Shown one piece after another: positions 1-64,000 of a stretch of DNA of 64,000 nt (the stretch's first letter is position 1; every line of letters begins with the position of its first letter). The notes beneath the pieces were generated by a model. It had not been told where the DNA came from. It ran no database searches and saw only the letters and a list, made by a program, of their open reading frames with translations. The translations under genes and the position numbers were made by a program. The stretch is from positions 62,001 through 126,000 of the forward strand of contig JAIPBD010000012.1 in NCBI GenBank assembly GCA_021739765.1, given 5' to 3'. Source of the stretch: Melioribacteraceae bacterium (lineage in GTDB: Bacteria > Bacteroidota > Ignavibacteria > Ignavibacteriales > Melioribacteraceae).

Positions 1-1911
1 TAAATAAATGATAAGAGTATTCCCTTCTGGTTTTATATCAACATTACTCATTACTGAGAAAATGTTTTCTTTATCCGACGGATCAAGTTTTATTGATCCT
101 TCTGCGAATGTTGTCTCATTGCTTTTATAAATTACAGATGTAGAAACGCCCTGCTTCTTTACACTCTCCGCCAACCGGTTTGAAACGTCCGATCGGTCGG
201 AGAAAATGAGACACTTGGAATACTTTTTGAACTCCGCTTCTTCAAGCAAAACCGAATCCGTTTTTTGCCATTCGCGTTTATATAACCAATCGTTTAAATT
301 AATGCGTTTTTTTATGGGATTGTTAATAGTTCGTGAAGAACTTTTACTACTTAGACTTTCAATTAACGCTTTTCTATCAATCTTTCCGGATGGTGTTTGC
401 GGAAGTTTGCTCTTTGTAATAAACTTTGAAGGAATCATAATAGCGGGAAGTTTATTCTTTAATAACTCTCTATAATTGTCATTTTGTTGTAGTTTCTCAT
501 CAGAAAGAACGAGAAACGCCACAAGAGTTTTTGTGCTTTTTTGCTGATTCTCAACAGGCACAACAACACTCGTACGAATATTTTGCAAATTGTTGATCGC
601 AGTTTCAATTTCTGAAGGATCAATTCTTACGCCGTTAATTTTTATTTGTGAATCGACTCTTCCTAAAATTTCAATATTGCCATCCGGCAAATATTTGCCA
701 AGATCGCCGGTTCTGTAAAGGGTTGAATTTTTGTTGTTTGGATTTGAAACAAATTTTTGTCTTGTTAATTCAACATTGTTTAAATAACCTTTCCCCACTG
801 AATTGCTTTCAATAAAAATTTCTCCGATTTCATTCTCCGAAAGTGAGCATCTATTTGAATCCAAAATGTGAATTTGGATTCCCGCCAAAGGTTTGCCAAT
901 CGGAATATTCGTGTGAGTTTCAAGAATGTCTTCCTCGATTTGGAAAGCGCTTACAATTCCTGTTGTTTCTGATTGGCCGTAAATATTGAAGAACTTAATT
1001 GGTCTGTCGTTTAGATTAAACCATCTATTTACCACTTCTTTTGAAAGCACTTCCCCAATTGAAATTATTCTCGCGAGATTATTATCTAAGACTGAATTTC
1101 GTTCATTGACATTCAAATCTTCCAATAATTCACAAGCTGAACGAAGAAAGGAAGGTACAAAATCGACGGTTGTAATTTTTTTGGTTTTGATTAAACGGAA
1201 TAATTCTAATGGGTTTTCGATCTGTTCTTTTTCCGCAATTACTAAAGTGTTACTAATCAAGAGTGGAGTAAAAATTTGTCTTACAGAAAGAGCAAACGAA
1301 AAAGAAGCTGATTGCAAAAAAATCTCATTTTTCTCATAGCTAAAACGGTTGTTTACCAATTCAGTAAAACTTGTCAAGTTTCCATGAGAAATTTTAACTC
1401 CTTTGGGGTTCCCAGTAGATCCGGAAGTATAAATAACATAGGCTAAATCGTCGGAAGTAGATTCCGGTCGGGTCTCGGTTACACTTTCATTCGAATCAAA
1501 ACCATTCAGTATTCTGTAATCCAAATAACTGATATTATCGACCTTCTCCGAGCGAGCGATCCCGATATTATGAACAATAGTTTTAATGCCGGCATCTTCT
1601 ACAATATAATTTATTCTTTCCTTCGGGTAGTTTGGATCAAGTGGAACGTATGCGCAACCTGCTTTCATTATTCCAAGCATCGTCGCAATTGCTTCCGGAA
1701 CTCTTGAAAAGAATAATCCGATTAGTTCGCCTGGGGCAATATTTTTTTGCTTTATTCCAAAAGCAATATTGTCGGAGAGAATTCGAAGCTCCTTAAAGGT
1801 CATTTGTCTGTTGCCGCAGATCAATGCAGTTTTGTTCGGGTTTAATTCAGACGCTATGTCGAATTTATCGGTATAGTACATGTTTTTTCGTGTTAATGTT
1901 GTTCGGTTCAT
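1..1911 (-). CDS. Adenylation domain joined to ketoreductase-like domain (NRPS/PKS-type), partial
   Basis: An open frame of 637 codons starts at the ATG at 1911 and runs off the left edge without a stop. It begins directly with an NRPS-type adenylation domain with no condensation domain. Core motifs are YTSGSTGNPKG (about residues 162-172), NIYGQSETTG, YRTGDLGKYLPDG, KINGVRIDPSEIE and the lysine loop SGKIDRKAL (about 505-513). The A4 core reads SFSFALSVRQIF, so Ala207 stands where alpha-amino-acid-activating domains have the anchoring Asp (D235 of GrsA). About 25 residues after A10 comes LYKREWQ and then a stretch like the N-terminal subdomain of PKS ketoreductases (LIFSDRSDV, about 568-576). 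No carrier-protein domain lies between. The family activates a carboxylic acid as acyl-AMP; the substrate here is probably not an ordinary amino acid. Confidence 0.85.
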   Translation of the reverse strand, partial: MNRTTLTRKNMYYTDKFDIASELNPNKTALICGNRQMTFKELRILSDNIAFGIKQKNIAPGELIGLFFSRVPEAIATMLGIMKAGCAYVPLDPNYPKERINYIVEDAGIKTIVHNIGIARSEKVDNISYLDYRILNGFDSNESVTETRPESTSDDLAYVIYTSGSTGNPKGVKISHGNLTSFTELVNNRFSYEKNEIFLQSASFSFALSVRQIFTPLLISNTLVIAEKEQIENPLELFRLIKTKKITTVDFVPSFLRSACELLEDLNVNERNSVLDNNLARIISIGEVLSKEVVNRWFNLNDRPIKFFNIYGQSETTGIVSAFQIEEDILETHTNIPIGKPLAGIQIHILDSNRCSLSENEIGEIFIESNSVGKGYLNNVELTRQKFVSNPNNKNSTLYRTGDLGKYLPDGNIEILGRVDSQIKINGVRIDPSEIETAINNLQNIRTSVVVPVENQQKSTKTLVAFLVLSDEKLQQNDNYRELLKNKLPAIMIPSKFITKSKLPQTPSGKIDRKALIESLSSKSSSRTINNPIKKRINLNDWLYKREWQKTDSVLLEEAEFKKYSKCLIFSDRSDVSNRLAESVKKQGVSTSVIYKSNETTFAEGSIKLDPSDKENIFSVMSNVDIKPEGNTLIIYL

Positions 1912-2236
1912 ATAGAATTCAGAATAAGGAGGAACTGAAATATGGGAATAAATTAATTAATCTGTTCGACAAATAAATGTCCATAGTGAGCAAATCGGTG
2001 GCAGTCGAAAACAAGGGGAGCGAGATATTAAGTGTTTAATCTGCCGGTTTTATTTTCGGATTCAGACCGAAGGGAAAAATTGTGGGGTGGAAAATAATCA
2101 GGTATAACTTATTGACAATTAAAAAATAATTCAATAATATGGCTGGTACAATTATTCCAATCAAAATAAAGAGGAAATATTTGTACCACTCTTCGACAAT
2201 AAAATCATTTTTTACAAAGTAAAAACGGGAGGCAAC
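1912..2236. other. Divergent intergenic region
   Basis: This 325-base region separates the minus-strand adenylation enzyme from the plus-strand secretion cluster. It holds the strong plus-strand promoter annotated at 2112-2140 and a good ribosome binding site (CGGGAGG) just before 2237. I found no convincing ORF or RNA gene. Confidence 0.5.
2112..2140 (+). promoter_or_regulatory. Sigma-70-type promoter
   Basis: TTGACA at 2112-2117 and TAATAT at 2135-2140 are separated by exactly 17 bases, close to the classical vegetative consensus. It would start a transcript near 2147 with a leader of about 90 bases before the gene at 2237 and could drive the whole 2237-12656 run of genes. Confidence 0.65.
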
Positions 2237-4444
2237 ATGAAAGGTAGGCTACTAACTTTGCTAGCTTTAATCCTTTTTATCTATTCAAACGGTTATTCTC
2301 AAGAGGAATTACTAGTAACAGAAATTCAATTTGATGTACCATCTGGAGATGCGGGCGATGCAAACGGTGATGGCGCTCGAAGTTCAAGATGGGATGAATT
2401 TGTTGAATTGTACAATAACGGAACAGAGGTACTCGATCTTTCCGGCTACCAATTAGTTGAACGTGAAGGCGTTCCATTTTTTACTTTTCCGATCAATACA
2501 TTATTACAGCCATCACAGTTTACGGTTGTTTTTGGTGGAGGAGACGTAGATTCATTTACGAACATCCCGCCAAACACTCTGGTTTTTTCTGTCGAGACGG
2601 TTGATGCCGGTTCCGGGTTTTCCAATGGTTTGGGCAAATCCAATTTATCAAATGCTCAAGATCGTGTAATGCTTGTTAATCCTTTACTCGCCGATACATT
2701 ATTTGAAGTGCATTGGGGAAATGTGGATTCAGCTTTATCCTCGAAAGGTTTTTATCTTGGCGGCGAATACACTATTTCGGGTGATACTATTACCGGTGCC
2801 ATCGGGCAATCAATAACCCGTGATATTAATGGAACAAAATGGGGTATCCACACACTTGTTGTTAATGACCCCGACAAATTATTCTCTCCTGGTGAAAATG
2901 CGGAAGAGCAAAAAATCACAGCAAATATTATTCTGACGGAAGTTATGTTCGATGTGCCCGCTGATGAGGCCGGCGACGCTAATGGGGATGGTGTCCGTGG
3001 TTCAAGATCGGATGAATTTGTTGAAATCTATAATAAAGGCCCGATAGAGGGTGACCTTACCGGTTTTCAAATTTTAGATCGCGAAGGAATAGTACTTTAT
3101 ACTTTCCCGGATAGTACCAAACTTGGAATCGAACAATATGCGGTTGTATTCGGAGGTGTCGGGTCGGCAGGTTTTAGCGGAATTACTCCGGAAGCTCTTG
3201 TATTTGCCGTAAATGAATCAGATGATAATGTTGGTTTTGACAACGGAAATGGAAAATCAAATTTCTCAAATGCCGGTGACGCTGTATTGCTAGTAAATTC
3301 AATTACCGGTGATACTTTGGCTGAACTCTACTGGGGAACCGCATCAGCACAGACTTCAGGTGCAATTTACCTTGATTCTCCCAATACTATAAGCGGCGAA
3401 GCGATTAGTGGTGGAATCAGAGAATCAGTAACAAGGAAATTAGATAGTGAATTGTGGGATTTGCATTCTGTTGTAAGTGGAGATACTCTAAGTTTATTCT
3501 CTCCGGGATTGGATGCTCCTCCTTTGCCTTATGTTAATAAAGGTGATTTAATAATTACAGAAATACTTTTTGATCCACCTTCCGATTCAATTGGTGATGC
3601 GAACGGTGACCAAACAAGGGACTCTCGAAGTGATGAATTTATTGAATTTTATAATAGAGGCGCTTCGGCAATTGATCTTTCAGGTTATCAAATATTAGAA
3701 ACAAATGGAATTCCAATCTACACTTTCCCCGGTGGAACAACACTGAACCCAGAACAATTTGTAGTCGTTTTTGGAAATATCAGACCTACAGGGCTTGGGG
3801 CGAATTTATCACAAGACGCGATTTATTTATCTGTTAATGCGGTTGATGATAATGCCGGTTTTGATAATGGACAAGGTAAATCAAATCTTTCTCAAGCTTC
3901 GGATGCAGTAATATTGGTTAACCCCGCAAACTCTGATACACTCGTAGAAGTATTCTGGGGTGAAGCGACAGCGTTAACAGGAAACGCGATTTACTTCGGT
4001 TTTCCAAATACAGTGAGCGGATTAACAATCTCCGGCTCGATTGATCAATCTGTTACCAGAAAAATTAATTCCAGTAAATGGGACACGCATACATACATAA
4101 CGAAAAATGAAACAAGCTATTTTTCACCCGGTATTGACGCGCCCCTTACTACGGACATTAAAAAATCTGAAGGGTTACCGGAAACCTATAAGTTGGCGCA
4201 AAATTATCCAAACCCATTTAATCCTGCAACAAATATCACTTTCGCAATTCCTAACACTGAAAAAGTATCGTTAAGAATTTATGATGTTTTGGGTAGAGAA
4301 GTTGCAACGCTTGTGAATAAAGAATTAGGAGCGGGAAATTATACCTTCAATTGGAATGCGTCAGCTCTTGCTTCAGGTATATACTTTTACAAATTAAATA
4401 CAGCATCATTTTCTACCGTGAAAAAAATGATGTTACTCAAATAA
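2237..4444 (+). CDS. Secreted lamin-tail-domain repeat protein with T9SS sorting domain
   Basis: A 735-residue protein with an N-terminal signal peptide (about residues 1-21, ending SNGYSQ). Three repeats of roughly 195-205 residues follow, each opening with a line like TEILFDPPSDSIGDANGD and DEFIEFYNRG, the pattern of lamin-tail domains found in extracellular bacterial proteins. The last 80 residues are a C-terminal sorting domain (NYPNPFNPATNI, GREVATL, GIYFYKL, KKMMLLK) of the type used for type IX secretion and surface attachment. It is the first gene of the envelope cluster and is 36 bases from the TonB receptor gene. The function of the repeats is unknown; adhesion or substrate binding is a guess. 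Confidence 0.92.
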   Translation: MKGRLLTLLALILFIYSNGYSQEELLVTEIQFDVPSGDAGDANGDGARSSRWDEFVELYNNGTEVLDLSGYQLVEREGVPFFTFPINTLLQPSQFTVVFGGGDVDSFTNIPPNTLVFSVETVDAGSGFSNGLGKSNLSNAQDRVMLVNPLLADTLFEVHWGNVDSALSSKGFYLGGEYTISGDTITGAIGQSITRDINGTKWGIHTLVVNDPDKLFSPGENAEEQKITANIILTEVMFDVPADEAGDANGDGVRGSRSDEFVEIYNKGPIEGDLTGFQILDREGIVLYTFPDSTKLGIEQYAVVFGGVGSAGFSGITPEALVFAVNESDDNVGFDNGNGKSNFSNAGDAVLLVNSITGDTLAELYWGTASAQTSGAIYLDSPNTISGEAISGGIRESVTRKLDSELWDLHSVVSGDTLSLFSPGLDAPPLPYVNKGDLIITEILFDPPSDSIGDANGDQTRDSRSDEFIEFYNRGASAIDLSGYQILETNGIPIYTFPGGTTLNPEQFVVVFGNIRPTGLGANLSQDAIYLSVNAVDDNAGFDNGQGKSNLSQASDAVILVNPANSDTLVEVFWGEATALTGNAIYFGFPNTVSGLTISGSIDQSVTRKINSSKWDTHTYITKNETSYFSPGIDAPLTTDIKKSEGLPETYKLAQNYPNPFNPATNITFAIPNTEKVSLRIYDVLGREVATLVNKELGAGNYTFNWNASALASGIYFYKLNTASFSTVKKMMLLK

Positions 4445-4480
4445 AAAATTTAAATTAGTTGAGAAACAAATGGAGAACAC

Positions 4481-7171
4481 ATGAGTTTCTTAAAAATAAG
4501 TAGAATTGCATTTCTAATAGTTTCAGTTCTACTAACCTGTAAAGTGATTAATGCAGGAACGACAGGTAAAATTGTTGGAACTGTTCTGGACAAAACGACC
4601 GGCACACCGCTGCCTTTAGTTAACGTTTTTATCGTTGGCGAGGATAAAGGATCGGCCACCGATGCGGAGGGACAGTTTATCATTCTGAACATTCAGCCCG
4701 GAACTTATGAGTTGCGGGCTTCTATGATCGGATATCGGGAATCCTTAGTTAAGGGTGTTGTAGTAAGAGCGGATTTAACAACAAGGATTGAATTTGTTCT
4801 CGAGGAAAGCTCGATTGAGATGGGTGAGATTGTTGTGAATGCTAACCAAAGCATGATAAATAAAGATGAAACATCAAGAACCGCTATTATTTCTTCCGAA
4901 ACGTTTTCCGATCTCCCGGTTGGTTCTTTTCAGGATGTTGTTGGTTTGCAGTCAGGATTTGTTTCCGGATCTGATGGTGCGCTGCATGCACGAGGTGGAA
5001 GGTCTGGTGAAGTAATCTATCTGGTTGATGGCGTGCCTGTTCGCGATCCCCTAAATGGAGGATTTAATGGCGTTGTAGATAAATATGCTATTCAAGAGTT
5101 ACAAGTTCTCACCGGAGGATTTAACGCCGAGTACGGACAAGCACTTTCCGGAGTTGTGAATATTGTAACAAAGGAAGGCGGTCCGAAATTAAAGGGAAGA
5201 ATTGAATTTACAACCGATCAATTAAATGAATCCCCCTATCATAAAGCCAACGCGCTTGGTTATGATCAGTGGGGAATTGATGCTGACGGAAATTTATTAG
5301 AACGCGTCGGATCCGGTAATGTATTGATTCGGGATATTCCTTCCGCGTATAACAAACAAACAATTGAGGAGACTCCCGATCTATTTCCAAATATAAATTT
5401 GCTGGGTCAGCTTTCAACCGTTTTGAGTGGTCCCGTGCCCTTTATTAATGACCTGAAATTCTTCGCCACCGGTCGATTGTTAAATTCTCTTGATCAAATG
5501 CCATGGGGATTTAATAAGGAAAGGGAATACAATATTAAACTAACATATAACATTGGTGAGCTTAAGTTTAATTTGAACTCTAATCGATTTTATAGAATTT
5601 ACAAACCGTATGTTCACAGTTGGAAATATCGACCTGAAGGATATGAAACACGAAAAGATTTTGCGTGGAGAGATAATCTTAAAATCAATCATGTTCTCAA
5701 TGACCGTTCTTTTTATGAAGCTTCATTTTCCTACAATCGACAATACTTTAATCGATTTACGCCCGGCAAACTGGCTGTTTTTACTGATGACGGTGAGTTA
5801 GTTTCTTCGAACTATTTGAGAAGAAATAATAGTACTCCTCCATTCTGGACTCAAGCTGATAACGGAATATACATCCGAAATCACGTTGCTACATATATGT
5901 TCAAGTTTGATTATAGTTCTCAGCTCGGCAATCATCATCTGATTAAAACCGGGGTTGAGTTACAACAACATACTTTAGATCGATTACGATTTGAAGAACC
6001 ATACGCCGGCGGATTTCATAATTATGAAAAATACGATTTAGATCCGATAGAAATGGCATTCTATATTCAGGATAAAATCGAATTCGAATCTTTTATAATT
6101 AACGCAGGTTTCAGATACGATTATGTTGATGTAAAAGACACACAATGGAAATCAGCTCGTGATCCTGCCGGGTATTTGGATGCCAATAATAATTGGGTCT
6201 CATCAGGAGAGGTTGAAGCTCCGATCAAAGAACAATTTAGCCCTCGTCTCGGTATTTCGTTTCCGGTGAGTGACAAGACAATATTTTATAGTTCTTACGG
6301 TCATTTTTTCCAAATCCCGGATTATGTTGATATGTACACATCCCGCGATCCAAGTCAGGATCAAGCGTTAATTGGAAACCCCGGAATTCTTCCACAAAAA
6401 ACAGTTGCTTTCGAATTCGGATTAAAACAAATCTTAACTGATGAATATTCGCTCGACGTTAGCGCCTATTTTAAAGATATTACTAATCTGGTCGGTAGTA
6501 CATATTTAACAGTTTTTCCGTATGAGTACACTTTATTTGATAACTCAAATTATGGTGGTGTTCAAGGATTTGAAATTAGTCTAAACAAACGGCTCAGCAG
6601 TTTTTGGTTTGCCAATATCAACTATACATATTCAGTTGCGAAAGGAAATGAATCGGATCCGAGGGAAGGCTTCAATGATTATAGAAGAGCCTCGGCAATT
6701 CGACGACCGAAAAGGGTTTTCTTTTTGGACTTTGACCGAACTCATACAGTTTACGGAAGCATAGGTCTGGAATTTCCAAAAGAGTTTGGACCGCAATTAT
6801 TCGGATTTAATCCATTCGAAAATATGAATATTAATCTTGTGGTTCGAGCCGCTAGCGGATTACCGTATACACCAACAAAACCTGATGAAAGTGATGAACT
6901 TCAGATCGAAAAAAATTCCGGAAGAATGCCTTCAACCGAACAGGTTGATTTAAGAATTTCAAAAAACATTCAATTTTCTGATCTGAGATTTACACTATTT
7001 GGAATTGTGGAAAATTTATTTGATAAACTCAATGCCCGATCGGTTTGGTCTACAACAGGCGATCCATGGGAAGCCGGACCATCATATACCAGAACCGAGG
7101 ATCGTATGCGCGATCCTTCACGAATGGATGGAAGAAGATCAATTCAATTCGGTGTGCGTTTAGATTTCTAA
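4481..7171 (+). CDS. TonB-dependent outer-membrane receptor with carboxypeptidase-like N-terminal domain
   Basis: An 896-residue outer-membrane transporter. A signal peptide (about 1-26) is followed by a carboxypeptidase-regulatory-like beta-sandwich (GKIVGTVLDKTTGTPLPLVNV, here split: GKIVGTVLDK then TPLPLVNVF), a plug domain (about 120-235, with GGRSGEVIYLVDGVPV and GFNAEYGQALSGVVNIVTK) and a long beta-barrel ending in a terminal aromatic, RLDF. A GGAG ribosome binding site precedes the ATG. Such receptors import ligands using TonB energy; the ligand cannot be told from sequence. The neighbours, secreted surface proteins and a PorV-like protein, suggest a polymer- or peptide-capture system. 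Confidence 0.93.
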   Translation: MSFLKISRIAFLIVSVLLTCKVINAGTTGKIVGTVLDKTTGTPLPLVNVFIVGEDKGSATDAEGQFIILNIQPGTYELRASMIGYRESLVKGVVVRADLTTRIEFVLEESSIEMGEIVVNANQSMINKDETSRTAIISSETFSDLPVGSFQDVVGLQSGFVSGSDGALHARGGRSGEVIYLVDGVPVRDPLNGGFNGVVDKYAIQELQVLTGGFNAEYGQALSGVVNIVTKEGGPKLKGRIEFTTDQLNESPYHKANALGYDQWGIDADGNLLERVGSGNVLIRDIPSAYNKQTIEETPDLFPNINLLGQLSTVLSGPVPFINDLKFFATGRLLNSLDQMPWGFNKEREYNIKLTYNIGELKFNLNSNRFYRIYKPYVHSWKYRPEGYETRKDFAWRDNLKINHVLNDRSFYEASFSYNRQYFNRFTPGKLAVFTDDGELVSSNYLRRNNSTPPFWTQADNGIYIRNHVATYMFKFDYSSQLGNHHLIKTGVELQQHTLDRLRFEEPYAGGFHNYEKYDLDPIEMAFYIQDKIEFESFIINAGFRYDYVDVKDTQWKSARDPAGYLDANNNWVSSGEVEAPIKEQFSPRLGISFPVSDKTIFYSSYGHFFQIPDYVDMYTSRDPSQDQALIGNPGILPQKTVAFEFGLKQILTDEYSLDVSAYFKDITNLVGSTYLTVFPYEYTLFDNSNYGGVQGFEISLNKRLSSFWFANINYTYSVAKGNESDPREGFNDYRRASAIRRPKRVFFLDFDRTHTVYGSIGLEFPKEFGPQLFGFNPFENMNINLVVRAASGLPYTPTKPDESDELQIEKNSGRMPSTEQVDLRISKNIQFSDLRFTLFGIVENLFDKLNARSVWSTTGDPWEAGPSYTRTEDRMRDPSRMDGRRSIQFGVRLDF

Positions 7172-7188
7172 AAATTATGGTTGGAAAA

Positions 7189-10143
7189 ATGAAAAATAGT
7201 TTATTCATAATAATTCTAATTGCGTTTTCATTCACGAACGCCTTTTCACAATCTATTGATGATTTAGAAGAGAATGAGCAAAACTCGCTCAAGAAGCCAA
7301 CAACCTCGGAGGATGATGCTTTTGGAATTTTGGATAAAGGCGAATTGGTAAACACGGTTGGTAATCAAGGAATGATATCGGATTCGTATTATCAGAATTT
7401 AATATATAATTTCAGATGGCCCAAAAGTAAAGGACTTGCGAATATGTCTAATGACGTTAACGCAATGGACGACCTTTGTATTCTCTTCGCAAGTAAGGGG
7501 AATGTGTTGGATTCATACACCAGATATCGAGCGGAAGATTGGATGGCGCCTCCCGGAGCTTTGGGTAAATACCACGCTGATGATCAACCGGCAAATTTAT
7601 TAGCTCCCGACGGAGCACCCAGACTGGCACATAGTGATATTCCGGTTACTTGGCCAAAAGGATTCTTTGATGATTCGGGAAGTTGGGTCGATGCACCATC
7701 CGGAAGTTATGTTACGCTTTCAGAATCGAACAAAAATCTCGTCGACTCCAAAGGTGCATTTTACGATGCCGATAATAATGTATGGCATTTTTGGCCTGGG
7801 AAGTTTCGAAAAGAAATTGATCCGACTTCTCCAAATTTTGGCAATGAAGTTCCCGGAGAATTTGCGGCTGATCGTGAAATATATATGATCATGACTGATC
7901 ATTCCGCGCAACCACCGTCCACTCCTATGGGACTGACACTCGAGATACAAGCTTATTCCTACGGAAGAAGATTCGCCCAAGATATTCACTTTTATGATAT
8001 AACAATTACAAATAGTAGTAATCAAACATTAGATAGTTGTTATTATGGCTATTATGCTGATTTTCAATTTGGCGATGTGCTTGAAGAAACCTATGGAACG
8101 TTCAATACAGGCATTAACCCTAACGGATACGACAACGGGTATTATCAATTCGATTACAACGGTTCCAGTCCCGGTAATCCTGAAGTGGGGGTTTTTGGAT
8201 TCGCGGTTTTAAAAACTCCCTTTGATCTTGGAATTACTGACGGGCACTTCTTCCGGGATTTGACGGGAAATACAACTCCGGCAGATGATAATAGTATTTG
8301 GCCTGTAATGATAAGCGATCCGAACAGTCCCAAATTAATGTCGGCGAAAGAAAATTATTTTCATGGTCCCGATCCCCACTTTGATGATTTTTCACTAACG
8401 GGTGAAGGAAAACAGCCGGGACCCAGTAACTGGACTTTGTTCACTAACACAGGTCCGTTTTCTCTAGCGCCCGGAGAAAATATGGAAGCAACTCTGGCTG
8501 TAACAGTCGGGAATGATTTCGAAGATTTAATGAGCAATGTCGATATCGCTCAATCGTTGTATCTAAATAGTTTTCTTGGCCCTTCTACTCCACCGTCTCC
8601 AAAGCTTAACGGAGTTGAAGGTGATGGGCGTGTTACACTTTATTGGAATGATTCAGCCGAAAAAGTTGTCGATCTTGTTTCGAAACGAAGAGATTTTCAA
8701 GGATACAAAATTTATCGAAGTCAGGATCAGGGTGCTTCATGGGGCAAACAAATTCTTGATTCAAAAAGCAATCTTGTAGGTTATGTACCTATTGCTCAAT
8801 TCGACAAGGACGATTTGGTGCAGGGAATCGACCCGTTTAACAACTTTAACTATCTCGGCGATAATACCGGCATTGTACATTACTTTGTTGATTCAACCGT
8901 TACAAATGGTGTTAATTACAGCTACACTATTACGTCTTACGATTCCGGGTCTGTTTCAATCGGTTTGGAATCTCTTGAATCAGCGAGAGGTACAACTGCT
9001 GCCGACGATAATTTGGTTGATTTAACTCCTCGAACAAGCGCCATCGGATTTGCACCGGGAGAAATTTCATATACGCAAATAAAAGGTGTAGGAAATGGCA
9101 CAGTACAAGCAAAAATTATTGATCCGACTTCACTGACGGGAAAAAGTTATCTCATTGAATTTAATGCAACTCCCGCCGATAGTTTCTATCTGGTGGATAA
9201 TTCCAATAAACAATTTATCGGAGCATTTATTATGAATAGTTCTGAAGGATTAATTGTTGAAGGGATAACTGTAAATGTTTCCGGTGATGACGCGACCGGT
9301 GAAATTAAGAAGATTACAAATCATCTCGAGGAGAATGTTTCGGGTGTGGAAAATACCTCCTCCGACGGAAATTGGTATGTAAATCCACTAAGCACAAATG
9401 CTCTTGCCAACCGTTTAACACAAGGCACAGATTATGAATTCAGATTTACCGCCGAAAATTCTTTCGCTGCCGGATTGACCGGTAATAACAAACCAATGAT
9501 TAAAAAATATGAAGTTCCATTTCAAATTTGGAATGTAGGTGAAGAAAGCAATATTTACCAAGTCGGATGTATACTTCTCGACAATAACAAAAACAATGAA
9601 TACGACTTGGGCGAAGAAATTAGAATTATTAACTCACCATATATTGAATCCGATACAATAGGAGTTTTTAGTCTTTTAAATTGGTATTATAGTATTAGCA
9701 TAGATACCGTTGCCGGAATGGGAGGAAACAAACCTCTCGATGGTGAATCGTTCCGAATTTATTCGATGAGCGAGCTTACGGCTTTAGATACTTTCCGGTT
9801 GGAAATTACTCCACCTAAAGTTGAACCAACTTCTGATATGTTCAAATCACAGATAAATAATGTAAAAGTTGTTCCAAATCCATTTATTGTAAATGCGGCC
9901 TGGGAGCAGATCGAAAATAACAGAAGGCTGAGATTTATGTATTTACCGCCTGAATGTACCATCTCAATCTATAATGTTCGCGGCGAACTTATAGATAAAA
10001 TATATCACGATAATTTAACAGGGGATGAAGATTGGAATCTAACAAATTCCTCTGGTGTGGAAATTGCTTTCGGCGTTTATTTGTATGTAATTCAAACTCC
10101 AACGGGTGAAAGCACAACCGGAAAATTTGCTGTAATTAAATAG
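7189..10143 (+). CDS. Large secreted protein with FN3-like region and C-terminal sorting domain
   Basis: About 984 residues from the ATG at 7189, chosen because it yields a clean signal peptide (MKNSLFIIILIAFSF...AFSQ) just after the stop of the receptor gene; an ATG at 7177 is an alternative, and the frame also extends back into the receptor gene, which is unlikely to be used. The middle carries a fibronectin-type-III-like segment (GRVTLYWNDSAEK, FQGYKIYRSQD). The C-terminus (VVPNPFIVN, ISIYNVRGELI, GVYLYVIQTPTG) resembles a FlgD/T9SS sorting domain. Proteins of this shape commonly follow TonB receptors in Ignavibacteria-like genomes; the specific function is not known. Confidence 0.88.
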   Translation: MKNSLFIIILIAFSFTNAFSQSIDDLEENEQNSLKKPTTSEDDAFGILDKGELVNTVGNQGMISDSYYQNLIYNFRWPKSKGLANMSNDVNAMDDLCILFASKGNVLDSYTRYRAEDWMAPPGALGKYHADDQPANLLAPDGAPRLAHSDIPVTWPKGFFDDSGSWVDAPSGSYVTLSESNKNLVDSKGAFYDADNNVWHFWPGKFRKEIDPTSPNFGNEVPGEFAADREIYMIMTDHSAQPPSTPMGLTLEIQAYSYGRRFAQDIHFYDITITNSSNQTLDSCYYGYYADFQFGDVLEETYGTFNTGINPNGYDNGYYQFDYNGSSPGNPEVGVFGFAVLKTPFDLGITDGHFFRDLTGNTTPADDNSIWPVMISDPNSPKLMSAKENYFHGPDPHFDDFSLTGEGKQPGPSNWTLFTNTGPFSLAPGENMEATLAVTVGNDFEDLMSNVDIAQSLYLNSFLGPSTPPSPKLNGVEGDGRVTLYWNDSAEKVVDLVSKRRDFQGYKIYRSQDQGASWGKQILDSKSNLVGYVPIAQFDKDDLVQGIDPFNNFNYLGDNTGIVHYFVDSTVTNGVNYSYTITSYDSGSVSIGLESLESARGTTAADDNLVDLTPRTSAIGFAPGEISYTQIKGVGNGTVQAKIIDPTSLTGKSYLIEFNATPADSFYLVDNSNKQFIGAFIMNSSEGLIVEGITVNVSGDDATGEIKKITNHLEENVSGVENTSSDGNWYVNPLSTNALANRLTQGTDYEFRFTAENSFAAGLTGNNKPMIKKYEVPFQIWNVGEESNIYQVGCILLDNNKNNEYDLGEEIRIINSPYIESDTIGVFSLLNWYYSISIDTVAGMGGNKPLDGESFRIYSMSELTALDTFRLEITPPKVEPTSDMFKSQINNVKVVPNPFIVNAAWEQIENNRRLRFMYLPPECTISIYNVRGELIDKIYHDNLTGDEDWNLTNSSGVEIAFGVYLYVIQTPTGESTTGKFAVIK

Positions 10144-10158
10144 CATAGGTTAAAAGTT

Positions 10159-11184
10159 ATGAATAATAAAATATTGATAAAAAGTTTGCTCTTTTTAATG
10201 CTTTTTGGAGTTTCAATACAATCCCAAGATTTTACAAAGGCCGGCAGCACCGCAGCGCAGTTTTTAAAAATTCCTGTTGGTGCCCGAGCGGTTGCGATGG
10301 GGAATACTTTTTCATCAGTCTCGAACGATGCGAGCGCGATGTATTGGAATTCGGCCGGACTTCCTCAAATTAAAAACTTCGTATTAAATTTTACGCACAG
10401 CCAATGGATTGCCGATATGGATCATAACTATTTCGGGATGGTTCTGCCTTTGGATGGTGTAAGTGCGGTTGGACTGAGCGTTATTCAGTTTGCGGCGGGG
10501 CAAATGGAAAATACGACTATTCGTCAACCACAAGGAACAGGAACATTTTTCGACGCGGAAGATTTGGCAATCTCCGTTTCATATGCGAGACAAGTTATTG
10601 AGCAAGTTAGTGTTGGATTCACTGCGAAATATATAAGTCAGCGAATCTGGAATACCTCTGCAGAAACTTTCGCATTTGATTTTTGCGTATTGCTTAAAAC
10701 CGGTTATAAAAATTTACAAATGGGATTTTCTTTCCAAAATTTTGGACCCGAATTAACAATGCGCGGAAGTGATTTGGTAACTGTTGTTGATCTTGACGAG
10801 AATAGTACGATTAATCCCGGAGTTGAATCTAATTTTGCTACACAACCGTTCTCACTTCCTACAAGTTACCGGGCTTCTATTTCGATGGGCTTGATAGGAA
10901 ATGATGGACTTATACAATTTGAAAATTCTACTTTACTGGTCGCTGCGGATGCAGTCCACTTGAATGATAATCCTGAACATTATAGTCTGGGAGCCGAATA
11001 CGGATTCATGGAAATGTTTTTTATCCGGGGCGGTTACAATTTTAATACTGATGAAGAAGGCTTAACACTCGGTACAGGTTTAAGTTTCGATTTTGGTTCT
11101 TCGAAAATTACGTTTGATTACGCGTATGCAACATTCGGAGTTTTTGATGCCGTAAATATTTTCTCGGTTCATCTTTCCCCATAA
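10159..11184 (+). CDS. PorV/PorQ-family outer-membrane protein
   Basis: A 341-residue protein with a signal peptide (about 1-22) followed by the family's diagnostic opening KAGSTAAQFLKIPVGARAVA, then DASAMYWNSAGL. The rest is a predicted beta-barrel with alternating aromatic and glycine strands. PorV and PorQ belong to the type IX secretion apparatus, where PorV shuttles cargo to the attachment complex. Here the gene sits inside a cluster of proteins that carry T9SS-type sorting domains (2237, 7189, 11190), which fits a dedicated shuttle role. Which paralogue it is cannot be decided. Confidence 0.88.
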   Translation: MNNKILIKSLLFLMLFGVSIQSQDFTKAGSTAAQFLKIPVGARAVAMGNTFSSVSNDASAMYWNSAGLPQIKNFVLNFTHSQWIADMDHNYFGMVLPLDGVSAVGLSVIQFAAGQMENTTIRQPQGTGTFFDAEDLAISVSYARQVIEQVSVGFTAKYISQRIWNTSAETFAFDFCVLLKTGYKNLQMGFSFQNFGPELTMRGSDLVTVVDLDENSTINPGVESNFATQPFSLPTSYRASISMGLIGNDGLIQFENSTLLVAADAVHLNDNPEHYSLGAEYGFMEMFFIRGGYNFNTDEEGLTLGTGLSFDFGSSKITFDYAYATFGVFDAVNIFSVHLSP

Positions 11185-11189
11185 TTTTT

Positions 11190-12656
11190 ATGAAGAATAA
11201 AAAAGTATACATCATATTGTTTACTCTGTTTGTGGAGATGTGTTCTACGGATTCCTTAGCACAAATTATCGGTGAATATTCCATAATACAACCGTCCGGC
11301 CTATTAAATCTAAAGGCCGATAATCCATCATCTGTTGAGCAGGTTCGTTGGGAGGTTACATCATATTATAAAAATGAAAACAATTTAGAAATGGATGTCT
11401 CTCGGGATACATTGGAAAGTTTCGGAGATTCGATAAAGGTATTACTAATTAAAAATGTTGGAGAATATACTTTTTATAAAGTTAAAGCTGAAAACGACGC
11501 ATTCTCCGATTCCATTACATTTCAAGTACTTAATAAAGGAATACCCGAAAAGTATTTATTTGAAAATACGGTATTCCCATCAAAACCAATTGTTGTCTAT
11601 TTGATTCTGCCAAATGACATTTCAACCGCAAAATTTGTAATGGTAATGCACGGGGTTAATCGAAATTCGGCAGAATATTCAAATGCGTGGAAATCATTTG
11701 CCGTTAATAATAATTATGTCATTGCCGCTCCTACATTTACGGATGAAGATTGGCCTTCTTCAAGATCATATAATTTAGGAAATATGTTCCCTTCATCAAG
11801 TAGTACGGCATTTATAAATCCGGTTGAGGAATGGACTTTTACAATTGTTGCTAAAATTCATGATGAATTGGTTGGGAAATTAAATCTAAATGATGATAAA
11901 TACACAATTTGGGGGCATTCCGCCGGCGCACAATTTGTGCATCGTTTGATGATATTCAAACCAGATTACAAATTAACTTATGCAATAGCTGCAAATGCGG
12001 GATGGTATACCATGCCGGATTTTGAGATTAATTATCCTTACGGACTCGGAGATTTAAGTCTTGAGTTCGAAGAAACATTTCTCGAAGATTTGGCAATTAA
12101 AAATATTGTTGTTATGCGTGGCACGGATGATACCATCAGAGATTCATTTCTTAACACTTCCTCTGAAGCAGATGAGCAAGGATTAAATCGTTATCAACGC
12201 GCGTACAGCTTTTACAGTTACGCCCAAGAAATTGATCAAAATCATAATTGGAAATTGATTGAAGTAGAAAACATTGGGCATGAGTATAAAGGAATGGCCG
12301 AAGCGGCACAGTCTTTTTTATTAAATCCAACTTCTGTTGATACCGATCAAAACATAACTCCGGTCTCATTTCAACTATTTCAAAACTACCCGAATCCATT
12401 TAACAACTCAACGAATATCAGTTTTTATGTGCCTCATGAAATCAATATGAATGACAATTTTATAAGTTTAATGGTATATAATTCCTTAGGCGAAGTTGTA
12501 GCCAAATTGAAAGACCAAGAAAATAGAGCTGGTACCACGAACATTGCATTTAATGCCATAGATGATAGAGGAATTCCTCTAACAAGCGGTGTATATTTTT
12601 ATCGCCTGTCGGTTGGCGATTTTTCAATTTCAAAAAAAATGATTCTTCTTAAGTAA
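11190..12656 (+). CDS. Secreted alpha/beta hydrolase (esterase-like) with T9SS sorting domain
   Basis: A 488-residue protein with a signal peptide (about 1-24). The catalytic region contains the nucleophile elbow GHSAGAQF (serine near residue 245), an oxyanion-type MVMHGVNRNSAEY, a candidate acid in MRGTDDTIRD and a candidate His in NIGHEYKG, resembling polyhydroxybutyrate-depolymerase/feruloyl-esterase-like hydrolases. The last 90 residues form a C-terminal sorting domain (NYPNPFNNSTNI, GVYFYRL, SKKMILLK). It follows the PorV-like gene by five bases, so co-expression is likely. The substrate is unknown. Confidence 0.88.
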   Translation: MKNKKVYIILFTLFVEMCSTDSLAQIIGEYSIIQPSGLLNLKADNPSSVEQVRWEVTSYYKNENNLEMDVSRDTLESFGDSIKVLLIKNVGEYTFYKVKAENDAFSDSITFQVLNKGIPEKYLFENTVFPSKPIVVYLILPNDISTAKFVMVMHGVNRNSAEYSNAWKSFAVNNNYVIAAPTFTDEDWPSSRSYNLGNMFPSSSSTAFINPVEEWTFTIVAKIHDELVGKLNLNDDKYTIWGHSAGAQFVHRLMIFKPDYKLTYAIAANAGWYTMPDFEINYPYGLGDLSLEFEETFLEDLAIKNIVVMRGTDDTIRDSFLNTSSEADEQGLNRYQRAYSFYSYAQEIDQNHNWKLIEVENIGHEYKGMAEAAQSFLLNPTSVDTDQNITPVSFQLFQNYPNPFNNSTNISFYVPHEINMNDNFISLMVYNSLGEVVAKLKDQENRAGTTNIAFNAIDDRGIPLTSGVYFYRLSVGDFSISKKMILLK

Positions 12657-12675
12657 AGGATATAACCAGAGCTGA

Positions 12676-13809
12676 ATGATGAATAAAGAAAGACTATTAA
12701 ATACTTTTCTGGAGCTGACAAAAATTGATGGCATTCACGGAAAAGAATCAGCAATTGCGGAATTCCTCCATGCAAAACTTAAGGAATTAAATTGCTCCGT
12801 CGTGATCGATGAAGCGGGCCAATCTTTTGGTGGAAATTCGGGAAATATTATTGGTTATAAGGAAGGCGATCCAAACTTATCTCCAATATTCCTTTGTGCG
12901 CACATGGATACGATAAAATCAACCAAGAATATTAAACATTCTATTACAAATGGTATTATCGAAACCGATGGGAATACAATTTTAGGAGGTGATGACCGCG
13001 CGGGAATAGCAGTTATCTTAGAGGTCTTGGAAATTCTTAATGAAGAAAAGATTAAACATTGTCCGCTCGAGATCGTATTTACAGTTTGTGAAGAAGCAGG
13101 AATGTTCGGAGCAAAATTTATAAAAAAGGAAAATCTTAAAAGTAAGTTTGGTTATGTATTTGATTGCCAAGCCTCTCCGGGTAATTACATTGTCGAAGCA
13201 CCGGGCGCGAGTTCATTTATAGCAACATTTATGGGAAAATCCTCCCATGCCGCTGTGTCACCGGAACTTGGGATAAATGCTATTTCAATGGCAGGAAAGG
13301 GAATAGCAAATTTAAAGCTTGGCAGATGGGGCGAAACGGGGATGATGAACATTGGAAAGATTGAAGGTGGGGTCGCCATAAATGTAGTTCCGGATTCAGT
13401 TGTTGTGGAAGGTGAAACGAGAAATTCAGACAATATAAAACTAAACGAACAGTTGGAATACATTAGTAAAAATTTTTCCGATGCCGCTGATGAACTAAAC
13501 GGTAAAGTTATATTCAAAGTTACTTCGAAGTATAAAGGGTATAAATTTGAGGGTGAAGAAGAGTTTGTAACCGCGGCACGCGAAGCAATAAAAACGGCAG
13601 GCCTGTTGCCAAAAGGAATTAGTTATCCCGGTGGAAGTGATGCGAATATTTTTAATTCAAATGGAATTGATGCTTTGAATATGGGAGTTGGATTTAAGAA
13701 CGCACATTCCCTGAATGAAAAAATTGCGGAAAACGATTTATATAAAATCGCAGAAATTGCACTAAATCTTGTTGAATACTTTTCAAAATCTGTTAGCATA
13801 AGTGAGTAA
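12676..13809 (+). CDS. M20-family peptidase (peptidase T-like)
   Basis: A 377-residue cytoplasmic zinc-dependent aminopeptidase-type protein. Metal-binding landmarks are CAHMDTI (about 75-81), GGDDRAGIA (about 104-112), the catalytic EEAG (about 139-142), FDCQAS and the late His in FKNAHSLNE. A central dimerisation domain contains SSHAAVSPE. The length matches PepT-like M20 enzymes that trim tripeptides or hydrolyse acyl-amino acids. A second ATG three bases downstream (12679) is equally possible. It begins the peptide-related cluster that continues to the AbgT transporter. Confidence 0.9.
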   Translation: MMNKERLLNTFLELTKIDGIHGKESAIAEFLHAKLKELNCSVVIDEAGQSFGGNSGNIIGYKEGDPNLSPIFLCAHMDTIKSTKNIKHSITNGIIETDGNTILGGDDRAGIAVILEVLEILNEEKIKHCPLEIVFTVCEEAGMFGAKFIKKENLKSKFGYVFDCQASPGNYIVEAPGASSFIATFMGKSSHAAVSPELGINAISMAGKGIANLKLGRWGETGMMNIGKIEGGVAINVVPDSVVVEGETRNSDNIKLNEQLEYISKNFSDAADELNGKVIFKVTSKYKGYKFEGEEEFVTAAREAIKTAGLLPKGISYPGGSDANIFNSNGIDALNMGVGFKNAHSLNEKIAENDLYKIAEIALNLVEYFSKSVSISE

Positions 13810-13813
13810 TAAG

Positions 13814-15313
13814 ATGACCCCTTCTACACGAATAATAGTGAACCTTGTTTTTTTAAGTATATTTTTAACAAGCAGTTCTTGCGGTCAAAAAATTCCCGCC
13901 CCAATTGAAAATAATAATTTCGAAAGGGTCTCTACGCATGGCGAACTCATGGATTACCTTCAAAGGTTATCAGATGCAAATACTTTTCTTGAATTAGAAA
14001 TTATTGGAAAAAGCGTTGAGGGTCGTGACATTCCGATGATTTACAAGCCTGGAGTTGAGGGATCGGAAAGCGTGAAAGCTTTGATCTTTTGCCAGCAGCA
14101 TGGAAATGAACCATCCGGGAAAGAAGCGGCGCTACTGGTAATAAAGAAAATTTCGGAGGATCCTGACTTATATTCCAATGTCGACCTTTATATTATTCCA
14201 AGTGTAAACCCCGACGGGAATGAATCGGAAAAACGTCGAAATGCTAATGGAGAAGATTTAAATCGAAATCATTTATTGCTAACGGAACCTGAAGTACAAG
14301 CTGTTCATAATGTGTACCATAAAATAAATCCGGAAGTAACACTCGATGTTCATGAATACTCGGCATTTCGTAAGTCGTTTAGGCAAGCCGGTTTTGTGCG
14401 TTCCACAGCTGAAGAATTGGGTGCACCGACAAATCTTAACATTCCGGATCAAATTATTACATACGCGGTTGATAGTTTAATGGCCTTTGTCGAAAATGAT
14501 TTAATTTCGAAGAATGTTTCATTTTCCAACTATCATAAAATCGGTGATCCCTTGGATACCGTTCGCTCAAGTACTACGGGCATAATAGATGGTAGACAAA
14601 GTATGGCTATTGAAAATACACTCTCATTTATTCTTGAAGGCAGAAATGGTGAATCGTTTAATTCCGATTTAGAGAGAAGAACCCTTGACCAGCTAAGCGC
14701 GATGGAGTCCTTTTTGTCCTTTGTGAATTCAAGAGGAAGCAATATTAAAAAAATAATTAAAGCTCAAAAGGAAGTTACCGCTTCGAGTTTGGATTCTGTT
14801 ATAATTCAAATGGATTATGATTTTACCGGAGAGACGATAAATATCCCGATGCAAGTTTTGACTTCACTGAGAGATACCCTGGTTGAAATGAAATACTCCT
14901 CAACCGTAAAGTCACTGAAAAAAGTACCGGTTCCCGAAGCTTATTTGGTTAGCGGCGAAATTGAATTGATTGTTGAATGGTTGGATCGAAATAAAATTCA
15001 ATATCAACAAGTGAATGAGTCGAGTTCATTTTTAATAGAGCGGTATTCTATCGAAAATGTGAAAAACAGATGGATTGAAAACAAGTCCTTCAGAATTCCA
15101 TCAATAGCTAAATCTAAAAAAATATATAAAACCAAGTTAAATGATATAATTATACCGATAAATCAAATAGCAGGTGTAAAAATTATTTCAGCATTTGAAC
15201 CCCAATCCATGTGGGGTTTATTTCAATCAGATCTTTTCCAAAACGTTTTTGAAGGGCAAACAGAATTCCCGATTTATCGAATAATCAGCGAATATAAAAA
15301 TGAGAAATTATGA
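13814..15313 (+). CDS. Exported M14-family zinc carboxypeptidase
   Basis: About 499 residues from the ATG at 13814; a GTG at 13802 overlaps the upstream gene by eight bases and is the alternative start. The N-terminus is a signal peptide ending TSSSCGQ, so a lipoprotein is possible although the lipobox is imperfect. The M14 zinc site is seen as QHGNEPSGKEA (His and Glu), DLNRNH and DVHEYS, and the catalytic Glu in FILEGRNG. The second half (about 290-499) is a less conserved accessory region. It would remove C-terminal residues from peptides in the periplasm or at the cell surface. Confidence 0.87.
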   Translation: MTPSTRIIVNLVFLSIFLTSSSCGQKIPAPIENNNFERVSTHGELMDYLQRLSDANTFLELEIIGKSVEGRDIPMIYKPGVEGSESVKALIFCQQHGNEPSGKEAALLVIKKISEDPDLYSNVDLYIIPSVNPDGNESEKRRNANGEDLNRNHLLLTEPEVQAVHNVYHKINPEVTLDVHEYSAFRKSFRQAGFVRSTAEELGAPTNLNIPDQIITYAVDSLMAFVENDLISKNVSFSNYHKIGDPLDTVRSSTTGIIDGRQSMAIENTLSFILEGRNGESFNSDLERRTLDQLSAMESFLSFVNSRGSNIKKIIKAQKEVTASSLDSVIIQMDYDFTGETINIPMQVLTSLRDTLVEMKYSSTVKSLKKVPVPEAYLVSGEIELIVEWLDRNKIQYQQVNESSSFLIERYSIENVKNRWIENKSFRIPSIAKSKKIYKTKLNDIIIPINQIAGVKIISAFEPQSMWGLFQSDLFQNVFEGQTEFPIYRIISEYKNEKL

Positions 15314-16215
15314 ATAATCAAGAGAGTGCATTTACAGAAACAAGTTCTACGATTCAATTTTTCCCACCGGGGAGAAACCTGCACAGAAACAATTTTATGA
15401 AATTGGACGATGCTGAAATATATTATGAAGTAAAAGGTGATGGACCGCCAATAATTTTTATTCACGGTTTGGGCGGAAACCACCTTTCGTGGTGGCAGCA
15501 AATTCCCCATTTCGTTGATAGATATAAGTGCATAAACTTTTCTCATCGAGGCTTTTCGCTATCCACTAATCATTCAAATAAAATCGGACACGAAGTATTT
15601 GCCGATGATCTCTCGCAACTAATAGAAATGTTGAATTTAAAGGATGTGTATATAGTTGCTCAATCAATGGGTGGGTGGACGGCGTTGACTTATTTTCTCA
15701 AAAATGTTTCTAATGTTAAAGCAGTAGTAATGGCGTCAACCTCAGGTACAATTGATTTCAAGAAGATAAATCATCCGCAAATTGAAAAGCTGGGTGAGTG
15801 GGAAAAATGGTCCGGCGAAGAAATGAAGCGATTAAAAAATGCCGAAGTGCTGAATGCAATCGGATTCGAAATGGCAAAAACACAACCTGCTCTTTCCCTT
15901 AATTATGAACAAATTTATAACTTAACTCCTTATTCCTACAAAGAGACAATTCGTACCGACATCAAATCGAATCGTATCCAATCACCTGACGTCTTGAATG
16001 AGGTTGATACACCCTTCCTTTTCATTACGGGGGAAAACGACGTTTCGTTCCCTGCAATAGGGGGAGAGGCAATGGCTTCAGTAATGAAAAATGCAAAATG
16101 GATAAATTTTAAAAATACCGGACATTCGGTCTATTTTGAGAGGGCTGATGAATTTAATAAGTCGGTTGATGAATTTATTTCCATAATTTCTAATATATCT
16201 GTAAAGAAGGATTAA
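15310..16215 (+). CDS. Alpha/beta hydrolase
   Basis: A 301-residue hydrolase whose ATG overlaps the stop of the carboxypeptidase gene (ATGA), implying translational coupling. It shows the HGLGGNHLSW oxyanion loop, the nucleophile elbow AQSMGGWT (serine near residue 119), the acid in FITGENDVSF and the histidine in KNTGHSVYFE. The first 29 residues look like a non-conserved tail; the hydrolase fold proper begins at MKLDDAEIYYE. No signal peptide is seen, so it should be cytoplasmic. The substrate is unknown, but the operon suggests an ester or amide of a scavenged conjugate. Confidence 0.88.
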   Translation: MNNQESAFTETSSTIQFFPPGRNLHRNNFMKLDDAEIYYEVKGDGPPIIFIHGLGGNHLSWWQQIPHFVDRYKCINFSHRGFSLSTNHSNKIGHEVFADDLSQLIEMLNLKDVYIVAQSMGGWTALTYFLKNVSNVKAVVMASTSGTIDFKKINHPQIEKLGEWEKWSGEEMKRLKNAEVLNAIGFEMAKTQPALSLNYEQIYNLTPYSYKETIRTDIKSNRIQSPDVLNEVDTPFLFITGENDVSFPAIGGEAMASVMKNAKWINFKNTGHSVYFERADEFNKSVDEFISIISNISVKKD

Positions 16216-16252
16216 ACTTAAATTTTGTATTTCCAAAAACAAGGTAGATGAT

Positions 16253-17770
16253 TTGAAAAAAGTAAGTGGAATTTTTGATAAATTTTTAAATATTGTTGAA
16301 AAAGGTGGAAACGCTTTACCAAATCCTTCAACCTTATTTGCAATTTTTGCGTTTCTAACAATTATGCTATCCGGAATTGCCTACTTACTTGATCTTCAAT
16401 CCATCCATCCGGTTACGAATGAAATAATAAAAATAAATAATCTGCTATCTGAGTGGGGCCTCCACAAAATAATGCTTGAGATGGTTGATAACTTTACAAG
16501 TTTCGCACCTCTCGGAATTGTGATGGTTGCGCTGCTAGGATTAGGCATCGCCGAAGGAAGCGGATTAATCAGTACTGTAATAAGGTTATTTGTTCTTTCC
16601 GCTCCAAAGTCGATGCTTACATTTATAATTGTGTTTGCCGGTGTTATAAGCAACATGGCGAGCACGGTCGGCTACGTTATATTGATACCACTTGCCGGGG
16701 TTGTTTTTCTGGCTGTAAGAAGGCATCCGATTGCAGGGATGGCCGCCGCGTATGCAGGAATCTCCGGAGGCTATAATGCAAATTTATTGATAGGAACCGT
16801 CGATCCCTTGCTTGCCGGACTTTCACAGGAAGCAGCACGAATAATTGATCCGGCTTATGTTGTTAATCCAACGGCGAATTACTATTTCATGTTTATTTCA
16901 ACATTTCTAATTTCAATCGCTGGAACTTGGATAACTGAAAAGTTTGTTGAACCACGCTTAGGGAATTATTCCGGTGAAGTTGAGCCCGAAAAAATTGAAC
17001 ACTTATCCCCGGAAGAAAAAAAAGGATTAAAATTTACATTAATAACTATTAGTGCAATTGTGATTGCAATCTTTATCGGAATGTTTCCGGAGGACGGCAT
17101 TTTTAGAGGAGATGACGGAACCATCTTAGGTTCGCCCCTAATTAAGGGGGTTGTATCATTAATATTTGTTGTAGCCGGCTTGGCTGGAATCGCCTTCGGA
17201 TTTGGAACCGGTAAATTTAAGAATGATGATGATGTTATAAAAAGTATGGAGCAATCGATGAAATCGATAGCTACTTATTTAGTGCTTGTCTTTTTTGCAT
17301 CACAATTTGTTGCTTACTTTAATTGGACTAACCTTGGGTTAATAATAGCAATCGAAGGGGCAAACTTTCTTGCTCATCTTGGTATTGAACTCATTCCTTT
17401 AATGATACTTTTTATTATTCTTTCCGGTACGATAAATTTATTTATGGGAAGCGCGTCGGCAAAATGGGCTTTGATGGCCCCAATATTTGTACCTATGTTT
17501 ATGTTGCTTGGTTTTTCGCCGGAGCTGACTCAAACCGGATTTAGAATTGGGGATAGTGTCACAAATGTTATTTCCCCAATGATGAGTTTTTTTGCACTTA
17601 TAATTGTCTTTTTTCAAAAGTATGATAAGAAAGCGGGTATTGGAACAATTGTTTCAACTATGCTTCCCTATTCAATTTTGTTTTTTATTTTCTGGACTAT
17701 TCTTTTAGTGTTTTGGATTTGGATGGGATTCCCTTTAGGGCCAAATTCCGGGTTACACTATCAAATGTAA
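16253..17770 (+). CDS. AbgT-family transporter
   Basis: A 505-residue polytopic membrane protein with roughly a dozen hydrophobic segments, starting at a TTG with AAGG eight bases upstream; the nearby ATG at 16248 is in another frame and hits a stop at once. The family-typical segments GNALPNPSTLFAI, ASTVGYVILIPLA, GGYNANLL and MGSASAKWALMAPIFVPM are present. AbgT of E. coli imports p-aminobenzoyl-glutamate, and relatives export sulphonamides. Peptidases and hydrolases upstream and a SIS-domain regulator downstream suggest uptake of a peptide-like conjugate. Confidence 0.9.
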   Translation: MKKVSGIFDKFLNIVEKGGNALPNPSTLFAIFAFLTIMLSGIAYLLDLQSIHPVTNEIIKINNLLSEWGLHKIMLEMVDNFTSFAPLGIVMVALLGLGIAEGSGLISTVIRLFVLSAPKSMLTFIIVFAGVISNMASTVGYVILIPLAGVVFLAVRRHPIAGMAAAYAGISGGYNANLLIGTVDPLLAGLSQEAARIIDPAYVVNPTANYYFMFISTFLISIAGTWITEKFVEPRLGNYSGEVEPEKIEHLSPEEKKGLKFTLITISAIVIAIFIGMFPEDGIFRGDDGTILGSPLIKGVVSLIFVVAGLAGIAFGFGTGKFKNDDDVIKSMEQSMKSIATYLVLVFFASQFVAYFNWTNLGLIIAIEGANFLAHLGIELIPLMILFIILSGTINLFMGSASAKWALMAPIFVPMFMLLGFSPELTQTGFRIGDSVTNVISPMMSFFALIIVFFQKYDKKAGIGTIVSTMLPYSILFFIFWTILLVFWIWMGFPLGPNSGLHYQM

Positions 17771-17790
17771 CTCATAATTAAAGAGAACAA

Positions 17791-18636
17791 ATGAGAAATT
17801 ATTACGAATTTCTTGAAGAATTAATAAGGTCTAAAAACAAAGAGTTTACGGCAACTGAAAAGAAGATTGCAAACTTTGTTCTGGCACAATATAAAGAAAT
17901 TCCTTTTTTGTCTATCCATGATTTTGCCGAACGCATTGGCGTCGGGCGCGCTTCAATAATGAGATTCACAAAGAAATTAGGATTTGAAGGCTTCCTTTCA
18001 TTAAAAAAAGAAATCAACACCAGGATGATGAATACTCTTGCTCCTATGGAAAAATTTAGACTTTCGCTCGATCATGAAGTTAGCCAGAATACTTTTCTGA
18101 ATGAAGTCGGCGAAACCGAAGTGAACAATATTAATCAAACTTTAAACAACTACAACCCGAAGAGTTACAAGCAAGCTGTAGATTTGATTTCAAAAGCGAA
18201 TATAGTTTACACAGTTGGATATAACTTGAGTAGCTTTTTGGCCGATATTCTTTCATACCTGCTCCAGAGGATCGGAGCAAAATCACTCTCAACCAGTATT
18301 GGTGGTCGTTCTTTGGTGGATCAATTGATGAATCTGGACAAAAAGGATGTAGTTGTTACAATATCATTACCACCTTACTCAACCGAGACTATCGACGCGG
18401 CAAAATATGCGAAGCAGCATGGTGTTAAAGTGATTTCATTTACAGATTCCTACACTTCACCAATAGTTTCGGTTTCCGACATCATACTATTAGTTAAAAC
18501 GGAAAGCCAAATTTTTTCAAATTCCTTCTCCGCTATCTCAGTTATTTTTTATGCTTTGGTTTACGAAGTAGCCGTAAAAAACAAACCTCGCTCATTAGAA
18601 GCATTAAATGAACGATTGAATAAAAAATTTAACTGA
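17791..18636 (+). CDS. RpiR-family transcriptional regulator (HTH plus SIS domain)
   Basis: A 281-residue regulator. The N-terminal 75 residues form the RpiR helix-turn-helix (FTATEKKIANFVLA, FAERIGVGRASIMRFTKKLG). Residues about 125-260 form a sugar-isomerase (SIS) ligand-binding domain (TVGYNLSSFLAD, VVVTISLPPYSTETIDAA, VISFTDSYTSPI). It follows the AbgT gene by 20 bases and is the last gene of the cluster, so it probably controls this operon in response to a small ligand, often a sugar phosphate or amino sugar in the family. Confidence 0.9.
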   Translation: MRNYYEFLEELIRSKNKEFTATEKKIANFVLAQYKEIPFLSIHDFAERIGVGRASIMRFTKKLGFEGFLSLKKEINTRMMNTLAPMEKFRLSLDHEVSQNTFLNEVGETEVNNINQTLNNYNPKSYKQAVDLISKANIVYTVGYNLSSFLADILSYLLQRIGAKSLSTSIGGRSLVDQLMNLDKKDVVVTISLPPYSTETIDAAKYAKQHGVKVISFTDSYTSPIVSVSDIILLVKTESQIFSNSFSAISVIFYALVYEVAVKNKPRSLEALNERLNKKFN

Positions 18637-18642
18637 GTCTGA

Positions 18643-18667
18643 TTTTAAGTGTAAGTGTGACTTAAAA
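18643..18667. terminator. Bidirectional hairpin between convergent genes
   Basis: TTTTAAGT at 18643-18650 pairs with ACTTAAAA at 18660-18667 around a nine-base loop. The arms supply T-rich flanks on either strand, so it could end both the RpiR cluster and the bactofilin operon. The stem is AT-rich and therefore weak. Confidence 0.45.
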
Positions 18668-18675
18668 ATACTTTG

Positions 18676-19287
18676 CTACCAAAAATTCCCAATGCTTTTA
18701 CCCTCACCGTCATCTTTTGTGTCATCGAAGCCCGGTCGTTTTAATTCACCGGTTTTTGTTCTCCTTTGATTTGATGAAGCAGCCGTTACCCTTTCAGATT
18801 CTTCCTTCTCAGAATCTTCTTTAATCGAAGGATCATCTTTTTTGTTAAGGTAGATTACATTAGTTGGTGGAGTGCTTAATTTTTGTTCTTCAGTTGATTC
18901 CGGAACAACTTCGCCGATAGAAAACTTCCCTGACATCTCAACATTATTTTCACACATTAAATTTTGAGCGCTTATATCACCCAAAGCTACCGAATGTTCT
19001 TTTAATATTAAGTTCTCCGACGCAAAAATATTACCGTTTACTTTACCGTAAACAAGGATATTACTCCCTTTCAAATCACCTGTAATAGTGGCTGATTTGC
19101 CAATTATAATTTCAGATTTTGATGTTATGTTTCCTTTAACATAACCGTGCACAACTATTCCGCTTTCGTCTGTGATATTCCCTTCAAAGCGTGTAGATTC
19201 TGACAGTAAGTTATAGTTATCAGAATCTAATTGTATATCGTATCCATGAGAAGAAGCTTGATTCCGCTTCTTGTAAGAAAGTTTCAA
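18676..19287 (-). CDS. Bactofilin-family cytoskeletal protein
   Basis: A 203-residue protein. Residues about 30-125 form the bactofilin beta-helix, seen as six-residue-periodic short strands (FEGNITDESGIVVHGYV, KGNITSKSEIIIG, ATITGDLKGSNILVYGKV, NGNIFASENLILKEHS). A charged, low-complexity C-terminal tail of about 75 residues follows. Bactofilins polymerise without nucleotide and scaffold enzymes or pili. It lies 47 bases downstream of the actin-like gene on the same strand, so two filament-forming proteins share one transcription unit. Confidence 0.92.
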   Translation of the reverse strand: MKLSYKKRNQASSHGYDIQLDSDNYNLLSESTRFEGNITDESGIVVHGYVKGNITSKSEIIIGKSATITGDLKGSNILVYGKVNGNIFASENLILKEHSVALGDISAQNLMCENNVEMSGKFSIGEVVPESTEEQKLSTPPTNVIYLNKKDDPSIKEDSEKEESERVTAASSNQRRTKTGELKRPGFDDTKDDGEGKSIGNFW

Positions 19288-19334
19288 AATGCCCCCTCAT
19301 CGCTATTTTTTTGCTTTCCTTATTAAAATATAGT

Positions 19335-20354
19335 TTACATCATACCTAAATCATTGCTTGTTACAACAACTGTTTGAGCATTTCCAAGATCAACGCCAAC
19401 TGCGGTGTTCCCGGTTCCAGCCTTTTTCTTTGATTGCGAACAATATCCTTTTGCAACCGCTTCATGAGGATTTTGGAAGATTTCTACTTTTAAGAAAGAA
19501 CCAAATTCTTCCTTAAAAAGATCAACAAGATCTTGATAAAATGCTCCACCGCCGGCAATTACTAACTTTTCGGTGTTTTCGAAATCAGCATCTTTCCAAG
19601 TGTTCCTTATTGTAGGCGAAATTAACTCGTTATAGTATTTGGTCAGTGACTTTTTCCGCATTCCGGTTAAGTCAACTTTTTTTCTATTAAGGAATACAAA
19701 ACCTTTTTGGAAATTAAAATCGTATTGATGGTCATTTTTCATACCTAAATAATATTTTCGTTTTAACTCTGCCATTGAATCATGAATTGCGTAATGCAAA
19801 CCTTGAGCGCTTATCACCGTTCTGTCTACAATACCGGTTTCATTTGTTAAACATGCTTCAAAAGTACCATACCCTAAATTTGCTACGAATACATTATCTG
19901 AAGTTTGCATCTCAGCTCGTACGGCAGATCCACAACCAATAATTTCGGGAGTAACGTCGACACTATCAACTTCCACAGTTACAGTTTTCGAAATGCTTTT
20001 GCCGATTGAAAATTGATCATAAGAAATTTCTTGTTTACCCGATAAAAATTGAATCGCTTCTTCACGATTGATCATATAAGTAGAATATGGAAAGCCAAGT
20101 GTTAAATTTATCGGCCCTTCGGTCTTTGCCGAAGCTAATAGTAGTGCGGCTTTCATCAGAACTTGAAAATCTGTATCTGACGGATAGCTGTTTATAATTT
20201 TATGAGGGGAAACGCCTTCGGTTAAGGCGAGTTGACCAACGACATATTTTTCACCATTGTGGTGAATTCTTAAACCGGAAATTAGGTCCCTAAAAATATT
20301 TTTTAGCTCTTGATCATGTTTTTCAAGAATACTTGGAAAAATTTGAACATTCAT
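19335..20354 (-). CDS. Actin-like ATPase (ParM/StbA-like) with apparently permuted order
   Basis: A 339-residue protein of the ParM-like actin superfamily. LTLGFPYSTY (85-94) is typical of the family, ANLGYGTFEA (158-167) is at the phosphate-2 position with Asn where Asp is usual, and VIAGGGAFYQDL (265-276) is the adenosine motif. The family's phosphate-1 motif is missing at the N-terminus, where the chain starts at MNVQIFPSI. A clear phosphate-1 match, GVDLGNAQTVVV, lies at 320-331 after a Lys/Gly linker. An in-frame TAA six bases before the ATG excludes a longer N-terminus. It is probably a filament-forming ATPase working with the bactofilin next to it. Confidence 0.85.
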   Translation of the reverse strand: MNVQIFPSILEKHDQELKNIFRDLISGLRIHHNGEKYVVGQLALTEGVSPHKIINSYPSDTDFQVLMKAALLLASAKTEGPINLTLGFPYSTYMINREEAIQFLSGKQEISYDQFSIGKSISKTVTVEVDSVDVTPEIIGCGSAVRAEMQTSDNVFVANLGYGTFEACLTNETGIVDRTVISAQGLHYAIHDSMAELKRKYYLGMKNDHQYDFNFQKGFVFLNRKKVDLTGMRKKSLTKYYNELISPTIRNTWKDADFENTEKLVIAGGGAFYQDLVDLFKEEFGSFLKVEIFQNPHEAVAKGYCSQSKKKAGTGNTAVGVDLGNAQTVVVTSNDLGMM

Positions 20355-20793
20355 AGATTATCCCCACTGAAATAGTTTTCAAACATCGTTAAAAATAAAC
20401 AAAATATTAACATTTGTAAATGATACAAACTTTTAATTTTGCTCTGAGCAAAACCACTAAATTGCTCTATGTAGTTTTCCTCAAAGTTTATAATCTGTTC
20501 CAAGTGTAAATAAAATTCTACACTCAATTAATACTCCCAATATATATGGAACAAATCAAAATTACAAAATCCGACAGAATCTCTTTTAAGAATATAAGCC
20601 AAGCTACAAGTACATTTTTATTAGTAAAATCAACCGCGAACCAAAACAACTATTTGACGTGTAATTATTACCACTAACCTCATCAAACATTTAAAAAAAG
20701 GGCGATTCCTCCGCATAACATGTCATTTTTTGATGGCATATTAATTGATTGATAATTCTTGCTATGAAAAAAGAACTTTCTACAGGAAGCAAA
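20355..20793. other. Divergent regulatory region
   Basis: About 440 bases lie between the actin-like gene and the chosen start of the hybrid kinase. It is AT-rich, holds the sigma-54-like site at 20734-20749 and no convincing ORF. The minus-strand promoter for the actin/bactofilin operon must be here but I could not fix its boxes. Confidence 0.4.
20734..20749 (+). promoter_or_regulatory. Possible sigma-54 (-24/-12) promoter
   Basis: TGGCAT at 20734-20739 and TTGAT at 20745-20749 place GG and the -12 G twelve bases apart, as in sigma-54 promoters, with one mismatch in the -12 GC. A start near 20759 would exclude the TTG at 20749 and favour the ATG at 20794. A sigma-54 activator is encoded in the same locus (32551). 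Confidence 0.4.
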
Positions 20794-23037
20794 ATGGATA
20801 TTACACCTGACAGTTACGCATCAAAGAACAATTTGTTTGAAAAATTGAACTCGGAATCCCTAATTAATCCTACGCGTTTGGTGATATTTGTTTTGTCGCT
20901 TTTTTGGTTAGCAGCTTCAATTTATGAAGAAAGATTATTTTCTGATTTATCGAGAGAGACGCTTCCCATAAGATTATTAACAATAACTGGATTTGCTCTC
21001 CTCTTTGGGTTATCATTTGTTAAATTTATTAAGAAAAATATTGTTCTTGTAATTCACTCATCAATATTATTAGCGACCGGATCTGTATTTTTACTGGCTC
21101 AGTATGCTCCTCAATCTCTCGCACCAAACAGTTATGTATTGGGAATTGTCATATTCACTTCAGCACTGTTTCTTTCGTGGGACCCAAAACACCAGATAGT
21201 TCTCGCTATTTATTATATGCTTCTTTTTGTTTTTACTCTTCTCTTTTCGAAAAACGACATTATTCTAAGCCCAAATTTTGTTGAGACGATAATAATTGTA
21301 ATCGGAATCAGCGTGCTTGCCGTAGCTTCCAGTATGTTGATTTTCCATTTGAGGAAATCCGCGGTTTTTAGTTCAATGCAATCCGATGAATCTGAGAAAA
21401 GGTACAAAGATATTTTTGATAATTCACTTGAGGGGATCTTCCACTGCACAAAATCGGGCGAATTATTGACGGTGAATAAAGCCTTTGCATCGCTTCTCGG
21501 GTACAAAAATACCGAAGACTTGCTCGATTTTAATATCAGCTCTGATGTTTTTTATGATCCTGGCGAATTTCAGAGAATGGTGAATGAGTTAGAAAAAGAG
21601 ACACGGAAAAACGGATTGCTGGTTAAATTGAAAAAAAGCACCAGTTCTAAAATATTTGTACGAATCAATGCCAGAAAATTTTATAACGATAAAAACGACA
21701 ACTGGTATATTGAAGGATTCGCGCAAGATATTACCGAGCAACAGATCGCCGAAACGGAGCGAAAAAATGTTCTTGAAGAACTTCACAAAGAAAAGCTGAT
21801 TGCTGACAGGCTTGCAAACAATGCGATTGAAACAAATCTGCTAAAATCCAGATTTCTCGCAAAAGTGAATCATGAAATCAGAACCCCGATTAACTCAATA
21901 CTGGGATTTTTTACTCTGATTGAAGAAGGGTTATATCAGAGTAAGGAAGAACTGTCGAGTCTTTTCTTCAACGCAAGGTCGGCAGCAAATTCAATGCTGG
22001 AAATAATCGACAGTAACCTTGATATGGCCAAAGTGGAGGCGGGAAACATCCAACTTAATTCAATTGATTTTAACATTGTTGAACAAATCAAGAACTCACT
22101 TTTGTTGTTAGAAAGCAAATTGAATGAAAAAAGGATAAGGATAAAATTCCATTACGATAGACTTATTGACAAAGGCGTACGCGGAGACGCGACAAAATTC
22201 AGGCAAATTTTAATTAACCTGATTAATAATTCAATTAAGGCCGTAGAAGAAGAAGGAGAAATATCAATAAGCGTTTCACAAAGTTATGTCGGTACTGATT
22301 TGGTTGATACTTATATAACGGTAGAAGATAACGGTGTTGGAATCCCTGAAGAAATAAGAGATCATTTGTTCAATCCGTTTATACAGGGGAATTCAAGTCA
22401 ATCGGGTGCAGGACTTGGATTATTGATTTGCAAAGAGTTTGTTGAATTGATGAACGGTCACATCGAAGTGCAAAGTGTGATCGGGCAAGGAACAATATTT
22501 TCGTTTGCGATTCCATTTAAACGAATAGAATATGATATGGAAGAAAATATGTTCATCCATAGTGAGAAAGAAGAGACCGAACCAAATCTGGATTTAATCC
22601 AATTAGATGACGATCAATTGTTTACTGAAGCAAAACCCGATAAACCGATATTGTTACTTGTTGAAGACAATAAAGCAAATCGAACGGTTGAAAAACGACT
22701 GCTTGAAAATATTGGTTATACTATCCTTACAGCTTCGGATGGTATTGAAGCCATCGGCCAAATTGAATCCAAATACTTAGACCTGATTCTGATGGATATT
22801 GAGATGCCGGGAATGGATGGACTTACCGCTACAAAAAAAATTAGAGCGATGGAATCCCCCAAGAAAGATATTCCAATAATCGCTGTAACAGCACACGCAA
22901 GCATGCAGGATAGGCAAAGGTGTATTGATGCCGGAATGGATGATTATATCTCTAAACCGATCAATATTCAGTTTATGAAGATGATCATCCAAAAATGGTT
23001 ATCGAATAAAAGTTTAGCTGATTCTGCGGTAGAATAA
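20794..23037 (+). CDS. Hybrid sensor histidine kinase / response regulator
   Basis: About 747 residues from the ATG at 20794, chosen for AGGAAG five bases upstream; ATG 20764 and TTG 20749 are longer alternatives. Six hydrophobic segments (about 25-180) are followed by a PAS domain (YKDIFDNSLEGIFHC), a HisKA helix with the phosphorylated His in NHEIRTPINSILG, an HATPase domain (NLINNSIKA, DNGVGIPEE, GAGLGLLICKE) and a C-terminal receiver (LLLVEDNKANR, LILMDIEMPGMDG, VTAHA, KPIN). It senses an unknown signal at the membrane and passes phosphate internally. Its position beside the pilus genes suggests control of that system. Confidence 0.92.
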   Translation: MDITPDSYASKNNLFEKLNSESLINPTRLVIFVLSLFWLAASIYEERLFSDLSRETLPIRLLTITGFALLFGLSFVKFIKKNIVLVIHSSILLATGSVFLLAQYAPQSLAPNSYVLGIVIFTSALFLSWDPKHQIVLAIYYMLLFVFTLLFSKNDIILSPNFVETIIIVIGISVLAVASSMLIFHLRKSAVFSSMQSDESEKRYKDIFDNSLEGIFHCTKSGELLTVNKAFASLLGYKNTEDLLDFNISSDVFYDPGEFQRMVNELEKETRKNGLLVKLKKSTSSKIFVRINARKFYNDKNDNWYIEGFAQDITEQQIAETERKNVLEELHKEKLIADRLANNAIETNLLKSRFLAKVNHEIRTPINSILGFFTLIEEGLYQSKEELSSLFFNARSAANSMLEIIDSNLDMAKVEAGNIQLNSIDFNIVEQIKNSLLLLESKLNEKRIRIKFHYDRLIDKGVRGDATKFRQILINLINNSIKAVEEEGEISISVSQSYVGTDLVDTYITVEDNGVGIPEEIRDHLFNPFIQGNSSQSGAGLGLLICKEFVELMNGHIEVQSVIGQGTIFSFAIPFKRIEYDMEENMFIHSEKEETEPNLDLIQLDDDQLFTEAKPDKPILLLVEDNKANRTVEKRLLENIGYTILTASDGIEAIGQIESKYLDLILMDIEMPGMDGLTATKKIRAMESPKKDIPIIAVTAHASMQDRQRCIDAGMDDYISKPINIQFMKMIIQKWLSNKSLADSAVE

Positions 23038-23214
23038 ACCTCAATACGAAATAATTACCACCGGCAAACCTCAAATTTTCTTCATTAAGTTTAGATAACG
23101 GTTAATCATAAATCATAATGTCAGCTTTATTACTATACTACTTGTAACATTTACCACTTTTACTTATTCATATTTAACAACCCTCAAATTCACGCTCTAA
23201 TCAACGGTTTTTTC

Positions 23215-23230
23215 TGGCACGTTTTTCGAA
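23215..23230 (+). promoter_or_regulatory. Possible sigma-54 promoter of the pilin gene
   Basis: TGGCACG at 23215-23221 is a perfect -24 element; the -12 element, TCGAA at 23226-23230, keeps the G at the right spacing but differs at two positions. A start near 23240 would leave a 39-base leader with the strong site AAAGGAG before the pilin ATG. Pilin genes in several phyla use sigma-54. Confidence 0.45.
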
Positions 23231-23278
23231 TGTTATATCGCATAACTATTAAATCCCAAAAAACAAAAGGAGAATAAA

Positions 23279-23665
23279 ATGGGTCAGCAACAGTTATTAT
23301 TAATCGTACTTGGTGTAATCATTGTTGGAATTTCGGTGGTTGTAGGTATTAGTGTATTCAGTGCAAGCAGTACCTCGGCAAACCGTGATGCGGTAGTAAG
23401 TGATCTTACAACACTCGCAAATATGGCACAACAATATTATAGAAAACCAACTGCTATGGGCGGTGGAGGAAATTCATTCTCCAGTTGGAGTATCCCGGCC
23501 TCACTAGCGGCAACAGGAAACGGAAGTTATGCGGCAACAGTTACTGCCAGTCAAGTTACTTTGGTAGGAACAGGAAACCAGCTTGGTGATGACGAAACCA
23601 ATAACGTAAGCGTTACTATGTACGTCGGTTCAAACGCAATTGATTCTACAATAGTTGCCAACTAA
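23279..23665 (+). CDS. Type IV pilin-like major subunit with two-residue leader
   Basis: A 128-residue protein starting MG then QQQLLLIVLGVIIVGISVV, a hydrophobic helix placed as in type IV pilins but with no basic leader and no Glu at position 5. The globular part (about 30-128) is rich in Ser, Thr, Gly and Ala, as expected for a secreted fibre subunit (YYRKPTAMGGGG, TMYVGSNAID). A strong ribosome binding site precedes it, a possible sigma-54 promoter lies upstream and a strong terminator follows, so it is probably made in excess over the machinery genes downstream. The major-pilin role is inferred from context. Confidence 0.8.
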   Translation: MGQQQLLLIVLGVIIVGISVVVGISVFSASSTSANRDAVVSDLTTLANMAQQYYRKPTAMGGGGNSFSSWSIPASLAATGNGSYAATVTASQVTLVGTGNQLGDDETNNVSVTMYVGSNAIDSTIVAN

Positions 23666-23678
23666 AGGCTTAAAAGGG

Positions 23679-23716
23679 AAAAAAGCCGGGGACGATCGTT
23701 CGCTCCGGCTTTTTTT
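23679..23716 (+). terminator. Strong intrinsic terminator after the pilin gene
   Basis: AAAAAAGCCGG pairs with CCGGCTTTTTT around a 15-base loop and ends in seven T residues. It lies between the pilin and the platform-protein gene, so readthrough would set the ratio of pilin to machinery. Confidence 0.88.
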
Positions 23717-23722
23717 ATAAAA

Positions 23723-25066
23723 ATGATAGAACTAAGATTTCAAGCAATAAAGCAATCGGGCCAAGCAATTACCGGAACAATTAATGTCCCAAGCTATTCC
23801 GAAGGCAAAAAGAAAATTAAACTTATCGCCGAAAAGTATCTTTTATCGGTACGCAAAGTCGAAAGAAAATACACTTACCGTTACAAAGTAACCCGCGGAA
23901 ACGAAAAGCCTATTACCGGTGAACAAAAGGCCTTCAGTAAAGAAGAAGTTAATATTGCTTTAAGAAAGCTTGGATTTAAAATAATATCAGTAAATAAACT
24001 TTTCTTTGAATTAAATATAAAACCTCCGCAGCATGAAATTCTTTCATTCGTAAAAATCTCAGCAGAATTACTGGAGCAAAAATTATCGTTTGGGGAAATA
24101 TTAAATCTGTTGATGAGTGATACAAAGAATAAAACTTTAAAGGAAGTATTAAAACAGATCAACAGTGAATTGAAACAAGGTGGTGACAGTGAAAAAGTCT
24201 TCTTAAAATATCAAAAGATATTTGGGAAGTTTACCGCTTATATGCTCGGGCTCGCATCTAAAAGCGGAAACATGGTTGAAATTTATAAAGCAACCGCCAA
24301 GTTTTTAGAACGCAGGCAACAATTTCGAAAAGATCTTAAAAGCGCGCTTATTACTCCATTTGTTACACTATTTATAATGTTTCTCGCAGTGCTTTTTTAT
24401 ATCAGTTATATCTTTCCGGAGACAGCTCAATTGTTCGTAAAACTAGGCGTTAAATTACCTCCCATGACCGATGTGACTCTAAAGATGAGCTATTTCATTT
24501 CGGATTATATAGTTTTTATTCTTGCCGGAATGTTTGCCCCCGTAGCCGCTGTTCTTTTTTATTTCTCTACCGAAAAGGGAAAATTGTTTCGCGATAAAAT
24601 GATATTAAGAATTCCTGTAGTCGGTTCTTTAATTCATAAAACATTAATTGAAGTTTTTTGCAGGGTGTTTTATACAATTTATTCCGGTTCATCCAACAGC
24701 ATCGAACCGATCGCGATAGCGGCTGAATCGACAGGTAATAAATATTTCGAAAATCAAATTAAGACTATAAGTATTCCCGCAATGCTGCAGAAAGGAAGTG
24801 GATTAACTGAATCATTTAAGGCTTCCGGAGTATTTACAGATACCGCGCTTGCACGATTTCATTCCGGGGAAGAGACCGGAACAATTAAGAATACTTTAAA
24901 ACAAGTGGCGAATTATTACGAGAGCGAAACCGTTTTCAGATTAAAAAATATTATTGAAATTATTCAAGTAACAATTTCAATGATCATCATGGTTGTTATG
25001 GTTGCGCTAACCTTGGTTTCAGCTGAAACCGCAACTATCTCACCAAATTCACCAATGAGCAAATAG
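23723..25066 (+). CDS. GspF/PilC-family inner-membrane platform protein
   Basis: A 447-residue protein. An N-terminal soluble region (about 1-95) resembles the linker seen in some GspF proteins. Two type II secretion F domains follow (about 100-230 and 305-440), with three membrane segments (LITPFVTLFIMFLAVLFYIS, YIVFILAGMFAPVAAVLFYF, VTISMIIMVVMVALTLVSA). The family anchors the assembly ATPase to the membrane and helps extrude pilin. It begins seven bases after the terminator and is five bases from the ATPase gene. Confidence 0.9.
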   Translation: MIELRFQAIKQSGQAITGTINVPSYSEGKKKIKLIAEKYLLSVRKVERKYTYRYKVTRGNEKPITGEQKAFSKEEVNIALRKLGFKIISVNKLFFELNIKPPQHEILSFVKISAELLEQKLSFGEILNLLMSDTKNKTLKEVLKQINSELKQGGDSEKVFLKYQKIFGKFTAYMLGLASKSGNMVEIYKATAKFLERRQQFRKDLKSALITPFVTLFIMFLAVLFYISYIFPETAQLFVKLGVKLPPMTDVTLKMSYFISDYIVFILAGMFAPVAAVLFYFSTEKGKLFRDKMILRIPVVGSLIHKTLIEVFCRVFYTIYSGSSNSIEPIAIAAESTGNKYFENQIKTISIPAMLQKGSGLTESFKASGVFTDTALARFHSGEETGTIKNTLKQVANYYESETVFRLKNIIEIIQVTISMIIMVVMVALTLVSAETATISPNSPMSK

Positions 25067-25071
25067 TTAAA

Positions 25072-26862
25072 ATGGAAGATCAATTACAAAATATTGAAAA
25101 GATCGGTTATCTACTTTTGAAAAAAGGCATCGTTGATACTGAAATATTAACAAAGGTTCTTTCAATCAAAAACAGCTCAGTGGAAGCCTCCCATAAAAAT
25201 CTGGCGCAAATTTTAGTAGAAGATCTAAAGTTCGACTATGATCTAATCTATTCTGAAATCGCCCTATTATATGGATTCAGAGAAGTTAAAGTTGAACACA
25301 CAAAAAGTTTTGAAAAGCGAATCGAAAATATCAATAAACTTTTAGGTCAATATGATGAAAAAGGAAAGTCATTTTTAAGTGAGAATAATACGCTTCCATT
25401 TGGGACTGATACCGGCACATTAAATAGAGTAATATTTGCCTCGATTGATCCAACAAATAAAAACCTTGCTCGAATTCCCTACTTGCTTGGAGTAAATAAT
25501 TTTGAAATACAATTTATCAGAAAAATATACTTCGAAAAAATTAATGAAACTTTGTTCCCAAAAGAAAATGAATACTTAAAACTAATCGAAAATTCCCAAG
25601 AAGATCTTTCCACCGAAATCGATGAAATTCAAATTGATGAACAAGAACTTGACGAGCAAATTAATAGCAGCGCGTTAATAAATCTTGTGGAAGCATCTTT
25701 AATTGAGGGCGTTAGGCAAGGTGCAAGTGATATCCATATTGTTCCAAAATCCGGCAATGTTACAGAAATAAATTTTCGAATCGACGGTAAACTTAGTGTT
25801 TGGACAACTCAACGAAATACTTACCCTGAAGCGGTTACTTCAGTTGTGAAAGACCGGGCACGCGGATTGGACCGTTTCGAACGTGAAGCGGCTCAAGATG
25901 GATTTATTCAGCGGGAAATTGATAATAATATTATTCGGTTTAGAGTCTCCGTTTTACCGCTTGCCGGAGCAGAATTAAAAAATAAATTTGAAACAATTGT
26001 AATTAGAATTCTTGACGATCGAAAAGTTATTAAAGACTTAAGCAAACTTGGTCTTTCCGGCTATGCGTTAACATCCTTTCAGAAATCGATCAATAAACCT
26101 CAGGGGATGGTAATATTAACCGGACCAACCGGAAGCGGTAAAAGTACAACCCTTATCGCAGCGTTATACCAAGTAATCGATCCAACAAAAAACGTTCTTA
26201 CGGTAGAAGATCCGGTGGAATATGTAATTGAAGGCGCTCGGCAGTTAAAGATCGGTCATAAAATGAACTTTGATCAAGCAATTCGGGCAATTTTAAGACA
26301 CGATCCCGACATCGTTCTCGTTGGAGAAATGAGAGATAAAGAGACAGCAGAAACAGCGATAAAATTGGCAAATACCGGTCACCTCACTTTTTCAACTTTG
26401 CATACTAATGATGCGCCAAGCGCGATTGCACGTCTTTATAAAATGGGAATCGAACCATTCCTTATCGCATACGCAATTAATATTGTTATCGCACAAAGGT
26501 TGATCCGGCGACTTTGTGAAAAGTGTAAAAAGAAGGTCGGTGCTGAAACACTTGAACAATTAAGTGCCTTAGGAATTAATTTCACACCCGAAGAAATTGA
26601 AAACATTTACGACGCGGTTGGTTGCGAGCACTGCAATGATACCGGATACAGAGGAAGATTAGCAATTCATGAAGCTCTTTATTTTACCAAAGAAATAAGA
26701 GAAGCAATAGTAAAATCATCAAGTGATATTGATGAAAATATTCTAAGGACACTTTCCCGAAAAAACGGAAGTTTATCGCTGAGAGATAGCGGAATGCAAA
26801 AAGTATTACTCGGCTATACATCTATACATGAAGTTTTGTCCACCACAACCGATGATTCATAA
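25072..26862 (+). CDS. GspE/PilB-family assembly ATPase
   Basis: A 596-residue hexameric ATPase. The N-terminal GspE_N/MshEN-type domain (about 1-160) precedes the N2D domain (ASDIHIVPKSG, REAAQDG) and the ATPase core with Walker A GPTGSGKST (about 351-359), Asp box VEDPVEY, Walker B ILRHDPDIVLVGEMRD and His box STLHTND. A zinc-binding Cys tetrad (CEKCKK, then CEHC) is present as in extension ATPases. It powers pilus or pseudopilus growth. Its stop overlaps the next start by one base (TAATG). Confidence 0.93.
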   Translation: MEDQLQNIEKIGYLLLKKGIVDTEILTKVLSIKNSSVEASHKNLAQILVEDLKFDYDLIYSEIALLYGFREVKVEHTKSFEKRIENINKLLGQYDEKGKSFLSENNTLPFGTDTGTLNRVIFASIDPTNKNLARIPYLLGVNNFEIQFIRKIYFEKINETLFPKENEYLKLIENSQEDLSTEIDEIQIDEQELDEQINSSALINLVEASLIEGVRQGASDIHIVPKSGNVTEINFRIDGKLSVWTTQRNTYPEAVTSVVKDRARGLDRFEREAAQDGFIQREIDNNIIRFRVSVLPLAGAELKNKFETIVIRILDDRKVIKDLSKLGLSGYALTSFQKSINKPQGMVILTGPTGSGKSTTLIAALYQVIDPTKNVLTVEDPVEYVIEGARQLKIGHKMNFDQAIRAILRHDPDIVLVGEMRDKETAETAIKLANTGHLTFSTLHTNDAPSAIARLYKMGIEPFLIAYAINIVIAQRLIRRLCEKCKKKVGAETLEQLSALGINFTPEEIENIYDAVGCEHCNDTGYRGRLAIHEALYFTKEIREAIVKSSSDIDENILRTLSRKNGSLSLRDSGMQKVLLGYTSIHEVLSTTTDDS

Positions 26863-28094
26863 TGATTAATGAATTCAGAAATATCGCGCAGCAAGTTCTC
26901 TCCAAAGTTTCGCACGCATCAAGCGACTCTGAACGATTGCTTGAACTCAGAACCGCGGTAAGTGAAATCTCCCCAAACGAACGGGCTTTTTTAAGGAAAA
27001 TTTTTGCCCAACTTTTAGATGCCGTTGTGAAAAATGGGGCAAGTGATATTGAGATTGGAGGAGTTGGAACTGTTGATAAAGTTTGGTTGAGAATTAACGG
27101 GACGAAAATCCCTGTAGACAAACTGCCAACTTTTAGTATTGATGAATCAACACTTTTAATCTTTTCGATTTTAAGTCAAAACCAACAAACGGAATTATTG
27201 GAGAAAAGAAACCTTGATTTTAGCTATTCATATCTGAACAATGAATCCGGAAATGAACAACGATTTCGCGCTGATGTATATTTCGAACTCGGAACAGTTG
27301 CGCTTAACCTTAGAGCGATTTCAAACGAAATCAGAAGTTTGGATTCGCTTGGATTTCACAAGTTCGCCGTTGATAAAATGTACCATGAAAATACGAAGTA
27401 CGGATTATCGCTCATTACCGGAATCACCGGTTCGGGTAAATCTTCTACATTAGATTCAGTTATTGATTATCATAATAGAACCGTAAACACACATATCATT
27501 ATTATCGCGTCGCCCGTTGAATTTATTCATAAGTCAAAAAAATCGATCGTTCGCCACAGAGAAGTCGGAAGCGATGTTCTTTCTTTCAGCAGGGGTGTAA
27601 TTGAAGCAATGCGGCAGGATCCCGACATCGTGGTAATTGGAGAAATGCGAGATCCCGATACAATTCTCGCCTCCCTTGAAGTCGCGGATACAGGTCATAA
27701 AGTTTTTTCAACTCTACACACTTCTTCTGCCGCTGAATCTATTGATAGAATTCTTGCCGAAGTTGATAAACGTGATATTGATAGAGTCAGGCACAGATTA
27801 GCGGATGTTCTCGTTTCGGTTGTTTCCCAAAAATTGGTTCCGGGAATTTCGGGAGGAAGGCATTTGGTGAAAGAAGTGATGTTAATGACTCCGGGTATAA
27901 AAGCCGCCATAAAGAATAATAATATCGGCGAAATCTACATGATGATTAACCAATCGAGAGATCTCGGCATGAATACGCTTGAACAAGATTTGTTAAGATT
28001 ATATGCCGAAAGAAAAATTTCTAAAGAAACCGCTGTTACTTTTTCGAACAATCGTCAATTTATGGTTCAAATGATAAATAGGTCAATAAATTGA
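26862..28094 (+). CDS. PilT-like second ATPase
   Basis: A 410-residue ATPase of the PilT/GspE superfamily with Walker A GITGSGKSS (about 187-195), Walker B MRQDPDIVVIGEMRD and His box STLHTSSAAE. It lacks the Cys tetrad and the long N-terminus of the PilB-type protein upstream, which is the usual difference between retraction and extension motors. The N-terminal region (ASDIEIGG, KVWLRINGTK) is short, as in PilT. A retraction ATPase argues for a dynamic pilus rather than a plain type II secretion system. Confidence 0.88.
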   Translation: MINEFRNIAQQVLSKVSHASSDSERLLELRTAVSEISPNERAFLRKIFAQLLDAVVKNGASDIEIGGVGTVDKVWLRINGTKIPVDKLPTFSIDESTLLIFSILSQNQQTELLEKRNLDFSYSYLNNESGNEQRFRADVYFELGTVALNLRAISNEIRSLDSLGFHKFAVDKMYHENTKYGLSLITGITGSGKSSTLDSVIDYHNRTVNTHIIIIASPVEFIHKSKKSIVRHREVGSDVLSFSRGVIEAMRQDPDIVVIGEMRDPDTILASLEVADTGHKVFSTLHTSSAAESIDRILAEVDKRDIDRVRHRLADVLVSVVSQKLVPGISGGRHLVKEVMLMTPGIKAAIKNNNIGEIYMMINQSRDLGMNTLEQDLLRLYAERKISKETAVTFSNNRQFMVQMINRSIN

Positions 28095-29641
28095 AACCAT
28101 TATTAATAATATATCATGATGGAAAAAAAGTAAGACTCTGTGTTTTTGAAAAACGCGAAAAAAAATATTTGCCCGTGAAACTCGCAACTTTATCAAGTGA
28201 GGAAGAGACAAAGGAACAGACGCAAAAGCCGGAATTTATGAGTAAGGCAAATTCAAATGTTGATTATAATGGTGAATTGACATTCGATGAATCCACTGAT
28301 TTTGAAATTGAGGTACCCGAAGAAAACACTTTCGACATACAACAACTTTCCGATTTTATAAGTCCTTACAATCTTAAAAAATTTCTCGTTGTTCCTGTAA
28401 TTTCTCAACCGGACGCGGAATATATTTTCACTAAGGGAAATTTTGGAGACGACAAAAAAAACGAACAACAACTGATTGCCGAGATCGAAGAGAGAAGAAC
28501 CTCCGAAATTGTTCGTGACCGGTTTTCATATCAAAAAGGAGCAGATTCTTTAGTTTCGGGAATGTATGTTCCATCAAGAATTCCGGCTTTAGATATATTT
28601 AATCAAGCTATAAGTTCAAGTCAGAACAAAAAGTATAAAATTTATTCCGTAAAAAGTGCTGAATTCTCACTTGGTCGTTTTTTAAAAGCAAATCATGATT
28701 TTGAGAATAATGAATACTCATTAATTATTCATTCAAATTCTTCAGTAACTAATCTTATATTTTTAAAGCAGTACGATACAATTCACACCGAACTCTTAAG
28801 AACCGACGAAAATTTAGAGGTAACGAACGGTTCAATAAGTTTCTCGAAAATTCTTTTGGGAATGGATAAAGCCGGTATCAGCAATATCGGAAACATCTTT
28901 ATTTGCGGCGAGGGAAAGTTTGATGAATTATTCATTATGCTTTATGAAGTTTTTCCGGATTCGAATATTGGCTTATTAAACCTCGACTCGATTGATACAT
29001 CGAAAGTAGATGGATTACATGACCAAAACATTTTGGAATATTCTGTTCCATTTGCTGTTGCTGCAGAAGTAATAGAAGAGATTGAAACGGGTAAAGTTGG
29101 AACGAAACTAGTTCCGGGCGGGATCTATTCAACAAAACGGTCATTACAAATTGGCTGGCCGGTTTTTATTCTTATTCCGCTCCTTTTTTTAGTTGCCTAT
29201 CATTTTACCCAGAAGCTGCTTACCAACGAAATTGAGCTGAAGAAAATTCAATCAAATGTTATGCAGTTGGAAGCCGAAAGAGAATTATACAAAGATGATC
29301 TCAATGATATCAGCAATCTTTCTCAACGTGTAAATAATTTTGACGGAACTATTTCGACTTTGAGAAAAGTGACTTCACAGTCATCAAATATCACCCGCAC
29401 CGTTGATGAAATTGTAAAATATATAAGTAGCAATAGAAGTTTGTGGTTGACTGATTTCAAATATGAAAAGACCGGTAAACTTAATATTTCCGGTTATTCT
29501 CTTGATAGAAAACATATAACCAAATTTGCGGATTTGATGAATTCAACAACAATTGAAAAAATTATTTATGAACCACTTCGGGAATTTAAAGCTTTCGGTT
29601 TTAATCTTGTAATTAATACGGAAGTATCAAATGAAAGATAA
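28091..29641 (+). CDS. PilM-PilN / GspL-like fusion protein
   Basis: A 516-residue protein starting at a TTG that overlaps the previous stop (TTGA). The first 340 residues look like a diverged PilM/GspL actin-like cytoplasmic domain, interrupted by an acidic insert at about 37-90. One membrane helix follows (about 357-377, WPVFILIPLLFLVAYHF), then a coiled coil and a periplasmic PilN-like domain (SNRSLWLTDFKYEK, GYSLDRKHITKFAD). In many pilus systems PilM and PilN are separate; this single chain has the GspL layout. It should link the ATPase to the periplasmic alignment complex. Confidence 0.8.
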   Translation: MKPLLIIYHDGKKVRLCVFEKREKKYLPVKLATLSSEEETKEQTQKPEFMSKANSNVDYNGELTFDESTDFEIEVPEENTFDIQQLSDFISPYNLKKFLVVPVISQPDAEYIFTKGNFGDDKKNEQQLIAEIEERRTSEIVRDRFSYQKGADSLVSGMYVPSRIPALDIFNQAISSSQNKKYKIYSVKSAEFSLGRFLKANHDFENNEYSLIIHSNSSVTNLIFLKQYDTIHTELLRTDENLEVTNGSISFSKILLGMDKAGISNIGNIFICGEGKFDELFIMLYEVFPDSNIGLLNLDSIDTSKVDGLHDQNILEYSVPFAVAAEVIEEIETGKVGTKLVPGGIYSTKRSLQIGWPVFILIPLLFLVAYHFTQKLLTNEIELKKIQSNVMQLEAERELYKDDLNDISNLSQRVNNFDGTISTLRKVTSQSSNITRTVDEIVKYISSNRSLWLTDFKYEKTGKLNISGYSLDRKHITKFADLMNSTTIEKIIYEPLREFKAFGFNLVINTEVSNER

Positions 29642-30521
29642 AAAATTATTGAACACGTTTATTTTATTTGGGCTTTTCGTTGTTATTAACGTAGCTGGAT
29701 TTTATTACACGGAAATGTACCAGAGTGATGAAATCACAAGCGCAAAGGAAAAATTTGCAAAATTAATCGCCGAAAGAATTGAACCGGAATATATCTACGA
29801 AACGCTTGCCGATTTAAAAGAAAGATCCAAAAGTCTTGACGAATTGTTAAAAAAGGAAGATCATCTGATTCCGCAAAACTTATCCCAATCATCTCTGTTT
29901 ACTTATGTCGATAACCTTTCACAGACTTATTCAAAGTATTCACATTGTGATATGGTGTTTCGCGGTATTGAAACGGAAAATGAATTCGAGATTCAAAAAT
30001 ATGAATTAAGCGGAGTTGCACGGTTTAAAGACTTCTACAAGTTGATACTTAATATTGAATCCGGAGTTGAATTTAAAAGAATAGAAGATTTATCAATTTC
30101 AGACATCCTCCAATTGAGCGATGATGATTATCCGATGCAATTGGTGAAATTTTCTATGTTGGTTTCGGTTTATTCTTCACCATCAAATAAATTTATGACT
30201 GTAGATGGCGTCAACCAAAATTTTCTGAACAAGGATATTTACAACATATTTTTCCCTCTGATAAGAAATGAAGTTCCACCAAATAAAGACAACCTTCTCG
30301 ATGTAGCAAACGCAAAATTATTAGCGCTAATTCCCGAAGGTGCTTACATAAGTGATTCCAAAGGAGGTTCGTATTTACTGAAGGAAGGAGAGGCTGTATA
30401 TCTGGGTTATTTGGTGAAAATAAATTTTGTGACGGAAGAGGTTCAATTTGTGATTAACAGAGGAGGATTAGTTGAAAAAATTACTCTAACTCTGGAATCG
30501 GATGAAGGAGTGAAAAAATGA
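29631..30521 (+). CDS. PilO-like alignment-complex protein
   Basis: A 296-residue bitopic protein: a short cytoplasmic start, one membrane helix (about 7-28, TFILFGLFVVINVAGFYY), a coiled coil (about 32-80) and a ferredoxin-like periplasmic domain with the PilO pattern FTYVDNLSQTYSKYS and YELSGVARFKDFYKLI. It overlaps the upstream gene by 11 bases and the secretin gene by four. It most likely pairs with the PilN-like domain of the previous protein. The last 100 residues have no obvious counterpart in standard PilO. Confidence 0.75.
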   Translation: MKDKKLLNTFILFGLFVVINVAGFYYTEMYQSDEITSAKEKFAKLIAERIEPEYIYETLADLKERSKSLDELLKKEDHLIPQNLSQSSLFTYVDNLSQTYSKYSHCDMVFRGIETENEFEIQKYELSGVARFKDFYKLILNIESGVEFKRIEDLSISDILQLSDDDYPMQLVKFSMLVSVYSSPSNKFMTVDGVNQNFLNKDIYNIFFPLIRNEVPPNKDNLLDVANAKLLALIPEGAYISDSKGGSYLLKEGEAVYLGYLVKINFVTEEVQFVINRGGLVEKITLTLESDEGVKK

Positions 30522-31747
30522 AAACTATTTTAAGATTTTTAGTAATTATGCTATTGATACAAATTCAAATATATTCACAATCATATTTTGAATCTAAATT
30601 AAGTGGTTATACGGACCCATCAGATTTGATAACCTTATCCGAAGTGATTCCTTTTGATACCGCGATTGAAATTTTGAACAAAGTGAGTTATGCAAAAACC
30701 GGACGAAAAATAATATTGAACAGCAACTACAGAGCACCGATCGGGATAAAAATTGACGGAGTATCATACCAAAAAGCGCTCCGAATTCTTGTGCAGTACC
30801 ACAATCTTGAGTTCATCGAAACCGAATCAGCTATTATTGTAAGGGATAAACAAGAACTGGAAAAATTTCAGGAGAGTGATACATACGCTGGAATTGATTC
30901 TCGGGAAGTGAAAATCCATGCGGTGTTTTTTGAAGCTAATATTAACGAAATGGATGAACGAGGAATAAATTGGCAATGGCTCTTTTCGGGCTCCAATATT
31001 TCGGGCGATTCCGACCTTCGCACTTATGGTTTGCTTGAACCAGGTTCCAGCACAACCGGCGAAAAGGAAATCCCTCCGGACTTTCTAACTCAAATTACCG
31101 CAGATGTTTCTGCCGGAGCTTTTTCCGGGACGGCAACAGCGGCATTTAAATTATTTGAAACTGAAAATCTCGGTGAAATTATTGCGAAGCCTTCAATAAC
31201 AGTCAGAAATAAACAGAAGGGTAGAATTCAAATTGGTTCTGATATTTCAATTAAACAGCGTGATTTTGCCGGAAATATTATTGATGAGTTTTATTCGACA
31301 GGAACAATTATTCAAGTAACGCCCTACATTTATGAGGAGGACGAAGTTGATTACGTCCTTCTAAAACTGATAGTTGAAAGAAGTTCTGCCGCACCGGATG
31401 TGCTAAGTACCGAGATAACAAAAACAATGGCTGAAACAGAAATATTAATGTTAGATGGTGAAGAAACTGTTATCGGAGGTTTATTTATAAATGAAGAATC
31501 CACCGTGAGAAGAGGTGTTCCTATCTTAAAAGACCTGCCATGGTGGGTGTTTGGGCTTCGTTATTTAACCGGGTATGAACAAGTATCCTTGGTCAAAAAA
31601 GAAGTGATAATTTTAATTGAAACTGATATTATTCCTTCGCTTCGTGAAAGATTTGCATCAAGCAAGGAAACGAACCTGATTAAAAAACAATATGAAGAGG
31701 ATGAAAGCAAACTTAAGACTTATAAAGTGAAACCTTCAGAGAAGTAA
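30518..31747 (+). CDS. Short secretin (GspD/PilQ family)
   Basis: A 409-residue outer-membrane channel protein. A signal peptide (about 1-20) leads to an N0/STN-like domain (DTAIEILNKVSYAKTGRKI, ALRILVQYHNLEF), one linker and the secretin beta-barrel (REVKIHAVFFEANI, KPSITVRNKQKGRIQIGSD, MLDGEETVIGGLF, RRGVPILKDLPWW). The usual string of N1-N3 domains and the AMIN domains of PilQ are missing, so it is well below the usual length. It is the last machinery gene of the plus-strand operon. Confidence 0.88.
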   Translation: MKTILRFLVIMLLIQIQIYSQSYFESKLSGYTDPSDLITLSEVIPFDTAIEILNKVSYAKTGRKIILNSNYRAPIGIKIDGVSYQKALRILVQYHNLEFIETESAIIVRDKQELEKFQESDTYAGIDSREVKIHAVFFEANINEMDERGINWQWLFSGSNISGDSDLRTYGLLEPGSSTTGEKEIPPDFLTQITADVSAGAFSGTATAAFKLFETENLGEIIAKPSITVRNKQKGRIQIGSDISIKQRDFAGNIIDEFYSTGTIIQVTPYIYEEDEVDYVLLKLIVERSSAAPDVLSTEITKTMAETEILMLDGEETVIGGLFINEESTVRRGVPILKDLPWWVFGLRYLTGYEQVSLVKKEVIILIETDIIPSLRERFASSKETNLIKKQYEEDESKLKTYKVKPSEK

Positions 31748-31783
31748 CTAATTATTGAAATTTTCGAATAACAGAGCTGATTC

Positions 31784-32473
31784 GTGATAAATGAAATGCT
31801 GTCTATATCGGAACCGTCTGAATTTACAATTCTTGTTGTCGATGATCAAGAATCGAATACTTTCTTTATTGAAAAGATATTGAACCGCTATGGTTATAAT
31901 ACTTTCCCTGCTCATAGTGGAAAAGACGCAATAAAGTTTGTGGAGGATGAGTGCCCGGATTTGGTTCTTTTAGATGTGATGATGCCGGACCTTTCGGGAA
32001 TTGAAGTTTGTGAGGTTCTCTCTCAAAATCATTTGGCTCAAAACATTCCCATTATTTTGGTTACCGCATTGGTTCAACCAACCGATCTGAAGCAGGGATT
32101 CGATGCGGGCGCGTATGACTATATCAAAAAGCCGTTCGATAATATTGAATTACTCGCCAGGGTAAATTCGGCAATAAGAGTGAAAGAGAATAATCGATTG
32201 AGAGTGGAACAAGAAAAATTAAAAACCTTTGCCGCAACAATTTATACGGCAAATTATCAACTCGTTCAGCCACTAACTCATATTAGATTGTCGATAAACG
32301 CGCTACAACGAGAGCTTAAAAAAGAAGAAATTTCACATGAGATAGTTGGTAAGAAATTAAATATTCTGGAAAAGTCGAGTAATGAGATTATCGAATTTCT
32401 TGAAAAATTTGCCTCGATTAAAAATCCCGAACTTACAGACTATGTAAATAACCTCAAAATGATTCGTTTCTAG
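31784..32473 (+). CDS. Response regulator with degenerate histidine-kinase dimerisation helices
   Basis: About 229 residues from a GTG (an in-frame ATG at 31796 is the alternative). Residues 10-130 are a complete receiver (ILVVDDQESN, LVLLDVMMPDLSG, LVTALV, KKPFDN). The C-terminal 95 residues form a coiled coil and a two-helix segment whose line ANYQLVQPLTHI matches the H-box of histidine kinases but with Tyr/Gln where His-Glu should be. No ATP-binding domain follows. It may act by docking to a kinase or partner protein rather than on DNA. Confidence 0.85.
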   Translation: MINEMLSISEPSEFTILVVDDQESNTFFIEKILNRYGYNTFPAHSGKDAIKFVEDECPDLVLLDVMMPDLSGIEVCEVLSQNHLAQNIPIILVTALVQPTDLKQGFDAGAYDYIKKPFDNIELLARVNSAIRVKENNRLRVEQEKLKTFAATIYTANYQLVQPLTHIRLSINALQRELKKEEISHEIVGKKLNILEKSSNEIIEFLEKFASIKNPELTDYVNNLKMIRF

Positions 32474-32550
32474 TTTGGCGTAAAAATGAGACGTGCTAAA
32501 AATTTATTCGAATTTCGTTCCTTCAGAATGATAACCGTTAAGGTGTTTTT

Positions 32551-33921
32551 CTAGTTGGCATAACGCTTTAATTTATACTTTTTGATCTTAGAATAAAGAG
32601 TTTTTTGGCTTACACCCAAAGCGAGCGAGCACTCCACTCGGTTCCAGCTATATTTTTCGAGAATATTTCTGTAATGGATCTTTTCTAATTCTTCAATCTT
32701 TAGGATGTTATTCGGCATTGAATATTCAAAATTCTCATCAACTTGTGACGCAGTTCCGGGAAGTGCCAAATCTTCCGGTTTAATATCCTCGTCCTGTGAA
32801 AAGATGATCGCCCGTTCGATAATATGCTGAAGCTCTCTAATGTTGCCGGGAAAGTTATAATCCATCAATGTGTTAATTGCGCTTCCGGTAATTCGTTTAG
32901 GTGATTTGCTTGAACATTTTCGTTGCAGAAAAAAATTTGCGAGGATTGGCACATCTTCCAGTCGTTCAGAAAGAGCTGGAACCGTGAGGGTAATTACATT
33001 TAATCTATAGAGAAGATCACGTCTAAAATTTCCTAATTCTACTTCATCTTCGAGAATTCGGTTAGTTGCCGCAATTATTCTGACATTCGATTTTAGATTT
33101 TGTACTCCTCCGACTCTTCTAAATTCACCTTTTTCAAGGAACCTTAATAATTTTGGCTGCATAGCAATGCTCAGTTCACCGATTTCATCCAGAAAAAGAG
33201 TTCCGTCATTAGCGACTTCAACTAATCCTTGTTTACCCGTTTTGGCATCCGTAAAGGCTCCTTTTTCATGTCCGAATAATTCAGTTTCGATCAACTGATC
33301 CGGCAGAGATGCGCAGTTGATAGTGATAAAAGGTTTCTGCGATCTATTAGAATTTTTATGCAGATATTCAGCGAACAGTTCTTTCCCTGTGCCGGTTTCA
33401 CCTTGAACTAATATGTTTGAGTCTGAAATTGCTGCCCGTTTACCCAATTCTAAAACGGACTTTATTTTTTCACTCTCACCGATAATTATTCCCGGTTCCA
33501 TTCTTTCAATTTTGGATCGTAAGACAGCATTATTTACGATCAGTTCTTTGTGTTTAATCGCTTGATTCATTCTGACTAACAACTGGTCGTAATCATAAGG
33601 TTTAGTTACAAAATCATAAGCTCCCAGTTTCATACATTTTACGGCGGTACGAATATCGATTTTTCCGGTAAGCACAATAATTTGCAGCATCGGTTTATTT
33701 TCGAGAACATATTTCAGCACATCCTCGCCACTTACTTTCTGCATTTCCAAATCCAGAAGTAACAAATCGTAATTTGAAAGTCCAATTTTTTCAATTGCAT
33801 CTTTACCATCAAAAACAACATCTACAATAAATCCATCATCTTTTAATTCATCTTTTAATAAATCGCACAACACTTCGTCATCGTCTGCGATTAATACTCT
33901 GTTTTTAATTTCCTCACTCAT
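32551..33921 (-). CDS. NtrC-family sigma-54-dependent response regulator
   Basis: A 456-residue regulator: receiver (about 7-120, LIADDDEVLCD, LLLDLEM, TKPYD), AAA+ domain with Walker A GETGTGKE, the sigma-54 contact loop GAFTDA (variant of GAFTGA with Asp at the fifth position), Walker B GTLFLDEIGEL and arginine fingers, and a C-terminal Fis-type helix-turn-helix (VECSLALGVSQKTLYSKI). It is co-directional with the three minor-pilin-like genes, 29 bases downstream of them. It is the natural candidate to activate the sigma-54-like sites at 20734 and 23215. Confidence 0.93.
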   Translation of the reverse strand: MSEEIKNRVLIADDDEVLCDLLKDELKDDGFIVDVVFDGKDAIEKIGLSNYDLLLLDLEMQKVSGEDVLKYVLENKPMLQIIVLTGKIDIRTAVKCMKLGAYDFVTKPYDYDQLLVRMNQAIKHKELIVNNAVLRSKIERMEPGIIIGESEKIKSVLELGKRAAISDSNILVQGETGTGKELFAEYLHKNSNRSQKPFITINCASLPDQLIETELFGHEKGAFTDAKTGKQGLVEVANDGTLFLDEIGELSIAMQPKLLRFLEKGEFRRVGGVQNLKSNVRIIAATNRILEDEVELGNFRRDLLYRLNVITLTVPALSERLEDVPILANFFLQRKCSSKSPKRITGSAINTLMDYNFPGNIRELQHIIERAIIFSQDEDIKPEDLALPGTASQVDENFEYSMPNNILKIEELEKIHYRNILEKYSWNRVECSLALGVSQKTLYSKIKKYKLKRYAN

Positions 33922-33950
33922 TAGACTTCCTATAATTAGAATTGAATGTG

Positions 33951-35201
33951 TTATTCATACCAGGAAACGATTTCAAATGTACCTGTTCCGGGAAAACTTG
34001 GTGGCGAGGTGATCATGAAACGATCATCATACTTATACTTTTTGGAGAATCCTGATTGAATACTACCGCCACCGAATGTACCAACAGCTTTTCTGGTACT
34101 TTGGATAATTCCTCCCAACAAATTGATGGACCCGCTTGGCGGACGTGATGAATAGTTCTCAGCCCCGAAACCTCCGTTTTCAGCGTAAAGAGAGCCTTGA
34201 ATATTTATATCAGAATTATTTGCCGCATTATCGGAAATCCAAATGTTTTGTTCTGTAATCAATCCGAAAATATCTGATGAGTTTACATTTGTGATAGGAT
34301 CGTCCAAATAAGTAATGTCATTATCAATATATACTGAACCGTGTGAACCAGAACCGGATACTCCTACGGTAATTTGACCGGAGATTATTCCTTTTATTCT
34401 TACGGTTCCTTCATCAACGAAAATTACTCCGTTCGATGTAATATCTGAAACTAATACTGTAGTGTCTTGATCGGAATCGTGGAATTTATATTTCAGACTG
34501 TCGCCAACAAAATTTAAAAATACTGTATCCTGACCGGTAAATTTGAAACCGGAATCATCAGCGTCGGTTTCAACTTCGTCAACACCATTATTTGGAAGCG
34601 GAAGATCGATTCCCTGTTCAAATCCACCATAAAATTTAGGATCCGCGGTACTCACCCAAGTTCTGTTCCACCACCAACCCGACCAATACCCATTTTCATA
34701 CAGTCCATCTCTACATGTTGCTTTTCCAAAAAAGACAGGGCTTTGGTCAACGCGCAAATAACCTTGAATATGAGTCGGACCCCAAACGGTATCTCCGCTT
34801 GTCCACCAAATTCCGGAAGGTTCATAACCACTGTAATAGCTGAATTTGGAGAATTTACTTGGTTGTAGAGTTACTTCTACCGTTTTAGTTTCATTTAAGT
34901 ATGTTGCGGTACTCGTTAGCTTTTTAATGTTTTTTGCATAATCAAGAGTTTGAACGGAAACACTGTATGTTCCACCCGCGAAATCAATATTTGAATAACC
35001 ACTGTTCCAGGTAGGATCAAAGAATAATTGATTTGCGGCAATATTTGCGCCACTGACAGCAATATTGTGCAGTACGGTTTCTTCGTAATAGTCTGATAGG
35101 TTTCCAACGGCGGTTGTTGTCAACTGTCCAAATCTATGACCTGCAACGAGGAAGATGATACTAAATCCCATCAGCAAAAATAATGAAGCTTTTCCGGTCA
35201 T
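33951..35201 (-). CDS. Minor-pilin-like protein (PilX-like)
   Basis: A 416-residue protein that opens with MTG and a hydrophobic helix (KASLFLLMGFSIIFLVAG), as in type IV minor pilins with a very short leader. A helical region (about 30-70) is followed by a beta-rich domain with Asp/Gly-rich stretches (NGVDEVETDADDSG, GIISGQITVGVSGSG) that resembles right-handed beta-helix segments. It ends a three-gene unit with the next two proteins. A tip adhesin or pilus-initiation role is an inference from size and position. Confidence 0.75.
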   Translation of the reverse strand: MTGKASLFLLMGFSIIFLVAGHRFGQLTTTAVGNLSDYYEETVLHNIAVSGANIAANQLFFDPTWNSGYSNIDFAGGTYSVSVQTLDYAKNIKKLTSTATYLNETKTVEVTLQPSKFSKFSYYSGYEPSGIWWTSGDTVWGPTHIQGYLRVDQSPVFFGKATCRDGLYENGYWSGWWWNRTWVSTADPKFYGGFEQGIDLPLPNNGVDEVETDADDSGFKFTGQDTVFLNFVGDSLKYKFHDSDQDTTVLVSDITSNGVIFVDEGTVRIKGIISGQITVGVSGSGSHGSVYIDNDITYLDDPITNVNSSDIFGLITEQNIWISDNAANNSDINIQGSLYAENGGFGAENYSSRPPSGSINLLGGIIQSTRKAVGTFGGGSIQSGFSKKYKYDDRFMITSPPSFPGTGTFEIVSWYE

Positions 35202-35203
35202 TT

Positions 35204-35803
35204 TTATCGGTTCCTTAAATTTCTTGCGGTCAACCTCAATTGTCTCCAGAAAACAGCGGTATAGACATCGTTGTATGCTGAAGTGTTTTCAGCCGTGATA
35301 TCAATTTGAATAGTATAAATCTCGCCGGTTTGTTGTATTGGAAATGAAAGTGTATCTCCAAGCGAATTAAAATAAGTTATTTCGAATTGTGTAATACCAA
35401 GATTAGAACCATCGGGCGTGGCATTGTTTTCAACACGATAAAGTAATCTATCTCTGGGATTTTGTGTCTGGTTCAATTCACTTGTATCACCAAGATAATA
35501 ATGTAATGAGTCGACGTTACCATCGGAATTAACATCAGTCAAAAACTTGATACCATTTGAATCAGCAACTAAAATTGAATTTGTGGGAACCGGAATTTTC
35601 TGCCAATCATTGCAAAACCCAATTTTGCGAAAATCATGTTCTAACAATAGGACTGTCTCCACGATGTTTTGTTGAACAATTAACTCACCGCTATTGGAAA
35701 ACATGTTCTCGACGGTACTATCATTAAGTCGATAGAGAGTTAACAGTAAAATTCCTCCGATAATCATCGAGCCGAATATGTCTATAAATGTGCTTGTTCC
35801 CAT
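35204..35803 (-). CDS. Minor-pilin-like protein (PilW-like)
   Basis: A 199-residue protein starting MG followed by TSTFIDIFGSMIIGGILLLTL, one N-terminal membrane helix in the pilin position. The rest is soluble and beta-rich (SNGIKFLTDVNSDGNVDS, GITQFEITYFNSLGD, FWRQLRLTARNLRNR), like PilW/GspJ-type minor subunits. It is two bases from both neighbours in the operon, which points to translational coupling. Assignment rests on position, helix and fold impression rather than a diagnostic motif. Confidence 0.72.
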   Translation of the reverse strand: MGTSTFIDIFGSMIIGGILLLTLYRLNDSTVENMFSNSGELIVQQNIVETVLLLEHDFRKIGFCNDWQKIPVPTNSILVADSNGIKFLTDVNSDGNVDSLHYYLGDTSELNQTQNPRDRLLYRVENNATPDGSNLGITQFEITYFNSLGDTLSFPIQQTGEIYTIQIDITAENTSAYNDVYTAVFWRQLRLTARNLRNR

Positions 35804-35804
35804 C

Positions 35805-36299
35805 TTATCTGAAGTACCAATAACTAAAAATCGAAGATATTTGGATTGTATCTTTCATTGACTCACTGCTCACCATCACAGTAATTCTTTTGTGCCATGT
35901 AGGTGTGTTTGATACTAACTCCGGTGAAGACGGATTAATATAAGTTACCACGGCACTTACATTAAAAATCGCGGATGGCATTGTTGAATCGATTTGAGAA
36001 TAGCCGTTGTAATCATCAAAATCATTATAATCTAAATGATTTTCATTCATTGCCGGGCCCAAACCCAAAGCGGGAGTCAAATCATTGAGATTTCCAACAA
36101 AAGCACTATCTGTTTTTGTATCAAATGCTTTACTGTTTGCTTCCTCAATCAATGATGTTGCCAGTGAAACAGCCAACACTCCGAACTTCGTATCCATTAG
36201 CATGGAATTTGTAGTTAGAAATGTATTGCTGACTCTAAGCACTAAAACAGAGAGTAGAGAAAATGCGCAAATTGAAAGTAATGTTTGTCCGGTTCCCAT
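35805..36299 (-). CDS. Minor-pilin-like protein (PilV-like)
   Basis: A 164-residue protein starting MG then TGQTLLSICAFSLLSVLVLRV, again a pilin-like helix with a minimal leader. The soluble domain carries DTKFGVLAVSLATSLIEEA and a beta-strand region ending in KDTIQISSIFSYWYFR. It is the first gene of the minus-strand unit that continues with the PilW-like, PilX-like and sigma-54 activator genes. Its size and order resemble the minor pilin sets (pilV-pilW-pilX) of type IV pili. Confidence 0.72.
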   Translation of the reverse strand: MGTGQTLLSICAFSLLSVLVLRVSNTFLTTNSMLMDTKFGVLAVSLATSLIEEANSKAFDTKTDSAFVGNLNDLTPALGLGPAMNENHLDYNDFDDYNGYSQIDSTMPSAIFNVSAVVTYINPSSPELVSNTPTWHKRITVMVSSESMKDTIQISSIFSYWYFR

Positions 36300-36403
36300 T
36301 TTTTATCATTATTATTGTTCAACTAGAACTACAATTACTGTGCTAAATAAATCTTTGTTTTTGGGTGAAATTGTAAATGAAATTTTTCGATCAGTATTTT
36401 TTA

Positions 36404-36420
36404 CAAGTAATAAATACTTG
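36404..36420. promoter_or_regulatory. Inverted repeat in a divergent promoter region
   Basis: CAAGTA and TACTTG flank five bases (ATAAA) and lie between the divergent minor-pilin operon and the methyltransferase gene, about 25 bases before the start at 36445. The form suits a dimeric regulator, but no specific factor can be named. Confidence 0.3.
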
Positions 36421-36444
36421 ATAATTACCTAAGGAGTAACTTTT

Positions 36445-37029
36445 ATGGATCCGGTAAATATTATTTTCGCTGTTGTGTTTTTTCTCTCTTTTGCTTCGAA
36501 TTTTAACAAATCGAAAAAAGGATTAAAGAAAAAAAACACACTCATAGAAAACAAGTCTAAGAGCATTCTTCAAACATTACCTCTAAATGTTGCCGCGATA
36601 GTTGTGTTACTTCAGATCCTCGGTATTTTTGATATTGGCAGAATTTCCAATAACTGGGATTTACAAATTTTGCGATTGGCCTTTATTCTGGTTTATGTCG
36701 CAAGTTCATACTACATCTTAATTGCGCAAAAAACGCTTGGTGATAATTATCACTCTGAATTGGTAATTTATAGAGATGATAAACTGGTTACGAATGGCAT
36801 TTACAAATTTATTCGTCATCCGATATATTTATTTCAACTTGTTGCTGACTTTGCGGCCGGAATTGTTTTGCTAAATTTTATAATTCTACCGGTTGTTATA
36901 TTTATTGAATTACCGTTGTTTTATATGAGAGCAAAAGAAGAAGAGGCAATGTTGTCGCAGCATTTTAAAGCGGGGTACAATGATTATGTTAAAAAGAGTG
37001 GTTTCTTTTCCCCTAAACTTAGAAGTTGA
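36445..37029 (+). CDS. Isoprenylcysteine carboxyl methyltransferase-family membrane protein
   Basis: A 194-residue membrane protein with about five hydrophobic segments. The C-terminal half has the family signature: GDNYHSELV, LVTNGIYKFIRHPIYL and EEEAMLSQHFKAGYNDY, which form the SAM-binding site in ICMT-type phospholipid and protein methyltransferases. The ribosome binding site is AAGGAG. Bacterial members mostly have unknown substrates. It stands alone between the pilus locus and a bidirectional terminator. Confidence 0.85.
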   Translation: MDPVNIIFAVVFFLSFASNFNKSKKGLKKKNTLIENKSKSILQTLPLNVAAIVVLLQILGIFDIGRISNNWDLQILRLAFILVYVASSYYILIAQKTLGDNYHSELVIYRDDKLVTNGIYKFIRHPIYLFQLVADFAAGIVLLNFIILPVVIFIELPLFYMRAKEEEAMLSQHFKAGYNDYVKKSGFFSPKLRS

Positions 37030-37035
37030 TCGATC

Positions 37036-37075
37036 AAAAAAAAAGCTTGTAATCAAATTGATCACAAGCTTTTTT
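37036..37075. terminator. Bidirectional intrinsic terminator
   Basis: GCTTGT at 37045-37050 pairs with ACAAGC at 37064-37069, the stem extending inward through ATCAA/TTGAT past one mismatch. Nine A residues before it and six or more T residues after it give a proper tail for both of the convergent genes. Confidence 0.85.
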
Positions 37076-37092
37076 AATAGATTAATTTCTAA

Positions 37093-37851
37093 TTAGAATT
37101 TAACTTCATCCGTCGCTTTTACGTAAATCCATTGTACTTCAACCCAAGCCGGATCACCGGTAACTGCTGAACCACCTGAACCTGTAACTTTAAACTTAGA
37201 ATAATTACCGTCATTATCATAAAGGAAATAATAATTTCCAATATCATCCGGCATGCTATTATCCCAAGTTGATTCTTGAACTGGAGAATCAACACCGTCA
37301 GTTAAAACTGCACTTGCTCCGGCTTTGAATAATGTTACTTTTGTTAAACCATTTGCAGTATTAAGATCCGCACTTCTGATTGTAAAATTACTTCCGGTAT
37401 AATAAATATCGGTAGCTTGTTTGCCGGTGCTTGAAAGGGCTACTGTAGCTCCATCAGAGAGATCCACACCACTTGGTTGGTCAACTGTAGTTCCGTTTCC
37501 GGTTTCCCATATTTTAATCGGGCCATAAGTCAAATATTCAGGAACCAAATCAGCACTCAACAATCCTCTGTCAGCGTCAGTATCAAAAGCTGAGATTGAG
37601 ATAGCATCGTAAGATTTTGTTTCATAATTAGTTAACTGAAACGAGATTGAATGTGTTCCGACAGAAGTTGTAATCGTATCAGGTGTAGTTAAACCGGTAG
37701 AAGATCCATCTAAGTAAATAGTGGCTCCTGAAGGTGTAGAAAATAAAGCTAATTGACCTTCGGTATTTTCAGTAGATGCCGGATCATCAACACATGATGT
37801 TAACAGACCGACCGTAAGTATTGTAAATATCATTAAGAATGATTTTTTCAT
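37093..37851 (-). CDS. PEGA-domain lipoprotein
   Basis: A 252-residue protein with a lipoprotein signal (LLTSC, Cys about 20). Residues about 32-85 form a PEGA-type beta-sandwich (LALFSTPSGATIYLDGSSTG, VGTHSISFQLTNYE). The C-terminal half has no recognised domain but includes a repeated Thr/Gly/Ser-rich pattern. PEGA domains are found in surface-exposed proteins and S-layer-like contexts. No gene upstream is close enough to suggest an operon except the small lipoprotein 75 bases away. Confidence 0.82.
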   Translation of the reverse strand: MKKSFLMIFTILTVGLLTSCVDDPASTENTEGQLALFSTPSGATIYLDGSSTGLTTPDTITTSVGTHSISFQLTNYETKSYDAISISAFDTDADRGLLSADLVPEYLTYGPIKIWETGNGTTVDQPSGVDLSDGATVALSSTGKQATDIYYTGSNFTIRSADLNTANGLTKVTLFKAGASAVLTDGVDSPVQESTWDNSMPDDIGNYYFLYDNDGNYSKFKVTGSGGSAVTGDPAWVEVQWIYVKATDEVKF

Positions 37852-37925
37852 TAGATTTCCTCATTTGTATTAAAAAACAACTTCAAACATAGCTAAAAAT
37901 AACAAGTATTAAAAGAGCCAAAGTA

Positions 37926-38261
37926 TTAATTTAATGTTGCGTCTACATCCGTACAAACAACCGCCTGCCCAAATTCTTCCGTAGTTCGATTGCTTTGTAT
38001 CTGCACATCACTAGAAAATAAATCAGATGACAGATCCATTAATTTTAATTCTACAAATCCGGATTTTGTTGTCTTTTCGCATTTTACGCAAATCGATTGG
38101 TCGTCGGGTATGTCAATAGTTTTGTTTCCCTCGCCTTCAATATTAATTCCATTATAAGACGCAATCCATTCGGTATCACTTTCAATAATCACTTGGAAAT
38201 CGGGACCGCATGCGGTAACTCCGATTGCTACTACAATTAAAATCAAACGTGCTAATTTCAT
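37926..38261 (-). CDS. Small predicted lipoprotein
   Basis: A 111-residue protein with a lipobox GVTACG (Cys18). The mature part is beta-rich and contains a CVKCEKTTKSG stretch and a further Cys near the C-terminus (VVCTDVD). I do not recognise a family. It is on the same strand as the PEGA lipoprotein and could be transcribed with it. Confidence 0.65.
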   Translation of the reverse strand: MKLARLILIVVAIGVTACGPDFQVIIESDTEWIASYNGINIEGEGNKTIDIPDDQSICVKCEKTTKSGFVELKLMDLSSDLFSSDVQIQSNRTTEEFGQAVVCTDVDATLN

Positions 38262-38352
38262 TTTTTCCTCATAATTGAAAATAAATAGTAATTATACTTA
38301 GTCCGTTTTCGTAAAAATGTTTTACTTTACCTCTAAAAACAGAAAGTAAAAT

Positions 38353-38646
38353 ATGAATCAAAAAGAGCTGTTTTCATTTCTTCGAAAAAACCTGAAGGAT
38401 GATTATATTTCCTTTAAGGAATATCAGGATAAATATTTTTTATCAAAAAAAATACAACAAATAATTCCCTCTTTTACGAGAAGTGATATTTTAGACGCGT
38501 TGAACAAGTTTTCGAAAGAAAAATCTGTAATGAACCCGAAGAATAGTTTTTTAAAAACTTTTACTAACAATCTATTTAGGTCCATCGATAACAATGCTGG
38601 TGATTCTGCAAGCCCAAATAAAGGAAGAAGCAAACTACTACATTGA
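38353..38646 (+). CDS. Small protein of unknown function upstream of a sensor kinase
   Basis: A 97-residue, Lys- and Phe-rich soluble protein with predicted helices (KELFSFLRKNLK, SDILDALNKFSKE). Its last 53 bases overlap the start of the histidine kinase gene in another frame, which would couple the two. No family was recognised. It could be a partner of the kinase, or a spurious frame; the direction and position favour it being real. Confidence 0.5.
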   Translation: MNQKELFSFLRKNLKDDYISFKEYQDKYFLSKKIQQIIPSFTRSDILDALNKFSKEKSVMNPKNSFLKTFTNNLFRSIDNNAGDSASPNKGRSKLLH

Positions 38647-39769
38647 AATATTAACGAATCTTTCCAACCCGATATATTTCTCCATTATTGTATCGATCAT
38701 TTTAATTTTAGTTACGATTGTTGTTCTCAGATATATCGTAATCCCACTAATTAAAAAACACCAACTGGAAAAAACAGAAATGGAACTTAAAACGGCGAGA
38801 TTGACAGCACTTTTCGCCGAACTTGACCCTGATCCGGTTTTGCGTATCGACAAAAATGGTAGAATTATAGATTCAAATGCTCAATCACGTATTCTTTTGG
38901 GGGAAGACATTCACTCGAAATTTATTGATGATATTTTACCCACTTTGATAAAAAACCCATCCATTTCCATACAAGAAAACGATGTAATTTCTTTGGTGGA
39001 AAAAATAGGAGGGAAATATTATGACATCTTTTTTAAAGGTTTTGCAGATTTGGAAATTGGACAGATATATTTTCATGATATAACCGATAATATTAATTAT
39101 CAGAATGAACTTATCGAATCGAGAAGTAAATACAGAAATCTCTCGGATCGTTTACAAGAAATTCTCGAAATAGAAAGATCAAGAATTGCGGGAGAGTTGC
39201 ATGATTCTGTCGGTCAAAAATTGAGCTCATTAAAAATCGGCTATCAAAAACAGTTAGAAAACGAAATATCGAATAAACGGAATGAAATAAATTTAATAAA
39301 CGACTTTGATTCAATTATAACTGAACTGAGGGAAATTTCTTATACTTTAAAACCTAAACTTTTGGAAGAGTTAGGTCTGGAACAAGCTCTAAATGCGTTT
39401 TTTGTAAAGTTTTATAAGCATACGAATATTAAAACTGAGTTTCTATTCACCGGACCGCAAGTAAGATATATTCCTGAGCTTGAACTGACTTTGTATAGAA
39501 TAACGCAGGAAGCATATCAGAACATTCTAAAGCATTCAAAAGCGACAGAATGTTTTGTTCAATTAAAGGTTCAAAACGGTTTTTTAAGAATGATTATTTC
39601 GGATAATGGCACTGGATTTAGCGCTGAAGATGAAGATATTACGAAGGGACTTGGTCTGTTCAATATGGAAGAAAGAGTCGCTAAATTTAACGGCAAAATG
39701 AAAATTGATTCGTCAATCGGCGAAGGGACGAACTTAATTTTTGAGATAGAAAATGCCAAAACAAGATAA
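38594..39769 (+). CDS. NarL-type (HisKA_3) sensor histidine kinase
   Basis: A 391-residue kinase. One membrane helix (about 25-50), then a PAS-like domain (LDPDPVLRIDKNGRIIDSN), the HisKA_3 phospho-acceptor line RSRIAGELHDSVGQKL and an HATPase domain (ITQEAYQNILKHS, ISDNGTGF, KGLGLFNMEERV). It is the kinase of the pair with the regulator that overlaps its 3' end by 17 bases. There is no obvious periplasmic sensor domain, so the signal is likely sensed by the cytoplasmic PAS region. Confidence 0.92.
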   Translation: MLVILQAQIKEEANYYIEILTNLSNPIYFSIIVSIILILVTIVVLRYIVIPLIKKHQLEKTEMELKTARLTALFAELDPDPVLRIDKNGRIIDSNAQSRILLGEDIHSKFIDDILPTLIKNPSISIQENDVISLVEKIGGKYYDIFFKGFADLEIGQIYFHDITDNINYQNELIESRSKYRNLSDRLQEILEIERSRIAGELHDSVGQKLSSLKIGYQKQLENEISNKRNEINLINDFDSIITELREISYTLKPKLLEELGLEQALNAFFVKFYKHTNIKTEFLFTGPQVRYIPELELTLYRITQEAYQNILKHSKATECFVQLKVQNGFLRMIISDNGTGFSAEDEDITKGLGLFNMEERVAKFNGKMKIDSSIGEGTNLIFEIENAKTR

Positions 39770-40433
39770 AAGAATAAAAATTCTGCTGGCAGATGATCAT
39801 TCACTCGTTAGAGAAGGAATAGGAAGCATCCTTGAAAACAACGAATGTGTAAGAGTTGTCGCCTCGGCATCCAACGGCGCTGAAGCCGTTGAAAAGTTTT
39901 TTGAATTTTCTCCGGATTTGGTATTAATGGATATCTCGATGCCCGAAATGAACGGATTCGAAGCGTTAAAAAGAATGCGTGAAAAACAAAACGACGTTAA
40001 AGTGATTTTCCTTACCATGCATGAATCAGAAGAGTACCTCTATCAAGCAATTAAATTTGGTGCAAAAGGATTAATAACTAAAAGCAGCCTGAAAACCGAT
40101 TTGGATATGGCAATTTCAAATGTATTTAGCGATAAGAATTATTTCGGTGAAGAGTTCGACGATGAGAAAATTGATGTCATTATGCAAAAGTATGATTTGA
40201 TGATGGATACAACTCATCAGCCGGATATTGCGCTCGCGCCCAGAGAAAGAAAAATTTTACAATTGTTGAGTGAAGGATTAACAAGCCATGAAATGGCAGA
40301 ACATCTAAAAATTGGTAAAAGAACCATAGACTCCCACCGCCAAAATATAATGGCCAAATTGAATATTAAATCTTTACCCGAACTTATTAAAACCGCGATT
40401 CAATACGCAAACATCAAAAACAATTTAGGTTAA
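39753..40433 (+). CDS. NarL/FixJ-family response regulator
   Basis: A 226-residue regulator with a receiver (LLADDHSLVREG, LVLMDISMPEMNG, FLTMHESE, KSSLK) and a LuxR-type helix-turn-helix (APRERKILQLLSEGLTSHEMAEHL, then TIDSHRQNIMAKL; listed as shorter parts of one domain). It is the partner of the kinase upstream. A GTACGTAG box like FixJ-type sites lies 283 bases beyond its stop, before the next operon, and again at 43992-43999, so these may be its targets. Confidence 0.92.
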   Translation: MPKQDKRIKILLADDHSLVREGIGSILENNECVRVVASASNGAEAVEKFFEFSPDLVLMDISMPEMNGFEALKRMREKQNDVKVIFLTMHESEEYLYQAIKFGAKGLITKSSLKTDLDMAISNVFSDKNYFGEEFDDEKIDVIMQKYDLMMDTTHQPDIALAPRERKILQLLSEGLTSHEMAEHLKIGKRTIDSHRQNIMAKLNIKSLPELIKTAIQYANIKNNLG

Positions 40434-40783
40434 CCAAGCTTTCTGTTCCGAAAAATTCGGAATGAGATTTATTGTTCATTTTACTGAGTATTGCAAACCA
40501 AAATTGTAACCTCTTCCCTCTAAGCGTTTAATTCAAGTGATTGATATTATCCGCCAAAAAGCTTCAAACTAATTATCTGAATCATGGTGATCTTAGATTA
40601 TTGAAGACTAATTAAGCTCTTTTCGTCATTTTCAATTCTGATTATATGCAATATTTTGTTTCGAATTCGGCGCAATAAGAGCAAAAAGTGAAAATGTTGA
40701 ATATTTATCGTAGAAGTACGTAGTCCGAATTTAAAAATCATTATTAAATTAAGTTCAACATTTGATATCTTTTTGGAGAAGCC
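40434..40783 (+). other. Intergenic region with shared promoter module
   Basis: This 350-base region contains an unpaired-tail hairpin TTCCGAA/TTCGGAA just after the regulator gene (about 40445-40461), which may end that transcript weakly, and the promoter-like module at 40703-40742. The middle, about 40470-40690, holds nothing I can identify. Confidence 0.4.
40703..40742 (+). promoter_or_regulatory. Promoter-like module, copy 1 (GTACGTAG box)
   Basis: A 40-base element that recurs at 43974-44012 on the opposite strand: 26 identical bases, one single-base gap, then nine identical bases, one substitution and three matches. It contains CGTAG twice, ten bases apart, and GTACGTAG at 40716-40723, which fits GTAMGTAG, the recognition pattern described for rhizobial FixJ. 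It ends 41 bases before the ATG at 40784. Confidence 0.6.
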
Positions 40784-41158
40784 ATGGCGGAAAATTTAGG
40801 TGAAGTAATGGAAAAAAAAGTTGCCGACGAAAAATTTGGCGAAGTTCTCGAATCAGGTTTATTAGATTCGACTGAAATTGAATCGGCAATTGAACAAACT
40901 GAAAGTATTTTGATGTTTTCGATTTTTGAGAAAAAAGCGATAATCCTGGGTAACAAAAGAAAAGTTATTTACCCGAAAAGTGAGATAATTCCAAAAGAGT
41001 TCAGATTTATGGTTTACAGTACGGACAAAGTTCAGGAATTACTCAATTTGGGAGGGGAAAAATTTACTCTCGTGGAAATTAGAAAAAAAGTAATTACATT
41101 AAGCAATGGAAATTTTACTCTTGAATTTGGGTTGGGCTGCCCGCCGTTCTGCCCATGA
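40784..41158 (+). CDS. Small protein of unknown function with Cys-rich tail
   Basis: A 124-residue soluble, acidic protein with a GGAG ribosome binding site. The N-terminal 45 residues are helical and charged; the middle is beta-rich (KKAIILGNKRKVIYPKSE, RFMVYSTDKVQELL). It ends GLGCPPFCP, a C-x3-C pair next to the stop that could bind a metal or be modified. No family was recognised. It lies right behind promoter module copy 1 and seven bases before a membrane protein, so the two likely work together. Confidence 0.75.
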   Translation: MAENLGEVMEKKVADEKFGEVLESGLLDSTEIESAIEQTESILMFSIFEKKAIILGNKRKVIYPKSEIIPKEFRFMVYSTDKVQELLNLGGEKFTLVEIRKKVITLSNGNFTLEFGLGCPPFCP

Positions 41159-41164
41159 TAAACG

Positions 41165-41743
41165 ATGACTATAACCTACATCATTGTGTTTGCGATGATG
41201 TTAGCGTTTATTTTTCCGCCTATTCGTCAACGTAAAACGGTTTATTTTTCCTATTTTTTAATACTTGCCCTTTCTGACCCGATTAATCTGGCAATTTTAT
41301 ATCTGCTGAAGATTAATCCACACACATTTTACACCATCCCAATGGTATTTATATATCAGTCTTTAGCGAATAAAGGGGATCTCAAAAAAAATCTTATACC
41401 TTCAATTATTGTTGCTTTAATTCTGTTTGCGGTTGCTCAGTTTTTGCCGGCGACAGTCGTTCCGTTATTAATTTTTATATTAAGCTTAGCAGTAGCTTTT
41501 CAGGTTCTTAAAATTACGATCCGCAGTTCCTACAATACTATGGAAATTAATCTGTTTCATTTTATGCTGGTTCTTTATCAATTAACTATCTTAATTAAAT
41601 TTTTGCTCTGGTCAAGCGGAAATGAAGGGATAATTAGTTTTTATGTAATGAACGGGTTTAGCGCGATAATCGCAATTTACTTTTCAATATTTACGGAAGA
41701 AAAACCATTGTTAAAAATTCCACTAACTCCTAAGAAAACTTGA
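41165..41743 (+). CDS. Polytopic membrane protein of unknown function
   Basis: A 192-residue protein with about six hydrophobic segments covering most of its length (YIIVFAMMLAFIF, YFLILALSDPINLAILYLL, IIVALILFAVAQFL, VVPLLIFILSLAVAF, FYVMNGFSAIIAIYFS). No transport or enzyme motif was recognised. It forms a two-gene unit with the Cys-tailed protein and converges on the acyl-CoA synthetase gene, overlapping its end by 14 bases. Confidence 0.75.
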   Translation: MTITYIIVFAMMLAFIFPPIRQRKTVYFSYFLILALSDPINLAILYLLKINPHTFYTIPMVFIYQSLANKGDLKKNLIPSIIVALILFAVAQFLPATVVPLLIFILSLAVAFQVLKITIRSSYNTMEINLFHFMLVLYQLTILIKFLLWSSGNEGIISFYVMNGFSAIIAIYFSIFTEEKPLLKIPLTPKKT

Positions 41744-43805
41744 TTCTTACATCAACCGCGAAAATCTGATCATTCTCTGTTACGATTAATGGATTAATAT
41801 CAAACTCTTCAATTTGTCCGCATTCGGTAAGCATTCGAGCCGCATTTTTAACTATTGATTTTATCTTAACCAGATCAGCCGGTTTTTCGCCCCGAACACC
41901 TTTCAGAATTTTCCCGATTGAAGTAGAATCTATCATTTCTTCAATATCCTCATCAACCAGAAAAGCCGATTTAGTCGAAGTGTCGCAGATTACTTCCACG
42001 TATTTCCCGCCTGTTCCGAACATAATTATGGGTCCGAATGAAGGATCGCGATATCCTCCAATTAACAATTCGTGTTTTGCTTTTAGATAGGGTTGGATTT
42101 GGTATTGGTCAAGGTTGAAGTGAAATTCATCAAACCTGTGTTTGATTGAATTCGCGGCGATCATTAAATCATCCATTGAACGAATATCCAACTTTACAGC
42201 ATTTAACTCACTTTTATGAATTACATTCGCGCCGATTCCCTTTATAACAAGGGGGAAATAATCGGGCGTTATAAATTTTAGATCATCCGGCTTTATAAAA
42301 ATATCTTTTGTGATTGGTATTTTATAAGTGTTGCAGATATTGGCGACATTTTTTTGTGAGATAAATCCATTTTGGAAATCGTATTCTCTGCTGTTTTGAC
42401 CTTTCAACTGCTCCTTATATTCATCGGAGTATTGTTCAATTTTTTGCTTCTGTTTTTTATAGAAAAGAATATTCGAAATTATTTCCGCAGGATCTTCCGG
42501 ATTTTTAAATAGCGGGATATGTTTTTGGGAATTATCTCTGTATTCCTCCCAAAATTCGGGCAAAGTCATATCCACCTGATAAATGGGTTTTTCCGATTTT
42601 ATGGATGAAATCGATTCCACAACTTCGAAGGGTTTTACCATCACCGGTTCAACAAAAATAGTAATTACCGCATCTACATTTTTATCCTTTACAACTATTT
42701 CATTTACATTTTTGTATAAATCGGCATCCGCTCCCGGCAGCAAATCAACAGGATTCTCGACACTTGCTTCTGGCAGCACAATTTTTCTCAATTCCGATTT
42801 TGTATGTTCCGAAAGCTGTGCGAGTCGGAGTCCTTCAAACTCAAGATTATCAACCGCAAGAATTCCGGGTCCGCCCGCGTTTGTTATTACCGCGATTCTA
42901 TTTCCATCCGGATGCGGAAAATTTTCAAATCCTTTGCATGTATTAAAAAGTTCATTAAGATCATTCGCCCGAATAATCCCGAATTGTTTTAATACTGCGT
43001 CCACAACAAGATCCCGACTGCTCAAAGCACCGGTGTGAGATGAAGCGGCTTTCATGCCGGCGTTCGATCTGCCGGCTTTTAATGTAATAAGAGGTTTTGT
43101 AACCGTTCTTTGTATAAACTCTTGAATAAATTTTTGCCCGTCGACGAAGCTTTCAAGATATAATGCGATTGTTGAAATATTTTTGTCGCTTTCCCAAAAT
43201 GAAATCAAATCATTTTCATTGATATCCGCTTTGTTGCCAACGCTTACAAAATGCGCGAATTTAATATCCGATTCCCTAAGTGAATTTAATACGGCAGCCC
43301 CCAAAGCTCCACTTTGAGAAAGAAACGCTGTTTTTCCAGTCGCCGGTTTTTCAGCGACAAAAGTAGCATTTAGCCGGATTTCTTCGAGTGTATTGATTAC
43401 TCCCATACAGTTTGGGCCGATAAGTCTTGCTCCGCTTCTTTTTATCACATCAAGTACTTGGTTCTCCAGCACTTCACCATCTTTACCGATTTCTTTAAAT
43501 CCCGCTGTAATCAATACAATTGATTTAACATTTTTATCAAGCAATTCTTTGATTGAGCTAAGAACGTATTGTTTCGGAACGACAATTACCGCGAGGTCAA
43601 TATCTGCACGGATTTGGTTTATACTTGGGTAGCATTTATAACCCAATATCTCGGAGGCTTTGGGATTTACCGGAAGAATTGCTCCTGTGAATCCATAATG
43701 TTTGATAGTTTTTAGAAGTTCATACCCGATACTTTTTTCTTTTGATGAAGCACCAACTATACAAATTGAGGCGGGATAGAAAAAATTACCGATGGAATTG
43801 TTCAT
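41730..43805 (-). CDS. ADP-forming acetate/acyl-CoA ligase (acyl-CoA synthetase, NDP-forming)
   Basis: A 691-residue single-chain enzyme. An N-terminal CoA-binding domain (FYPASICIVGASSKEKSIGYEL) and succinyl-CoA-synthetase-like domains (GPNCMGVINT, AFLSQSGALGAAVLNSL; phospho-His region HTGALSSRD) are joined to an ATP-grasp domain (PLVIKGIGANVIHKSELNAV, GTGGKYVEVICD, EFDINPLIV). The family interconverts acyl-CoA plus ADP and phosphate with acid plus CoA and ATP. It is transcribed toward the unknown membrane protein, with a terminator-bearing leader upstream. Confidence 0.92.
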   Translation of the reverse strand: MNNSIGNFFYPASICIVGASSKEKSIGYELLKTIKHYGFTGAILPVNPKASEILGYKCYPSINQIRADIDLAVIVVPKQYVLSSIKELLDKNVKSIVLITAGFKEIGKDGEVLENQVLDVIKRSGARLIGPNCMGVINTLEEIRLNATFVAEKPATGKTAFLSQSGALGAAVLNSLRESDIKFAHFVSVGNKADINENDLISFWESDKNISTIALYLESFVDGQKFIQEFIQRTVTKPLITLKAGRSNAGMKAASSHTGALSSRDLVVDAVLKQFGIIRANDLNELFNTCKGFENFPHPDGNRIAVITNAGGPGILAVDNLEFEGLRLAQLSEHTKSELRKIVLPEASVENPVDLLPGADADLYKNVNEIVVKDKNVDAVITIFVEPVMVKPFEVVESISSIKSEKPIYQVDMTLPEFWEEYRDNSQKHIPLFKNPEDPAEIISNILFYKKQKQKIEQYSDEYKEQLKGQNSREYDFQNGFISQKNVANICNTYKIPITKDIFIKPDDLKFITPDYFPLVIKGIGANVIHKSELNAVKLDIRSMDDLMIAANSIKHRFDEFHFNLDQYQIQPYLKAKHELLIGGYRDPSFGPIIMFGTGGKYVEVICDTSTKSAFLVDEDIEEMIDSTSIGKILKGVRGEKPADLVKIKSIVKNAARMLTECGQIEEFDINPLIVTENDQIFAVDVRIKFS

Positions 43806-43889
43806 CTTTTAGCCGAATTAAATTGAACATCTATGTCCTAAAATAAAGATTCCAAATGAGTAATTCTGCTCAAAACGGATTATAGGAAT

Positions 43890-43916
43890 AAAAAAACCCG
43901 GGCACGAGGCCCGGGT
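43890..43916 (-). terminator. Strong intrinsic terminator, minus strand, upstream of the ligase gene
   Basis: ACCCGGGC and GCCCGGGT form a perfect eight-base GC-rich stem around a five-base loop, followed on the minus strand by seven T residues. It lies 85 bases upstream of the ligase start and about 58 bases downstream of promoter module copy 2, so it ends a short transcript or works as an attenuator. Confidence 0.85.
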
Positions 43917-43973
43917 CACACAAGGAGAGCAGTCGTCAGCAACAAACCAACGAACTTCCAATAGATGGTAGTG
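43890..43973 (-). ncRNA. Candidate small RNA or attenuated leader
   Basis: If copy 2 of the promoter module is active on the minus strand, transcription would begin shortly after it and stop at the terminator, giving an RNA of roughly 60-85 bases with no evident ORF. It could be a stand-alone small RNA or a leader that must be read through to express the ligase gene. No known RNA family was recognised. Confidence 0.4.
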
Positions 43974-44012
43974 AATTATTTTTAAATCGGACTACGTACT
44001 TCTACGATAAAT
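43974..44012 (-). promoter_or_regulatory. Promoter-like module, copy 2 (GTACGTAG box)
   Basis: On the minus strand this repeats copy 1 (40703-40742) almost exactly; the GTACGTAG box is at 43992-43999. In both copies the box points to a downstream transcription unit, here the candidate short RNA and the ligase gene. The plus-strand paaA gene has its own separate promoter, which supports assigning this copy to the minus strand. Confidence 0.6.
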
Positions 44013-44099
44013 TTTCATTAGTACCATTTTTTTTGGCTTTTTCTTCGATTTTTTTAAACGAATATGCTCAATTCACAAAATTTGTTATTATTGAGCGTG

Positions 44100-44128
44100 T
44101 TGACTGCTTAATTAAGATATCGTATATT
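44100..44128 (+). promoter_or_regulatory. Sigma-70-type promoter of paaA
   Basis: TTGACT at 44100-44105 and TATATT at 44123-44128 are exactly 17 bases apart. A start near 44135 leaves a leader of about 23 bases before the paaA ATG. Confidence 0.6.
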
Positions 44129-44157
44129 TTTGTTCACATAACAAAGAAAGACCCGCC

Positions 44158-45090
44158 ATGTCCCAGGAAGAAAAACTTAAAGAGTTCGAACGAAAAATTG
44201 AATCCGGTGAAAAAATTGAACCAAAAGATTGGATGCCGGAAAATTATAGAAAGCAACTGATTCGTATGATGAGCCAGCACGCTCACTCGGAAATTGTAGG
44301 TATGCTGCCCGAAGGAAATTGGATTACAAGAGCACCCAGTTTAAGGCGTAAACTCGGGCTTTTGGCAAAGGTGCAAGATGAGGCCGGGCACGGTTTGTAT
44401 CTTTACAGCGCAACCGAAACCCTCGGAGTTGACCGTTCCGAATTGATTGAAAATTTACATAATGGAAAAGCGAAATATTCCAGCATTTTTAACTATCCGA
44501 CACTTACTTGGGCGGATATCGGATTAATCGGTTGGTTGGTTGACGGGGCCGCGATAATAAATCAGACTATGCTTGCTAAAAGTTCCTACGGTCCTTATTC
44601 GAGGGCGTTAATACGAATCTGTAAGGAAGAAAATTTTCACAAAAAGCAAGGATATGAAATCGTTTCCAAACTTGCCGGCGGAACAAAGAAACAGAAAGAA
44701 ATGGTTCAAGAAGCGTTTAATCGCTGGTGGTGGCCAACTTTGATGATGTTTGGTCCACCGGATAAAGACTCACCTAATTCTGCCGAGCTGATGAAATGGA
44801 AAGTAAAATTAAACAGCAATGATGATCTAAGGCAGCGATTTGTGAATCTAACGGTGCCCCAAGCAATTGCTGTTGATTTGAAAGTGCCGGATCCCGATTT
44901 AAAATACAATGAAGAGACTGGAAACTGGGAATTTGGTGAGATTAATTGGGAGGAATTTTGGAATGTCGTAAAAGGGAACGGTCCGCTAAATAAGGAAAGG
45001 TTAAAGGTTAGAAACGACGCTCACGATCGCGGTGCCTGGGTCCGGGAAGCGGCGGAAGCTTATGCGAGTAAACACTCTTCGTTGAACTAG
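44158..45090 (+). CDS. paaA: Phenylacetyl-CoA epoxidase, catalytic subunit PaaA
   Basis: A 310-residue ferritin-like di-iron subunit, the usual length. Iron-ligand regions are visible as [30 protein letters not shown] and [13 protein letters not shown] (Glu-x2-His patterns). PaaABC(D)E uses O2 and electrons to form the ring 1,2-epoxide of phenylacetyl-CoA, the committed step of aerobic phenylacetate breakdown. It is first in paaABCD. An O2-dependent pathway suggests life at least partly under air. Confidence 0.95.
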
Positions 45091-45133
45091 AACAACAAGG
45101 TGATAATAAATTATTCAATTGGGGATATTTAGC

Positions 45134-45418
45134 ATGAAAGATTCACAACATAAACTCTGGGAAGTTTTTGTTCAGGCAAAAACCGGTGCACCCCACGAAC
45201 ATGCCGGTAGTGTCCATGCCGCGGATTCTGAAATTGCTCTGCAAAACGCGAGGGATGTTTTTTCGAGAAGAAATGAAGCAGTTAGTTTATGGGTGGTCCC
45301 ATCAGATCAAATTGTTGCTTCAACACCGGAGGATGAAGGCCCGTTTTTTGATCCCGCAAACGACAAAATTTACCGACATCCGAAATTTTACTCTGTGCCA
45401 AAAGGAGTAAGGATGTGA
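45134..45418 (+). CDS. paaB: Phenylacetyl-CoA epoxidase subunit PaaB
   Basis: A 94-residue subunit from the ATG at 45134 (a TTG at 45119 gives five more residues), matching the roughly 95 residues usual for the family. Diagnostic stretches are WEVFVQAKTGAPHEHAGSVH, ALQNARDVFSRRNEA and LWVVPSDQI. PaaB bridges PaaAC units in the epoxidase complex. It ends in an overlap (TGATG) with paaC. Confidence 0.94.
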   Translation: MKDSQHKLWEVFVQAKTGAPHEHAGSVHAADSEIALQNARDVFSRRNEAVSLWVVPSDQIVASTPEDEGPFFDPANDKIYRHPKFYSVPKGVRM

Positions 45419-46197
45419 TGAGTAGTAAAATCTCAAATTTGACAGAATCACATTTATTCGAATATCTTCTAAGGCTTGGAGATGATCGATTAATCCTTGG
45501 TCATAGATTGTCGGAATGGTGCGGACATGGTCCGATTTTAGAAGAAGATATCGCCCTGGCAAATGTTGCATTGGATTGTGTCGGGCAAGCAAAATCTTTT
45601 TTAAGTCTGGCGGGAAAAGTTGAAAATAAAGGCAGAACAGAAGACGATCTGTCCTACTTTCGCGAAGCTGTTGAATTCAGAAATCTACAATTACTTGAAC
45701 AACCTAATATCGATTTCGCTTATACTATTGCGAGACAATTTTTTTATGACGTTTACTCCTATTTTTTATACGAAGAATTATCGAAAAGTTCCTTTGATGA
45801 GTTGGCGGGTTTAGCTGTAAAATCGTTAAAAGAGGTTAAATATCACGTTCGTCATAGCAGAGAGTGGATTTTAAGATTGGGAGATGGAACCGAAGAAAGC
45901 CACGCGAAAATTCAAGAGGCAGTAAATGAAAGGTGGCGGTTTACGAATGAATTGTTCGAAGATGACATTGTTGTTGAATCTCTTTCCGGCGAAGGAGTTG
46001 TCGTTAAAAATTCAAATTTAAAAACAAGCTGGAATGAGTTTGTAACGGATACATTTGAGAAAGCAACAATCGTAAAACCGGTTAATGTAATTGATTATTC
46101 TAAAGGTAGCCGGATTGGAAACCATTCCGAATATCTCGGACACTTGCTAGCGGAAATGCAGATTGTTGCGAGATCATTCCCTGACGCCGAATGGTAA
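45418..46197 (+). CDS. paaC: Phenylacetyl-CoA epoxidase structural subunit PaaC
   Basis: About 259 residues from the ATG at 45418 that overlaps the paaB stop; AAAGGAG lies ten bases upstream. It has the ferritin-like fold of PaaA but serves as the structural partner: LLRLGDDRLILGHRLSEWCG, LALDCVGQAKSF-like region and VKYHVRHSREWILRLGDGT. The order and coupling match paaABC of other bacteria. Confidence 0.94.
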   Translation: MSSKISNLTESHLFEYLLRLGDDRLILGHRLSEWCGHGPILEEDIALANVALDCVGQAKSFLSLAGKVENKGRTEDDLSYFREAVEFRNLQLLEQPNIDFAYTIARQFFYDVYSYFLYEELSKSSFDELAGLAVKSLKEVKYHVRHSREWILRLGDGTEESHAKIQEAVNERWRFTNELFEDDIVVESLSGEGVVVKNSNLKTSWNEFVTDTFEKATIVKPVNVIDYSKGSRIGNHSEYLGHLLAEMQIVARSFPDAEW

Positions 46198-46198
46198 A

Positions 46199-46687
46199 AT
46201 GACTTTAACAAAAGAATATATTTACGAACTTTTGGCCGAAGTTAAAGATCCCGAAGTTCCCGTATTAAGCATCGAAGAGCTCGGTGTTCTGAGAGAAGTT
46301 GAAATCGTTGATGGTTTAATTAATGTAATAATCACTCCAACGTATTCCGGTTGTCCTGCAATGAATGCGATAGAGGATGAAATTCGTAATACGATGGCAG
46401 CTTCGGGGATTAAAAACATCAAGATTGAAACGACTTTTTCTCCACCCTGGACTACCGATTGGATGACGCAAACAGCAAAAAATAAATTAAAGGAGTATGG
46501 AATTGCACCACCCGGCAAAACAGATAACGATAGTTTTTTAAAAAGCTTTCTTGAGAAACAAATTGTTTGCCCGTTTTGCGATTCCGGTAAAACTATCGTA
46601 AAAAGTGAGTTTGGATCTACCGCCTGCAAATCTTTACATTATTGTAACAGCTGCCGACAACCATTCGAACATTTTAAGTGTATTTGA
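46199..46687 (+). CDS. paaD: Phenylacetate degradation protein PaaD
   Basis: About 162 residues from the ATG at 46199, one base after the paaC stop; the frame is open upstream to 46163. A DUF59/MIP18-type domain (VKDPEVPVLSIEELGVL, ITPTYSGCPAMNAI) is followed by a Cys-rich zinc ribbon (CPFCDSG, TACKSLHYCNSC). PaaD is thought to help load or mature metal centres of the epoxidase. The reductase gene paaE that normally follows is absent here. Confidence 0.93.
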   Translation: MTLTKEYIYELLAEVKDPEVPVLSIEELGVLREVEIVDGLINVIITPTYSGCPAMNAIEDEIRNTMAASGIKNIKIETTFSPPWTTDWMTQTAKNKLKEYGIAPPGKTDNDSFLKSFLEKQIVCPFCDSGKTIVKSEFGSTACKSLHYCNSCRQPFEHFKCI

Positions 46688-46878
46688 TATCATTCTACAC
46701 TTATCGTATTCAAGGGATACTTAATTTTAGCAGCCCGATAGTTTAATTCAAAGAAACCAGTTTCAAAACTCTCTCAATAGCCTGATTCATAGCATAATCC
46801 GGGAAGAAATTTTATTTGTGATTTTTTATTAATTGGCTATTTTCATTTCAGGATTTGTATTCAATTAAGGGATTTGGA

Positions 46879-47961
46879 ATGAAAACTAGAATAATGTTAG
46901 GGATATTTATATCCTTTAATCTGCTTATTGCGAGTTCGCTGACGGCTCAAAATTTTCTTGACGATTTAAAACTCTCGGGTCAATGGTTTCTGGCATATCA
47001 GAAAGAAGAAGTAAAGGGGGTTCAGTTCAACGAATTTAATCTCAAACGCGGATATGTAACCGTTGAGAAAAAATTCGATGACCACTTTTCAGCTCGAATT
47101 ACACAAGATGTTTCCGTGGATCAGGATGGCGACGGCGAAGGAGATATCGAAGTACGATTAAAATATATGTACCTCCGCTATTTATTTGGCACGGCTGGTT
47201 TTTTACATCACACTTACGTTGAGTTTGGTTTGGTGCGCAGGCCTTGGTTGGATTTCGAACAGAAAATTAACAAGTATCGTGTTCAAGGATCTATGTTTTT
47301 GGATAGAAACAAAATTCTAAGTTCAGCTGATTATGGGGTAACGTTAGTCACATTACTTGGCGGCGAAATGGACGCTGATTACAAAGTAAATGTGAATAAA
47401 TCTTACCCGGGAAAGTATGGAAGTATTGCCGTAGGGATTTACAACGGCGGCGGTTATCACGCAATCGAAAAAAACACAAATAAAGTGTTTGATTGTAGAG
47501 TTTCTATTCGTCCACTTCCAACAACGATACCAGGCTTACAGCTAAGTTATCTCGGCACTTTTGGAAAGGGAAATGTTGAAATCGCTCCCGATTTTATTGT
47601 AAACTCCGGATACCTTTCTTATCAGAACCGGCGACTCACACTCATGGGCGCATATTATTCCGGAAAAGGAAATGAAGCTGGAACTTCTGTCGATAATTTT
47701 GGGAATTCTTATGATCAGAGTGGTTATTCGATGTTCGGTGATTTCGAAATCATTCAAGATAGATTCAGCGTTTTTGGAAGATATGATTATTTCGAAATTG
47801 AAATGCTTCCCGACAATGACTTACACGATCGAATCATTTTCGGTGCCGCATATCATCTTCTGAGAGGTTCTAAAATAATTATTGATGTTGATTCATTTAA
47901 CAGAACAAATTACACAAAAAGGGATTATTTGGTTGAATTCGCGGTTGAGGTGCGCTATTAA
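46879..47961 (+). CDS. Porin-like outer-membrane beta-barrel protein
   Basis: About 360 residues from the ATG at 46879, which follows AAGGG and gives a clear signal peptide (MKTRIMLGIF...LTAQ). The rest is a beta-barrel with alternating strands and ends in the aromatic VRY, as outer-membrane proteins do; it resembles phosphate-selective-porin-like (OprP/OprO) proteins. Lying just behind paaABCD, it may admit aromatic acids, but that is a guess. Confidence 0.8.
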   Translation: MKTRIMLGIFISFNLLIASSLTAQNFLDDLKLSGQWFLAYQKEEVKGVQFNEFNLKRGYVTVEKKFDDHFSARITQDVSVDQDGDGEGDIEVRLKYMYLRYLFGTAGFLHHTYVEFGLVRRPWLDFEQKINKYRVQGSMFLDRNKILSSADYGVTLVTLLGGEMDADYKVNVNKSYPGKYGSIAVGIYNGGGYHAIEKNTNKVFDCRVSIRPLPTTIPGLQLSYLGTFGKGNVEIAPDFIVNSGYLSYQNRRLTLMGAYYSGKGNEAGTSVDNFGNSYDQSGYSMFGDFEIIQDRFSVFGRYDYFEIEMLPDNDLHDRIIFGAAYHLLRGSKIIIDVDSFNRTNYTKRDYLVEFAVEVRY

Positions 47962-48020
47962 AAAATAATTTATCTTTGCAGCGTGAATATAAATTCGAAA
48001 ATCACCCCAAAGATAAATTT

Positions 48021-48905
48021 GTGAGAAATGAAAACATTCGTCTTGCTTTTAAACCGCTTGCGGCTATTACGCTGTGGGGAATATCATTTATCGCGACTAA
48101 ATTAGCGCTCGACGAATTAGCTCCGACAGCAATAATATATCTTCGATTAGGTTTCGGCGCCCTAACACTTGCTTTAATTGCCCTTTACACAAAACGAAAG
48201 TTCACAATCAAGGGTAATGATCTTTTAGGGATTTTTGTTCTGTCGCTTATTGCAATTCTCCATCTTACCATTCAAGTAATCGGAATCAATTTTACTTCTG
48301 CCTCCAACACGGGCTGGATTATTGGTCTTTCACCGATATTTATGGTATTCCTCGGAATATTATTCTTCAAAGAAAAAATCAACTTTATACAATCAATTGG
48401 GATACTGATCGCTCTTATCGGACTGTTGCTTTTGGTTGGCAAAGGAGATATCACCGCGATTGATCTGATAAAAAACAAAGGTGATTTATTGGTGCTTGGC
48501 AGCGCTTTTACATGGGCTGTATATTCCTTCGCGGGAAAAAAAGTCACGCTTAATTATCCGCCGTTAATGACAATACTTTACCAATTTTTAATGATGGTAG
48601 TTCTTCTTTCACCCTTTGTAATCAACGCGGAAAATATTATAGCGGTCAAAACTCTATCTTATAACGGCTGGGCGGCAATACTGTTTCTGGGAATATTTTG
48701 CTCCGGGATCGCTTACGTTTTTTGGGCATCTGCGATGAAGCAAATGAATTCCACCAGAGTCGGTGCGTTTTTATATCTAGAACCATTTGTAACGGTGGTT
48801 GCCGCATGGCTGATTCTTTCGGAACAAGTTACATTAATTATGATCCTCAGCGGGATCGCGATCTTATTAGGAGTTTATCTCGTAAACCGCAAAAGTAATT
48901 CGTAA
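48021..48905 (+). CDS. EamA/DMT-family transporter
   Basis: About 295 residues from the GTG at 48021; the frame is open upstream to a TTG at 47976, but TATCTTTG at 47970-47977 resembles a Bacteroidota -7 promoter element and so argues against that earlier start. Ten membrane segments form two EamA repeats (LAAITLWGISFIATKLALDE, SGIAYVFWASAMKQMNSTRV). DMT proteins export metabolites or amino acids; the substrate is not known. Confidence 0.87.
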   Translation: MRNENIRLAFKPLAAITLWGISFIATKLALDELAPTAIIYLRLGFGALTLALIALYTKRKFTIKGNDLLGIFVLSLIAILHLTIQVIGINFTSASNTGWIIGLSPIFMVFLGILFFKEKINFIQSIGILIALIGLLLLVGKGDITAIDLIKNKGDLLVLGSAFTWAVYSFAGKKVTLNYPPLMTILYQFLMMVVLLSPFVINAENIIAVKTLSYNGWAAILFLGIFCSGIAYVFWASAMKQMNSTRVGAFLYLEPFVTVVAAWLILSEQVTLIMILSGIAILLGVYLVNRKSNS

Positions 48906-48977
48906 TTCCGTGGCTACATTTATTTATAATACAGTTAGAAGCAAACTGGGGAAACTTCACAAGATAAATTTCATAAC

Positions 48978-49001
48978 AAGAAATACAATAGTATCTTTGT
49001 A
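48978..49001 (+). promoter_or_regulatory. Possible Bacteroidota-type promoter of the restriction-modification genes
   Basis: TATCTTTG at about 48992-48999 matches the -7 pattern TAnnTTTG of Bacteroidota, with a TTTC some 19 bases before it in place of the -33 TTTG. It lies about 23 bases before the methyltransferase ATG. The spacing fits but one half is imperfect. Confidence 0.4.
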
Positions 49002-49021
49002 GTATAATTAAAGGATAGAAA

Positions 49022-50320
49022 ATGAGTTTTAAAACGAAGCATAAAATTATAAATGGAGACAGCCGTAAAATGGCTGAATTAAAAGATAAATCGGTTGATT
49101 TAGTTATCACTTCTCCACCATATTGGCAATTAAAAGATTACGGAACAGAAAATCAAATTGGTTATAATGACAGTTATGAAGAATATATTAACAACTTAAA
49201 TCTTGTTTGGAAAGAAAGTTACAGAGTTTTGAATAATGGATGTCGTTTATGTGTTAATATCGGGGACCAATTTGCACGAGCTGTTTATTATGGTAGATAT
49301 AAAGTAATACCTATCCGAACAGAAATAATAAAGTTCTGCGAAGCAATTGGATTTGACTATATGGGAGCGATAATTTGGCAGAAAAAAACAACTTCAAATA
49401 CAACGGGCGGAGCTTCTTTAATGGGGAGTTATCCAACACCAAGAAACGGTATTATATCAATAGATTATGAATTTATTCTCTTGTTTAAAAAACTTGGAAC
49501 ACCTATAAAACCTGATAGAGAACTAATAGAGCAATCTAAGATGACTAAAGAAGAGTGGAAAACATATTTTGACGGTCATTGGTATTTTGGTGGAGCAAGG
49601 CAAGATGGACATATTGCTATGTTTCCTGAAGAACTGCCAAAAAGACTTATTAAAATGTTTTCATTTGTTGGGGATACTGTTCTTGATCCATTTCTTGGGA
49701 GTGGAACTACATCTCTTGCAGCTAGAAATCTAAATAGAAATTCAGTTGGATATGAAATGAATCCTGAATTTATTCCTTTTATAGAAAAAAAACTTGAAGT
49801 TAATCAAGGTAACATTTTCGATACCGATTATGAGTTTTTAGTGCAAAATAAACTAAATGCAGATTTCAAGAATGAAATAAAAGACTTGCCATATGTTTTT
49901 AAAGACTTCCATAAATTCGATAAAAAGACTGACCCTAAAAAGTTACAATACGGTTCTAAAATAGACAATAATGGTTCAACACAACGCGAAGATTACTTCT
50001 CTGTAAAAGATATATTAAGTTCTGAATTAGTGAGATTAAATAATGACTTGGTTGTTCGACTAATTGGTGTCAGAGAAAAAAAAGAAGCAAATGGCAAAGC
50101 CATTGAATTTTTACAACTCAAAACAAAAGGGCAAAAAGTCTTTTTGAAATATGATGAAACTAAACACGATGAGCAAAATAATTTAATGGTTTATCTGTAC
50201 TTAAAGAACAAAACATTTTTAAATGCTCACCTAATTAAAAATGGATTTGCAAATGCGAATAGAAGTTATGCATACAAGAATAAAGATAAATTCATAAAGC
50301 TCGAAAATGAAAATGCATAA
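49022..50320 (+). CDS. DNA methyltransferase (beta class) with C-terminal SNase-like domain
   Basis: A 432-residue protein. The catalytic motif TSPPYW (30-35) precedes the SAM-binding motif DPFLGSGTT (222-230), the order of beta-class N4-cytosine/N6-adenine enzymes; SPPYW favours N4-cytosine. After a linker (about 265-340), residues about 343-425 look like a staphylococcal-nuclease OB fold (VVRLIGV, FLNAHLIKNGFANA). The catalytic Arg in the nuclease D-x-y-G-R line is replaced (DEQNNLMVYLYL), so this part is probably a binding domain. It is the first gene of the island. Confidence 0.88.
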   Translation: MSFKTKHKIINGDSRKMAELKDKSVDLVITSPPYWQLKDYGTENQIGYNDSYEEYINNLNLVWKESYRVLNNGCRLCVNIGDQFARAVYYGRYKVIPIRTEIIKFCEAIGFDYMGAIIWQKKTTSNTTGGASLMGSYPTPRNGIISIDYEFILLFKKLGTPIKPDRELIEQSKMTKEEWKTYFDGHWYFGGARQDGHIAMFPEELPKRLIKMFSFVGDTVLDPFLGSGTTSLAARNLNRNSVGYEMNPEFIPFIEKKLEVNQGNIFDTDYEFLVQNKLNADFKNEIKDLPYVFKDFHKFDKKTDPKKLQYGSKIDNNGSTQREDYFSVKDILSSELVRLNNDLVVRLIGVREKKEANGKAIEFLQLKTKGQKVFLKYDETKHDEQNNLMVYLYLKNKTFLNAHLIKNGFANANRSYAYKNKDKFIKLENENA

Positions 50321-51032
50321 TCAACATTGGATTAATCAAGAGAAAAAATTTCTTAAAGCAATTAAAAATGTTGAAATCCCAAACTCAAAATTGGAGAAAG
50401 TTGATTATGTAGAAATTAAATCTCAACAAGATCTAAACAATATTCCTGATGGTGGTGGTTGTTATTGGATTTGGACAAATGAGCCTGTAATACACACTTT
50501 ACATAAAAACTCACCCCCACATGAATTAAATTCTGGGCAAATTATTTACAATGGAATAGCAAAAGATGATGTAAAAGGTAGAGTGTTTCATCATCTATTT
50601 GGGTTTGAAGATGCTGGTTGGTCGGGGATTAGTATGGATATTTACAAAAATAATTCACAGTCACATAGAAAAAAAGCAATGTCTGCTTCCGGTAAAGTTC
50701 CATACATCCTTGAAAATAAAATTATCAAAAGGGGAAATAAAAAGAAGAACATAACTAAGGGGGACAATGTTAAAGTACTTTCACCAATTAAAACTAAAAC
50801 TCAATTATTAACGCTCAATCTTTCAAATGATGAGCGTGATTTTATAAATAGCACAAATCATTCAAAGTATTATTTTAGAAATGGTATAAACATAGTTGAA
50901 AATAAACATAAGAACTATTCTTTTAAAGTTTTTTTTATTACTGGCTTATCAAGTCTGTATCTAGAATTTATTGAAAAGAAATGGCGAGAAAATGGATTAC
51001 CTCGATTATGTTCATATTCAACGGGAAGGTAA
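50307..51032 (+). CDS. GIY-YIG-type nuclease-like protein
   Basis: A 241-residue protein overlapping the methyltransferase end by 14 bases. It shows a GIY-YIG pattern: GGCYWIW (Tyr53), IIYNG (Tyr81), KGRVFHH (Arg92) and a late Glu in LEFIEKKWRENG (Glu220 or Glu223). GIY-YIG domains occur in restriction and repair nucleases. The gene sits between methyltransferase and a second nuclease, so it may be a second endonuclease or a nicking partner. The fold call is from pattern only. Confidence 0.7.
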   Translation: MKMHNQHWINQEKKFLKAIKNVEIPNSKLEKVDYVEIKSQQDLNNIPDGGGCYWIWTNEPVIHTLHKNSPPHELNSGQIIYNGIAKDDVKGRVFHHLFGFEDAGWSGISMDIYKNNSQSHRKKAMSASGKVPYILENKIIKRGNKKKNITKGDNVKVLSPIKTKTQLLTLNLSNDERDFINSTNHSKYYFRNGINIVENKHKNYSFKVFFITGLSSLYLEFIEKKWRENGLPRLCSYSTGR

Positions 51033-51039
51033 ATTATAT

Positions 51040-51759
51040 ATGGCAAAGAAGGAAATTATTAAATACGCAAATCCTTTTGGCAAAAAGGAAAAAGTATTAA
51101 ACTACACAAGCAATACATATCAACTTACAAGACCAAATAAAGTTGATGCTGTTATGGCATTAATTAGAGAATGTCAACCCAAAGCACTTGATGAATGGGA
51201 AAAATATTATTTTGAAAAAGCATATACGAAGAAAAAAGACAGTGTTAAAATAACCAAAGAAACACTAGATGAACTTGGAGAAAGACTATATGCAAAAATA
51301 ACAGAAGTTGTAATCCCTGAGTGGACAGCAGCATTTGAGGATTTAACATTGCAAGACTGTAAAGATTATATTTATGAAGTTACTATTGTCCGCACTTATG
51401 ATGGATTTTTGCTTGAAAAATCTGTAATTAATGATGGCCTTTCTAAAATATTTCCAGAAATAGAATTTGAAGAGAGTGACCCTGAATTAGACCACGCGGG
51501 TGATATTGATTACATTGGTAAAGTTGGAGAACAAGCCTTTGGCCTCCAAATAAAGCCAATTACGGCAAATTCAAACTTTGGAAATTATAAGATTACCGAA
51601 AGAATGAGTTCAAGTTTTCAAGATTTTGAAAAGAAATATGGTGGAAAAGTTTTTGTGATTTTTTCGACTCGGACTGGTGATAAAAAGGTAATTAAAAACA
51701 AAGAAGTTGTGGATGAAATTAGGGCAGAAATAGAGCGATTAAAGAAAGCAAGCTTGTAA
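51040..51759 (+). CDS. MjaI-family-like type II restriction endonuclease
   Basis: About 239 residues from the ATG at 51040, chosen for GGGAAGG upstream; the frame is open back into the previous gene. A PD-(D/E)xK-type core is visible as GDID (154-157) and QIK (170-172, the Q-x-K variant), followed by YKITERMSSSFQDFEKKYGG. The sequence resembles the MjaI family, whose known member cuts CTAG. Pairing with an N4-cytosine-type methyltransferase would fit that specificity, but it is an inference. Confidence 0.72.
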   Translation: MAKKEIIKYANPFGKKEKVLNYTSNTYQLTRPNKVDAVMALIRECQPKALDEWEKYYFEKAYTKKKDSVKITKETLDELGERLYAKITEVVIPEWTAAFEDLTLQDCKDYIYEVTIVRTYDGFLLEKSVINDGLSKIFPEIEFEESDPELDHAGDIDYIGKVGEQAFGLQIKPITANSNFGNYKITERMSSSFQDFEKKYGGKVFVIFSTRTGDKKVIKNKEVVDEIRAEIERLKKASL

Positions 51760-52172
51760 TAGAGGCTATACTTAATTTGGGTAACGTACCAATATTGAAT
51801 ATTAACGAAGTAAATAATATGTGTGGTAAATAGAAAGTTAATCGTTTCAAAATGACAACCTACGCATGGAAAAACCGTTTTCCTTCCTTGATTCTTTCTT
51901 CATCAAAAAGACCGAACATATAGATAGACAAAATGCAATATATATTCCCAATTTGGGACATGGAAAATCTAAAATTGAAAATCGCTCGCAACGAAAAACA
52001 AATATCTCAACAAGAACTTGGCAATAGTTGAAGATATTGGTGCTGTCGGGTTAGATTCAGATCAATAATTGTCGCCATAGAAAGAATCGATTTTAGATAA
52101 TAAAAACACTACTTTTTTTTGATCTAAATCGTGACTATTTTCAAAGCAGTTTAAAACTAAGTTTAACTGCAT
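51760..52172. other. Intergenic region with gene remnants
   Basis: About 413 bases at the right edge of the restriction-modification island. It contains the decayed HTH gene at 51960-52100 and otherwise only short, stop-rich frames. No flanking repeat or integrase trace was found. Confidence 0.5.
51960..52100 (+). pseudogene. Remnant of an XRE-family HTH regulator
   Basis: An ATG at 51960 opens MENLKLKIARNEKQISQQEL, the start of a small XRE helix-turn-helix protein, then a TGA at 52029. The same frame goes on to read RSIIVAIERIDF, which matches the recognition helix (RQTI-AIE) of such proteins, before a TAA at 52098. The intact protein is about 65-75 residues, so this is a degraded copy, perhaps of the island's controller gene. 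Confidence 0.6.
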
Positions 52173-52964
52173 ATGAACTATAACTCAATAGTTTTTGAAA
52201 AGACCGATTCAACCGGTAGAATAAAATTCAACCGTCCCACCGTATTAAACAGTTTTAACCGAGAAATGGGAGCAGAACTAAAATCTGCTTTGGACAATTG
52301 CAGGCAAGACCCATCGATTCGTGCAATTTTATTAACCGGAGAAGGTCGGGCGTTCTGTGCGGGGCAAGATCTTTCCGAAGCTGTTTCGCCCACAGGTGAA
52401 AAATTATCGGAGCTGGGTGATATTATCGATACGGTTTACAATCCGATTGTGAAATTAATAAGAGAGATTGAAAAACCGGTAGTTTGCAGAGTTAATGGAG
52501 TTGCCGCCGGAGCCGGAGCGAATATCGCATTGGCTTGTGATTTCGTAATTGCGGCAGAAGAATCTGTTTTTATTCAGTCTTTTTCAAAAATTGGATTGGT
52601 GCCCGACAGCGGAGGAAGTTACTTTATACCGAGATTAGTCGGAATAGCAACCGCGACGCAGCTTATGATGTTGGGTGATAAATTACATGCCGCCGAAGCT
52701 TCAGAAATGGGATTAATTTACCGGGCTGTTTCGATTGAATTATTAGATGAAACGGTTGAAATTCTGCTTCAAAAACTTGTAAAAATGCCCACGAAAGCCT
52801 TAGGTTTGATAAAAAAAATGATAAATCAATCCTTCGAAAATACATTTGAACAACAACTGGATTTAGAAAAAGAATGTCAGGAAATTGCCGGTAAAACTGA
52901 TGACTATATTGAAGGAGTTAAATCATTCCTTGAAAAAAGAAAACCTGTATTCAAAGGAGAATGA
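52173..52964 (+). CDS. paaG: 1,2-epoxyphenylacetyl-CoA isomerase PaaG
   Basis: A 263-residue crotonase-fold enzyme. FCAGQDLSE, VNGVAAGAGANIALACDFVIA and FSKIGLVPDSGGS closely follow PaaG of E. coli, including the Asp in VPDSGG that other enoyl-CoA hydratases replace by Glu. It turns the ring epoxide made by PaaABC into the oxepin-CoA. It is separated from paaABCD by the porin, transporter and restriction-modification island. Confidence 0.9.
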   Translation: MNYNSIVFEKTDSTGRIKFNRPTVLNSFNREMGAELKSALDNCRQDPSIRAILLTGEGRAFCAGQDLSEAVSPTGEKLSELGDIIDTVYNPIVKLIREIEKPVVCRVNGVAAGAGANIALACDFVIAAEESVFIQSFSKIGLVPDSGGSYFIPRLVGIATATQLMMLGDKLHAAEASEMGLIYRAVSIELLDETVEILLQKLVKMPTKALGLIKKMINQSFENTFEQQLDLEKECQEIAGKTDDYIEGVKSFLEKRKPVFKGE

Positions 52965-52971
52965 AGGGAAA

Positions 52972-54681
52972 ATGAGAAAACTAATTAATTCCACTATTAT
53001 TTTAATAACTGCTTTATCGCTTTCGTCATGTTACGATGACATCAAAGAAGCCGATTTAGTTTTTATAAACGGAAATGTTAAAACGGTAGATTCTAATCTC
53101 CCCGAAGCAGAAGCGGTTGCGGTAAATAGCGATACGATAAGTTTTGTCGGAAGTAGCGAAGATGTCCGGGGAAGGATTGGAGAAAAGACACAAGTAGTTG
53201 ATTTGAAGGGCAGATTACTCATACCCGGATTTATTGAAAGCCATGCTCATTTAAGAGGAATTGGGAAATCGCAGATTGAATTAAACTTAAAATCGGCAGC
53301 GAGTTGGGACGAGGTTGTTTTTATGGTATCCGAAGCAGCTTATAAAATAAAACCTGGGGATTGGATTATCGGTCGAGGCTGGCACCAAGAAAAATTTGAT
53401 CCCGAACCTAATCCTAATATTGAAGGATATCCACTGCATAATGATTTAAGCGAAGCCACAAAAATGAATCCGGTTATCTTAAATCACGCGAGCGGTCACG
53501 CAATATTTGCAAATAAAAAAGCAATGGAACTGGCAGGAATTTCCAACTCTACAAAAGATCCGGCAGGTGGCAGGATTGTTAGAGATACGGAAGGGAATCC
53601 TATCGGCGTGCTAGAAGAAACAGCGAAATTTTTGGTAACAAATCTTTATAAAAAAGATCTCGAAAAAAGAACTTCAGAAGAAATAAAATCGCAAATCGAG
53701 AAGGAAATTATATTAGGTATTGACGAGTGTGTCTCAAAAGGAATAACATCCTTTCACGACGCAGGTTCTACATTTGAGGATATTGATGTTATTAAAGGAT
53801 TAGTTGATCAGAAAAAAAATGATTTACGATTGTATTTAATGATTGGTGAAAACAACGACAGCCTAAAATCCCGAATAAAAGATTACCGTTTTGATGGTTA
53901 TGGAGACGGTACGCTAACTGTGCGATCTATCAAACGTTATATTGATGGTGCGCTTGGTTCAAGAGGTGCATGGATGTTAGAGGAGTATTCAGATCTCCCC
54001 GGACATTTTGGACAGAAAGTAAATACACTCGCTTACCTGGAAGAAACAGCAAGAATAGCAATTGAAAATGGATTCCAAATTTGTACTCACGCAATTGGCG
54101 ATAGGGGAAATAGGGAGATTCTTAATGTTTATGAAAAAGTGATTACTGAATATGGTCTAAATCAAGATTTACGATGGAGAGTTGAACACGCCCAACATTT
54201 AACCGATGAGGACATTCCGAGATTTGCCGAACTTGGTGTAATTCCAGCAATGCAAGGGGTTCATTGCACTTCTGACGCAGTGTTTGTTCCACAAAGAATC
54301 GGATATGACCGCGCTGAAGAAGGCGCCTATGTATGGCGAAAATTATTAGAGGCCGGAGCTATTGTTTGTAACGGAACCGACGCACCGGTGGAGGATGTTT
54401 CTCCAATCCAAAATTATTATTCGACAGTTACCAGAAAATTGGATGATGGCTCTACATTTTTTCCGGAACAAGCGATGACAAGAATGGAGGCCTTACGTTC
54501 AGCTACAATCTACTCTGCTTATGCGGCGTTTGAGGAAAATATTAAGGGATCGATTACAAAAGGAAAACTTGCCGATATGGTAGTTCTTTCAAATGATATC
54601 CTTACGGTTCCATCTGCGGAAATAAAATCAACGGAAATTCTTTATACTGTAATAGATGGTAAAATCGTATATCAAAAATAA
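52972..54681 (+). CDS. Exported amidohydrolase (YtcJ-like) lipoprotein
   Basis: About 569 residues from the ATG at 52972 (AGGGA upstream); the open frame extends back into paaG but only this start yields a lipoprotein signal (LSLSSC). The amidohydrolase layout is present: VFINGNVKTVD and GRLLIPGFIESHAHL near the N-terminus, FHDAGS, CTHAIGDRGN, EHAQHL, CNGTDAPVE and GKLADMVVL at the end. The family hydrolyses amides or formyl groups with metal help; the substrate is unknown. Confidence 0.9.
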   Translation: MRKLINSTIILITALSLSSCYDDIKEADLVFINGNVKTVDSNLPEAEAVAVNSDTISFVGSSEDVRGRIGEKTQVVDLKGRLLIPGFIESHAHLRGIGKSQIELNLKSAASWDEVVFMVSEAAYKIKPGDWIIGRGWHQEKFDPEPNPNIEGYPLHNDLSEATKMNPVILNHASGHAIFANKKAMELAGISNSTKDPAGGRIVRDTEGNPIGVLEETAKFLVTNLYKKDLEKRTSEEIKSQIEKEIILGIDECVSKGITSFHDAGSTFEDIDVIKGLVDQKKNDLRLYLMIGENNDSLKSRIKDYRFDGYGDGTLTVRSIKRYIDGALGSRGAWMLEEYSDLPGHFGQKVNTLAYLEETARIAIENGFQICTHAIGDRGNREILNVYEKVITEYGLNQDLRWRVEHAQHLTDEDIPRFAELGVIPAMQGVHCTSDAVFVPQRIGYDRAEEGAYVWRKLLEAGAIVCNGTDAPVEDVSPIQNYYSTVTRKLDDGSTFFPEQAMTRMEALRSATIYSAYAAFEENIKGSITKGKLADMVVLSNDILTVPSAEIKSTEILYTVIDGKIVYQK

Positions 54682-54695
54682 TTCCCAGAGGTAAT

Positions 54696-55424
54696 ATGTA
54701 TCCGAATTCAATACCGCACATAACTGCTGATGAAATGAGAGAAATCGACCGAATGATGGTCGAGGATTTCCATATTGATTTAGTTCAAATGATGGAAAAC
54801 GCGGGAAGAGCTTTGGCGAGACTTTCGTCTGATGAATTTCTAAATTCGCAGCCATCTGGTAAGTCGGTTGCCGTTCTTGCCGGAAAGGGTGGTAACGGAG
54901 GTGGAGCTTTATCCTGCGCACGACGGCTATCGAATTTTGGAGCGAATGTTCATGTGTATTTATCGGAAGATAAATCTGAGTATAAAGGCATTCCTCTAAA
55001 ACAATTGAATATTTTGGAAAAGTTAGGTGTTAAAATTTGTGAGAGTTGCAAGGAGAATGATTTTGATAATTATGATCTGATCGTCGACGGATTAATTGGT
55101 TATTCGTTAAAAGGATCGCCGAAAAATTTACCGGCCGATATGATTATTCAAACAAATACATCAATCTCTGCAGTTGTTTCACTCGATATACCTTCGGGAA
55201 TTGATCCTTCTACCGGCGAAATATTTGAACCTTCAGTGATTGCCGACGCCACATTAACTCTGGCATTACCTAAAAAAGCATTTTTGGTTGATGCTACAAA
55301 GGAATTCGTTGGTAAACTTTACCTCGCTGATATAAGTGTGCCTCCTCAATTATACTCAAAACCTCCTTTTAATTATAACGTAGATAATATCTTTGGAGGA
55401 AGTGACGTTATCAGATTACGCTAA
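54696..55424 (+). CDS. nnrE: NAD(P)H-hydrate epimerase
   Basis: A 242-residue YjeF_N-type protein, lacking the C-terminal dehydratase half found in many fused versions. Motifs are ITADEMREIDRMMVED, MMENAGRALA, VLAGKGGNGGGALSCARRL, VDGLIGYSLKGSP and SLDIPSGIDPSTGEIF. It converts the R form of damaged NAD(P)HX to the S form for repair. It stands just before the nadBCA genes, so NAD upkeep and synthesis are neighbours. Confidence 0.9.
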   Translation: MYPNSIPHITADEMREIDRMMVEDFHIDLVQMMENAGRALARLSSDEFLNSQPSGKSVAVLAGKGGNGGGALSCARRLSNFGANVHVYLSEDKSEYKGIPLKQLNILEKLGVKICESCKENDFDNYDLIVDGLIGYSLKGSPKNLPADMIIQTNTSISAVVSLDIPSGIDPSTGEIFEPSVIADATLTLALPKKAFLVDATKEFVGKLYLADISVPPQLYSKPPFNYNVDNIFGGSDVIRLR

Positions 55425-55531
55425 AAAATAAAAATAGAATTCTATTACAAAACAAAATGTTTGTTTAATCCATTTCCGGAAAACCTAATTCTTTTTGTGA
55501 ATTTAGGATAATCAGTTCTTAACTATTTTAT

Positions 55532-57100
55532 ATGAAAAAATTTCAGTCCGATTATTTAATAATTGGGAGTGGATTAGCCGGTTTATTTTCGGCTTATCAT
55601 GCTTCACAGTATGGAACCGTTGCTTTAATAACTAAGCACGATCTTAAAACCAGCAGTTCGTTTTGGGCGCAGGGCGGAATTGCCGCGGCCATCGATAAAA
55701 CCGACTCTACTCAAAACCATGTAGAAGATACTCTTGAAGCCGGAAGAAATTTATGCGATAAAAAGGCAGTTGAGATTTTGGTAAATGAAGGAATTACAAG
55801 AATTGAAGAGCTGATCAAAAGCGGAATGAAGTTTGATTTGCTGAATGGAGAAATTGCTTTAGGATTGGAAGGCGGCCACAGCCGGAGAAGAGTGCTTCAT
55901 GCAGGTGGAACATCAACCGGTGAAAAAATTGTCAACTTTGTTCTTTCCATGATCAAGGGCAATAAAAACGTAACTGTTTTCGAGAATACTTTAATTCATG
56001 ATTTGATCTGTGAAGATCAGGTTTGTGCCGGAGCACGAGGATTTAAATGGGATGAAAAGGAAGACTATTTGTTCGGTTCAAAAAATATTTTTTTGGCATC
56101 CGGCGGAGCTTCAGGCATTTATTTCAGAACGACAAATCCACACTCCTCTACCGGAGATGGTGTTTCCCTCGCATACAACGCCGGTGCGGAAATTCGAAAT
56201 ATGGAGTTTATACAATTCCATCCGACTGCATTTTATTCTAAATCAGGTGAAACGTTTTTAATAAGCGAAGCCGCGCGTGGCGATGGCGCATACCTTGTTA
56301 ATCATAAAGATGAAAGATTTATGATTGGCAAACACGAGTTGGCCGAACTCGCTCCACGGGATGTGGTTTCAAAAGCAATTTTTAGCGAAATGCTCAGATC
56401 AAATTTGGATTGTGTTTACTTAAAATTGGATCACATTGATGGTGATTACATTAAATCTCGATTCCCGAATATATTTAATGAAGCGCTGAAACATGATCTT
56501 GATATCAGAAAGGATAAAATACCAATCTCGCCTGCTGCGCATTATATGGTCGGCGGAATAAAAACAGATCTGAATGCCCGAACCAACGTAAAAAATTTAT
56601 ACGCATTTGGAGAAGTTGCCTCATCCGGTGTTCATGGTGCGAACAGATTGGCCAGCAATTCGTTGTTGGAATGTTTGGTTTTTGGTTATCGGGCGGTTCA
56701 AGAATCAATCAATGAAGGAAATAAAATAGAAATTGGTGTGAAAGAAGAAGGTTCGTATTCGGTAAATCAATTAGTTGAAAGCAATTATTTGAGATCAAAA
56801 AATATTATTTCTAGAATTATGAATAGAAATGTTGGAATTGTAAGGAATGAAGAATTGTTAAAGGAGGCGTTATTAAAACTCAGCGAAATTGAAACTTCCT
56901 GGAATTTTGAGGAGTATGAATACTATTCGGATAGATTGAGTAGTTTACTCGTGACTTCGAAAATGATTATTAACGGAGCTTTAACAAGAAAAGAAAGCCG
57001 GGGCGGTCATATTAGAGAGGATTATAACGGAACTGATAAACAGCCTTACAATTTGGTCCAAAAGAAAAACCGGGAAATCCAAACTGAGGTTATAAATTAG
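55532..57100 (+). CDS. nadB: L-aspartate oxidase
   Basis: A 522-residue flavoprotein with the N-terminal dinucleotide site IIGSGLAGLFSAYHA, the family line SSFWAQGGIAAAI, GGHSRRRVLHAGGTSTG and the FAD/active-site region EFIQFHPTAF, AARGDGAYLVN and SGVHGANRLASNSLLE. It oxidises aspartate to iminoaspartate in de novo NAD synthesis. Its stop abuts the nadC start at 57101. Confidence 0.95.
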   Translation: MKKFQSDYLIIGSGLAGLFSAYHASQYGTVALITKHDLKTSSSFWAQGGIAAAIDKTDSTQNHVEDTLEAGRNLCDKKAVEILVNEGITRIEELIKSGMKFDLLNGEIALGLEGGHSRRRVLHAGGTSTGEKIVNFVLSMIKGNKNVTVFENTLIHDLICEDQVCAGARGFKWDEKEDYLFGSKNIFLASGGASGIYFRTTNPHSSTGDGVSLAYNAGAEIRNMEFIQFHPTAFYSKSGETFLISEAARGDGAYLVNHKDERFMIGKHELAELAPRDVVSKAIFSEMLRSNLDCVYLKLDHIDGDYIKSRFPNIFNEALKHDLDIRKDKIPISPAAHYMVGGIKTDLNARTNVKNLYAFGEVASSGVHGANRLASNSLLECLVFGYRAVQESINEGNKIEIGVKEEGSYSVNQLVESNYLRSKNIISRIMNRNVGIVRNEELLKEALLKLSEIETSWNFEEYEYYSDRLSSLLVTSKMIINGALTRKESRGGHIREDYNGTDKQPYNLVQKKNREIQTEVIN

Positions 57101-57937
57101 ATGAATTTTGAAGACAAACAAATTGACCAATTAATTAAACTCGCACTAAGCGAAGATGTCGGAAGTGGCGATGTTACGACGGAAGCCTTGATTCCTAAAA
57201 AGCTAAATACCGAAGCGTTTATTGTTGCAAAAGAAGAAGGAGTTATCGCGGGCCTCGGAATTGTTGAGAAAGTTTTTCAATCCATAAACAAAAAAATTAA
57301 GGTAAAAAATAAAGTTAAGGATGGTGATAAAGTTTCCAACGGAGATATAATAATGACATTGAAAGGTCCGCACGGCGCGCTACTGACCGGCGAAAGAACA
57401 GCGCTGAATTTTCTGCAAAGGATGAGCGGAATTGCGACAAAGACAAATTTGTTTGTGAAGGAAATAAAAAAATACAACACGGTGCTTCTCGATACCAGAA
57501 AAACAGCCGCCGGACATAGACTTTTAGATAAGTATGCCGTTGAAGTTGGCGGTGGGAAAAATCATCGATTCGGACTTTATGATATGGTGATGATTAAAGA
57601 CAACCATATTAAAGTCGCGGGATCTATCAAGAAAGCCGTAAAACAAGTTAGAAAGAACTTAAAACAAAATTTGAAAATTGAGGTTGAAACAACCAATCTT
57701 TCCGAAGTTGAAGAGGCTTTGTCATGTAAAGTTGATGTGATAATGCTGGATAACATGTCGTTAAAAGAAATGAAAATTGCGATGGATGCAATAAACGGAA
57801 AAGTAAAAGCCGAAGCTTCTGGAAATATGGATTTGGACAAACTTAAATGGGCTGCTTCAATCGGTGTTGATTTTATATCGGTTGGTGAGCTTACTCACTC
57901 TGTAAAAGCCCTCGATTTATCGATGAGATTTAAATAA
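57101..57937 (+). CDS. nadC: Quinolinate phosphoribosyltransferase (nicotinate-nucleotide pyrophosphorylase)
   Basis: A 278-residue enzyme with EDVGSGDVTTEAL, ERTALNFLQRMSGIAT, LDTRKTAAGHRLLDKYAV, GGGKNHRFGLYDMVMIKDNH and the C-terminal ASGNMDLDKL and SVGELTHS motifs. It joins quinolinate to phosphoribosyl pyrophosphate to give nicotinate mononucleotide. It is the middle gene of nadBCA, starting one base after nadB. Confidence 0.95.
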   Translation: MNFEDKQIDQLIKLALSEDVGSGDVTTEALIPKKLNTEAFIVAKEEGVIAGLGIVEKVFQSINKKIKVKNKVKDGDKVSNGDIIMTLKGPHGALLTGERTALNFLQRMSGIATKTNLFVKEIKKYNTVLLDTRKTAAGHRLLDKYAVEVGGGKNHRFGLYDMVMIKDNHIKVAGSIKKAVKQVRKNLKQNLKIEVETTNLSEVEEALSCKVDVIMLDNMSLKEMKIAMDAINGKVKAEASGNMDLDKLKWAASIGVDFISVGELTHSVKALDLSMRFK

Positions 57938-57953
57938 GAACTGAAAGGATATA

Positions 57954-58901
57954 ATGATGCATAACGACAATTTTTTTATTAATGAAATAATACGGTTACG
58001 TGATCAAAAGAAGGCGGTAATTCTTGCACACAATTATCAGATTGCGGAAATCCAAGATTTAGCTGATTTTGTTGGGGATTCGCTTGGTCTTTCTCAAGTT
58101 GCCGCTAAAACAGAATCCAACTTAATAGTTTTTTGTGGCGTTCACTTTATGGCCGAGACCGCATCGATAATTTCTCCGGATAAAAAAGTATTAATCCCGG
58201 ATTTGGATGCCGGATGCTCTTTAGCATCGAGTATAAACGCTGAACAATTAGCACAATGGAAAAGTGAACATCCGGAAGCGGTTGTTGTTTCTTACGTAAA
58301 TACTTCTGCGGAGATTAAAGCTTTAAGTGATTATTGTATAACATCTTCAAATGCGGTAAAGGTTGTGGAATCAATACCAAAAGAAAAAAAGATATTGTTT
58401 TTGCCCGACAAATTTTTGGGGCTTTATACACAAACCGTAACCGGACGTGAAATGGAAATTTGGGACGGTGCATGTCACGTTCATGAAAAAATTGGAGAAA
58501 ATATTTTTGATGATGTCAAACACACTCATCCAAATGCGGAGTTTTTGATTCATCCGGAGTGCGGCTGTTCTTCATCTTGTATGCTAAAATCCCAGATGTA
58601 CGATGACTGCAAAAACATACGAATCTATTCTACCGAAGGAATGATTAACCGTGTAAATGAATCGGATTCAGATGAATTTGTTATCGCTACTGAAAAAGGG
58701 ATATTGCATCGGTTGCAAAAATTAGCGCCGGAGAAAAAATTCTATCCAGCAAGTGAAGAAGCCGAATGTGAATACATGAAAATGATAACTTTAGAAAATT
58801 TGTACAATTGTTTGTTAAATGAAGAATTCGAAGTGAAGGTTCCGCATGATATCGCCGAAAAAGCAAGATTGCCGATACAAAGAATGCTTGAAATAGTTTA
58901 A
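57954..58901 (+). CDS. nadA: Quinolinate synthase
   Basis: A 315-residue iron-sulphur enzyme. Motifs include AVILAHNYQIAEIQDLADFVGDS in part, FCGVHFMAETA, PDLDAGCSLA, HVHEKI and HPECGCSSSCML, with the three cluster cysteines in C83 region (FCGVH), HPECGC and the late EEAECEYMK. It condenses iminoaspartate with dihydroxyacetone phosphate. It completes the nadBCA unit. Confidence 0.93.
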   Translation: MMHNDNFFINEIIRLRDQKKAVILAHNYQIAEIQDLADFVGDSLGLSQVAAKTESNLIVFCGVHFMAETASIISPDKKVLIPDLDAGCSLASSINAEQLAQWKSEHPEAVVVSYVNTSAEIKALSDYCITSSNAVKVVESIPKEKKILFLPDKFLGLYTQTVTGREMEIWDGACHVHEKIGENIFDDVKHTHPNAEFLIHPECGCSSSCMLKSQMYDDCKNIRIYSTEGMINRVNESDSDEFVIATEKGILHRLQKLAPEKKFYPASEEAECEYMKMITLENLYNCLLNEEFEVKVPHDIAEKARLPIQRMLEIV

Positions 58902-58955
58902 CTGAATCTGTTTTGTTTGTTCTCGTAATAAATTAATTTATAAAATTTCAAAATG

Positions 58956-58977
58956 AACCTGCCTGTTCAGGCAGGTT
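58956..58977. terminator. Perfect palindrome after nadA
   Basis: AACCTGCCTG and CAGGCAGGTT are separated by two bases and form a perfect ten-base stem between the convergent nadA and saccharopine-dehydrogenase-like genes. There is no long T tail, so it may terminate weakly or be a dispersed intergenic repeat. Confidence 0.5.
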
Positions 58978-59034
58978 TGGGATGTCGATTTCTTTAGTAA
59001 AATTTGTCAATCTTATTTTTGCTCAGAATCTCAA

Positions 59035-60156
59035 TTAAAGTTTCTTGATTATAACTCCACGTTCAGCCAAACCGCTCATAAAGAAATTATAACTTTTCTC
59101 TTTTTTCCCGATGTATTCGGGAGGAATTATTCCTTTTTCATTGTACAAATTTTTCGCGATAATTCTTACACCCATTGCCGCGCTGTAACCCGTAGTCCTT
59201 GCCATCGCGGTTATGTTATTTCTTTCGTCGTATTTATCGTACATCGAATAAACAAACTTAACGGATTCGGAACGTTTCGTTCCGGTAATTTCGATTTTAA
59301 CAACAATAAAATCTTTTGCGTCTGAATCCGAATGCCAGACTTTTTCAAGAACCTTTGACGTGAATTGCATCGGGGAAATTTTACTTCTTCCGATTTTTAT
59401 CTTCTCTTCATCAAAAAATCCAAACTCTCTTAAAAACTCCATTCGTTTGGCATGACCCGGAAATCGCAGAGTTTTTTCGACCATGTTTTTTGCTTTGGTA
59501 GTTTTGAGCAGGGTGCGCAGACCATCGCTGTTAAATGCTTCCAAGGTTCCGACATGTTCAAAATCAATTACATCAATTTCTGATAGTGCGGGTTTTACAA
59601 CCATTTCACCATTTGATATTAATCTTGCAGGACGAATATATTCTTCAATTACATCAGTTGGTGAAAAGACCGCGGTATAATCAAAAATTCCTTGCGGGGT
59701 TTGGGGCAATCCACCAACGAATATTTTTACGGATTCGGTTTTGTCAAGAAAAGATGTGGTTTTACCGACAATAATATTACTTACACCGGGACAAACACCA
59801 AAATCAACTATCGCGGTTACGTTTTTCTTTTTTGCCAATTCGTCAAGTTTAAAGGGATCTTCCGCGTAAAATGCAAGATCAACTACATCGGTTTTAGAAT
59901 TAATTATTGTTTCGAGTGTTGAGTATCCGAGAAATCCCGGAAGAGCATTTACGGCGATATCACAATTTTTTAAAAGCGGTGTTAGGTTTTCGGGGATAGA
60001 TACGTCAACGACTTTAGTTTCTATATCCGGATTTTTTAATTTTTTTAGATTTTCTTCATTAAGATCAACCGAAGTAACTTTGAATCCTTTATCCTTCGCT
60101 AGATCAGAAGCTATTGCGCTGCCGACAAGACCGGCACCAAGTACGATAATTTTCAT
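59035..60156 (-). CDS. Saccharopine dehydrogenase-like / lysine 6-dehydrogenase-family oxidoreductase
   Basis: About 373 residues from the ATG at 60156; a TTG at 60165 would add three residues. The N-terminal Rossmann fold (VLGAGLVGSAIASDLAKD) is followed by the saccharopine dehydrogenase catalytic domain (DFGVCPGVSNIIVG, RFPGHAKRMEFLREF, ARTTGYSAAMGVRIIA). Members reduce or oxidise lysine-type or carboxylated amines. It is alone on the minus strand, convergent with nadA and divergent from cmoA. Confidence 0.86.
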   Translation of the reverse strand: MKIIVLGAGLVGSAIASDLAKDKGFKVTSVDLNEENLKKLKNPDIETKVVDVSIPENLTPLLKNCDIAVNALPGFLGYSTLETIINSKTDVVDLAFYAEDPFKLDELAKKKNVTAIVDFGVCPGVSNIIVGKTTSFLDKTESVKIFVGGLPQTPQGIFDYTAVFSPTDVIEEYIRPARLISNGEMVVKPALSEIDVIDFEHVGTLEAFNSDGLRTLLKTTKAKNMVEKTLRFPGHAKRMEFLREFGFFDEEKIKIGRSKISPMQFTSKVLEKVWHSDSDAKDFIVVKIEITGTKRSESVKFVYSMYDKYDERNNITAMARTTGYSAAMGVRIIAKNLYNEKGIIPPEYIGKKEKSYNFFMSGLAERGVIIKKL

Positions 60157-60187
60157 GCCTCCCAAATCCCCTATAAGTTTTATTTGA

Positions 60188-60200
60188 ATTGCATTGCAAT
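60188..60200. promoter_or_regulatory. Small palindrome in a divergent promoter region
   Basis: ATTGCATTGCAAT is a perfect 13-base palindrome with a single central base, about 30 bases upstream of the minus-strand start at 60156 and in the divergent region before cmoA. It may be an operator; short palindromes also occur by chance. Confidence 0.25.
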
Positions 60201-60388
60201 CCGACGAGATAGTTATTCAATTTTTAAGTTAACAAGCCCTAGGATTTATCTTGTTGTTTCATTCTAAAAATTGAATCCAAAAATAAGGAATTATAAGTAC
60301 GTTTGTTAAATTGATATTCATTATTTCTAATGATATTTGATATCGAGTTATAATTCACATAAAAGTAAAAATAACACAAAAGTTCAGT

Positions 60389-61117
60389 ATGAAGCAAAAA
60401 GACGAAATATTTAATTCTCCGCTTGATGACATGGTTGACTTTAAGTTCGATGAAAAGGTCGCCAATGTGTTTGAAGATATGATTCAGCGCTCAATTCCTG
60501 GATATAGTTTAATTATCTCCATGATTGGAATGTTCACTAAACTTTACGCGAAACCAAACACGAATTGTTACGACTTAGGGTCTTCTCTCGGAGCTTCAGC
60601 GCTTTCAATGAGAAGAAATATAGTTGGAGAAAATATTAAAATAATCGCTGTGGATAATTCGGAAGCAATGATTAAAAGATCAGAGGAAATTTTCCGGAAG
60701 GACAAAAGTGATGTCAGGGTTGAATTCATTAATAATGGTATTGATAATGTTGAAATAGTTGATGCTTCAGTCGTCATTTTAAATTTTACTATGCAATTTA
60801 TTCCTCTCGCAAAAAGACAAACATTGTTGGAGAAAATATATAATGGATTGATAAAAGGCGGCGTGCTTATTCTTTCAGAAAAAATATCTTTTGAAGATGC
60901 CGATTTGGAAGCGAGACAGATTAAACATTATTATGATTTTAAACGTTTAAACGGATATAGTGATCTGGAAATTAGCCGGAAACGGGAAGCATTGGAAAAT
61001 GTACTTGTGCCCGAAACGATTAACGATCATTTTGCAAGAATTAACGCTGCCGGATTTACTACGTGTGAATTATGGTATCAAACTTTTAATTTCGCTTCAA
61101 TGATTGCCAAAAAATGA
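60389..61117 (+). CDS. cmoA: tRNA (cmo5U34) carboxy-S-adenosyl-methionine synthase CmoA
   Basis: A 242-residue SAM-binding protein with the CmoA pattern: DEIFNSPLDDMVDFKFDEKV, DLGSSLGASALSMRR, VDNSEAMIKR, NFTMQFIPLAKR and KREALENVLVPETIN. It makes carboxy-SAM from SAM and prephenate for wobble uridine modification. It overlaps cmoB by four bases (ATGA). Confidence 0.93.
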   Translation: MKQKDEIFNSPLDDMVDFKFDEKVANVFEDMIQRSIPGYSLIISMIGMFTKLYAKPNTNCYDLGSSLGASALSMRRNIVGENIKIIAVDNSEAMIKRSEEIFRKDKSDVRVEFINNGIDNVEIVDASVVILNFTMQFIPLAKRQTLLEKIYNGLIKGGVLILSEKISFEDADLEARQIKHYYDFKRLNGYSDLEISRKREALENVLVPETINDHFARINAAGFTTCELWYQTFNFASMIAKK

Positions 61118-62079
61118 TAAATCTTGAAAAACTTCAAAAAGGTCTCTACCAAACGGGATTAAAAAAACACTTTCAGGAAATTCTCGAAAAGATGAATTCT
61201 TTACGCCATCACGGGGATTATAATAATTGGTTGAAAGTTTTGGCTATGCTCCCCGATATCGAACCCTCAAAAATAGATTTGAATTCGGCTGCAATTCAAG
61301 TTGGTCATAAATCCGATATCCCTGAAAGCGAAGCAAATCAATTCAATGAAATCTTAAAGAAATTTCATCCCTGGAGAAAAGGTCCGTTTGAAATATTCGG
61401 CAATTACATCGATTCCGAATGGCGTTCGGATTGGAAATGGGAACGGGTAAAAAATGCTGTGGATTTAAAGGATAAAGTCGTTCTAGATGTCGGATGCGGA
61501 AATGGTTACCATTGTTGGCGAATCCGAGGAGCAGGCGCCAAAAAGGTAATTGGAATTGATCCGTTTTTACTAAGCAATGTTCAGTTTTATGCAATCAAAA
61601 AATATGTCCCGGACGAACATGTTTGGATGCTCCAACTTAAAATGGAAGATCTTCCTTCCAATCTTCAAAGTTTTGATGTCGTTTATTCAATGGGTGTTTT
61701 ATACCACCGGCGCTCACCGTTCGATCATCTCTATGAATTGAAGTCGGCATTAAAACCTGGCGGGGAACTGATTTTAGAAACTCTGATTATTGAGGGAAAA
61801 GAAGGCGAATTACTTGTTCCGAAGGATCGGTACGCAAAAATGCGTAATGTTTGGTTTATACCATCTGTTGCTTCTTTAGTTTTGTGGCTTCAGCGCACCG
61901 GATTTATTAATATTGAAACGGTTGATATTTCCCAGACAACAATCAAAGAACAGCGTAAAACCGACTGGATGCAGTGGGAATCTCTATCAGATTTCCTTGA
62001 TCCTAATGATCAGAATAAAACCATCGAAGCTTACCCCTCGCCAAAACGGGCTGTATTAAAAGCCGAGTTGCCAAAATAA
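61114..62079 (+). CDS. cmoB: tRNA U34 carboxymethyltransferase CmoB
   Basis: A 321-residue enzyme of the usual length. Diagnostic lines are WRKGPFEIFGNYIDSEWRSD, VVLDVGCGNGYHCWRIRGAGA, GIDPFLLSNVQFYA, MGVLYHRRSPFDHL and KMRNVWFIPSV. It transfers the carboxymethyl group from carboxy-SAM to 5-hydroxyuridine 34 of tRNA. It is translationally coupled to cmoA. Confidence 0.94.
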   Translation: MINLEKLQKGLYQTGLKKHFQEILEKMNSLRHHGDYNNWLKVLAMLPDIEPSKIDLNSAAIQVGHKSDIPESEANQFNEILKKFHPWRKGPFEIFGNYIDSEWRSDWKWERVKNAVDLKDKVVLDVGCGNGYHCWRIRGAGAKKVIGIDPFLLSNVQFYAIKKYVPDEHVWMLQLKMEDLPSNLQSFDVVYSMGVLYHRRSPFDHLYELKSALKPGGELILETLIIEGKEGELLVPKDRYAKMRNVWFIPSVASLVLWLQRTGFINIETVDISQTTIKEQRKTDWMQWESLSDFLDPNDQNKTIEAYPSPKRAVLKAELPK

Positions 62080-62143
62080 ATTTGTAACAATTCTTTCATT
62101 CATTTCGTCTTTCATTCAAACCAACTAAAAGAAGACACAATGT

Positions 62144-63049
62144 ATGAATAATTTTGTAATCCAAACCCACGATCTAAACCATTCATTCGGAAGTTTCAAA
62201 GCAGTTGATAAAGTTAACATTAATGTTCCCGAAAATTCGATCTACTGTTTCCTCGGCCCGAATGGAGCAGGGAAATCAACAACTATCAGACTTCTACTCG
62301 GCTTATATGATTCCAATCCGAATACAATAGATATTTTCGGCAAAAAATTAAACAGAGACAAACTCTCAATTTTAGAGGAAGTCGGCGCGATGGTTGAAGC
62401 TCCTTCTTTATATCATCATTTATCAGGAAAGGATAACTTAGAAGTCACGAGAGTTTTGAGGGGAGTGGAGAAACAAAGAATCGGTGAAGTTTTGAAGATT
62501 GTCGGATTATCGGAAGCGGCGAATAAAAAAGTTAAAAATTACTCAATGGGAATGAAACAGAGATTGGGACTTGCCATTGCGCTTTTGTCGAATCCAAAGC
62601 TATTGATCCTCGACGAACCATCCAACGGACTTGATCCGCAAGGCATAAAAGAATTCCGGGAGTTGTTAATTAGTCTTCAACGAAATGAAGGAGTTACAAT
62701 ATTTCTCTCAAGTCATATTTTAAGCGAAGTGGAAAAGTTAGCCACTCATGTCGGAATTATTCACAAAGGCGCTCTTGCGTTTGAAGGAACGCTGACTGAT
62801 TTGAAAACAATTTCCATCGATAATGTTTTAATTGAAGTTGATGATTTAGAAAAAGCTGTTCAAATACTTTCCGCAAAGCAAGGTTATAATCCCAAAATTA
62901 TTAATAATAAAATTTCGATCTCCTTAAACGAACGTGATAAAACCGCGGCAGCTGTTTTTGATTTAGCATCCGGGGGAATAAAAGTTTACTCGGTTGTTGA
63001 AAACCAAAAATCATTGGAAGAATTGTTCTTCGATATTACAATCAATTAA
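62144..63049 (+). CDS. ABC transporter ATP-binding protein
   Basis: A 301-residue ATPase with Walker A GPNGAGKST (about 40-48), signature YSMGMKQRLG, Walker B LLILDEPSNGLDP and the switch His in LSSHILSE. A C-terminal 80-residue extension is typical of ABC-2 exporter ATPases. It pairs with the permease gene 12 bases downstream. The substrate is unknown. Confidence 0.93.
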   Translation: MNNFVIQTHDLNHSFGSFKAVDKVNINVPENSIYCFLGPNGAGKSTTIRLLLGLYDSNPNTIDIFGKKLNRDKLSILEEVGAMVEAPSLYHHLSGKDNLEVTRVLRGVEKQRIGEVLKIVGLSEAANKKVKNYSMGMKQRLGLAIALLSNPKLLILDEPSNGLDPQGIKEFRELLISLQRNEGVTIFLSSHILSEVEKLATHVGIIHKGALAFEGTLTDLKTISIDNVLIEVDDLEKAVQILSAKQGYNPKIINNKISISLNERDKTAAAVFDLASGGIKVYSVVENQKSLEELFFDITIN

Positions 63050-63061
63050 TTGGTGAAGATA

Positions 63062-63838
63062 ATGAATCATATAAATTACTTTTTTAGAGCGATATGGACT
63101 GAAGGAATCAAGCTCAAAAACACAATAGGTTTTTTAAGTGTTTTTATTTTTCCGATAATTATTCAAATGTTCCTGTTTCTACTATTTTATAACAAACCAG
63201 AAATGTTGATTAATGAAAATATGAATCCGTGGGCAATTTATACACGAATTTTATTAAACATGTGGACGATCTTATTTCTACCGATGTTTATTGCCATCGC
63301 AACATTCTACATAAATTTCCACGAACATAAATCAAATGGATGGAAACATTTATACTCGCTTCCTGTTCCCAAGATTTCAATTTACACCGCCAAATTTGTG
63401 ACCAGTATTCTTTTGGTTGTTCTCACAATCGCGGTTTTGTATATCGTAAATATTATTTCAATTAAAACCCTCGGCGCGCTTCATCCCGAATCAAAAGCAA
63501 ATGAATACAGCGAGTATGGAATGATTTTCTTTTTATTTTCCAAAATGATATTTAGTACAATCGGATTGATTGCCATCCAGTTTTTATTAAGTCTTCTGTT
63601 TATGAATTTTTTCATTCCTCTCGGAGTCGGAATTTTAGCAACTATACTCACAGCACTCGCTTTAGGTTGGGATAAGATTATTTATTTCCCTTACGCTTTC
63701 CCGCCAATAGTTGTGCAAAATTGGGCTAAAGGCAATTGGGACTTTTTCACCCAAAATATAATATTCTCTCTTCTTACCGGACTGATCGTATTTGTTGCCG
63801 GTTACTTTTTACATAAGAAATATATGTTTCGAGATTAG
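63062..63838 (+). CDS. ABC-2-type transporter permease
   Basis: About 258 residues from the ATG at 63062 (GTG 63053 and TTG 63050 are in frame upstream). Six hydrophobic segments fit an ABC-2 permease (TIGFLSVFIFPIIIQMFLFL, FVTSILLVVLTIAVLYIV, LLTGLIVFVAGYFL), with EHKSNGWKHLYSLPVP between the second and third, a line common in bacitracin/lantibiotic-type or Na+ exporters. Confidence 0.85.
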   Translation: MNHINYFFRAIWTEGIKLKNTIGFLSVFIFPIIIQMFLFLLFYNKPEMLINENMNPWAIYTRILLNMWTILFLPMFIAIATFYINFHEHKSNGWKHLYSLPVPKISIYTAKFVTSILLVVLTIAVLYIVNIISIKTLGALHPESKANEYSEYGMIFFLFSKMIFSTIGLIAIQFLLSLLFMNFFIPLGVGILATILTALALGWDKIIYFPYAFPPIVVQNWAKGNWDFFTQNIIFSLLTGLIVFVAGYFLHKKYMFRD

Positions 63839-63868
63839 TAAAATTGTTCTCGAATATGGATATTATTG

Positions 63869-63893
63869 AACCGGAAGCTATGTGCTTTCGGTT
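63869..63893 (+). terminator. Probable terminator after the ABC genes
   Basis: AACCGGAAGC and GCTTTCGGTT form a ten-base stem with one G-U pair around TATGT, followed by an AT-rich tail. The T tract is short, so termination is likely but may be partial. Confidence 0.5.
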
Positions 63894-63914
63894 TAATAAT
63901 AAAAAGGATTCGAT

Positions 63915-64000
63915 TTGAAAACGATTATTGCTGTTTTGTTATTTCTTTTTTCCCAACAAATATTGATGGCACAAGACCTCACCAACTTTTACACAGAGCA
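63915..64000 (+). CDS. Start of a secreted protein, cut by the window edge
   Basis: A TTG at 63915, 6-10 bases after AAGG, opens a frame that runs to the end: MKTIIAVLLFLFSQQILMAQ is a clear signal peptide and is followed by DLTNFYTE. Only 28 codons are visible, so the function cannot be judged. Confidence 0.55.
   Translation, partial: MKTIIAVLLFLFSQQILMAQDLTNFYTE

Follow-up and report, generated by a model that had tools for sequence, protein, structure and literature searches.

The closest described relatives of the protein analysed here are plasmid proteins of the ParM/StbA, ALP and PRTRC system protein D types (PF17989, phrog_691), in which a phosphate-1 hairpin stands at the N-terminus and is followed by an ASKHA/actin core; ALP_N is the N-terminal domain of plasmid actin-like proteins. 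A chromosomal descendant of plasmid partition systems has been described in filamentous cyanobacteria, where the ParM-derived FcmB is found in organisms that also possess MreB, controls cell shape, has FcmC as its partner and is needed for rod shape in Nostoc (PMC12645912). Bactofilins are in turn known to cooperate with the M23 peptidase LmdC in cell shape (PMC10945521). Circular permutation within fold groups in general was treated in a kinase survey of 2005, the accessible text of which gives no actin-like case (PMC1079889).

The window, by which we mean the whole stretch of 64,000 nucleotides analysed, encodes a protein whose core runs in the same order as that of the plasmid relatives, whereas the phosphate-1 hairpin is found at the C-terminus. 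The family to which it belongs differs from these relatives further in the loss of the phosphate-2 Asp, in a Gln to Glu replacement, in the loss of the Lys after the phosphate-1 Thr and in having a bactofilin gene as neighbour. The features of the locus are as follows.

19335..20354, minus strand: coding sequence of the permuted actin-like protein (339 aa), assigned from the ORF, ALP_N, phrog_691 and 43 full-length homologues, its own product included.
20331..20339, minus strand: FPS, residues 6-8, where the body begins (beta-3 of canonical ParM-like proteins), placed by alignment.
19944..19946, minus strand: E137, at the position of the canonical Gln; Glu in 26 of 26 family members, Gln in 10 of 10 canonical plasmid proteins.
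19863..19880, minus strand: phosphate-2 motif NLGYGT, residues 159-164, with Asn in place of Asp; Ser, Asn or Gly in 26 of 26 members, Asp in 10 of 10 canonical proteins.
19545..19553, minus strand: adenosine motif GGG, residues 268-270, invariant in 26 of 26 members.
19398..19430, minus strand: linker KKKAGTGNTAV, residues 309-319, after the last helix; variable among the 26.
19362..19397, minus strand: moved phosphate-1 hairpin GVDLGNAQTVVV, residues 320-331, with five invariant residues; restores ALP_N positions 1-18 when placed in front.
18676..19287, minus strand: bactofilin gene (203 aa, PF04519), 47 bp downstream of the permuted actin.
18679..18693, minus strand: C-terminal IGNFW of the bactofilin, the terminal-aromatic tail; 28 of 28 bactofilins in this position end in Trp or Phe.

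A first-pass annotation of this DNA had described the core motifs as lying in the normal order, the N-terminal phosphate-1 hairpin as absent with a match at residues 320-331, and a missed N-terminus as ruled out, and these descriptions hold. All the motifs that it quoted are located in the ORF, which lies on the minus strand, a point that it leaves out (GFPYSTY at residues 87-93, ANLGYGTFEA at 158-167, IAGGGAFYQDL at 266-276 and NPHEAVAKGY at 295-304), and the ATG is preceded by an in-frame TAA with a single serine codon between the two, so that no N-terminus has been missed in frame. The FPS at residues 6-8 is aligned with the FPS or FPT found after the phosphate-1 hairpin of several plasmid proteins with the canonical order, and P7 and S8 are invariant in all 26 aligned homologues. 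Pfam ALP_N matches the protein with 58.0 bits (cut-off 26.3, E 1.6e-15) over profile positions 19-146, and the best full-length profile is phrog_691, a 'partition protein' of the PHROGs collection, whose profiles carry no curated cut-off (93.0 bits, E 3.9e-26). These matches place the product, as an actin-fold protein, in the ParM/ALP lineage, with its chain beginning at the predicted beta-3. Membership of MreB was considered and rejected (MreB_Mbl, 19.9 bits against a cut-off of 27, E 3.8e-4, residues 263-308 only), as was membership of FcmB (NF052678, 20.6 bits against a cut-off of 300, E 1.7e-4), and no match to the protein was returned by a viral scan, a phage collection or a single-sequence search of the PDB. 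Elsewhere in the window (23279-26862), pilin-like, GspF-like and GspE-like ORFs, named by reading, stand in a row and suggest a type II secretion or type IV pilus cluster.

Like FcmB, the permuted actin is a chromosomal actin of partition descent in MreB-bearing organisms, but FcmB has about 66 more residues before the matched stretch (NF052678 positions 93-214 correspond to residues 27-160 of the permuted actin), its partner is FcmC whereas the neighbour here is a bactofilin, and the accessible part of its description mentions no permutation (PMC12645912). MreB shares the actin fold with the permuted actin and resembles it, below the profile cut-off, in the adenosine region, but its element order is canonical; a separate canonical MreB is present in all 13 carrier genomes searched.

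Five genome samples, which overlap, were searched. Of the 39 near genomes 5 carry a relative; the counts for the other samples, each of which includes fragments or weak matches, are 24 of 395 for the phylum-wide sample, 7 of 246 for the class to which the window belongs, 31 of 244 for another class and 6 of 395 for a third class. The genome of the window itself contributes to the first three figures. Those with names come from one Ignavibacteriaceae, three Melioribacteraceae and one 'Bacteroidetes' MAG. One weak match, L036, was dropped, being by reading an FtsA-like ORF beside an FtsZ-like ORF. Homologues with the same element order, which the first-pass annotation had put forward as a check on its reading, make up the entire full-length set: the phosphate-1 motif is C-terminal in 26 of 26 distinct proteins and in 17 of 17 later ones, hence 43 of 43, with identical proteins counted once and G355, G439, G574 (L145, its start lost at a contig end), G646 and G725 left aside as fragments or weak matches. 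ALP_N matches 23 of the 26 at E<=0.001. All 26 share G320, D322, G324, N325 and T328 without exception, whereas the linker before these residues and the sequence after them vary; a conserved order with five fixed residues amid variable flanks is therefore not a product of chance. A homologue with an additional normal N-terminal phosphate-1 motif, which had been named as evidence that would speak against a permutation, was not encountered among the 43 full-length proteins, and the open stretches upstream of the first set (1-47 aa) contain no such motif. One member, L152:2866-4257, carries at its N-terminus about 80 further residues of open frame, which include MGLMGWIRHTFREE close to their beginning; this stretch could be an amphipathic membrane anchor, or no more than open frame ahead of the usual start. 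In a phylogenetic tree the 43 permuted proteins lie on one side of a 100/99 branch with a long stem, so by this tree the permuted proteins are one clade; long branches among the canonical rows leave the order of the outgroups unsure.

The argument for a circular permutation begins with co-linearity. Positions 26-324 of the 329 in phrog_691 correspond to residues 4-310 of the 339-aa protein, which therefore contains the whole ParM-like body minus the first 25 or so positions, that is, the hairpin. Putting the hairpin in front in silico raised the ALP_N score from 58.0 to 69.1 bits and extended the matched span from 19-146 to 1-146; a second family member rose from 36.2 to 41.1 bits. Against phrog_691 the same operation gave 100.7 instead of 93.0 bits, with the match extended to 6-324, compared with 94.7 bits for one shuffled hairpin, and L030 rose from 77.1 to 90.1 bits. 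Against a profile built from ten plasmid ParM-like proteins, with which the native order scores 50-81 bits, un-permuting added 12 bits, and in 24 of 26 members none of 200 shuffled hairpins scored as high as the real one; L005 and L019 did not pass this test. When the chain was rotated in steps of four residues against this profile, the score peaked at the proposed joint, 7-11 residues before the phosphate-1 motif, in 25 of 26 members; for L019 the native order scored best. MreB profiles had no power in the rotation scan and were uninformative.

The family profile aligns with pCBH ParM (6ixw) over profile positions 4-280 and chain residues 27-324 (E 6e-6). With BiP (3iuc) the unrotated profile gives a split, permuted match, in which profile positions 126-178 and 248-310 correspond to chain residues 188-241 and 339-401 and positions 316-337 to residues 24-45; the split order is that expected of a permutation, and the hairpin piece, at 0.7 bits, is not significant alone. 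An un-permuted 11-member profile did not raise the matches to PDB chains over those of the native order. The point at which ALP_N begins to match also separates the groups: position 1-3 in nine of ten canonical plasmid proteins (the tenth from 49), and position 15-21 in all matches of the 395-genome phylum sample, at least 12 in number, a lower bound from which the window's own gene, found by another search, is missing. The first-pass reading of the protein as circularly permuted is thus supported at the sequence level by the co-linearity with phrog_691, the gains on un-permuting, the rotation scan and the fixed order within one clade.

The roles of the active-site residues are known from the actin literature. 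The phosphate-1 Asp is invariant in all 26 aligned members. The phosphate-2 Asp, present in 10 of 10 canonical plasmid relatives, is replaced throughout the family (Ser in 22, Asn in two, Gly in two), so that the Asn for Asp reported by the first pass in the window protein is one instance of a loss seen in 26 of 26. E137 is Glu in every member, where all ten canonical relatives have a Gln that we take to be catalytic, and the Lys after the phosphate-1 Thr is found in none of the 26 versus nine of ten canonical proteins. Given the lost phosphate-2 Asp and the invariant Glu for the canonical Gln, altered hydrolysis, as suggested by the first pass, is a reasonable expectation, and from the residues ATP binding is likely to be retained and hydrolysis to be changed.

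The pairing with a bactofilin goes beyond what the first-pass annotation observed. The gene 47 bp downstream encodes a bactofilin (PF04519, 78.7 bits, E 4.2e-22, residues 27-122) that is the probable operon partner of the permuted actin. Neighbours were counted at 43 loci, a set that differs from the 43 full-length proteins and comprises 25 loci of the phylum search (the G355 fragment and the FtsA-like match taken out) together with L143-L160, L145 included. A bactofilin follows the permuted actin at 28 of these, stands behind a TPR gene at three more and is not found nearby at 12. In the first set of 25 loci it follows on the same strand at 15, at a distance of about 1 kb in G157, stands behind the TPR gene at three and was not found at seven; the second set of 18 loci comprises 13 with a following bactofilin and five at which none was found (L146, L158-L160 and L145, a short contig piece counted among the loci without a bactofilin). 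The adjacency is kept across deep branches of the tree. At L061 and L062 (G051 and G072), which have no neighbouring bactofilin, a repeat-like protein of about 1,230 aa is encoded directly upstream on the same strand and a protein of about 1,170 aa directly downstream.

The bactofilins next to the permuted actin share a terminal aromatic residue. Trp is the last residue in 25 and Phe in three of the 28: all 15 in the first set end in Trp (12) or Phe (3), and all 13 in the second set end in Trp, the rule having been set down after this set was fetched and before it was examined. Apart from the last residue the tails are, by eye, unlike across lineages, and related loci are not independent in these counts, although the pattern spans several deep branches. 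None of the three TPR-separated bactofilins has an aromatic end; as 12 of 43 loci also have no bactofilin nearby, neither the neighbour nor the tail is obligatory. Among the other bactofilins of carrier genomes an aromatic end occurs in two of 34, one of 24 in the first-set genomes (a Phe, with no Trp) and one of 10 in nine second-set genomes (a Trp). The former, L079 (G038:C1:1760309-1760599), is a lone bactofilin that terminates in RQDF, while the one linked to the actin in that genome has Trp as its last residue; the latter, L173 (G632:C222:7109-7363), is a second bactofilin ending in HFW on another contig than the actin, and is the sole non-adjacent Trp end seen. As a base rate, nine of 225 long ORFs end in Trp, five of which are by reading the bactofilins themselves. 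In a class-wide sample no W, F or Y end was found in 69 distinct bactofilins among the matches listed, 67 of which come from genomes outside the 31 with a permuted-actin match among the matches listed. This sample favours high-scoring bactofilins (the best matches), with a further 40 picked for long frames or second copies; three run-off matches were dropped, and L190 and L198 were already part of the first lone set. The result ties the tail to the presence of the permuted actin, for a sample to which low-scoring paralogues do not belong.

We therefore propose the following explanation, to which, taken whole, we assign a probability of roughly 0.77. A chromosomal actin-like ATPase of the ParM/ALP lineage would have undergone one ancient circular permutation, in which, at the level of sequence, the chain was opened in the beta2-beta3 turn and the beta1-beta2 phosphate-1 hairpin came to lie at the C-terminus, joined to the former C-terminal helix through a short variable linker. 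Most likely the hairpin returns to its own chain, where it inserts into subdomain IA and so completes the ATP site. The protein probably retains ATP binding and filament formation, and its residues suggest that the chemistry of hydrolysis has changed. Permuted actin and bactofilin would act as a joint cytoskeletal module at the cell envelope, with a putative role in cell shape or wall growth; the terminal aromatic of the bactofilin may provide a peptide that docks onto the permuted actin or onto a partner of both.

Whether the docking partner is the actin itself is where the strongest competing account departs from this explanation. Three permuted actins, sister in the tree to a lineage with an adjacent Trp-tailed bactofilin, continue for about 90 residues after the hairpin and end in GMW or GTW.

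L158, 2722-4020: tailed permuted actin.
L159, 2032-3399: tailed permuted actin.
L160, 2725-4029: tailed permuted actin.

The fetched flanks of these three loci contain no bactofilin, and one bactofilin was found in each genome, away from the actin and ending in Ala. This looks like a transfer of the bactofilin-type Trp tail onto the actin. These loci would also fit a reading in which the Trp/Phe tail binds a third factor rather than the actin, with both cytoskeletal proteins as clients of that factor, and the W-tailed bactofilin of G632 on a contig apart from the actin and the F-ended one of G038 away from it fit such a factor as well. The absence of W, F or Y ends from all 69 class-wide bactofilins among the matches listed associates the tail with the presence of the actin and weighs against such a factor, and we regard a third factor as a genuine possibility, somewhat short of even odds.

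A less probable alternative is that the protein still serves plasmid or chromosome partition and that the bactofilin is an incidental neighbour. In favour of this, the best full-length profile is that of a partition protein, and the plasmid collection gave one weak match for each of two queries, a ParM/StbA and a PRTRC D protein. Bactofilins, moreover, can take part in DNA partition in some bacteria. Against it, no ParR-like small gene was recognised by eye in the printed flanks of 21 loci, the window included, and the bactofilin stays adjacent across deep branches. At the TPR-type Ignavibacteria loci L007-L009 an M23 peptidase gene lies directly upstream of the permuted actin (with a Pfam match for L007). 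The L007 cluster (L007:3074-8588) reads acyltransferase-like, glycosyltransferase-like, M23 peptidase, permuted actin, TPR, bactofilin and then ATP synthase-like genes, the outer names being by reading only; L008 and L009 are similar, and the glycosyltransferase-like gene refers to L007. An M23 peptidase and a TPR gene in the cluster at three loci would point towards wall growth or cell shape rather than to the partition of plasmids. The clustering resembles that of the bactofilin-LmdC modules, in the accessible description of which no permuted actin is mentioned (PMC10945521), and the shape role of FcmB indicates that a comparable switch of function has occurred in another lineage (PMC12645912). 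Continued service in partition thus appears unlikely to us, and a role of the permuted actin in cell shape or envelope growth would fit these neighbours.

It is similarly unlikely that the hairpin acts in trans, completing the ATP site of the neighbouring subunit in a strand-swapped filament. A variable linker precedes the hairpin and the sequence does not fix which subunit receives it. The N- and C-termini of canonical actin-fold proteins, however, lie close together in subdomain IA, so that closure in cis needs only the short linker seen, and we found no evidence for swapping. An elaborated version, which we consider quite improbable, is a hybrid cytoskeleton in which each subunit provides its hairpin in trans for the ATP site of the next, the filaments are coupled laterally to bactofilin filaments through the Trp/Phe docking peptide, and this peptide was passed onto the actin in one lineage. 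Finally, a degraded ParM that lost its hairpin by truncation or a wrong start, with the C-terminal GVDLGNAQT a chance or unrelated copy, would account for a protein that begins exactly past the hairpin and draws on a common motif type (GxDxGxxxT), but is strongly contradicted, to the point of being very hard to credit, by the in-frame stop one codon before the ATG, by the C-terminal position of the motif in every one of the 43 full-length members and its five residues that are fixed throughout the 26 aligned, and by un-permuting that beats all 200 shuffles in 24 of 26.

In the open-access literature, as covered by titles and the openings of abstracts, no permuted actin-like protein and no such bactofilin tail was recognisable. 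The permuted actin and its bactofilin, the two parts of the module proposed above, suggest an unstudied two-part cell skeleton. A natural and deeply conserved permutation, which puts the new chain ends at the beta2-beta3 turn, offers a direct test of what polymerisation and nucleotide gating need of chain topology. The link to the bactofilin, if true, would join an actin-family protein and a nucleotide-independent polymer as one genetic module through a simple docking motif.
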